DNA from: Cytophagaceae bacterium
Lineage (GTDB): Bacteria > Bacteroidota > Bacteroidia > Cytophagales > Spirosomataceae
Direction: 5' to 3'
Assembly: GCA_947494535.1 (NCBI GenBank)
Contig: CANLVU010000009.1
Span: forward strand, 1 to 38,270
DNA: 38,270 nt
Below are positions 1 through 38,270 of this stretch, one piece after another. The notes beneath the pieces were generated by a model that did no database searches, had not been told where the DNA came from, and saw only the letters and a list, made by a program, of their open reading frames with translations. Positions within the stretch are counted from its first letter, which is position 1; each line of letters starts with the position of its first letter. The position numbers and the translations under genes are program-made.

Positions 1-57
1 CAAAATTAAAGAAAATATCCCTATTTTTCGATGAAATTTTAGCTAAACCTATCATAC

Positions 58-1008
58 ATGAATTCGGAAAGATTGGAGAACCTGTTAGCCCAAATCCAAC
101 AGCTGCGCGTAGCGGTCATAGGGGATTTTGCTTTGGACTTCTATTTCGATATTGAAACCTCAACGGGTGAATTTTCTCTCGAAACCGCTAAAGAAGTGCA
201 TCTCGCCTCTGTTCCGCGTGCTTATTTAGGTGGTGCAGGTAATGTGGCAAAAAATCTAGCTATTTTAGGGGTACAGGTTTCAGCTTTTGGAGTACGTGGA
301 AATGACCTCTTCGGTAGGGAGATGGCACATCAAATGCAGTCTTTAGGAATCGATGCTACGAACATAATGCAAATCGCGATCGATACCCCTACGTATACGA
401 AACCGATGAACGGAATAGTGGAGCAAAATCGAATTGATTTTGGGACGCGGTCGACGAATTTTCAGGATCATACAGACGAATTAATTGAGGCGCTTGAAAA
501 AGAATCCTTTAATTGGATCATCCTTAATGAACAATTCAGTATTTCCCTATTGCAATCCCATCACATCGAGGCAGTCCATAAAACAAACGCAATAGCCGAT
601 CTGCGTTCACTGGGCAGCCATGCTAAGCATATGCTCTTAAAAGTGAACGAAGCTGAGTTTACAAAGCTTCATTCTAAGCCGGCCACGAAAGAACATATTC
701 AAGCCTGGGCCACGAACAGAAAACAACCTGTCTTGGTTACCTTAGGCGAAAAAGGAATGGTTTATGCCAGCGAGCAAGAATACCATCACCAACCTGCCTT
801 TCCGGTTAATGGACCCATCGATACGGTGGGCGCTGGCGACATGGTGGTGGCAGGATTCTCTGCGGCGAGAGCGGCGGGGGCCTCGGTGGAAGAGGCTTGT
901 GAGTTTGCTTCTTTGGCCGTACATATAACAATTCATCAACTAGGCGTAACCGGCTCAGCGAGTCCGGAAGCCATAAGACAATTACAGGATGGACATTCAA
1001 TCGCTTAG
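58..1008 (+). CDS. PfkB/ribokinase-family carbohydrate kinase
   Basis: ORF 316 aa; N-terminal GGAGNVAKNLAILG and C-terminal DTVGAGDMVVAGF motifs typical of PfkB kinases (RfaE1-like). Confidence 0.88.
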   Translation: MNSERLENLLAQIQQLRVAVIGDFALDFYFDIETSTGEFSLETAKEVHLASVPRAYLGGAGNVAKNLAILGVQVSAFGVRGNDLFGREMAHQMQSLGIDATNIMQIAIDTPTYTKPMNGIVEQNRIDFGTRSTNFQDHTDELIEALEKESFNWIILNEQFSISLLQSHHIEAVHKTNAIADLRSLGSHAKHMLLKVNEAEFTKLHSKPATKEHIQAWATNRKQPVLVTLGEKGMVYASEQEYHHQPAFPVNGPIDTVGAGDMVVAGFSAARAAGASVEEACEFASLAVHITIHQLGVTGSASPEAIRQLQDGHSIA

Positions 1009-2245
1009 ATCAGAAATCAAGGAATATACAGAAGGGGCGCTATTGCCCTTCTGGATTCAGCGGACAGTAGATCGAAAACAGGGCGGGTTTATTACGCATT
1101 TCAATGAATTTGGAGAGGATGCGGGGGATGACGAGAAGTCGCTGATTGCGATGACGCGGTCGGTTTTCACGTATTCGCAGGCTTACAGGCATGGTTTTGG
1201 TGGGGAGGTAATGAAGGAGATGGCGGCGCATGGTGTTCGGTTTTTACTGGACAAAATGTGGGACGAGAAGCACGGCGGATTCCATTGGATGGTGAACCGC
1301 GCTGGTGAGGCGACAAATAAGCAGAAGATTGGCTATGGCCACAGTTTCGCGATTTATTCCTTAAGTGAGTATACCCTGGCGACGGGGGATCCGGTGGGTT
1401 TGGAATACGCGGAGAAGGTGTTTGATTTACTCCAAAAATATGCAGTGGATACCCATTATGGTGGTTACTGGGAATTCTTTTCGGAAGATTGGTCGCTCAT
1501 GGGACCGGGAGCTCCTGGAGGAGATCGCAAGACCTTGGATGTGCACATGCATTTAATGGAAGCCTTTACGACTTTGTATGAGGCGAGTGGAAAAGAGATT
1601 CACCGTAGAAAATTACGGGAGTCGATTGATATATTAATTCATAAAATCATGGACCCTGAATCGGGTACGGGGATTCCGCAGTTTTGGGCGGACTGGAGTG
1701 TGGCCCCGCAGATTAAATTTGATATTGTATGGGGATGGGATCGTTTTCAGGATGGAGGCCAAAAAGCCTCAGCCGTCGACAATACCTCCTACGGACACAA
1801 CTCTGAGTTTGGGTGGCTTTTATTACACGCGTTGAAGGTGGGCAAGATTGATACCGCGCCCTATTTGGCGAATATTAAGAAGGCCTTCTATCATTCCATG
1901 GAAAATGGCATCGACTGGGAACATGGTGGCGTATATGTAGAGGGGTCGCACAGTGGTGGGCCTACGGATTTGGAAAAAGAGTTTTGGCAGCAGGCCGAAA
2001 TGCTCATCGGGATGCTAGATGCCTATCTTTTAACGAAAGATGAGCAATTTTTGAAGGCTTACGAACAAGTACATCGTTTCGTGTTCGATAAGATGATTAA
2101 CCGCAATACGGGCGAATGGTGGCCGCTGATGACCCGTGAAGGGGAACCGATTTGGCGACACATGGCCCATAACTGGAAAATAAATTACCATAACGTTCGT
2201 TCGATGATTCTCTCGTATGAGAAGCTAGGCGAAATCAATCGATGA
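989..2245 (+). CDS. AGE family (N-acylglucosamine 2-epimerase / cellobiose 2-epimerase-like) epimerase
   Basis: ORF 418 aa; alpha/alpha-barrel AGE-like motifs (GYGHSFAIYSLSEY, KTLDVHMHLMEAFTTLYE, HNWKINYHNVRSMI); overlaps the previous CDS by 20 nt. Confidence 0.85.
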   Translation: MDIQSLRSEIKEYTEGALLPFWIQRTVDRKQGGFITHFNEFGEDAGDDEKSLIAMTRSVFTYSQAYRHGFGGEVMKEMAAHGVRFLLDKMWDEKHGGFHWMVNRAGEATNKQKIGYGHSFAIYSLSEYTLATGDPVGLEYAEKVFDLLQKYAVDTHYGGYWEFFSEDWSLMGPGAPGGDRKTLDVHMHLMEAFTTLYEASGKEIHRRKLRESIDILIHKIMDPESGTGIPQFWADWSVAPQIKFDIVWGWDRFQDGGQKASAVDNTSYGHNSEFGWLLLHALKVGKIDTAPYLANIKKAFYHSMENGIDWEHGGVYVEGSHSGGPTDLEKEFWQQAEMLIGMLDAYLLTKDEQFLKAYEQVHRFVFDKMINRNTGEWWPLMTREGEPIWRHMAHNWKINYHNVRSMILSYEKLGEINR

Positions 2246-3021
2246 AAAAGCTCTTAGTACTCTTGTTTTTCCCACTGGTTTTATTTGGCCAAAAAAACAC
2301 CTTTTTTGACCTACTAAAAAAGCATTTCGAAAATCCGAAGCAACAATTTACCCTACGAAACGATACGCTCTTCGTTCATTTGTACGAGCCAGCTACCGCT
2401 TCGCAAGAAGAGTTTCGGGAAACATCCATTGTTCCTCTACGTTCCATTGATCGCATCGAGCTGGTTACCGGCAAAGATCAGATAGGGAATGCTGGAATTA
2501 GCCTTCAGATTCATCCACTTAACTTTACAAAGACCCCGAAGAACACAGATAAAAATACCATCACCGCAGATAGACTCAATCAAATTAACGCGGCTTCGGT
2601 AAATCAAAAGATTCAAGGCCAAGCGGCCGGCGTTACCGTCAGCAGTGATAATTCTCCTGGCGGTGGCACGATGGTCAGAATACGAGGTATAGGCTCCATC
2701 AATGCGAATGGTCCTCTTTATATCGTTGATGATGTACCCCTAACGGGTAATGCAAATGCTATTAACCCGAACGATATAGAGAGCGTAAACGTATTAAAAG
2801 ATCCTTCCCAAACGGCTATCTATGGTGTTAGAGGGGCTAATGGGGTAATTGTGATTAAGACCAAAAAGGGACCCAATGTGAACTCCACCATCGAATTAGG
2901 AGACCAAGAAATTCCACTGATCCTGTGGACCTGGGCAGATGCCTACAAACAATTAAAAAAATCCGGCGACCTTACTTCCTTGAAATCGATTCTATCTGCA
3001 AAATCTTATGACAAAAATTAG
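2242..3021 (+). CDS. Secreted TonB-dependent receptor plug-domain protein lacking a beta-barrel
   Basis: ORF 259 aa; signal peptide MKKLLVLLFFPLVLFGQ; SusC/RagA-type plug signature (VRIRGIGSINANGPLYIVDDVPL...INPNDIESVNVLKDPSQTAIYGVRGANGVIVIKTKKG); ATGA overlap with the upstream gene. Confidence 0.8.
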   Translation: MKKLLVLLFFPLVLFGQKNTFFDLLKKHFENPKQQFTLRNDTLFVHLYEPATASQEEFRETSIVPLRSIDRIELVTGKDQIGNAGISLQIHPLNFTKTPKNTDKNTITADRLNQINAASVNQKIQGQAAGVTVSSDNSPGGGTMVRIRGIGSINANGPLYIVDDVPLTGNANAINPNDIESVNVLKDPSQTAIYGVRGANGVIVIKTKKGPNVNSTIELGDQEIPLILWTWADAYKQLKKSGDLTSLKSILSAKSYDKN

Positions 3022-3931
3022 TCGCCGCGATTTACTTTTTGCTTCTGGAACAGCGGCTGGAGCAGCTTTATTACCATTTTCAGCCTCCGCAACTCCTTCA
3101 GCTAAGGCACAAAAATTCGAATTTTCGTTGAATATGAGTACGATCATGGGCCAAAAGTTAGGGCTCATCAAAGAACTCGAAGTCGCCTCCGCGGCTGGCT
3201 ATCAGCACTGTGAAATTTGGATACCTACGTTAGAAGCTTATCTGAAATCAGGTGGCACACTTTTAGAGGCAAAGAAGCGCATCGATGATTTAGGGATTAA
3301 GATCCAAAATGCGATCGGCTTTGCCCAATGGATCGTCGATGATGAGGCGACTCGAAGACAAGGTTTGGAACAGATGAAACGCGAGATGGATATGCTCGCA
3401 CAATTGGGCTGTTTCCGCACCGCAGCTCCACCCATGGGCGCCACTAAAGAAGCAGGCCTCGACCTTCGCCGCGCCGCAGAACGCTACCGCGCCATTCTTG
3501 ACATCGGTGTCAGCACCGGCGTCACACCCCAACTCGAAATGTGGGGACACTCAAAAAATTTGAACCGCGTCGCTGACGTCCTTTTCGTCGCTGCCGAAGC
3601 CGGGCAACCCAATGCAAAACTTTTACTCGACGTATTCCATCTCTACAAAGGCGAATCATCCATCGACTGCCTCCACCTCGTAGGGGAGAACTCGATCGAA
3701 GTCTTTCACGTAAACGACTACGTAACTACTATCAAACCCACCTCCATTACGGACGGCGACCGCATCTACGCGGGCGACGGAGAAGCACCGATTAAAGAAA
3801 TCATCAAGCGTTTAAAACCGACTGAAAAACCAGTTATTCTTTCACTCGAATTATTCAATAAAGAACTTTGGGCTCAGGATCCACTGAAGGTGGCAAAGAC
3901 GGGGCTGGAGAAGATGAAGAAGATGGTATAA
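3008..3931 (+). CDS. Tat-signal TIM-barrel sugar isomerase/epimerase (hydroxypyruvate isomerase-like)
   Basis: ORF 307 aa; twin-arginine-like N-terminus SRRDLLFASGTAAGAALLPFSASA; xylose isomerase-like TIM-barrel motifs (LLLDVFHLYKGE, VFHVNDY). Confidence 0.82.
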   Translation: MTKISRRDLLFASGTAAGAALLPFSASATPSAKAQKFEFSLNMSTIMGQKLGLIKELEVASAAGYQHCEIWIPTLEAYLKSGGTLLEAKKRIDDLGIKIQNAIGFAQWIVDDEATRRQGLEQMKREMDMLAQLGCFRTAAPPMGATKEAGLDLRRAAERYRAILDIGVSTGVTPQLEMWGHSKNLNRVADVLFVAAEAGQPNAKLLLDVFHLYKGESSIDCLHLVGENSIEVFHVNDYVTTIKPTSITDGDRIYAGDGEAPIKEIIKRLKPTEKPVILSLELFNKELWAQDPLKVAKTGLEKMKKMV

Positions 3932-3933
3932 AA

Positions 3934-3967
3934 AAAAAGGAGCTCATCTTACGATGAGCTCCTTTTT
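3934..3967. terminator. Rho-independent bidirectional terminator
   Basis: GGAGCTCATC-TTAC-GATGAGCTCC stem flanked by A and T tracts, between convergent CDS 3008-3931 and tRNA-Gln. Confidence 0.9.
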
Positions 3968-3974
3968 AATTCTG

Positions 3975-4045
3975 TTGACCTACCAGGACTCGAACCTAGA
4001 AAACCAGAACCAAAAACTGGTGTGTTACCATTACACCATAGGTCA
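3975..4045 (-). tRNA. tRNA-Gln (anticodon TTG)
   Basis: Minus strand folds as a cloverleaf: acceptor TGACCTA/TAGGTCA, D arm GTGT-AATGGTA-ACAC, anticodon loop TTTTGGT, T arm CTAGG-TTCGAGT-CCTGG. Confidence 0.93.
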
Positions 4046-4061
4046 ATTCCAAAATCTGTTG

Positions 4062-4093
4062 CAAAAGTAAGGGCTTGCACCCAATTTATCAAA
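4062..4093 (-). promoter_or_regulatory. Bacteroidota sigma-type promoter for tRNA-Gln
   Basis: Minus strand TTTG-N20-TACTTTTG, matching the TTTG/TAnnTTTG consensus, just upstream of the tRNA 5' end. Confidence 0.7.
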
Positions 4094-4176
4094 CGTTACT
4101 GGAAAAATAATTGAATTATTTCCGCCGATTTTCGCTTAAGCGCTCACAATCAGCGCATCAAATTCGATTATTCTAA

Positions 4177-5064
4177 TTATTCAAATTCAAATTCAAAGGA
4201 AGACACAACGGCCTCCGCGTGGATCTTGCGTACAAGGCCTTGCAATACTTTCCCTGGTCCGCATTCGATGAATTCGGTTGCACCCGCTGCGACCATGGCT
4301 TCTACGGACTGTGTCCAACGAACCGCACCCGTTAATTGCGAAATTAAATTGGCTTTGATCTCGGCTGGGTCTTGTGAGGGTTTAGCGTTGACGTTTTGGA
4401 AGATCGGACAAATAGGGCGAACGATTTCGGTTGCCTCGATGGCTGCGGCTAATTCTACGCGAGCGGGTTCCATAAACGGTGAGTGGAAGGCTCCACCTAC
4501 AGGCAATGGCAATACGCGCTTCGCTCCTGCCTCTTTTAATTGAATACCTACTGCTTCAATTCCTTCCACAGATCCGGAAATCACGACTTGGCCTGGGCAG
4601 TTAAAGTTGGCTGCGACTACGGATGGTCCGTATGCTTGGCAAATTTCTTCTATTGTTGCATCTGGCAAGCCTAAAACAGCAGCCATGGTGCTTGGTTCGA
4701 TTTCACAGGCCTTTTGCATCGCGAGAGCTCTTTGGTACACTAATCTTAATCCATCTTGCCAACTTAAGCCTCCCGCAGAAACGAGGGCAGAGAACTCGCC
4801 TAAAGAGTGACCTGCGACCATGGAGGGGGCGAAGTCTTTCCCTAATTTGGGAATCAAAATAGAATGCAAATAAATCGCAGGCTGCGTCACTTTCGTTTGC
4901 TTTAATTCCTCGTCAGTTCCTTCGAACATCACAGATGATAGGGAGAAACCTAAAATGGCATCTGCCTCATCGATAATCTGCTTTGCTAAAGGAAAATTCG
5001 TGTAAAGATCCTTTGCCATACCTGGAAATTGAGAACCTTGACCTGGAAAAATATATGCTTTCAT
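4177..5064 (-). CDS. fabD: Malonyl-CoA:ACP transacylase
   Basis: ORF 295 aa; FPGQGSQFPGM, GHSLGEFSALV and GGAFHSPFM motifs. Confidence 0.96.
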   Translation of the reverse strand: MKAYIFPGQGSQFPGMAKDLYTNFPLAKQIIDEADAILGFSLSSVMFEGTDEELKQTKVTQPAIYLHSILIPKLGKDFAPSMVAGHSLGEFSALVSAGGLSWQDGLRLVYQRALAMQKACEIEPSTMAAVLGLPDATIEEICQAYGPSVVAANFNCPGQVVISGSVEGIEAVGIQLKEAGAKRVLPLPVGGAFHSPFMEPARVELAAAIEATEIVRPICPIFQNVNAKPSQDPAEIKANLISQLTGAVRWTQSVEAMVAAGATEFIECGPGKVLQGLVRKIHAEAVVSSFEFEFE

Positions 5065-5091
5065 TTGAATGATTTTTGATTAAAATTTTCA

Positions 5092-5099
5092 CAAAGATA
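5092..5099 (-). promoter_or_regulatory. TAnnTTTG -7 element upstream of fabD
   Basis: Minus strand TATCTTTG about 28 nt upstream of the fabD ATG. Confidence 0.5.
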
Positions 5100-5110
5100 G
5101 GCCAAAAGCC

Positions 5111-5446
5111 CTAAATGGCACAATCGTCCGTCGATTTACCCCAAAATAATCGATTCTTCGCCACCCAATCGTAGCCTTTGTCCAGTATAAAAGAAGGCAA
5201 TAAAAACACGATACGAATAGGTTGAAAATACCAATGCGAATTAGTTAAAATGCGAGAGATGGCATCCGACTTCACATAAACGTCGCGACCCACCACCCAC
5301 TTAATGCTATCGATAGCTGGAAGTGTAAACTCCGTAAATGATGTCTCGGGGATAATTTGCAGATGACCAGAAACCATTCCTTTAAGAAGCTTCGATGCGA
5401 AGCGACAAAAGCGGCAATGGCCATCAATTAATACGATTCCGTCCAT
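5111..5446 (-). CDS. DCC-family (DUF393) thiol-disulfide oxidoreductase-like protein
   Basis: ORF 111 aa; N-terminal VLIDGHCRFCRFASKLL matches the DGxCxxC/DCC family. Confidence 0.85.
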   Translation of the reverse strand: MDGIVLIDGHCRFCRFASKLLKGMVSGHLQIIPETSFTEFTLPAIDSIKWVVGRDVYVKSDAISRILTNSHWYFQPIRIVFLLPSFILDKGYDWVAKNRLFWGKSTDDCAI

Positions 5447-5447
5447 C

Positions 5448-8273
5448 TTAGCGAACTAGTTCGACCCAGCCTTTCAAGCTTTTGGTTTGTTTAGCTGTAT
5501 CTAAGACATCAAAAATGACATCTACCGAGTAATAATAGGTAGAGGCAGCCATTTGATTACCATTAGATCCGGTACCATTCCAGCCAAAACCTTCCAATGG
5601 TCCAGCATATTGATACACCCACTGTCCGTTTCGATCGACAATCGTTGCGACCACTTGACTAACAAACCGCGGGCATCGCATCGGTCTAAACGTATCATTC
5701 AACCCATCTCCGTTAGGACTGAATATATTAGGTAAGTCAAATGAAGCACAATTGTCCACACATAATTTAGCACTTGGCCCGCTCTCCTTACCTAAGCCAC
5801 TAATGGCAGTGACATAATAACATCCACGGAAACTATCCTGCAATACATGTGCAAAATTGGTATTCGCCCCAGTATACAAGACCTTATAGGCAGACGATGG
5901 ATCTTTCGCATAATACAGCTTATAACTGACGATATCTGGATCACATACTCCTGAAACGGTAGGTGTCCAAGTCAGTTGGTTCGTAAAACTAGAGAATTCA
6001 CAATCTGCTTTGGCATCCAAAGAAGCACAATCAACCGCGTTCAAAACGAGCTTGGGAGGGCAAGGTGAAATATCCAACAAGGATTTAGCACAGGTGATTT
6101 GGGAGGCATTGACTAATTGCATCACCGGCAAACCTGTTCCATAACTTCCCAAGGTCTCCACATAATAGCAATACGAGGTATCAACCTTCATGGTGTAATT
6201 AAAGGTCCCATCTCCAGCGAAACTGTCTAGTCCCGAATCCGTGAATTTAAAGGATCCTGATTCGCCTACTGGCACATCTGCTATTTGATTAAACTTACCT
6301 GAACCGCGCGGGTATTCTCTATAAACCCGATGTACCTTATTTTCATTAGACCATGGAACAGAGGCTGACCAGCTTAATTTGACCGAATTAATGCCTGAAT
6401 TAGCCACTAATGCCACATTAGTAGCGCCTGATGGAGGGTCCATCAATACCTGTTTCCCATCGATCGTATAATAAAATAACGTACGGTATCGGTACGATTT
6501 TTCTTCTGTATTTAATCCCGTATCTGTGAATGTGGTATCATTAACAGCTGTAGAAATACTCGCTGGGATTAAAGACCCGATCGATTTATAGTCCAAAATC
6601 GCGGTGCCCTCTGCTCGCTGAAGCTGATAAAAATAAGGGGCTGGATACAGCGATGGATTAAATTTGAGTGGCTTTGTCCATTTCACCAAAATCTCTCCTG
6701 TCGTTTTATTTGTTTTTTTAACAGACACATTGGTCATAATCGACGAGGCTGTTAAAATCAAATTACAAGAAGAATTAGAAAGCGGGCTGTAAGCCAGATT
6801 TCCTTTGGAGTCAATAAATGAAACCAAAATTATGTAATTATAATTGATGTTCTTCGCCACAGAAAGATCAACAAAGGAGGTTTCTGTGGAAGTCAACGTA
6901 CCAATCTCCACAAATCCTGTCGCGGTCATTCCCGTCTCACACGTTTTTTGAGTTACTTGGAAACAATCGCCTATCTTCCTGAAAACGCGAATTTTTGCGG
7001 AGGGTAAGGCACAGCTATAAGGATCCCATGTTAATTTAATTCCGGTAGCAGGAACGGGAATCGTTGTCTTCAAATTCTTTATCGCAGGAGCCTGCACCTG
7101 AATTTTCCACAACTTACTATCCACTAGATAGCCTCCTAAACCTAAGGAAATGGGCGGCACATCTTCTACTTTAAATAAAATATCATAAGGCTCCTTTCGG
7201 ATGTGAATACAATCTGTTTGCCAATTAAAAGTCCCCACTGCTTGAATCAAGGTCTGCCTAGGGGTACTTACAAAAGTGGCAAAAGGTGGCTTCACTGCAT
7301 AAACCGTATCAATCGGATACACATTACCAGTGCTGGTAATCGTTAAAGGATCAACCCTACCCGTCTTGGAAGCTTGATCGATTGCGGTAACCGTCTGAGA
7401 AATCTTAGTCCCCGCCTGAACGCACACATCAGCCGGTATGGTAATTTTAGGTCCCTTATTATCTAAATCTTTCACTTCGATCTGCATATCACGCACCGTC
7501 TCAGAAATCTTCACCCCATTCCGCCATTCTTCAATGATAAAAGCACAATTGTATAAGCCTACTTGCTGAGGCGAATTCCATTTTAGATCACCTGATTTTG
7601 CATCGATCAAAAAAGTAGAAGGCACCGTAGTGGACACCTCATTAGGTTGTTTAAAATTAGGAGCCATTAACCCGCGACTCGCTGGATCACAGGTAGCTTC
7701 TGCTCCTGTTCTAGAGACCGATAACCTATAGGCTAAAGAGTCACCCTCCGCATCCACCGCATTGGCATTATGAATAAAGGGTTGTCCTACAATCGCGGTC
7801 AAATCCACCGCTGGATTCAATAAGATAGGGGTAGAATTTAATCCTAAACCGGCATTGATGGAGAAAATGGTCTCTACATAAAAAGGCACATCCACTGAAC
7901 GAGTTATGTTTAGGACACCTTCATTCCGATTAGGAACTGCCACAGATACTTTATAGAATAGGGATGCCGCAGGATAGGTATATTGAATTTTATAGACATT
8001 TTTCAACGTACCATTAGCTAGGTTAACCGGAAATCCGTTAGCGCGCTTAGCCACCAAAGTGGTGGAACCATCGCCGAAGCAAAATTTAACTTCGTTTTGC
8101 TCTATGTTCGCTCGGTTATTTTCAGTGTAGGTAGTCAGCGTAAATTCAAAGGTTAATGTTTTTTCCGAAATTCGCTTAACAGATATCTCGCCCCCTTTTA
8201 AATGGGTTGCTTGAGAAGCAAAGCTTAACAAAAAAAGGAACAGAAAATAGAGACTTGTCTTTTTCAGGAACAT
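5448..8273 (-). CDS. Large secreted protein with FnIII-like regions and a gliding motility-associated C-terminal (T9SS) domain
   Basis: ORF 941 aa; signal peptide; C-terminus LPNIFSPNGDGLNDTFRPM...VDRNGQWVYQY...GWNGTGSNGNQMAASTYYYSVDV, as in gliding-associated C-terminal domains. Confidence 0.88.
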   Translation of the reverse strand: MFLKKTSLYFLFLFLLSFASQATHLKGGEISVKRISEKTLTFEFTLTTYTENNRANIEQNEVKFCFGDGSTTLVAKRANGFPVNLANGTLKNVYKIQYTYPAASLFYKVSVAVPNRNEGVLNITRSVDVPFYVETIFSINAGLGLNSTPILLNPAVDLTAIVGQPFIHNANAVDAEGDSLAYRLSVSRTGAEATCDPASRGLMAPNFKQPNEVSTTVPSTFLIDAKSGDLKWNSPQQVGLYNCAFIIEEWRNGVKISETVRDMQIEVKDLDNKGPKITIPADVCVQAGTKISQTVTAIDQASKTGRVDPLTITSTGNVYPIDTVYAVKPPFATFVSTPRQTLIQAVGTFNWQTDCIHIRKEPYDILFKVEDVPPISLGLGGYLVDSKLWKIQVQAPAIKNLKTTIPVPATGIKLTWDPYSCALPSAKIRVFRKIGDCFQVTQKTCETGMTATGFVEIGTLTSTETSFVDLSVAKNINYNYIILVSFIDSKGNLAYSPLSNSSCNLILTASSIMTNVSVKKTNKTTGEILVKWTKPLKFNPSLYPAPYFYQLQRAEGTAILDYKSIGSLIPASISTAVNDTTFTDTGLNTEEKSYRYRTLFYYTIDGKQVLMDPPSGATNVALVANSGINSVKLSWSASVPWSNENKVHRVYREYPRGSGKFNQIADVPVGESGSFKFTDSGLDSFAGDGTFNYTMKVDTSYCYYVETLGSYGTGLPVMQLVNASQITCAKSLLDISPCPPKLVLNAVDCASLDAKADCEFSSFTNQLTWTPTVSGVCDPDIVSYKLYYAKDPSSAYKVLYTGANTNFAHVLQDSFRGCYYVTAISGLGKESGPSAKLCVDNCASFDLPNIFSPNGDGLNDTFRPMRCPRFVSQVVATIVDRNGQWVYQYAGPLEGFGWNGTGSNGNQMAASTYYYSVDVIFDVLDTAKQTKSLKGWVELVR

Positions 8274-8444
8274 AAATCATTTTTGATTAGCTGTAAGTTA
8301 AGCAGGCAAATCGTTTTTTTCAAAAAAAACGGATTTTTTACGTTTTAAATTTGATAGAGCGGTGTTTCGATTGTAGTTTTGGATGCTTAAAAAAATCGGA
8401 CCTGTTCGTTTATTTTTATTTCCTCTTAACAAATACAATTATTT

Positions 8445-9110
8445 ATGTCTTGGTTAACAAAATCACTTAATTCATCACTTGGGAAAAAGCTCCTGATGGC
8501 AATTACCGGCCTATTTTTAATCAGCTTCTTGTTAGTTCATTGCAGCTTAAATGCCTTGATTTTCTTGAATGACGGAGGCGTGGCCTTTAATGAAGGAGCT
8601 GAATTCATGGCACATAATCCAGTAATCCGTACGATGGAAATTGTATTGTTCGCTGGTCTATTATTACACATTGTAGATGGCCTTCGTCTTTGGTTTGAAA
8701 ACAAATCAAAACGACCTGTTGCCTATGCGAAGGTTGACGGTGCTGCTAACAGCAAATGGTACTCTCGCTCGATGGGCCTTTTGGGAACCTTATTGTTATT
8801 GTTTTTAATTCTTCACCTGAAGCATTTTTGGTACTTTTCTCGTTTAACGGACGGATTAGAGGACCATACTTTATTTGCAGAGATGCAAGCGGTATTCATG
8901 AACCCGGTAGTCGTTGTAGTCTATGTGTTAGGTTGTATTTCATTGGGATACCATTTATTGCATGGTTTTCAAAGTGCGTTTCAATCCATCGGTTGGAATC
9001 ACCCTAAGTACTCTCCTACGATTAAAACGATTGGAGCTATCTTCTCTATCGTTATCCCTGCAGCTTTTGCAGCGATGCCGATTGCCTTTTATTTCCATTT
9101 GATTCATTAA
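8445..9110 (+). CDS. sdhC: Succinate dehydrogenase/fumarate reductase cytochrome b subunit
   Basis: ORF 221 aa; multiple TM segments with conserved His; directly upstream of sdhA and sdhB. Confidence 0.92.
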   Translation: MSWLTKSLNSSLGKKLLMAITGLFLISFLLVHCSLNALIFLNDGGVAFNEGAEFMAHNPVIRTMEIVLFAGLLLHIVDGLRLWFENKSKRPVAYAKVDGAANSKWYSRSMGLLGTLLLLFLILHLKHFWYFSRLTDGLEDHTLFAEMQAVFMNPVVVVVYVLGCISLGYHLLHGFQSAFQSIGWNHPKYSPTIKTIGAIFSIVIPAAFAAMPIAFYFHLIH

Positions 9111-9131
9111 TATTTCAGCGATACGATTGAT

Positions 9132-11111
9132 ATGACAAAATTAGATGCCAAAATCCCTGGAGGTAATTTAGCCGACAAGTGGACAACATTCAAATCCAGT
9201 GTTTCGTTGGTAAATCCCTCCAACAAACGTAGTTTAGAAATCATCGTGGTAGGTTCCGGCCTAGCAGGTGCTTCTGCTGCTGCTTCGCTAGCTGAATTAG
9301 GATATAAAGTGAAAGTATTTTGTTTCCAAGATTCTCCACGTCGTGCGCACTCCATTGCCGCACAAGGAGGTATCAACGCAGCCAAGAACTACCAAAACGA
9401 CGGTGACTCTGTTTACCGTTTATTCTACGATACGATTAAAGGTGGTGACTACCGTGCGCGTGAGGCGAACGTTCACCGTCTTGCAGAAGTATCTGGAAGT
9501 ATTATCGACCAATGCGTGGCGCAAGGAGTTCCCTTCGCTCGTGAATACGGTGGATTGCTTTCTAACCGTTCATTCGGTGGAACGCAAGTACAGCGTACGT
9601 TTTACGCGGCAGGTCAAACAGGTCAACAATTATTATTAGGAGCTTATTCTTCTTTGCAACGCCAAGTGGGAATGGGTAACGTAAAAATGTATACGCGCCA
9701 CGAAATGCTAGATGTCGTTACGATCGATGGAAAAGCGCGTGGTATTATTGCGCGTGACTCCGTGACTGGAGCCTTAGAGCGCCACTTCGGACACGCCGTT
9801 TTATTATGTACGGGTGGTTACGGAAACGTATTCTACTTGTCTACGAACGCGATGGGATCGAACGTAACAGCGGCTTGGAAAGCGCACAAGAAAGGTGCTT
9901 TCTTCGCTAATCCATGCTATACACAGATTCACCCGACGTGTATCCCCGTTTCAGGTGATCACCAATCGAAATTAACCTTGATGTCTGAGTCCCTTCGTAA
10001 TGACGGTCGTATTTGGGTTCCTAAGAAGGAAAACGATACTCGTAAGGCGAACGAGATTCCAGAAGACGAAAGAGATTACTACTTAGAGCGTCGTTACCCT
10101 GCGTTCGGTAACTTAGTGCCTCGTGATATTGCTTCACGTGCGGCGAAAGAGCGTTGTGATGCAGGTTTTGGTGTAGGAGCGTCTAAAATGGCGGTTTACT
10201 TAGACTATGCAGCGGCGATCATCCGTTACGGTAAAGGAGAGGCGAACAAACACAATATGCACAATCCATCAGACGAAGAGATTCAAGCGATGGGTAAAGC
10301 AGTCGTAAAAGAGAAATACGGTAACTTGTTTGATATGTATAAGCAAATTACGGGGGAAGATCCTTACCAGGTGCCTATGCGTATTTATCCAGCGGTTCAC
10401 TATACCATGGGTGGCCTTTGGGTAGATTATAACTTAATGACTACGGTTCCTGGTTTGTATGCGTTAGGAGAGGCTAATTTCTCTGATCACGGTGCGAACC
10501 GTTTAGGCGCTTCGGCTTTGATGCAAGGTTTAGCGGACGGTTATTTCGTAATCCCTTACACAATCGGAGCTTATTTAGCAGCCGAGATTCGCACACCAGC
10601 GATGTCGACGGATACCCCAGATTTCGATGCAGCAGAAAAAGCAGTGCGTGATCGTTTAGAAACCTTAATGAACATCAAAGGAAACAAGCCAGTCGATTAC
10701 TTCCACAAGCGTTTAGGTAAGATTATGTGGGATGAGTGCGGTATGGCTCGTAGTGCGGAAGGTTTGAAAGCCTCTATCAAGGAAATTCAAGCCTTACAGA
10801 AAGAATTCTGGTCTGATGTGAAGATTCCAGGTGAGATCGACAATTTAAACCCTGAATTAGAAAAAGCAGGCCGTGTGGCTGACTTCTTAGAATTAGGCGA
10901 ATTAATGTGTGTGGATGCCTTGGATCGCGACGAAAGTTGTGGCGGTCACTTCCGTACAGAATTCCAAACAGAAGACGGGGAAGCCCTTCGTGATGACCAG
11001 AACTACGCGTATGTAGCCGCTTGGGAATACGAAAAACAATCGAAATTCAAACTTCACAAAGAAGAATTGAAATACGAAAACATCAAAATTGCTCAAAGAT
11101 CTTATAAATAA
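9132..11111 (+). CDS. sdhA: Succinate dehydrogenase/fumarate reductase flavoprotein subunit
   Basis: ORF 659 aa; FAD-binding [60 protein letters not shown]. Confidence 0.97.
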
Positions 11112-11120
11112 TTCGATACA

Positions 11121-11879
11121 ATGGAAGGAAATTTAAACCTGACACTCAAAATTTGGAGACAAAAAAATGCAAGCGTAGCTGGTAAATTCGAAACGTACCA
11201 GGTGAGCGGCATCTCCACAGATATGTCATTTTTGGAAATGATTGACGTGTTAAACAACCGTTTGATCGAAGAAGGAGATGATCCAGTAGCGTTCGACCAT
11301 GATTGCCGCGAAGGTATTTGCGGTATGTGCTCGATGTACATTAATGGCCGTCCTCACGGACCAAACCGCGGTGTGACTACTTGCCAATTACACATGCGTT
11401 CGTTCCAAGATGGAGAAACCATCACGGTAGAGCCTTGGAGAGCAAGTGCGTTCCCCGTTATTAAAGACTTAGTGGTAAACCGTTCTGCTTTTGACCGTAT
11501 TATTGCGGCTGGAGGTTTCGTATCGATCAACACAGGAAATGCGCAGGATGCTAACAGCTTGCCTATTCCTAAAGAAGACGCCGATGATGCTTTTGCAGCA
11601 GCTGCGTGTATCGGATGTGGTGCGTGTGTAGCGGCATGTAAGAATGCTTCAGCCATGTTATTTACCTCAGCTAAAATTTCACAATTAGCGCTATTACCAC
11701 AAGGTAAAGTGGAAGCATCGAAACGTGCGGAAGCGATGGTGGCTCAAATGGATGAAGAAGGTTTCGGTGCTTGTTCTAATACAGGTGCTTGCGAGGCAGA
11801 ATGTCCTAAAGGTATTTCTCTTGAGAACATCGCGCGTATGAACCGCGAATACTTCTCAGCTACCTTTTCTTCGAAATAA
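11121..11879 (+). CDS. sdhB: Succinate dehydrogenase/fumarate reductase iron-sulfur subunit
   Basis: ORF 252 aa; [23 protein letters not shown] and [13 protein letters not shown] cluster motifs. Confidence 0.97.
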
Positions 11880-11891
11880 TACTTGATTTAT

Positions 11892-11920
11892 AGCCCCTGA
11901 ATGCAATTTCAGGGGCTTTT
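11892..11920 (+). terminator. Rho-independent terminator of the sdhCAB operon
   Basis: AGCCCCTGAA-atgcaa-TTCAGGGGCT followed by TTTT, 13 nt after the sdhB stop. Confidence 0.88.
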
Positions 11921-11928
11921 TACGCCCT

Positions 11929-12513
11929 ATGTTTTTAGAACCCAACCATACGAAATCTACCGAACGCCATCCTCCAGCAGGCTGGATTGAGGTCGTGTGT
12001 GGTTCGATGTTTTCGGGTAAAACAGAGGAATTAATACGTCGTTTAAAGCGCGCTAAAATCGCCCAAATGCGGGTCGAAATCTTCAAGCCGATGGCAGACA
12101 CGCGTTACCACGATGAAGATATCGTATCTCATAACCAAAATTCGATTCGTTCCACTCCTGTCAATAATTCAGGTGAAATCCTCTTATTGGCGGGCGATTG
12201 TGATGTGGTCGGCTTAGATGAGGTGCAATTCTTCGATGAGAACATCGTAGAAGTGTGTGATACCTTAGCCAATCAAGGTAAGCGAATCATCGTGGCTGGA
12301 CTGGATATGGACTTTAAAGGCATTCCTTTTGGGCCTATGCCCCGCCTAATGGCCATCGCAGAATTCGTGACGAAAGTACATGCGGTTTGCGTGAATTGCG
12401 GTGCCGCTGCCCATTATTCTTACCGTAAGGTGGAACAACAACAAACCGTCTTGTTAGGCGAAACTGAGTCCTACGAGGCACGTTGCCGCTCTTGCTTCCA
12501 TGGCGAAAACTAA
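11929..12513 (+). CDS. tdk: Thymidine kinase
   Basis: ORF 194 aa; [21 protein letters not shown]-loop, DEVQFF, Zn-binding CVNCG...CRSC. Confidence 0.95.
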
Positions 12514-12964
12514 AGACCCTTCTTTTCGAAAACTGATCCAACGTCTAGTGGCTAGAAAGCCAAAGAATCTGGACCAGCAATTTTTCCAAGCTCACACCGA
12601 AGTTTTCAAGAAAACGGATTGTTTGACCTGCGGCAATTGCTGCCGCACCACGAGTCCTATGTGGAATGATACGGATATTCAACGGGTTTCACATTTGTTC
12701 AAAATGAAGACATCTGCCTTCTTGGATGCCTATTTAGTGCAAGATTCAGATGGTGATTGGGTGTATCCGGCAGCCCCGTGCCCCTTCTTAGACCTTGCAG
12801 ATAACAAATGTGGAATCTATGAACATCGCCCCAAAGCCTGCCGCGAATACCCGCACACCGACAGAAAGAACATCATGGGGATTTTAGGATTGACCTCAAA
12901 AAACGCGGTAATCTGTCCCGCAGTGACTCAAATCCTAGAAAAAATCGAGCAAATTTATCCTTGA
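12500..12964 (+). CDS. YkgJ-family cysteine cluster (putative Fe-S/Zn) protein
   Basis: ORF 154 aa; [13 protein letters not shown]...[25 protein letters not shown]; overlaps tdk by 14 nt. Confidence 0.88.
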
Positions 12965-13027
12965 GCGGCTTTTGATTTGAAATTCACGTCAAAAATCGAC
13001 AATTTCGTAATTCAATAAATAAAAATT

Positions 13028-13945
13028 ATGGTAGCAGAAGAATACTTAGGAATTGATGTAGGTGGAACCGGTGTAAAAATGGGAATCGTACACGCAGACA
13101 CAGGTCAAATCAACAATTTTCAAAGTTACGACACTGCCACCTGGAGAGAATCAAACCACTTTTTAGAGCGTCTTGCGGATGCTATTGCTTTGCAATTGTA
13201 CCAACACAAGAATGTCAAGAAAATCGGAATCGGCCTTCCTGGAATTTTAACCAAAGATCGCCGCACCCTCATTGAGATCACCGCTATTCCTGAGATCGAT
13301 GGATCGCCCATGATTGATATGTTAGAGAAGCGCTTCCCAGAACACGCTTTCTTCATGGAAAACGATGCAAACGCAGCTGCTTTAGGTGAATATTATTTCT
13401 CTCCGGAGAAAGCGAACATGCCAGAAGACTTCGTGTTCATTACGCTGGGAACTGGTGTAGGTGGCGCCGCTGTCATCGACCGTAAGATCTTCTTAGGTGG
13501 CGACGGCAATGCCATGGAACCAGGTCACGTGCCCTCTCGCAACGGAAAAGTGCTAGAACGCAATGTAGGAAAAAAAGAATTATTGCAATTGGCAACGGCT
13601 ATGCGCGCTTCTTACACTGGCAAAACATCCCTTCCTGCTGATGGAACTATTTCAACGACTGCTTTAGTGGTAGCAGCTGAAGAAGGGGATGAATTAGCCT
13701 TAGCGGTTTGGGGAGAAGTGGCTACCTTATTAGGCGATATGTTAGTTTCCTTAATTCGTATTTTAGACATCAAAAATATCTTCATAGGTGGCGGATTATC
13801 AGCGTCTTACGACTTTATTCTACCCGGTATGGAGAAGCAATTAAATTACTGGTTAACACCTGCGTATTTAGAAAAATTAACCATCAAAAAAGCCTTATTA
13901 GGCAACGATGCGGGCCTTTTAGGGGCTGCATCGCTTTGTTTTTAG
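13028..13945 (+). CDS. ROK family sugar kinase (glucokinase / polyphosphate glucokinase-like)
   Basis: ORF 305 aa; LGIDVGGTGVKMGIV, MENDANAAALGEY, LGTGVGGA, IFIGGGLS motifs. Confidence 0.88.
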   Translation: MVAEEYLGIDVGGTGVKMGIVHADTGQINNFQSYDTATWRESNHFLERLADAIALQLYQHKNVKKIGIGLPGILTKDRRTLIEITAIPEIDGSPMIDMLEKRFPEHAFFMENDANAAALGEYYFSPEKANMPEDFVFITLGTGVGGAAVIDRKIFLGGDGNAMEPGHVPSRNGKVLERNVGKKELLQLATAMRASYTGKTSLPADGTISTTALVVAAEEGDELALAVWGEVATLLGDMLVSLIRILDIKNIFIGGGLSASYDFILPGMEKQLNYWLTPAYLEKLTIKKALLGNDAGLLGAASLCF

Positions 13946-13968
13946 GAGAAACAGTCTAGAACAGGCTA

Positions 13969-14016
13969 ATTAGAATGGAATTTGTTTGATAAATTCAACT
14001 TTAATTCTAATCTTTG
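13969..14016 (+). promoter_or_regulatory. acpP promoter with nested inverted repeats
   Basis: TTTG (13985-13988)-N20-AATCTTTG (14009-14016); ATTAGAAT/ATTCTAAT and GAATTT/AAATTC arms overlap it. Confidence 0.55.
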
Positions 14017-14047
14017 CAACGTTTTTGAACCCCAAAATAATATTAAA

Positions 14048-14284
14048 ATGTCAGATATTGCAGAAAAAGTAAAGAGCATCATCGTTGAAAAATTAGGTGT
14101 AGAAGCGTCAGAAGTTACTCCTGAGGCATCTTTCACGAACGATTTGGGAGCTGACTCTCTAGACACGGTGGAGTTAATCATGGAATTCGAAAAAGAATTC
14201 TCTGTTTCTATTCCTGATGATCAAGCGGAGAACATCCAAACAGTAGGCCAAGCTATTACTTATTTGGAAGAGAACGCAAAGTAA
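14048..14284 (+). CDS. acpP: Acyl carrier protein
   Basis: 78 aa from the internal ATG at 14048 of the listed [27 protein letters not shown] with the phosphopantetheine Ser. Confidence 0.96.
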
Positions 14285-14304
14285 TCGAAGCAACCATAAA
14301 AATT

Positions 14305-14372
14305 ATGTCAATTGGTAACAAGTAATCAGGTGGATTTTTCCATGCGATTTCTCGAACTAATTGACATTTTTT
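14305..14372 (+). terminator. Long-loop attenuator/terminator-like stem between acpP and fabF
   Basis: ATGTCAATTGGT (14305-14316) pairs with ACTAATTGACAT (14356-14367), 12 bp with one G-T, followed by a T tract; inner TGGA-TTTT-TCCA hairpin. Confidence 0.6.
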
Positions 14373-14402
14373 GTTTAAAGGAGTCTCATAAATACGAATA
14401 AT

Positions 14403-15650
14403 ATGGAGTTAAAACGAGTAGTTGTCACGGGCTTAGGCGCCCTAACACCCATCGGGAATACCGTTAGTGAATATTGGAATGGATTGAAGAACGGCGTGAG
14501 CGGTTGTGGTCCGATCACAAAATTCGATGCGGAAAAATTCAAAACTCGTTTTGCTTGTGAATTAAAGAACTTCAAGGTAGAAGATTTTATCAATGCGAAA
14601 GAAGCTCGCAAAATGGATCCATTCACACAATACGCTGTTGTAGCCTCTGATGAGGCGATTGCTGATGCGAATTTTGACATGGAAACCATCAATAAAAATA
14701 AAGTAGGCGTTATCTGGGGATCAGGTATCGGTGGTTTAAAGACTTTTGAGGACGAAATGATTTATTTCGGACAAGGAGACGGAACACCGAAAATCAATCC
14801 ATTCTTCATCCCTAAGATGATTGCAGATTCCTCTTCAGGCCAAATCTCTATCCGTAACGGATTCCGTGGTCCTAACTACGTAACAGTTTCGGCTTGTTCA
14901 TCAGCTAACAACGCGATCATCGATGCATTCAACTACATTCGAACCGGACGTATAAACGTGTGTGTTACAGGTGGTTCTGAAGCTCCAGTGACCATCGCTT
15001 CAGTGGGTGGTTTCACCGCCATGCATGCGATGTCCACACGTAACGATGATCCTGCTACGGCGTCTCGCCCTTATGATGTAGACCGTGACGGTTTCGTGGT
15101 AGGTGAAGGTGCTGGTGCCTTAATTTTAGAAGAATACGAGCACGCGAAAGCGCGTGGTGCAAAAATATATGCCGAATTAATCGGTGGAGGTTTCTCTTCA
15201 GATGCACACCACATTACGGCTCCACACCCAGAAGGATATGGCGCCTTATTATCAATGAATGACGCCTTAGAAGATGCGAACATCAAGCCAGAAGAAGTGG
15301 ATTATGTGAATACACATGGTACGTCTACTCCGATTGGTGATCCACAAGAAATTAAAGCCATCGTGGATTGTTTTGGTGAGCATGCCTACAATATAGCGAT
15401 CTCTTCGACGAAGTCGATGACGGGTCACTTGTTAGGTGGTGCAGGTGCAGTAGAGGCGGTTGCGTCTGTATTAGCCATTCAACACCAATTTGTCCCTCCT
15501 ACGATTAACGTATTTAACCGCGATCCTGAAATCGATCAACGTATCGACTTGACAGAAAATGTGGGTAAAGCACGTAAGATTGACGTTGCCATGAGTAACG
15601 GATTTGGTTTTGGAGGTCATAACGCAACGGTAATTTTCAGAAAAATCTAA
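14403..15650 (+). CDS. fabF: Beta-ketoacyl-ACP synthase II
   Basis: ORF 415 aa; VTVSACSSANNAI, NTHGTSTPIGD, STKSMTGHLLGGAGAVEA, SNGFGFGGHN. Confidence 0.97.
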   Translation: MELKRVVVTGLGALTPIGNTVSEYWNGLKNGVSGCGPITKFDAEKFKTRFACELKNFKVEDFINAKEARKMDPFTQYAVVASDEAIADANFDMETINKNKVGVIWGSGIGGLKTFEDEMIYFGQGDGTPKINPFFIPKMIADSSSGQISIRNGFRGPNYVTVSACSSANNAIIDAFNYIRTGRINVCVTGGSEAPVTIASVGGFTAMHAMSTRNDDPATASRPYDVDRDGFVVGEGAGALILEEYEHAKARGAKIYAELIGGGFSSDAHHITAPHPEGYGALLSMNDALEDANIKPEEVDYVNTHGTSTPIGDPQEIKAIVDCFGEHAYNIAISSTKSMTGHLLGGAGAVEAVASVLAIQHQFVPPTINVFNRDPEIDQRIDLTENVGKARKIDVAMSNGFGFGGHNATVIFRKI

Positions 15651-15656
15651 AAAAAT

Positions 15657-16403
15657 ATGGCCGTAAAATCTCTCCTAAACTGGTTAGATCCGATTCGACT
15701 GGACGAACGAGAGAAATTCTTAAAGAAATCGGTTACACATTTAATAGGTGCTAATCCAAGTAATTTAACCTTATACAGACTAGCCTTTTTACACGCCTCC
15801 GCTTCGAAGGAGAGTGTGGCTGAAAACTACAAAGAGTCGAATGAACGCCTCGAATTCCTGGGGGATTCCGTTCTAGGGATGATTACTGCTACGTATTTAT
15901 TCCAAAAATTCCCTTTCAAAGACGAAGGTTTTCTCACAGAGATACGTTCTCGTATGGTAAGTCGCGAATCGCTTAACGTGATCGGTCGTAAACTAGGTTT
16001 AGAAGAGGTAATCGAATTCGAAGCACAGCGTAAATCTTCAATGGCTCGAACGTCGATGTACGGAGATGCTTTGGAAGCCTTTATTGGAGCTGTTTATCTA
16101 GACAAAGGCTTTGCTTTCACCCAAAACTTCATCATCAAAAAGATTCTCACACAATACTTTGACCTTGAAGCCGTTGTTCAAAATAACCCGAACTTCAAGT
16201 CGATGTTGATTGAGTGGGCCCAAAAAGAAGGCAAAAAGGTCTCTTTTGAGCTGGACCAAGAAGGCGAACACCATAACCGTGAATTTACGGCTTTGGTCAT
16301 CTTAGACGGCGAAAAGATCTCAGAAGGGAAAGGTTATTCGAAGAAGAAAGCAGAACAAACAGCCGCTAGAATGGCTTGCGAACAACTAGAAATTAAATCA
16401 TAA
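15657..16403 (+). CDS. rnc: Ribonuclease III
   Basis: ORF 248 aa; ESNERLEFLGDSVLG signature, YGDALEAFIGAVYLD, C-terminal dsRBD. Confidence 0.96.
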   Translation: MAVKSLLNWLDPIRLDEREKFLKKSVTHLIGANPSNLTLYRLAFLHASASKESVAENYKESNERLEFLGDSVLGMITATYLFQKFPFKDEGFLTEIRSRMVSRESLNVIGRKLGLEEVIEFEAQRKSSMARTSMYGDALEAFIGAVYLDKGFAFTQNFIIKKILTQYFDLEAVVQNNPNFKSMLIEWAQKEGKKVSFELDQEGEHHNREFTALVILDGEKISEGKGYSKKKAEQTAARMACEQLEIKS

Positions 16404-16404
16404 C

Positions 16405-17220
16405 ATGGCTACACCGAATATTTTCTTGCAATACTGGAATGATTCAGCTGAATCGATCACATTTCAAGAGGTACTAACTTGGGAAGTCCCTGCCCCTGTC
16501 ATTGAAACCATTCAAGCAGAGCTTTTAGCTCAGCTAAACTCTTCTCGGACTGTTGAAGTTTTCCCTAATTTCTTTTGGGCAAGCCCCCGTTTTGAAGAAA
16601 AGTGGGCAGGAGTTGCTCAAACTTTATTGTATCAGGTTGCTTTTCCTGAGTTCATTTGGGTATCTTGGATTGAAAGCCTTTCGGATTCGGCCCCTTCGCA
16701 AGAGCTCGTTCAGCCTAGTTTTGCGGATCTTTTGAATTCATATGAGGCACCAGATGCACCAGTATTAGAGGCTGTTGACGCACCGGTTCCAGCTTCCGAA
16801 ACGACGAATGAATCTTTTGATTACCCCGCTACAGAAACACCCGCTGAACCCTTCGATTTGTTAAATACCGAGGTATATTTCGAAGCACCTGAAAGCTTAG
16901 AAGACTCGACAGAGGAGGAGTTTACGCGTTTAAAAGACCTTTTGAGTGGTTCTTCTGATTCCTTGAAATCAAAAGTGGAGGCTCAAATGACCCAACGTAT
17001 AGCTGATACTATTCCGCTGCACCAACGCATCAAATTCATTCAAGAGATTTTTCAAGGTGATGTTGCCCAATTAGAGTCACTCATCCAATATATAGATGAA
17101 GAAGCGGAAGCAGAGACTTGGATGCAAGCCTTGTTATCCCGCTTCGAGGCCTATCGTCAAGCGGAGAACGAAGCCATCTGGAATGAACTACACCAAATCA
17201 TCGAACGAAAGTTCAACTAA
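16405..17220 (+). CDS. Hypothetical acidic protein with a Glu/Pro/Ala-rich linker
   Basis: ORF 271 aa immediately after rnc (1 nt gap); no recognised catalytic motif. Confidence 0.75.
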   Translation: MATPNIFLQYWNDSAESITFQEVLTWEVPAPVIETIQAELLAQLNSSRTVEVFPNFFWASPRFEEKWAGVAQTLLYQVAFPEFIWVSWIESLSDSAPSQELVQPSFADLLNSYEAPDAPVLEAVDAPVPASETTNESFDYPATETPAEPFDLLNTEVYFEAPESLEDSTEEEFTRLKDLLSGSSDSLKSKVEAQMTQRIADTIPLHQRIKFIQEIFQGDVAQLESLIQYIDEEAEAETWMQALLSRFEAYRQAENEAIWNELHQIIERKFN

Positions 17221-17291
17221 CTGATTTTCATTATCAGTTTTAATCGGCCTTTATAGGCCATTAGAAGGTAATTTCAGGGAAAACTACTCCC

Positions 17292-19190
17292 TTGAAAACG
17301 ATCCTATTTTTGCTCGCCTCTTTTGCCTGTTTTGCCCAAATCTCCACCCAAGAAGAGGAAGAAAAGCAAACTAGTTTCGACTACTACCTCGCAAATCCGC
17401 TACATATCAACCTAGTTTCTGAGGCCGAACTACAATCCTCTCTCCTATTTAGTACGGAACAAATCAATGCATTTCTCCTCTTCCGTAAACAACTAGGCTC
17501 CTTTCAATCTATTTTAGAATTACAAACCATTCCTGGTTGGGATATAGAATTCCTGCGCAGAATTCAAGATTTTCTACTGTGTAATCCTGTCCAATCTAGC
17601 TGGTGGAAACCTACCTTATCGACCCATCAGGTCCTATTTAAAACGGATTGGACAGTAGAAGAGAAAAAAGGATTTACAGAACCCGATTTACGGAGTAAAA
17701 TACGCTATGTAGGGGATCGATTGAATCAAACTTTACGCTACCGCGGACAACTAAATACAAATCTTAGAATTGGATTTTTAGTACAAAAGGACGCAGGTGA
17801 AAAAGAACTAACCGACTTTAGTAGTGGCTTCTTAGAATTTAAGTCAATAGGAACCGTAGAAAAAATAATTCTAGGCGACTTCATCAACCAATGGGGACAA
17901 GGGCTCATGCAATCTGGAGGCTTCTCCTTAGGCAAGAGTTTTGAGAGCATAAAAGCTACCCAAAAATTCAATTTAGGTGGTTTAGCCTACAGTTCCAGTG
18001 TAGAGTATGGCTATTATCGCGGAATCAACATTAAGCTAAAACTTACCGAATTCCTCAGAATACAAGCATTTGTCTCCTATCGAAACTTAGATGCGACCAC
18101 CGGAGTTGATTCGCTAGGAAATAAATACCTGCGTTCCAGAGTAGAAGATGGATTTCATCGAACTACCTCTGAAATCGGCCACAAAGATGCGATGCAAGAA
18201 AAGACAGCGGGCGCAAACTTTACCTATTCTCCACGAAGCATTCCACTCGTCCTGCAGCTAAATGGTGTTTATACGCTTTGGTCCTTGCCTAAACCCATCG
18301 GGACCGGCTATAAGAAACCCGAGTGGTCCGGAAATGAATTAAAGAATTATTCAATCAGCTTCCAATATCCTCTTAAGAACATTCGCATGGTGGGAGAAAT
18401 GGCTTATTCTGGCCAAAGGCAATTTTCCATCCTTCAATCTGGAGCCACATCACTTTCGAAAAAAGTGGATGTCTCCTATTTATTCAGACACTATTCAGCA
18501 GGCTATTTTAGCCCTAAATCCAATGGTCTTTCCGAAAACTCTGAAAACATAAACGAAATGGGCCTATTCCTAGGCCTAGGTTATCAAATAAACAAACGAA
18601 TGAAGCTAAGCTCCTATGTGGATTATTTTCGCTTCCCAGGGCCTAAATACCAAGTATTAGCATCGAATACCTCAGGCTGGGAGGTGTTGAGCCGTTTACA
18701 ATGGGAAAAAAGACATCACGCCCGCGGATTCCTTCAAGGTAAATGGACGCGAAAAGAAAATAAAGACTTAGTACAAATTAGTCTTGATGGACACTTTATC
18801 GCCATTAAATCGTGGGATTTCCACTCTCGCTTGATGGCTTCAAAATTAGGAGATGAGATTGGTTATTTACTTTTGCAGGATGTTAAATGGGATCAAGGTA
18901 AATGGAATATTCAAGGACGTTTCGCCTATATAAACACTCCGAGTTACGATACGAGAAATTATGCCTATGAACCAGGTGTGCCTTATTCCTTCCTTCTCCC
19001 AGCTTATTCAGGTAAGGGATTAAAAACTAACCTAGTTATGGCTTATCAATTGAAAAGGGAAATTCAACTAGCGGCTAAATGGGCTAGAATTACCTACTAC
19101 GACCGAACAGAAATTGGTACAGGATTAGACTTGATTGAGGGGTCAACTAGATCGGATATCACCCTCCAAATCAGCTATAAGATGCATTAA
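17292..19190 (+). CDS. Secreted helix-hairpin-helix protein with an outer-membrane-barrel-like C-terminal region
   Basis: ORF 632 aa with TTG start; signal peptide; HhH/ComEA-like N-terminal repeats (HINLVSEAELQSSLLFSTEQINAFLLFRKQLGSFQSILELQTIPGW); remainder has alternating aromatic/polar strands. Confidence 0.72.
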   Translation: MKTILFLLASFACFAQISTQEEEEKQTSFDYYLANPLHINLVSEAELQSSLLFSTEQINAFLLFRKQLGSFQSILELQTIPGWDIEFLRRIQDFLLCNPVQSSWWKPTLSTHQVLFKTDWTVEEKKGFTEPDLRSKIRYVGDRLNQTLRYRGQLNTNLRIGFLVQKDAGEKELTDFSSGFLEFKSIGTVEKIILGDFINQWGQGLMQSGGFSLGKSFESIKATQKFNLGGLAYSSSVEYGYYRGINIKLKLTEFLRIQAFVSYRNLDATTGVDSLGNKYLRSRVEDGFHRTTSEIGHKDAMQEKTAGANFTYSPRSIPLVLQLNGVYTLWSLPKPIGTGYKKPEWSGNELKNYSISFQYPLKNIRMVGEMAYSGQRQFSILQSGATSLSKKVDVSYLFRHYSAGYFSPKSNGLSENSENINEMGLFLGLGYQINKRMKLSSYVDYFRFPGPKYQVLASNTSGWEVLSRLQWEKRHHARGFLQGKWTRKENKDLVQISLDGHFIAIKSWDFHSRLMASKLGDEIGYLLLQDVKWDQGKWNIQGRFAYINTPSYDTRNYAYEPGVPYSFLLPAYSGKGLKTNLVMAYQLKREIQLAAKWARITYYDRTEIGTGLDLIEGSTRSDITLQISYKMH

Positions 19191-19996
19191 ACAATCGCCT
19201 CACGAACGCGCAATAACTTCTCGAGTAGACCTTCTAATTGATCCAATGGCAACATATTCGCGCCATCAGATTTTGCCACTGCAGGATTTGGATGAGTTTC
19301 GATAAAGATCCCATCTGCTCCTACGGCGATCGCAGCTTTGGCAATCGTTTCAATTAAAGCGGGCTGGCCACCGGTTACGCCTGTTGTTTGGTTAGGACGC
19401 TGCAAAGAGTGCGTGCAATCCATAATAACTGGAACATTCATGGCTGACATCTCTGGTAGATTGCGGTAATCCACCACTAAGTCGCCATAGCCAAAGGAAT
19501 TACCCCGATCTGTCAAATAAACAACCGCTTCTGGATTTTCATGTAACACTTTTTCCACTGCAAAGCGCATCGAAGCACCTGACATGAATTGGCCTTTTTT
19601 GATGTTAACCGCTTTGCCTGTTTGGGCTGCTGCAGCTAATAAATCAGTTTGACGGCAAAGGAAAGCAGGGATTTGTAATACATCGACATAAGCTGCTGCC
19701 ATGGCTGCTTCCGCACTTTCGTGAATATCGGTTACCGTGGGCAAGGAATAATGTTTACCTACTGCTTGTAGAATTTCTAAGGCTTTGATATCACCAATAC
19801 CGGTAAAAGAATCGATTTTTGTCCGATTAGCTTTTCGATAAGACCCTTTGAAAATATAGGGAATACCCATAGCCTTCGTGAGGCCATCAATCTTTTCGGC
19901 GATCTCAAAAGCTAAATCGTTGCTCTCAATCGCACAAGATCCTGCCATCAAAAAGAAGGGGCCTTTGCCTAAATTCGCTAAAGTGGGTAATGTCAT
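19187..19996 (-). CDS. kdsA: 3-deoxy-8-phosphooctulonate synthase
   Basis: ORF 269 aa; AGSCAIES, FKGSYRKANRTK, DCTHSLQRPNQTTGVTGG, FIETHPNP. Confidence 0.95.
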   Translation of the reverse strand: MTLPTLANLGKGPFFLMAGSCAIESNDLAFEIAEKIDGLTKAMGIPYIFKGSYRKANRTKIDSFTGIGDIKALEILQAVGKHYSLPTVTDIHESAEAAMAAAYVDVLQIPAFLCRQTDLLAAAAQTGKAVNIKKGQFMSGASMRFAVEKVLHENPEAVVYLTDRGNSFGYGDLVVDYRNLPEMSAMNVPVIMDCTHSLQRPNQTTGVTGGQPALIETIAKAAIAVGADGIFIETHPNPAVAKSDGANMLPLDQLEGLLEKLLRVREAIV

Positions 19997-19997
19997 T

Positions 19998-21002
19998 TTA
20001 TAAAATATTTACCTCGGTCTCTAAGGAAACTCCGAATGTGTCTTTAATTGATTTCTTTATTTCTTCAGATAGGGCCAAAATCTGCCCACCTGTCGCCTCT
20101 CCATAATTCACTAAAACCAAGGCCTGCTTCGCATGAACACCCGCATCCCCTCTTCGAAATCCTTTCCAACCCGCCTTCTCAATAAACCAACCGGCCGGAA
20201 ACTTGACGTCCGTACTGCCCTCCACTGGATAATGAGGAATGCCTGGATTTTCATCAATTAGGCGAGCTGCTTCTGAGGCCGAAACCGTCGGATTCTTGAA
20301 AAAACTACCTGAATTGCCAATGTCTTTCGGATCCGGCAATTTACTTTTTCGAATCTCTATGACTGCATCTGCCACCTCCCGAATGGAAGGCTGAGTTATT
20401 CCTTTCGCTGCTAAAACATCCTGAATTGCTCCATAAGACGTTTTAACCGAAGGCTTCTTAGACAATTTAAACGTCACTGAGCTAATGAGGTACTGCCCTT
20501 TCCCCGCGCGCTTAAAGAAGCTTTCGCGGTAGCCAAAAGCACAAGCTTTGGCATCAAAAATCTCCATTTCCAAAGTCTGCAGATTCAACGCCTCCAATGA
20601 CTCAAACGTATCCTTAATTTCCACACCATAAGCACCAATATTTTGCATCGGAGCCGCACCCACCGTGCCCGGAATCAAGGATAAATTCTCTAATCCAGAC
20701 CAAGCTCTATCGACAGAATACTGGACCAATTCATCCCAAACCACCCCAGCACCCGCTTTTAACCACACAAAATCTCCATCCTCTTTCAAGACCGAAATAC
20801 CAGGAATGGAAATTTTAACAACCAGTGCTTCTTGCGGCTTAGTCAATAACACATTGCTCCCTCCTCCTAGAAAAAGATGGGGTAAATCAGCATGTACACC
20901 TGATTTTCGAAGAGAAACATATTGATCAATGGAGCTAATCTCTACGAATTGACGAGCTTCCGCCTCAATCCCAAACGTATTATACCCACGTAGAGAAAAC
21001 AT
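19998..21002 (-). CDS. murB: UDP-N-acetylmuramate dehydrogenase
   Basis: ORF 334 aa; LGGGSNVLL, LSLIPGTVGAAPMQNIGAYG, YRESFFK, GNSGSFFKNP. Confidence 0.95.
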   Translation of the reverse strand: MFSLRGYNTFGIEAEARQFVEISSIDQYVSLRKSGVHADLPHLFLGGGSNVLLTKPQEALVVKISIPGISVLKEDGDFVWLKAGAGVVWDELVQYSVDRAWSGLENLSLIPGTVGAAPMQNIGAYGVEIKDTFESLEALNLQTLEMEIFDAKACAFGYRESFFKRAGKGQYLISSVTFKLSKKPSVKTSYGAIQDVLAAKGITQPSIREVADAVIEIRKSKLPDPKDIGNSGSFFKNPTVSASEAARLIDENPGIPHYPVEGSTDVKFPAGWFIEKAGWKGFRRGDAGVHAKQALVLVNYGEATGGQILALSEEIKKSIKDTFGVSLETEVNIL

Positions 21003-21003
21003 A

Positions 21004-21738
21004 TTAAAATAATTTAGTAGACAAAAATTCCTCTAAAGAAGGTACGCCTGAGTGATGAAAGGATTCTGAATTCCCCTCCCAAATCTTCTTTCCCTCCTTC
21101 AAGAAAATAATGGATTCACCCATTCGCATGACCGAATTCATATCGTGCGATATGACCACTGTAGTCATGTTGTATTCTTGGGTAATTTCTTGAATCAAAT
21201 AATCAATCTTCACCGCGGTCAATGGGTCTAAACCTGAATTAGGCTCATCACAAAATAAATACTTCGGATTCATCACAATCGCTCGGGCGATCCCAACCCG
21301 CTTTTTCATACCACCAGAAATCTCCGATGGCATCAATAGCGCCGCATTTTCTAATCCTACCCGTTGCAAACAAAGCATGGCTTGGTCGTTTTTTTCTTCA
21401 AGGGTTTGGGAAGTAAGGGTGTCTAAGGGAAAACGAACATTCTCCAGAACAGATTTGGAATCAAAAAGGGCTCCTCCTTGGAATAGGACGCCCATTTCAC
21501 GGCGAATTTCTTTCACAACATCTTGATGAGCCGTCAAAAAATCACGTCCATCATACAGCACTTTCCCCGTCTCAGGTACTAAAATCCCGATCATGCATTT
21601 AAGCAGGACAGATTTCCCCGTTCCACTACCCCCGATCACCATATTCGTCTTTCCTTGTTGGAAATTCGCATTAATGTCCTCGAGTACTACACGACCTTTA
21701 AAAGATTTAGATAAACCCTTGATTTCAATCATATTCAA
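21004..21738 (-). CDS. ABC transporter ATP-binding protein, MlaF-like (phospholipid/organic solvent transport)
   Basis: ORF 244 aa; Walker A GGSGTGKSVLLKC, signature EISGGMKKRVGIARAI, CDEPNSGLDP. Confidence 0.88.
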   Translation of the reverse strand: MNMIEIKGLSKSFKGRVVLEDINANFQQGKTNMVIGGSGTGKSVLLKCMIGILVPETGKVLYDGRDFLTAHQDVVKEIRREMGVLFQGGALFDSKSVLENVRFPLDTLTSQTLEEKNDQAMLCLQRVGLENAALLMPSEISGGMKKRVGIARAIVMNPKYLFCDEPNSGLDPLTAVKIDYLIQEITQEYNMTTVVISHDMNSVMRMGESIIFLKEGKKIWEGNSESFHHSGVPSLEEFLSTKLF

Positions 21739-21765
21739 AATTAGGGATTATTGAATACTTTATGA

Positions 21766-21773
21766 TAAATTTG
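21766..21773 (+). promoter_or_regulatory. TAnnTTTG element upstream of the SPFH gene
   Basis: TAAATTTG 23 nt upstream of the ATG at 21797; no clear -33 element. Confidence 0.4.
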
Positions 21774-21796
21774 ATGACATTTAAATCAAAAAAACT

Positions 21797-22699
21797 ATGT
21801 TTTTCATCTTCCTCGGGGTTTTGTTGTTTATCGCTGGAAACGCGATCTCTAACCCCAATTTAGTATTCTCGAAATACAGCAAAATTTTAAAAGTCGTAGG
21901 AGCCGTTTTCGCGATCCTCGGACTAACTAGTTCTGCAGTCGTTCAGGTAGACGCAGGTGAAGTAGGGGTCCAAAGTGTCTTTGGAAAAGTACAACCCACC
22001 ACCTTGAATAGTGGTCTTAATTTTGTAAACCCCTTAGCAAAAGTGGTGGTATTCGATGCGAAAACGCAAAACTATACCATGTCAAGCGTACATGACGAAG
22101 GTGATAAAGCTGGCGATGATGCGATACGCGTTTTAACGGCTGACGGTCTTGAAGTAGTAGTAGATTTAACCGTTCTTTTCCGCATACTACCCACGGAGGC
22201 TCCGCGCGTATTGCGTGAGATTGGTGAAGACTATAAGGATAAGGTCGTTCGTCCTATCACCCGTACGATGATTCGCGATAATGCGGTTTATTACGATGCT
22301 GTGGCTCTTTATTCCTTGAAACGCAATGAATTCCAGCAACGCATTTACTCTGATATTGAAAAGAACTTCAAGAAAAGAGGTTTGGTTTTAGAGCAATTAT
22401 TGATCCGCAATATTAACCTTCCTACCTCTGTAAAGACTACGATTGAATCGAAAATCAATGCGGAACAAGATGCACAAAAAATGCAGTTTGTACTACAAAA
22501 GGAGAAGCAAGAAGCGGAGAGAAAGCGTGTAGAGGCGCAAGGTATCGCAGATTACCAGAAGATTTTATCCACTGGTTTAAGCGATAAGCAATTACAGTAT
22601 GAGTCGATTATTGCCCAAAAAGAATTAGCTAAATCCCCTAATGCGAAAGTAATCATCATGGGTGGCAAAAACACCCCGATCATTCTAGGGAATCAATAA
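21797..22699 (+). CDS. Prohibitin/SPFH (Band 7) domain protein
   Basis: ORF 300 aa; N-terminal TM segment; VDAGEVGVQSVFGKVQPTTLNSGLNFVNPL, INAEQDAQKMQFVLQKEKQEAERKRVEAQGIADYQ. Confidence 0.9.
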   Translation: MFFIFLGVLLFIAGNAISNPNLVFSKYSKILKVVGAVFAILGLTSSAVVQVDAGEVGVQSVFGKVQPTTLNSGLNFVNPLAKVVVFDAKTQNYTMSSVHDEGDKAGDDAIRVLTADGLEVVVDLTVLFRILPTEAPRVLREIGEDYKDKVVRPITRTMIRDNAVYYDAVALYSLKRNEFQQRIYSDIEKNFKKRGLVLEQLLIRNINLPTSVKTTIESKINAEQDAQKMQFVLQKEKQEAERKRVEAQGIADYQKILSTGLSDKQLQYESIIAQKELAKSPNAKVIIMGGKNTPIILGNQ

Positions 22700-22705
22700 A
22701 ATAAA

Positions 22706-22733
22706 GGCACGCGATTCTAGCGAATCGCGTGCC
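22706..22733. terminator. Terminator hairpin shared by convergent SPFH and ribBA genes
   Basis: GGCACGCGATTC-TAGC-GAATCGCGTGCC, 12-bp perfect stem; contains the ribBA stop and last codons; T-rich flank on the minus strand. Confidence 0.82.
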
Positions 22734-23928
22734 CCATTTTATCTCTTTTTGTTGCTAAATATTTCTTATTGTGTGGATTAGCTGGAATTTCGATGGCAAT
22801 CGAATCAACTATTTCTAATCCATAGCCCATTAGGCCAGCTCTTTTCTTCGGATTATTGGAGATCAAGCGAATCTTGTGGACGCCTAAATCACGTAATATT
22901 TGGGCTCCTACACCGTAGTCACGCTCATCCATTGCGAAGCCTAATTCTAAATTTGCTTCGACCGTATCCCGGCCTTGCTCTTGCAGTTTATAAGCTTTCA
23001 ATTTATTAATTAGACCGATTCCGCGGCCTTCTTGGAACATATATAAAATCACACCTTTCCCCTCTTTCTCCACCATTTCCATGGCAGCGTGCAATTGCTC
23101 TCCGCAATCACAGCGACATGAACCAAAAATATCCCCTGTCACACACGAGCTATGAACACGTACCATCACTGGTTCGTCTTTTTCCCAACTCCCCTTAATT
23201 AAAGCTAAGTGGGTATCTCCCGTATTGATTTGCTTAAAAGCGACTAATTCGAAGGAACCCCATTCGGTGGGCATATTCACTCCGATTTCTCTCTTGATGA
23301 GGGATTCTTTTGCCAAACGGTATTCGATCAAATCCTTGATCGTCACTAATTTCAAGTCAAACTTATCCGCAATCAATCGCAAATCTGGCAAACGAGCCAT
23401 GCTGCCATCCTCATTTAATACCTCAATTAATACACCTGAAGGTTTAAAACCCGCTAAACGCGCAAAATCCATCGAAGCTTCGGTGTGGCCTGTGCGGCGC
23501 AAAACGCCTTCAGTACGTGATTTTAAAGGAAAAATATGACCCGGCCTTCCTAAATCAGCCGGCTGAGTAGCTGGATCAACTAATGCTTGTATCGTTTTTG
23601 AGCGATCCTGCGCTGAAATACCTGTGGTACAACCGTTGCCCAAAAGATCAACTGAAACCGTAAACGGCGTCTCATGAGAAGTAGTATTCTGATTCACCAT
23701 CATCTCTAAACCTAAAGCCTGGCAACGCTCATCCGTTAAAGACACACACATCAAACCGCGCGCCTCCTTAATCATAAAATTGACTATTTCTGGTGTGATC
23801 GCTTCTGAGGCGCAAATCATATCGCCCTCATTCTCCCGATCCTCATCATCAGCAACAATAATTATTTTACCTTGGCGAATATCTTCCAAGGCATCTTCAA
23901 TACGATCTAAGCGAATTATATCTAACAT
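22717..23928 (-). CDS. ribBA: Bifunctional DHBP synthase / GTP cyclohydrolase II
   Basis: ORF 403 aa; [19 protein letters not shown] (RibB) and [24 protein letters not shown]...FQEGRGIGL (RibA). Confidence 0.96.
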
Positions 23929-23953
23929 TTTTTAGGCATTTGAATCAGAAACA

Positions 23954-23961
23954 CAAAGTTA
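23954..23961 (-). promoter_or_regulatory. TAnnTTTG element upstream of ribBA
   Basis: Minus strand TAACTTTG 25 nt upstream of the ribBA ATG. Confidence 0.5.
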
Positions 23962-23984
23962 CACGAAATAATTCCCATTTTGAC

Positions 23985-23992
23985 TACCTTTG
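23985..23992 (+). promoter_or_regulatory. TAnnTTTG element immediately upstream of the ABC ATPase start
   Basis: TACCTTTG ends 5 nt before the ATG at 23998. Confidence 0.5.
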
Positions 23993-23997
23993 TCAAT

Positions 23998-24687
23998 ATG
24001 TTCATCGAGGCGATAAATCTTTCTAAATCCTACGGAAAACAATCTGCCGTACAGAACCTAACCTTTCATTTAGAGGAAGGTCAAATTGTGGGTTTTCTGG
24101 GTCCGAATGGGGCTGGAAAATCGACTACCTTGAAAATGCTTTTGGGACTGATTAAACCTTCATCAGGTTCAGTAACCATTGATGGAAAAGACCCACAAGA
24201 ACAGGAAATTGCCCTCAAAAAGCAGATTGGCTATTTAGCTGAAAACAACCCGCTCTATCCAGAAATGTATGTTCGGGAATTTTTGGCCTTCATCGGTAAC
24301 ATCCATCAAATAACTAATCTCGAGTCGCGCATTCAAGAAGTCATCGAGTGGGTGGGACTAGAAAAGGAGGCACACAAGAAAATTCAAGAGCTTTCTAAAG
24401 GTTATCAGCAGCGTGTAGGCATCGCTTTGGCGATTTTACATGATCCTAAAATTTTGATTTTAGATGAGCCTACGAGTGGTTTAGATCCGAACCAACGGGA
24501 TGAAATCAGGACCCTAATCAAAAGCCTGCAAAAAGACCGCATTATCTTATTCTCAAGCCACATTTTATCCGAAGTGGAAGCCATATGCGATCGCGTGCTA
24601 TTGATTCATGAAGGCAAACTTGTGACTGATAGCCCTCTCAAGGATATCAAAAATTTGGAGAAATTCTTTAAAGAGAAGACAAACTAA
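23998..24687 (+). CDS. ABC transporter ATP-binding protein (GldA-like)
   Basis: Walker A GPNGAGKSTTLK, signature ELSKGYQQRVGIALAI, LDEPTSGLDPNQ; internal ATG 23998 preferred because the ORF start 23980 lies inside the putative promoter. Confidence 0.87.
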   Translation: MFIEAINLSKSYGKQSAVQNLTFHLEEGQIVGFLGPNGAGKSTTLKMLLGLIKPSSGSVTIDGKDPQEQEIALKKQIGYLAENNPLYPEMYVREFLAFIGNIHQITNLESRIQEVIEWVGLEKEAHKKIQELSKGYQQRVGIALAILHDPKILILDEPTSGLDPNQRDEIRTLIKSLQKDRIILFSSHILSEVEAICDRVLLIHEGKLVTDSPLKDIKNLEKFFKEKTN

Positions 24688-25447
24688 AGGAATCTGCATC
24701 CAAATGGGCAGGAAACTTAGCCCGAAATTCAGTTAATGCTTCGCGTGATAATTCACTTGTCAAGATTTGCTCATCAGCCTGTAAGTCAAGCTGCAAATCA
24801 CCTTTGAAATCCACTAACAAGGAATCTCCAGCATAAGCTAAGTCGTTTGCATCCTTGCCCACTCGATTCACACCTACCACATAGGCTAAATTTTCAATCG
24901 CTCTCGCTTGCAACAAGGTTCTCCAGGCCTTCGCCCGTGGAGCAGGCCAATTCGCCACATAGATTGCAGCATCGTATGCCAAGCCTACATTACGTGACCA
25001 AACGGGAAAACGCAGATCGTAACACACAAATATGGCTAATTTCCACCCCTTGTAGGTAACAATCACTTGCTGATCACCTGCTTGGTAAAATTCGTGCTCC
25101 CCTCCCATTCGAAACAGATGCCGCTTATCATAGGAAGCATAGGTGCCATCTGGGTGGACAGCATAAAGTCGATTGTAAAAAGAGTTTTGTTGTTTTATTT
25201 TGAGCGAACCTACGATTAGAGCACCTAATCGATTCGCTTGGACCTGCATCCACTGTAGGGCCGGTCCTTTACCTATTTCAGCCCCTGCAGCCGTCATAGA
25301 GAAGCCAGTAGCAAACATTTCAGGCAGTATGACCACATCAGACAAGCCTGCCAAAACAACTAATTTCTCTTCTAAATGAGCACAATTAGCTGCAGGATCT
25401 TCCCAAACTAAATCGGTTTGAACTAAACTTACCCGTAGATTTGTCAT
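24668..25447 (-). CDS. Nitrilase-superfamily amidohydrolase (omega-amidase YafV-like)
   Basis: ORF 259 aa; LPEMFATGFSM (Glu), YDKRHLFRMGGE (Lys), FVCYDLRFPVWSRN (Cys) catalytic triad motifs. Confidence 0.9.
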   Translation of the reverse strand: MTNLRVSLVQTDLVWEDPAANCAHLEEKLVVLAGLSDVVILPEMFATGFSMTAAGAEIGKGPALQWMQVQANRLGALIVGSLKIKQQNSFYNRLYAVHPDGTYASYDKRHLFRMGGEHEFYQAGDQQVIVTYKGWKLAIFVCYDLRFPVWSRNVGLAYDAAIYVANWPAPRAKAWRTLLQARAIENLAYVVGVNRVGKDANDLAYAGDSLLVDFKGDLQLDLQADEQILTSELSREALTEFRAKFPAHLDADSFSLSSL

Positions 25448-25459
25448 GATTGCCGGTAT

Positions 25460-26830
25460 TTATTTGGCAATATAGGAATAATAGATTTTCAAACGAGCCT
25501 TCATTGCTTGCAAAGGAACAAAACGGGCACTCTCATTATTAATTCCAGAATTCCCTGCCGCATTTGTAGTCAAAGCAGGTGTAATAAGCCAACCTGAGTT
25601 TGCTTGTTTACCTACTAAAAGAGACTGAATAGCGGTTGTCACATTGAATGTGTAGGTTCTTGAAAGTTGATTTATGCCGGCTGTATTAACACCTGTACCA
25701 CCCTCAGACAATAAGTATTTCAAACCATAACTATTTCTAAGTGTACGATTCGTAGCATTTGTCTCTACAATGGATAATTGTCCAACTGTATTTATTAAAT
25801 CGATATTATCAGCAGCCGTCAAAACTAATTCAGCTTTATTTACAGCCACGTTTCGATTACCTTTCAAGTTCATTAAATAAGGGAACTCAATCTTAGTCGA
25901 TAAACCTGTTCCTGCTTGAATATAGGTTAATCCACTTGTTGCGGCAGATGAAACAATATCCCCCGGGTTTTTAAGTGCAGCAAGAGGCCCTGATTTAGTG
26001 GACTTTATTTGATTAAATCGAGCTAAAAATTCAGGATAATAGGCATTTGATAAAGAGAAATAATAATCTATGTGGTATTTTGTCGTATCACCTGGATTAT
26101 GAAAATACAAGGTCATTCGAGAAAAACTTGGATTAAAATTAATGATTGCTCCCGCGGTTGATGCGGTTGATTTAAACAACATTCCAGGGAAATAATCTCT
26201 AAAACCCTTATCACCTGCAGCCACTTTCGCATCTGCATACTTACTTAACAATTCACGTCCAAAGGTGTCCGACATTCTGAATCGGAGTGTATCAAATTTA
26301 GCTGAATCTCCATTCATAGCTTTCGTCCGAATAGGTCGAGGGCTAAACGTATGACGACCTAAAATAGAGGCATCAGACCGAATAGTTGAATTAGCAAAAT
26401 AATTCGTCTTTAAACTCAAACTATCGAGTAAGCGGTACACACTTATCGTCTGAGTTTTAGTTGTATCACCTTGAAATCCACCATAAACAAGTCTCAAATT
26501 CAAAGAATCATAGACTGATGTTGATTTCGCAAATAAGGTGTCAATATTTGCTATTTGGGTAAAAAAGGCGGATTCAGTGACACCTAAAACAGGATGACTA
26601 TAGCTACCTAATAATAAGGTACCAGGCGAACCTGTATAGATCGAATCAATTAATACAGTAGACGATTTAATCGTGATTGTATCCGAATAATTCAAACCCA
26701 CTTCCACACTAAATAAATCGTCGCCGATTTCTTTAGGTATATCACAGGATGCAAGGAATAAGGAAAGAATTCCTACCCATTTAATTGCCGGACATTTCCA
26801 AGTAAGTTTTTTCGAAGAAATCGAGGTCAT
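25460..26830 (-). CDS. DUF4270 family lipoprotein
   Basis: Likely start at 26830 (MTSISSKKLTW...LSLFLASC lipobox) within the longer listed ORF; DUF4270-like composition; follows the GT5-like gene as commonly seen in Bacteroidota. Confidence 0.78.
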   Translation of the reverse strand: MTSISSKKLTWKCPAIKWVGILSLFLASCDIPKEIGDDLFSVEVGLNYSDTITIKSSTVLIDSIYTGSPGTLLLGSYSHPVLGVTESAFFTQIANIDTLFAKSTSVYDSLNLRLVYGGFQGDTTKTQTISVYRLLDSLSLKTNYFANSTIRSDASILGRHTFSPRPIRTKAMNGDSAKFDTLRFRMSDTFGRELLSKYADAKVAAGDKGFRDYFPGMLFKSTASTAGAIINFNPSFSRMTLYFHNPGDTTKYHIDYYFSLSNAYYPEFLARFNQIKSTKSGPLAALKNPGDIVSSAATSGLTYIQAGTGLSTKIEFPYLMNLKGNRNVAVNKAELVLTAADNIDLINTVGQLSIVETNATNRTLRNSYGLKYLLSEGGTGVNTAGINQLSRTYTFNVTTAIQSLLVGKQANSGWLITPALTTNAAGNSGINNESARFVPLQAMKARLKIYYSYIAK

Positions 26831-27590
26831 TATCGGCAATATTTTGAGAAGTTTTATGTTGATATTCATCAATAATCGATTGAATACGGCTATTATCCGC
26901 ATTTACTAAAGAAACTATTTTGTCTGCATACTCCGCACCTATCTTGATAAATGCCTCGTAATTTCCCCCAGCTAAGCTACCTAAATGAGCTTCGTCCAAA
27001 TCTCCAATTTTCACTTTTTCAATCAAATCGTCTGATTCAAACGTGAAATCAAAAGCTGTATTGTGTGGAGAGAAAATAGTTTTCGAATCTTTGTAGATCG
27101 GATGATTCTGGTAATGTGTAGAGATATACAAAGGCACTAAACTTGACATCCAGTCATTGCAATGAATGACATCGGGTGCCCAACCTAACTTCACAACCGT
27201 CTCTAAAGCTCCCTTACAGAAGAAAATAGCCCGTTCGTGATTGTCTGGGTAAAATGCGCCTTCTTTATCAGTTAACACATATTTACGTTGGTAATAATCT
27301 TCGTTATCGATGAAGTATACTTGCAATTTCGCAGCTGGAATACTCGCTACTTTAATGGTCAAAGGCTTTTCTTCCTCTCCCATTGGAATGGTAATACCTG
27401 AAAGACGAACCACTTCGTGCAATCGGTTTTTACGCTCATTGATTGAACCAAATCTAGGCACTAAAATTCTGATTTCCATCCCTCTTTCCTGCATAGCAGT
27501 AGGAAGAGCGCGTACGAAATCAGCAATTTTTGACGTGTTTTGAAAAGGATCTACCTCACTTGAAACGTAAAGAATACGTAATTTGGCCAT
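26781..27590 (-). CDS. Glycogen/starch synthase GT5 N-terminal catalytic-domain-only protein
   Basis: ORF 269 aa; RILYVSSEVDPF...ALPTAMQERGMEIRILVPRFG, DVIHCNDWMSSLVPLYI, FSPHNTAFDF; no second GT-B domain. Confidence 0.85.
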   Translation of the reverse strand: MAKLRILYVSSEVDPFQNTSKIADFVRALPTAMQERGMEIRILVPRFGSINERKNRLHEVVRLSGITIPMGEEEKPLTIKVASIPAAKLQVYFIDNEDYYQRKYVLTDKEGAFYPDNHERAIFFCKGALETVVKLGWAPDVIHCNDWMSSLVPLYISTHYQNHPIYKDSKTIFSPHNTAFDFTFESDDLIEKVKIGDLDEAHLGSLAGGNYEAFIKIGAEYADKIVSLVNADNSRIQSIIDEYQHKTSQNIADNDLDFFEKTYLEMSGN

Positions 27591-27632
27591 TCTAAATTGA
27601 TTACTAGGGGAAAATTACCCCAAAAAACATTA

Positions 27633-27640
27633 CAAAAGTA
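27633..27640 (-). promoter_or_regulatory. TAnnTTTG element upstream of the GT5-like gene
   Basis: Minus strand TACTTTTG upstream of the ATG at 27590. Confidence 0.5.
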
Positions 27641-27714
27641 CAAAAAAATAATCGGATTATCACCATCATTATACAACGAAAGGTCTTTAATTTGCCTTCT
27701 GATTTAATAGCCAC

Positions 27715-28698
27715 ATGTTAAAAGCCATTTTAAAATACCTTATTTCAAGTTTATTGGCAGCAGGACTCCTTTATTGGGCCATTTCTAAAAGCCAATTGCA
27801 ATGGAATGACATTCTAAGCACTTTTCAACAAGCTGACTATAACTGGGTTGCTGTATCGATTATCATTGCCATTTTATCACACTATTTAAGGGCCCTGCGT
27901 TGGGAACAATTATTAGAAACAATGGCCTATCATCCAGGAACGACCCGAACATTTTCGGCCGTTTTAATCGGCTATTTCGCTAATTTTCTGGTGCCTCGTC
28001 TGGGCGAGGTTTCGCGCTGTGGATCTTTGAAAAAGACAGCTGATATCCCCTTTGAGGAATCTTTTGGGACCGTTATTACCGAAAGAATTGTGGACTTAAT
28101 TAGCCTTCTCGTACTGGTAGGCATTACCTTTCTATTCGAGTGGGAACCTTTGCAAAAGAGTCTCTTCCCCACGATGCAATTGCCCTCTGGAAAGTTAATT
28201 ATCACCGCCTCCATCCTTGGACTGATTGGGTTAGGATTCTTATGGAAATTTAAAGATTTTCTCCAAAATATGGGCGCCGACTCGAAAGTAGGAAGGTTGC
28301 TTCTAGGGTGGGTTACCGGCATAAATAGTATTCGCCACCTAGCTCAACCAGGAAAATTCATTGGATACAGCATCGGGATTTGGCTGTGTTATTATTTGAG
28401 TACGTACACGCTATTTCTCGCCTTCCCCATCAGCGAAAACTTGGGTATGAGTGCAGCATTAACTGTTTTAGTCATGGGAACTTTTGGAATGGCTACTCCT
28501 ACACAAGGAGGGATTGGGGCCTACCACAGTTTAGTAGCCTCCGCGTTTGTGTTCTATTCTTTGAGCTACAAAGACGGATTTATGCTGGCTACCTTTTTCC
28601 ACGGAACTCAAATGATTACCCTTTTGTTATTGGGTGGATTTAGTTTTATTTTAACTTTGTTTTTACCCAAAATCACGTCACGTGTCGAACAGAACTGA
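27715..28698 (+). CDS. Flippase-like / lysylphosphatidylglycerol synthase TM-region (UPF0104) membrane protein
   Basis: ORF 327 aa; multiple TM segments; LRALRWEQLLE, FANFLVPRLGEVSRCGSLKKT, TPTQGGIGAYH. Confidence 0.87.
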   Translation: MLKAILKYLISSLLAAGLLYWAISKSQLQWNDILSTFQQADYNWVAVSIIIAILSHYLRALRWEQLLETMAYHPGTTRTFSAVLIGYFANFLVPRLGEVSRCGSLKKTADIPFEESFGTVITERIVDLISLLVLVGITFLFEWEPLQKSLFPTMQLPSGKLIITASILGLIGLGFLWKFKDFLQNMGADSKVGRLLLGWVTGINSIRHLAQPGKFIGYSIGIWLCYYLSTYTLFLAFPISENLGMSAALTVLVMGTFGMATPTQGGIGAYHSLVASAFVFYSLSYKDGFMLATFFHGTQMITLLLLGGFSFILTLFLPKITSRVEQN

Positions 28699-29167
28699 AC
28701 ATAAAATTATCACCTTAGCTGAAGGAATCGAGATTCGCAAACAGTGGAAAGCGAATGGAGACAAAGTCGTTTTCACGAATGGCTGCTTCGATATTTTGCA
28801 TTTAGGCCACGTCGATTATTTAGAAAAATCCAGTGAATTTGGCACACAAATGATCGTTGCAGTTAACTCGGATGCTTCTGTGCGTACCTTGGAAAAAGGT
28901 GTAGAAAGACCAGTGAACTCCGAATATGCCAGAGCTCGACTGATTGCGGCTTTGGGTTTTGTTTCAATGGTGATTATTTTCGGGGAGCCCACGCCTTTAG
29001 AACTCATCAATTCCCTCAGCCCAGACGTGTTAGTTAAGGGTGACGATTATACCATCGAGACGATTGTGGGGGCCAAAGAAGTCATTGCAGCCGGTGGAGA
29101 AGTAAAAACCATCGCGTTAGTACCCAATTATTCAACTACTCAACTCATTCAAAAACTTAAACAATAA
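28682..29167 (+). CDS. rfaE2: D-glycero-beta-D-manno-heptose 1-phosphate adenylyltransferase
   Basis: ORF 161 aa; VVFTNGCFDILHLGHVDYLEKS nucleotidyltransferase motif; overlaps the upstream CDS by 17 nt. Confidence 0.9.
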   Translation: MSNRTEHKIITLAEGIEIRKQWKANGDKVVFTNGCFDILHLGHVDYLEKSSEFGTQMIVAVNSDASVRTLEKGVERPVNSEYARARLIAALGFVSMVIIFGEPTPLELINSLSPDVLVKGDDYTIETIVGAKEVIAAGGEVKTIALVPNYSTTQLIQKLKQ

Positions 29168-29171
29168 GACC

Positions 29172-29852
29172 ATGTATTTCATTGCCATCATTTTCGGAGT
29201 CGCAGGTATGCTTATCTCTTGGCGACTAAAATCCAAATTCAAAACCTATTCTCAAACACCGCTACAAAGTAACCTATCCGGCTACGAAATCGCCGAGCAA
29301 ATGCTGGCCGATCACGGTATTACAGACGTTCGAGTTATCTCGGTGGAAGGCCAATTAACGGACCACTACAATCCCGCAGATAAAACCGTTAATTTAAGTA
29401 ATGATGTATTCCACGGCCGCAACGCTGCTGCCGCTGCCGTTTCTGCCCACGAATGTGGACACGCCGTACAACACGCCAGAGCTTACTCCTATTTACAATT
29501 ACGTAGCGCTCTGGTTCCCATGCTTAGTATTTCGAATGGATTTATGCCCATCCTATTAATGATTGGAATGATGGTTTTGTATTCAACAGGAAGCACCACC
29601 TTATTAGCGATTGGCGTTGCCCTTTTCGCTATGGCCACTCTTTTTAGTTTTGTCACTCTTCCTGTCGAATTCGATGCCTCTAACAGAGCCTTGAATTGGA
29701 TCAAAGAAAAAGGAATCGTAACGCCTACCGAATACGAGATGTCTAAAGATGCGCTTTGGTGGGCTGCGATGACGTATGTTGTTGCCGCGCTGGGTATGTT
29801 AGCGCAGTTGCTTTATTATCTTAATTTGTTGGGTGGAAGAAGTCGAGATTAG
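29172..29852 (+). CDS. Zinc metallopeptidase (YugP-like)
   Basis: ORF 226 aa; VSAHECGHAVQHA HExxH motif, DVFHGRNAAAAAVSAHECGHA, C-terminal TM segments. Confidence 0.9.
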   Translation: MYFIAIIFGVAGMLISWRLKSKFKTYSQTPLQSNLSGYEIAEQMLADHGITDVRVISVEGQLTDHYNPADKTVNLSNDVFHGRNAAAAAVSAHECGHAVQHARAYSYLQLRSALVPMLSISNGFMPILLMIGMMVLYSTGSTTLLAIGVALFAMATLFSFVTLPVEFDASNRALNWIKEKGIVTPTEYEMSKDALWWAAMTYVVAALGMLAQLLYYLNLLGGRSRD

Positions 29853-29857
29853 AGATA

Positions 29858-29970
29858 AGAGAGTATAGAGCAAAGATATGGTAACAAAAAAAGGGAGCGA
29901 ATGCTCCCTTTTTTGTTTAAGTCTGGAGGAAAAGAGTCCGAAGTAAAACCATCTATGCTCTATACTCTCT
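29858..29970. repeat. 15-bp inverted repeat enclosing a terminator hairpin
   Basis: AGAGAGTATAGAGCA (29858-29872) vs TGCTCTATACTCTCT (29956-29970); terminator GGGAGC-GAAT-GCTCCC with A/T tracts (29886-29915) inside. Confidence 0.85.
29886..29915. terminator. Bidirectional Rho-independent terminator
   Basis: A tract-GGGAGC-GAAT-GCTCCC-T tract between convergent genes. Confidence 0.87.
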
Positions 29971-29982
29971 ACTCTATAATCT
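29959..29982 (-). repeat. Dispersed intergenic repeat copy 1 (AGATTATAGAGTAGAGAGTATAGA)
   Basis: 24-nt exact match, on the opposite strand, to 36920-36943. Confidence 0.9.
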
Positions 29983-29987
29983 ATACT

Positions 29988-31706
29988 CTATTTATTTACG
30001 TTCAATTTTGAACGTCTATAGCTATACCCAAAATAAATCAACACCCCTGCCAAACACCAATACATAAACCGTTCCCAGTTCGTGGAGCCCATTTGGGTCA
30101 TTAAATACAGGTTAACTAATAATCCCAAAACGGGTATAAGTGATAATTTCTTTGTCACGCTGAAGAAGGATATTACCGCCCAAATAACGAAAAACCCAAA
30201 CATGATGAAGTGATCCACTTTCGTTTCGCCTGAATACAAGCCTTCTAACCACTCAACCAGATTTACTCCAGAATAGGACATCAAACCAATGGCTAAGACC
30301 AGCGATAGGCCTACGTAATAACTTGAGTTAATGTAAGGGATTTTGAATTTGGATTTCTTTTGATTTTCTGGATCGAGATCTAATACTAATACACCGCCAC
30401 AGACCAATACAAAGGCGAATAGGGTTCCAATAGAACTTAAATTAATTACCTCTTCCAGGTTTGCAAACAAGGCAGGCACCCCTACTAAAACACCGGTCAT
30501 GATGGTGGAGAAAGAAGGAGTCCGGTATTTGGGGTGAATGCGGGAGAAGGCTTTTGGCAATAAACCATCGCGTGACATCGTCATCCAGATACGGGGTTGA
30601 CCTAATTGATAGACTAAAAGCGCTGATGTTAAAGCGATTACGGCACTGGCTGCTACGATTCCGGCTACTGATGGCAATCCGACATGCATGAACATGAAGG
30701 CCAAAGGATCCTCAATTCCAGCTAATTCCTGAGATGGGACAATTCCCGTTAATACCAAAGTAACCAATACGTAAAGGACGGTACAAATAATGAGGGCATA
30801 CATCATGGCTTTGGGAATATCCCGCTGCGGATTCTTGCATTCCTCTGCCGTGGTGGAAATGGAGTCAAAGCCAATGTAGGCAAAGCAAACGGCGGCTACA
30901 CTCTTTAAAACACCCGAAATTCCATTAGGCGCAAAAGGCGTCCAGTTCTCTACCTGCACATAGAAAGCTCCCACACCTACCACGATCACAATGACTAATA
31001 ATTTCAAGATCACCAGAATGTTGTTCGTGTTTTTTGACTCCCTTATACCAATGTAGACCAAATAGGTTATCGCAACCGTGATCAATAGTGCTGGAATGTT
31101 AGCTACGAAATGCCAGCCAAAAAGAAGGGGAGCAGACTGATAGGCGGTATAGCCTTCACGGAGATTAACAGATAAAGCTTCGAATTTTTGACCATCGGCA
31201 AGTGCGGAGGAGGCTTCGGTGAAGGCTCTTTTGGCAGATAAATAATCCATCGTCACAAACTCCGGCACATGTACACCTAGACCTTCTAGTAAATCTACGA
31301 AGTATTTAGACCACGAAATGGCCACAGCTACGTTAGAAATGGCATATTCTAAGAGCAAATTCCAGCCTAAAATCCAGGCCACAATCTCCCCCAAACTCGT
31401 ATAAGCATAGGTGTATGCACTACCAGAAATAGGTACAGTGGCAGCAAAACGCGCATAGCAGAAGGCGGTAAACATACAGGCCATGGCCGTGAATACAAAC
31501 AACATCGATACGGCAGGGCCACCATTTGCAGAAGCTTGTCCAATGGCAGAAAATATACTTGCCCCGATGATCGCCGCTACACCCATGAAGGTCAAATCGC
31601 GTACACCAAGGTTTCGATCCATCGAATTCCCCTCTAAACTTTCGATTTCTAATTGATCTGAAATTATTTTATCAATGGATTTTTTGCGAAAAAAACTTGA
31701 CCACAT
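29988..31706 (-). CDS. APC family amino acid permease
   Basis: ORF 572 aa; about 12+ TM segments; GVAAIIGASIFSAIGQAS, FAYIGFDSISTTAEECKNPQRDIP. Confidence 0.92.
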   Translation of the reverse strand: MWSSFFRKKSIDKIISDQLEIESLEGNSMDRNLGVRDLTFMGVAAIIGASIFSAIGQASANGGPAVSMLFVFTAMACMFTAFCYARFAATVPISGSAYTYAYTSLGEIVAWILGWNLLLEYAISNVAVAISWSKYFVDLLEGLGVHVPEFVTMDYLSAKRAFTEASSALADGQKFEALSVNLREGYTAYQSAPLLFGWHFVANIPALLITVAITYLVYIGIRESKNTNNILVILKLLVIVIVVGVGAFYVQVENWTPFAPNGISGVLKSVAAVCFAYIGFDSISTTAEECKNPQRDIPKAMMYALIICTVLYVLVTLVLTGIVPSQELAGIEDPLAFMFMHVGLPSVAGIVAASAVIALTSALLVYQLGQPRIWMTMSRDGLLPKAFSRIHPKYRTPSFSTIMTGVLVGVPALFANLEEVINLSSIGTLFAFVLVCGGVLVLDLDPENQKKSKFKIPYINSSYYVGLSLVLAIGLMSYSGVNLVEWLEGLYSGETKVDHFIMFGFFVIWAVISFFSVTKKLSLIPVLGLLVNLYLMTQMGSTNWERFMYWCLAGVLIYFGYSYRRSKLNVNK

Positions 31707-31779
31707 ACGGTTTTGGATTGTTAATGAAGGGACAAAAATACATCTTTCTGAAAGAAATTCTAATTTGATTGATTTAGAT

Positions 31780-31787
31780 TACCTTTG
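31780..31787 (+). promoter_or_regulatory. TAnnTTTG element immediately upstream of the GT2 start
   Basis: TACCTTTG ends 4 nt before the ATG at 31792. Confidence 0.5.
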
Positions 31788-31791
31788 TGAC

Positions 31792-32796
31792 ATGTCTGTC
31801 GCAGTCGTCATATTAAATTTCAATGGTCGGAAATTCTTAGCCGACTTTCTACCGATCGTGTTGGAAAACACACCGGATGCAACGATTTACGTGGCAGATA
31901 ATGGCTCATCTGACGATTCTTTGGCACTTTTAGCCTCCAATTTTCCCGGCGTTTCTGTGTTGTCATGGGCAGAAAACTTAGGCTATGCTGGAGGATATAA
32001 TTTTGCATTAGGCCAAATAAAAGCCGACTATTTTGTTTTAATGAATTCGGATATCGCACCGCGAAAGAATTGGTTACAACCTTTAGTAGCGTATTTCGAA
32101 GCGCATCCTCTGGTCGCCGCAGCACAACCTTTTTTACTGGACTATCACAAACCTGATTATTTTGAATATGCTGGCGCAGCCGGTGGATTTTGGGATTCCT
32201 ATGGATACCCTTTCTGCAGAGGGCGCCTTTTCGATACACTAGAAAAAAATGAAGGCCAATATGCAACCTCCATCGTCAACTGGGCCACAGGTGCTTGTCT
32301 GATGGTTCGCGCTGAAGCTTTTCAAAAGGTAGGCGGTTTAGACCCCTACCTATTTGCCCATATGGAAGAAATCGACTTATGTTGGAGAATGCAAAGGGCC
32401 GGATATGCCATCGCAGCTGTGGCCGAAAGTGAAGTGCTACATGTAGGCGGTGGTACACTGAACAAAGAGAACCCTTTCAAAACCTACTTGAATTTCCGCA
32501 ATAACTTAATTTTACTCCATAAAAACCTAGCGCCATCTCAGCGTTTCTCGACGATTTTCAGTCGAATGATCTTAGATGGAATTGCAGGGCTTAAGTTTTT
32601 AACAGAAGGGAAAATAGGTTCATTTATGGCTATCTTGAAAGCCCACTATGGCTTTTACCACTACCTCTTCTTCGTGAAAGACAAGCAGAATTTATCCCCA
32701 TCATTGCATAAAAACTGGGTATCTAGTTATTCAGGAAATATTCTAACTGACTATTTTCTGAAAGGCAAAAAGAAATTTAATCAGATCAAATTTTAG
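31792..32796 (+). CDS. Glycosyltransferase family 2
   Basis: Internal ATG 31792 gives MSVAVVILNFNGRKFL; ADNGSSDDSL, LMNSDIAP, HMEEIDLCWRMQRAGY. Confidence 0.93.
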   Translation: MSVAVVILNFNGRKFLADFLPIVLENTPDATIYVADNGSSDDSLALLASNFPGVSVLSWAENLGYAGGYNFALGQIKADYFVLMNSDIAPRKNWLQPLVAYFEAHPLVAAAQPFLLDYHKPDYFEYAGAAGGFWDSYGYPFCRGRLFDTLEKNEGQYATSIVNWATGACLMVRAEAFQKVGGLDPYLFAHMEEIDLCWRMQRAGYAIAAVAESEVLHVGGGTLNKENPFKTYLNFRNNLILLHKNLAPSQRFSTIFSRMILDGIAGLKFLTEGKIGSFMAILKAHYGFYHYLFFVKDKQNLSPSLHKNWVSSYSGNILTDYFLKGKKKFNQIKF

Positions 32797-33014
32797 ATAT
32801 CCCAGACGCTCGGGTTATTTCTTTGACGTAAATAGCGACGGATATTCATCCAAAAAGCTAAAATCAAATAAATAATAACCGGGGAACCCATCGTGATAAA
32901 CGAAGTGTAAATAAAGTATAATCGAATGCTGCTGGTGGAAATATTTAACTTCTCTCCTAAGCGAGTACAGACGCCAAATGCCTGATTCTCAACAAAAAAT
33001 TTCAGTTTTTCCAT
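32793..33014 (-). CDS. PspC domain-containing small membrane protein
   Basis: ORF 73 aa; FGVCTRLGEKLNISTSSIRLYFIYTSF PspC-like motif and TM segment. Confidence 0.85.
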   Translation of the reverse strand: MEKLKFFVENQAFGVCTRLGEKLNISTSSIRLYFIYTSFITMGSPVIIYLILAFWMNIRRYLRQRNNPSVWDI

Positions 33015-33059
33015 AGGGTGTTAATTGAAAGTTCAAATTTAAGCAAATTTAATAGCAAA

Positions 33060-33095
33060 TAACGTTAACTAAAAATAGTTACATAAAATATATGT
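33060..33095. repeat. Cluster of three contiguous palindromes upstream of csp
   Basis: TAACGTTA (33060-33067), TAACTA-AAAA-TAGTTA (33066-33081), ACATA-AAATA-TATGT (33081-33095). Confidence 0.7.
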
Positions 33096-33142
33096 ATTTT
33101 TATATTATATTTTAAATTAATTGGAAATTTATTTAAAAAGTC

Positions 33143-33172
33143 TTGCATGCAATTGTTTTCTTTCTACATTTG
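33143..33172 (+). promoter_or_regulatory. csp promoter
   Basis: TTG (33143-33145)-N19-TACATTTG (33165-33172), about 50 nt upstream of the ATG at 33226. Confidence 0.65.
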
Positions 33173-33225
33173 AGAGCTTGAAAGACTTTCGTCTGGATGG
33201 TTTTAATTTTTTTAACATTATTTTT

Positions 33226-33420
33226 ATGCAAACTGGTAAAGTAAAATTTTTCAACGAGACGAAAGGTTTCGGATTCGTTGTTGACGATCAAACAGGTGAA
33301 GACATTTTCGTACACGTAACTGGCCTTTCAGGTGTTACTATCCGCGAAAATGATTCAGTATCTTACGAAGTTACTGATGGAAAGCGTGGCGCAAACGCTA
33401 TCAACGTAAAGAAAATCTAA
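33226..33420 (+). CDS. Cold shock protein (CspA family)
   Basis: 64 aa from the internal ATG 33226: MQTGKVKFFNETKGFGFVVDDQTGEDIFVHVTGL. Confidence 0.95.
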   Translation: MQTGKVKFFNETKGFGFVVDDQTGEDIFVHVTGLSGVTIRENDSVSYEVTDGKRGANAINVKKI

Positions 33421-33520
33421 TTTTCTAACGTTTTTTTGATTAGAGAAAATCTTTATTTACAATATATATTTAGGCTTGACCTACAAAAATTGCAACATTG
33501 ATCTCTAGTTAAAGAGAAAT

Positions 33521-33552
33521 AAAAAAAGCCTTCTTAACGGAAGGCTTTTTTT
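33521..33552. terminator. Bidirectional Rho-independent terminator between csp and lysS
   Basis: A tract-GCCTTC-ttaacg-GAAGGC-T tract. Confidence 0.88.
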
Positions 33553-33571
33553 ATGCACATAGGTGAAGTAA

Positions 33572-35287
33572 TTATCCTTGAATCCAAGTCATCACTTCTT
33601 CCTTCGTCGGCATCGCCGCATCTATCTTCAATTTCTTGCGCATTCCACCTAAATCATTGAACACTTTATTCGGGTTAGCGGCATCTAAGGCTTCCAAAGT
33701 TAAAATACCCATCTTTTGTAAAGCTGGAATCCAAACTTCAGATATACCTCTTTCTGCGAAAGCAGATTCAGAATCTACTTCTTTAATAACCTCTTGGCGC
33801 ATTTGAGGGAAGAACAATACTTCTTGAATAGATGACTGGTTCGTCATCAACATCGTCAAACGGTCGATTCCGATACCTATACCAGAAGTAGGTGGCATCG
33901 CATATTCTAGCGAGCGAATGAAATCATGATCCATCGCCATTGCTTCGTCGTCTCCACGCTCTGCTAAGGCTAACTGATCTTCGAAACGCTCTTTTTGATC
34001 AATTGGGTCATTTAATTCAGAGTAAGCATTCGCGATTTCTTTTCCATTCACGAATAGCTCGAAACGCTCCACTAATCCTTCTTTCGAACGGTGCTTCTTC
34101 GTTAAAGGCGACATCTCCACAGGATAATCCGTGATGAAGGTAGGCTGAATCAAGTTTGCTTCTACTTTCTCGCCAAATAATTCGTCAATCAGCTTTCCTT
34201 TACCCATTCCTTTATCCACTTCCATTCCGAACTGTACACACTTCGCGCGCAATTCATCTTCTGTCAAGGCATCCACATCTACTCCAGAATACTGCAAAAT
34301 AGCACCTGAGATAGTTAAACGAGGATAAGGACCAGCAAATTCAATTTCGTTCTCCCCTACCGTGATTTTAGTTTTACCATGCAGTCGAGAAGCCACCGTT
34401 TCGAAGATCAACTCCGTCAAGTTCATCATCCAATTGTAATCCTTATAGGCTACATAGAATTCCAACGAAGTAAATTCTGGATTGTGCGTACGGTCCATTC
34501 CTTCATTACGGAACATTTTACCGAACTCATACACCCCATCAAAACCACCCACGATCAGACGCTTTAGATATAATTCATTTGCAATACGCAAATAAAGGGG
34601 CATATCTAAGGTATTGTGGTGGGTCTTGAACGGACGAGCCGAGGCTCCACCATGTACCGCTTGCAATACCGGAGTTTCCACCTCTAACCAGCCACGTTCG
34701 TCAAACATCGAACGCATGGTAGAAATGATCTTCGCTCGCTTGATAAAGATGTCTTTTACGGATGGATTAACGATTAAATCAACATAACGCTGTCTGTAAC
34801 GCATTTCTGGATCAGAAAAGGCGTCGTAGGTTTGGCCATCTGCTTCTTTAACAACAGGAAGTGGCTTTAAGGCTTTGGAGAGAATCGTAAACTCACGCAC
34901 GTGAACGGAGATTTCCCCCATCTGCGTCGTGAAAACATATCCTTTTACACCGATGATATCACCGATGTCTAGTAACTTTTTAAATACCGTATTGTACAAG
35001 GTTTTGTCCTCGCCTGGACAAAGATCGTCACGGCGGAAGTATAATTGAATACGGCCATTCGCGTCCTGAAGCTCAGCAAATGAGGCATTTCCCATGATAC
35101 GGAAGCCCATTAAGCGACCTGCTAATACCACGTCTTGGAAGTTTCCAGACTCCGGTTTAAATTCTGCCAAAATCTGATCAGAATAAACATTCACCGGGTA
35201 TTCCTGTGCAGGATAAGGATCAAATCCCATCGCCAATAACTCCTGGCGCTTTTGTCTCCTCAATAATTCTTGCTCACTTAAAATCAT
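33572..35287 (-). CDS. lysS: Lysyl-tRNA synthetase (class II) with C-terminal extension
   Basis: ORF 571 aa; FRNEGMDRTHNPEFTSLEFY, SGIGIGIDRLTMLMTNQSSIQEVLFFP; about 65 aa extension after the core. Confidence 0.96.
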   Translation of the reverse strand: MILSEQELLRRQKRQELLAMGFDPYPAQEYPVNVYSDQILAEFKPESGNFQDVVLAGRLMGFRIMGNASFAELQDANGRIQLYFRRDDLCPGEDKTLYNTVFKKLLDIGDIIGVKGYVFTTQMGEISVHVREFTILSKALKPLPVVKEADGQTYDAFSDPEMRYRQRYVDLIVNPSVKDIFIKRAKIISTMRSMFDERGWLEVETPVLQAVHGGASARPFKTHHNTLDMPLYLRIANELYLKRLIVGGFDGVYEFGKMFRNEGMDRTHNPEFTSLEFYVAYKDYNWMMNLTELIFETVASRLHGKTKITVGENEIEFAGPYPRLTISGAILQYSGVDVDALTEDELRAKCVQFGMEVDKGMGKGKLIDELFGEKVEANLIQPTFITDYPVEMSPLTKKHRSKEGLVERFELFVNGKEIANAYSELNDPIDQKERFEDQLALAERGDDEAMAMDHDFIRSLEYAMPPTSGIGIGIDRLTMLMTNQSSIQEVLFFPQMRQEVIKEVDSESAFAERGISEVWIPALQKMGILTLEALDAANPNKVFNDLGGMRKKLKIDAAMPTKEEVMTWIQG

Positions 35288-35313
35288 TTGAACGTGTTTT
35301 TACGAATGAACCA

Positions 35314-35321
35314 CAAAATTA
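35314..35321 (-). promoter_or_regulatory. TAnnTTTG element upstream of lysS
   Basis: Minus strand TAATTTTG about 26 nt upstream of the lysS ATG. Confidence 0.45.
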
Positions 35322-35432
35322 GCCATTTCCTTTGGGAATTAAAACTCTTAAATCTTGTTAATGAGGTTGTGCGAGGCGAATTTTCGATTAAATTCGCAGT
35401 ACAAATTTTAAAAATATTAATACCAAATAGAA

Positions 35433-36914
35433 ATGAATAATCAGCTTAAGTCGTATGCGATCATTGCATTAATGTCGAGTGGAGTCACTTTAGGTGCCTA
35501 TTCGCTCTTTAATTTAGGTAATAATACATCCGGATTCTCGGATGCACCGTCCGCCTTTACCACCTCCGTATCCAATCAAATCGTTCCAGGAAACCCAGGT
35601 GAATTCACCTATGCGGCGGAAAAAACAACCCCTGCTGTGGTTCACATCAAGACGAAGATGGAAACACGTCAAAGACAACAACAATTCTCGAGCCCTTTCG
35701 ATGACTTCTTTGGTTTTGGAGATCCATTCGGTGGCGGTGGCCGAAGACAACAGCAACAACCACAAGAGGCGTCTGGTTCTGGAGTAATCATCTCCGCTGA
35801 CGGCTATATTGTGACTAATAACCACGTGGTGGCAGAAGCTTCTGAGGTAACCGTTATTTTAAATGACAAGCGTGAATACAAAGCGAAGGTTATTTCAACG
35901 GATCCATCTTCGGATTTAGCGGTGATTCAAATCAAGGAAACGAATTTGCCTTTCTTAACTTTTGGCGATTCTGATGCGCTTCGCGTGGGCGAATGGGTAT
36001 TAGCCGTGGGGAATCCATTTAATCTAGAGTCAACGGTTACAGCAGGTATCGTTTCTGCCAAAGGTCGTCAAAACATCATCGACCGCGATAGCCCAGACAT
36101 GAATCCACTTGAATCCTTCATCCAAACGGATGCTGCAGTAAATCCAGGCAACTCCGGTGGGGCTTTGGTGAACTTAAAAGGGGAATTAATCGGTATCAAC
36201 ACCGCCATCTATTCTCGTACAGGTCAGTTTGCAGGTTACTCCTTCGCAGTTCCAGTGAGCATCGTGAAGAAAGTATCTGGTGATCTAATTAAATACGGAA
36301 ACGTACAACGTGGCTTCTTAGGCGTTCAGATCTCTGAAGTAAATGCCAAATTAGCAGACGAAAAAGACCTTAAAACTAGCGCCGGTGTCTATGTAGGAGG
36401 CTTCTCTGAAAACTCAGCAGCTAAAGATGCAGGTATCAAAATCAACGACGTAATCACTAAGGTAGACGGAGTAGAGACTAAATCAACTTCGAAGTTAATG
36501 GAAATCGTCAGCAGAAAGCGTCCAGGTGAGCCACTTCAAGTAACAGTTAACCGCGATGGAGCCACAAAGGAATTCAAGGTAACCTTAAAAAACAAAGACG
36601 GCAACACCGAAATCGTGAAAGGCGACAACTCTCCTGAATCAGCGAAATCAGAGTTCTTAGGAGCTAAATTCGCAAGCTTGACTCCAGCTGAAATGAAGAA
36701 ATTCGGAGTAAGTTCAGGTGTAAAGATCGCCGAGGTATTACCAGATGGCCGTCTAGAAATGTATGGCCTAGCGAAAGGTTCTGTCATCACTAAGATCAAC
36801 GACAAAGTGATCAATTCTCCTAAGGAGGCGATTGAGGCTTTGGAATCTAGAAAAGGACGCATCAAGCTAGAGGGTGTGGATGTGGATGGGTCGAGGTTTA
36901 TTTACGTGCTGTAG
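35433..36914 (+). CDS. DegP/HtrA (Do-like) serine endoprotease with two PDZ domains
   Basis: ORF 493 aa; SGVIISADGYIVTNNHVVA, SDLAVIQI, QTDAAVNPGNSGGALVN, PDZ repeats. Confidence 0.95.
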   Translation: MNNQLKSYAIIALMSSGVTLGAYSLFNLGNNTSGFSDAPSAFTTSVSNQIVPGNPGEFTYAAEKTTPAVVHIKTKMETRQRQQQFSSPFDDFFGFGDPFGGGGRRQQQQPQEASGSGVIISADGYIVTNNHVVAEASEVTVILNDKREYKAKVISTDPSSDLAVIQIKETNLPFLTFGDSDALRVGEWVLAVGNPFNLESTVTAGIVSAKGRQNIIDRDSPDMNPLESFIQTDAAVNPGNSGGALVNLKGELIGINTAIYSRTGQFAGYSFAVPVSIVKKVSGDLIKYGNVQRGFLGVQISEVNAKLADEKDLKTSAGVYVGGFSENSAAKDAGIKINDVITKVDGVETKSTSKLMEIVSRKRPGEPLQVTVNRDGATKEFKVTLKNKDGNTEIVKGDNSPESAKSEFLGAKFASLTPAEMKKFGVSSGVKIAEVLPDGRLEMYGLAKGSVITKINDKVINSPKEAIEALESRKGRIKLEGVDVDGSRFIYVL

Positions 36915-36919
36915 AGAGT

Positions 36920-36943
36920 AGATTATAGAGTAGAGAGTATAGA
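36920..36943 (+). repeat. Dispersed intergenic repeat copy 2 (AGATTATAGAGTAGAGAGTATAGA)
   Basis: 24-nt exact match, on the opposite strand, to 29959-29982. Confidence 0.9.
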
Positions 36944-36945
36944 TG

Positions 36946-37056
36946 AAAGCACAAAGAATAAAGCATAGAGGTGGTATCGCCTGCGGCGATTCCTTTGTGA
37001 AGAATTTTTCACGAATTCATCCGCTTCGCGGATGCCTACTTTATTCTTTGTGCTTT
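36946..37056. repeat. Multibranched palindromic intergenic element (outer stem plus three hairpins)
   Basis: Outer arms AAAGCACAAAGAATAAAG (36946-36963)/CTTTATTCTTTGTGCTTT (37039-37056); hairpins ATCGCC-TGC-GGCGAT, TTTGTGAA-gaattt-TTCACGAA, CATCCGC-TTC-GCGGATG. Confidence 0.85.
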
Positions 37057-37086
37057 ATGCTTTAAAAAAGTCGCGACTAAAAAAAT

Positions 37087-37118
37087 GCCAGCGTTTCTCA
37101 CGAAACGCTGGCTTTTTT
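37087..37118. terminator. Rho-independent terminator of pdhB/degP junction
   Basis: GCCAGCGTTTC-TCAC-GAAACGCTGGC with T tract on + and A tract on the other side. Confidence 0.88.
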
Positions 37119-37135
37119 TTATGCACTGAAGAAGA

Positions 37136-38119
37136 TTACTTCTTATAAGTCACTGTTTTAACCGCTTGGATCGTACGCTCGATACTTGGAAGAATTTCTT
37201 CAATCAAGGTAGGCGCGTATGGAAGTGGTAAGTCACGTGAGTTTACACGAACAACTGGAGCATCTAAGTAATCAAATGCCCAACGTTGTAAATGATAAGC
37301 GATCTCAGATGAGATTGCTGATAATGGATTCGCTTCTTCTACTACTACGCAACGATTCGTTTTCTTCACTGATTCTACCACCGTGATATAATCAATTGGA
37401 CGAACGGAGCGTAAGTCGATCACTTCGCAAGAGATTCCTTGCTTCTCTAATTCTTCTACTGCTGGCATAACAACACGAGAAAGCATTTTTCCGAAAGTAA
37501 CAATGGTTACAGCAGAACCTGGTTTCACGATATTGGCTTTTCCAATAGGGATTAAGTATTCTCCTTCTGGAACTAAACCTTTGTCACCATACATTACCTC
37601 AGATTCCATGAAGATCACCGGGTCGTTATCACGAATCGCTGATTTCATTAAACCTTTTGCATCTGCAGGATTGGAAGGAACGACTACTTTTAAGCCTGGA
37701 GTGTTTGCAAACCAGTTCTCGAAGTTAGACGAGTGTTGAGATGACAATTGGCCTGCATTTCCTGTAGGTCCACGGAAAACGATAGGGCACGAATATTGTC
37801 CACCGGACATAGACATCAATTTAGCAGCTGAGTTGATGATTTGGTCAATCGCTACTAAAGAGAAGTTAAAGGTCATAAATTCAACGATGGGACGTAGACC
37901 GTTCGCAGAAGCACCTACGGCAATTCCACCAAAACCTAATTCAGCAATCGGCGTATCAATCACGCGTTCAGGACCGAATTCGTCTAACATTCCTTGGGAA
38001 ACTTTGTAGGCTCCATTATACTCCGCCACTTCTTCACCCATTAAAAAAACAGATGCATCACGGCGCATTTCCTCTGTCATCGCCTCACGTAAGGCTTCTC
38101 TAAACTGAATCTCTCTCAT
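37136..38119 (-). CDS. pdhB: Pyruvate dehydrogenase E1 component beta subunit
   Basis: Start at the internal ATG 38119 (MREIQFREALREAM); GEEVAEYNGAYKVSQGML, DTPIAELGFGGIAVGAS, FRGPTGNAGQLSSQHS. Confidence 0.94.
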   Translation of the reverse strand: MREIQFREALREAMTEEMRRDASVFLMGEEVAEYNGAYKVSQGMLDEFGPERVIDTPIAELGFGGIAVGASANGLRPIVEFMTFNFSLVAIDQIINSAAKLMSMSGGQYSCPIVFRGPTGNAGQLSSQHSSNFENWFANTPGLKVVVPSNPADAKGLMKSAIRDNDPVIFMESEVMYGDKGLVPEGEYLIPIGKANIVKPGSAVTIVTFGKMLSRVVMPAVEELEKQGISCEVIDLRSVRPIDYITVVESVKKTNRCVVVEEANPLSAISSEIAYHLQRWAFDYLDAPVVRVNSRDLPLPYAPTLIEEILPSIERTIQAVKTVTYKK

Positions 38120-38155
38120 AAAAAATGTAAATCTTGTGGGATTAACAAGCGGGTA

Positions 38156-38163
38156 CAAAATTA
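38156..38163 (-). promoter_or_regulatory. TAnnTTTG element upstream of pdhB
   Basis: Minus strand TAATTTTG 36 nt upstream of the ATG at 38119. Confidence 0.45.
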
Positions 38164-38229
38164 GGCAAAAAATAGTCCATTTTCACAAAATCGTGGTAAT
38201 TTTGAGGAATCCATTGAAGAAAAAATACT

Positions 38230-38270
38230 ATGTCAGTCGAAATCGCACCTATTTCAAATTCTTTGCCGGC
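38230..38270 (+). CDS. Partial CDS truncated by window end (MSVEIAPISNSLPA...)
   Basis: ATG at 38230 with open frame to the window end; too short to classify. Confidence 0.4.
   Translation, partial: MSVEIAPISNSLP

Follow-up and report, generated by a model that had tools for sequence, protein, structure and literature searches.

The window, the whole 38,270-nucleotide stretch of DNA that was analysed, comes from a freshwater Aquirufa (Bacteroidota) which, on comparison of the degP protein, is close to A. antheringensis. It carries a degP-like serine protease gene and, convergent with it, a pyruvate dehydrogenase E1 beta-like gene (pdhB); between the two lie a run of heptamers, a palindromic element with a cloverleaf layout and a separate bidirectional terminator (Table 1). 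A sequence-only reading of this DNA had described a perfect 18-bp outer stem around three hairpins, placed between the degP stop and an independent conventional terminator, and each part of that description was confirmed, the two arms being 100% complementary. Folded as RNA, the element gives -53.4 kcal/mol (z -7.9) and none of 200 shuffles was equally stable, so that a chance fold can be rejected. A search of Rfam at a permissive threshold returned no family close to its cut-off.

Table 1. Features of the degP-pdhB region and a related palindrome in the window.
Feature	Position	Strand	Basis and remarks
degP-like serine protease gene, upstream neighbour	35433..36914	+	ORF list; stop TAG 36912-36914
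First heptamer run, TAGAGAG TAGATTA TAGAGTA GAGAGTA TAGA	36912..36943	+	sequence; begins at degP stop codon
Outer stem, left arm, AAAGCAC AAAGAAT AAAG	36946..36963	+	perfect inverted repeat; shared word family
Whole element	36947..37062	.	family covariance model R1; 128.5 bits on +, 103.1 bits on -
Hairpin 1, ATCGCC-TGC-GGCGAT	36976..36990	.	fold; conserved GG just before
Hairpin 2 (hinge), TTTGTGAA ... TTCACGAA	36994..37015	.	fold; stem sides 36994-37001/37008-37015, one G-T pair
Hairpin 3, CATCCGC-TTC-GCGGATG	37018..37034	.	fold; CC follows
Outer stem, right arm, CTTTATTCTTTGTGCTTT	37039..37056	+	perfect inverted repeat
Independent bidirectional intrinsic terminator beyond the element: A run, 11-bp stem, T run	37087..37112	.	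two-strand terminator scan
pdhB, pyruvate dehydrogenase E1 beta-like gene, convergent downstream neighbour	37136..38158	-	ORF list
Related heptamer palindrome between convergent genes, around a terminator-like hairpin	29841..29987	.	inverted repeat; DNA fold z -9.5

The element belongs to a dispersed palindromic family that is specific to one clade. BLAST against its own genome gave 107 matching pieces, which resolve to 40 loci sharing arms, hairpins or heptamer words, and a covariance model recognised 16 loci there. This model (R1) was built from 17 full copies in eight clade genomes, which match it by construction, and since the degP copy was among them the score in Table 1 is to be read in the same way. 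Model copies occur in 10 Aquirufa genomes of the A. antheringensis clade, with 17-88 two-strand matches each; among 28 other Aquirufa genomes the model matched nothing in 27 and gave two weak matches in one, and a search of 394 further genomes of the class gave weak hits in four (E 3e-5 to 3e-4), which were taken as chance. Related copies at 16 loci of a single genome rule out a locus-specific terminator remnant. The few papers returned by a literature search on Aquirufa repeats held nothing relevant.

The family has a constant architecture in which inverted arms built of heptamers close a cloverleaf that holds two ATC...GAT hairpin slots and a GTGAA/TTCAC hinge. The 17 full copies, each made of two inverted units with paired hairpins and inverted arms, align with almost no gaps (four, all at other loci, have an insert at the hinge), and single-half copies exist as well. 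The copies are short and palindromic, similar on both strands and placed between called genes. Both arms of the degP copy are imperfect heptamer runs (AAAGCAC/AAAGAAT/AAAGCAT) of words that are common genome-wide: extended, the left arm reads AAAGCAC AAAGAAT AAAGCAT, and the right arm is the reverse complement of AAAGCAT AAAGCAC AAAGAAT AAAG. Words of the first run, at the degP stop codon, are likewise dispersed elsewhere in the same genome.

Pairing is well conserved across the 17-copy alignment, in which 92% of cells are paired as against 40-48% when the partner is slid, and both partners have changed in nine pairs compared with 4.4 +- 1.1 in shuffles. Hairpin 3 is paired in 100% of cells and has two pairs with compensatory changes, including the clearest covariation of all (CGC/GCG to CCC/GGG); hairpin 1 is paired in 98% of cells, with one doubly changed pair, and hairpin 2 in 88%. 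A switch of heptamer family likewise brings joint changes at some pairs of the outer stem. The perfection of the outer stem nevertheless reflects a shared heptamer vocabulary, not pair-by-pair coevolution. In the AAAGCAC family, an arm pairs no better with its own partner than with arms from other elements (permutation p 0.82), which rejects the perfect stem as a sign of pairwise selection; the 18 bp are perfect because both arms use identical words in identical order. The argument from covariation is carried by the hairpin pairs more than by the long outer stem, and since a DNA palindrome also conserves pairing, it is no proof of a role as RNA.

Genome-wide statistics were computed on 800 kb of a single-contig relative (G007), in which period-7 arrays occupy 35 of 339 intergenic regions and any other period from 4 to 12 at most three. 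The units include AAAGNNN, TAGAGNN and TGGTAAA, and of the 24 arrays lying no more than 45 nt after a stop codon, 22 are rich in purines on the coding strand. As seven is a multiple of three plus one, a unit bearing TAG, TAA or TGA moves a stop codon through the frames, and within 35 nt each of the three frames meets a stop at 71% of these 24 gene ends compared with 15% of others. The three-frame stops may be under selection, or may merely accompany duplication of the stop codon. Similar intergenic repeats are on record: TAACTGA and related heptamers have a period of seven and place stops in all three frames, and some Bacteroidetes have other heptamer assemblages (MacGregor 2015, PMC4679880). 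The Aquirufa arrays share with them the intergenic location, the tandem arrangement and the period. However, the TAACTGA repeats are exact direct repeats which in the Maribeggiatoa genome mostly lie just upstream of start codons (PMC4679880), whereas the Aquirufa heptamers are imperfect, have units other than TAACTGA and are arranged as inverted arms, and the counted arrays come after stop codons, not shortly before starts.

The family sits mainly between convergent genes. This holds for 49 of 69 resolved copies, compared with 128 of 677 neighbouring gene pairs (19%; p 7e-21); for the copies from relatives the figure is 27 of 33, and the set from the window's own genome counts some loci that have heptamer arms and nothing else. 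Roughly 30% of the copies have neighbours in another arrangement. The genes on either side were predicted by a hexamer model that had been trained on G007, and both the gene calling and the terminator scan were simple and home-made. Intrinsic terminators that serve convergent genes consist of an A-run, a GC stem and a T-run and can be read on both strands. Such hairpins lie inside most of the model-found copies, where they occupy one slot and are usually readable on both strands: a strict pattern scan found a hairpin with a T run enclosed in 16 of 28 relatives' copies, 12 of them on both strands, and several further copies have weaker versions by eye. Often, as in ATC-AAAAAAGCGGCAATTGCCGCTTTTTT-GAT, the terminator takes an ATC...GAT slot that would otherwise be filled by a small hairpin. 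What sets the family apart from ordinary bidirectional terminators is that the hairpin is enclosed in a larger repeated cloverleaf, and that the degP copy has no inner terminator at all.

The degP copy, like the homologues nearest to it, belongs to a minority in which each slot holds a small hairpin; at this locus the terminator lies outside, where it is recognisable beside the orthologous elements too. No T run follows the outer stem of the degP element; hairpins 1 and 3 were flagged by the terminator scan on the plus strand only, with interrupted T tails. The earlier view that simple termination does not explain the structure therefore holds for the degP copy but not for the family, most model-found copies of which carry a slot terminator. 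A related palindrome elsewhere in the window (Table 1) has 37-nt arms of TAGAGTA words, 84% complementary, without the small ATC..GAT hairpins, and is conserved in G007.

Orthologues of degP are present in 22 of 23 other Aquirufa genomes searched, and the core of the element lies between degP and pdhB in eight species of the clade, including that of the window (L074, which ends inside this region, was left unscored). Its content there is anything but fixed. The order of the small hairpins is swapped, that is, the core is inverted, in G007, G019, G021 and G027 relative to the window's genome, G030, G013 and G023, which on a three-gene tree, several nodes of which are weakly supported, needs about three changes. 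G013 has two tandem copies, G019 and G027 build both arms of CAAAGTTC words, and in G007 the two arms differ, one being of each heptamer kind; in G008 (L077) the core is missing and a palindrome of unrelated heptamers, TAAACAG/CAGTAGT, takes its place, though the sister of G008, G023 (L080; support 100), retains it. About 5.7 kb from there, G013, G019, G023 and G030 each have another full copy, the orientation of which in G013 is opposite to that in G019 and G023. The palindrome at that site in G007 (L197:1480-1840) is unrelated; it draws on a third vocabulary, of TTAGTC words, which together with mini-hairpins are inverted about a terminator-like hairpin. Among loci of the window's genome whose flanks fall in the examined part of G007, C20:8514 is nearly identical in the two genomes, and the element is absent from G007 at C20:2045 and C19:1371. 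This is a fast-changing repeat family, and such rapid change in presence and content between sister species suits tolerated repeats as well as functional ones.

Collectively, the repeat family, the covarying structure, the location, the slot terminator, the purine-rich message sense and the turnover at the degP locus make it rather likely that the family is a two-way 3'-end cassette between convergent genes, of which the degP copy would be a structural cap or backup. The location bias is consistent with a 3'-end role. RNA polymerase arriving from either gene would transcribe into the element and be stopped by the slot terminator; the large structure that remains at the message's end would block 3'-to-5' exonucleases as well as read-through into the opposing gene. 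The elements would in this way probably cap the ends of both messages. At degP, where small hairpins fill both slots and the terminator is next door, the fold probably acts as a structural 3' cap or backup; this copy, having a separate terminator, could also be a passenger. Spread and turnover of the elements probably involve copying of one by another or recombination among them. Core inversion and arm swapping are observed at the degP locus, and an inversion that took place between the inverted arms would be easy to picture.

The sequence-only reading had proposed a structured RNA, a stabiliser of the mRNA 3' end or a REPIN/MITE-like element. The last of these is supported by copies at 16 loci, covarying homologues in relatives and two inverted hairpin halves, but neither a GTAG tag, nor a Y1 transposase in the carrier genomes, nor a target-site duplication was found. 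MITEs are dispersed non-coding elements with inverted ends, and the Aquirufa element resembles them in all these respects, its inverted heptamer arms forming terminal inverted repeats. However, these ends are repeat arrays with no fixed boundary, and no target-site duplication was found (mean flank direct repeat 2.0 versus 2.3 in shuffled flanks, with an uncertain boundary definition). Of the two transposase families searched for, DDE_Tnp_1 did not turn up in the eight genomes covered, five of them carriers, nor Y1 in any carrier. REPINs are inverted REP doublets with a clover configuration (PMC3116915), and REP elements bear a GTAG tag (PMC3733652). As in the REP/BIME/REPIN group, the Aquirufa repeats are short, multi-copy extragenic palindromes with inverted hairpin doublets and a clover fold (PMC3116915, PMC3733652), often lie downstream of genes and form stem subfamilies with complementary changes; they differ from that group in their heptamer-repeat arms, the frequent terminator in a slot and the restriction to one clade of one genus. 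At the hairpin foot no GTAG-type tag was found, only GG being conserved (alignment columns 27-28) after two variable bases (GT, TT, AT, TA or CT), and the Y1 (RAYT) transposase family PF01797 matched none of the 10 carrier genomes, whereas the same search gave strong matches in the non-carriers G015, G017, G020, G024 and G033. A strict RAYT-driven REPIN is thus not supported, although Y1 may have been lost after the element had spread. A purely selfish element, whose inverted REP-like halves would be spread as single-stranded hairpins by a transposase and tolerated at gene ends, where they do least harm, with any 3'-end effect incidental, seems unlikely: it would account for the doublet and clover fold typical of REPINs (PMC3116915), for dispersed and single-half copies, for the differences in presence between the window's genome and G007 and for the replaced core of G008, but it has to contend with the missing transposase, tag and duplication and with the terminator that most copies, unlike a pure REPIN, carry.

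Formation in place is still less probable. Replication slippage and template switching could duplicate heptamers after a stop codon and copy them to the other strand as inverted arms, with no mobile element and little function, which would fit the strict period of seven, the unrelated heptamer families that form arms at orthologous sites, and the pairing of flanks immediately beyond the arms, which is a little better than in shuffled flanks (4 of 500). The core hairpins covary, however, and the recurrence of arm words and core at 16 loci and across species requires copying between loci. A discrete small RNA, or some other structured RNA acting in trans, is hardly credible as the product of the element, since its strong fold and covariation are set against the lack of any Rfam family near threshold, a scan that found no promoter-like site at the degP element, similarity on both strands, placement at gene ends and loss or replacement in sister species.

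The best reading on present sequence comparisons, then, is a REPIN-like palindromic 3'-end or terminator cassette, a combination that would add to the known kinds of intergenic repeat. A more far-reaching proposal, possible though doubtful, is that the cassette is a self-spreading transposase orphan that carries or acquires a bidirectional terminator in its slot and settles between convergent genes, keeping its architecture through core inversion and wholesale swaps of heptamer vocabulary, with the heptamers supplying three-frame stops. If the cassette reading is right, one clade of Aquirufa makes its convergent gene ends from a few seven-base words and hairpin modules, which differ between sister species through exchange, inversion and replacement although the overall layout stays the same. 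This would offer, with cultured strains such as Aquirufa antheringensis, a tractable system in which to ask whether palindromic repeats are selfish DNA or parts of 3' ends, and one that bears on spread without a REP transposase.

Other arrangements occupy the degP-pdhB interval outside the carrier clade. A. nivalisilvae, A. rosea, A. beregesia and others (L093, L094, L096, L097, L101 and L104) have a nested palindrome, AACGCTG..CAAGGTT..AACCTTG..CAGCGTT, which together with the Y1 transposase of several non-carrier Aquirufa may represent a true REP/RAYT pair in Bacteroidota. In another Aquirufa clade (L082, L086, L088, L098, L100 and L123), TAGTCGC/TAGTCAC arms, which are also dispersed in G012 and G022, wrap a terminator, and in Sandaracinomonas limnophila (L102), from a neighbouring genus, the inverted arms around the terminator are GTGAGCAG / CTGCTCAC, a repeat that does not have a period of seven.
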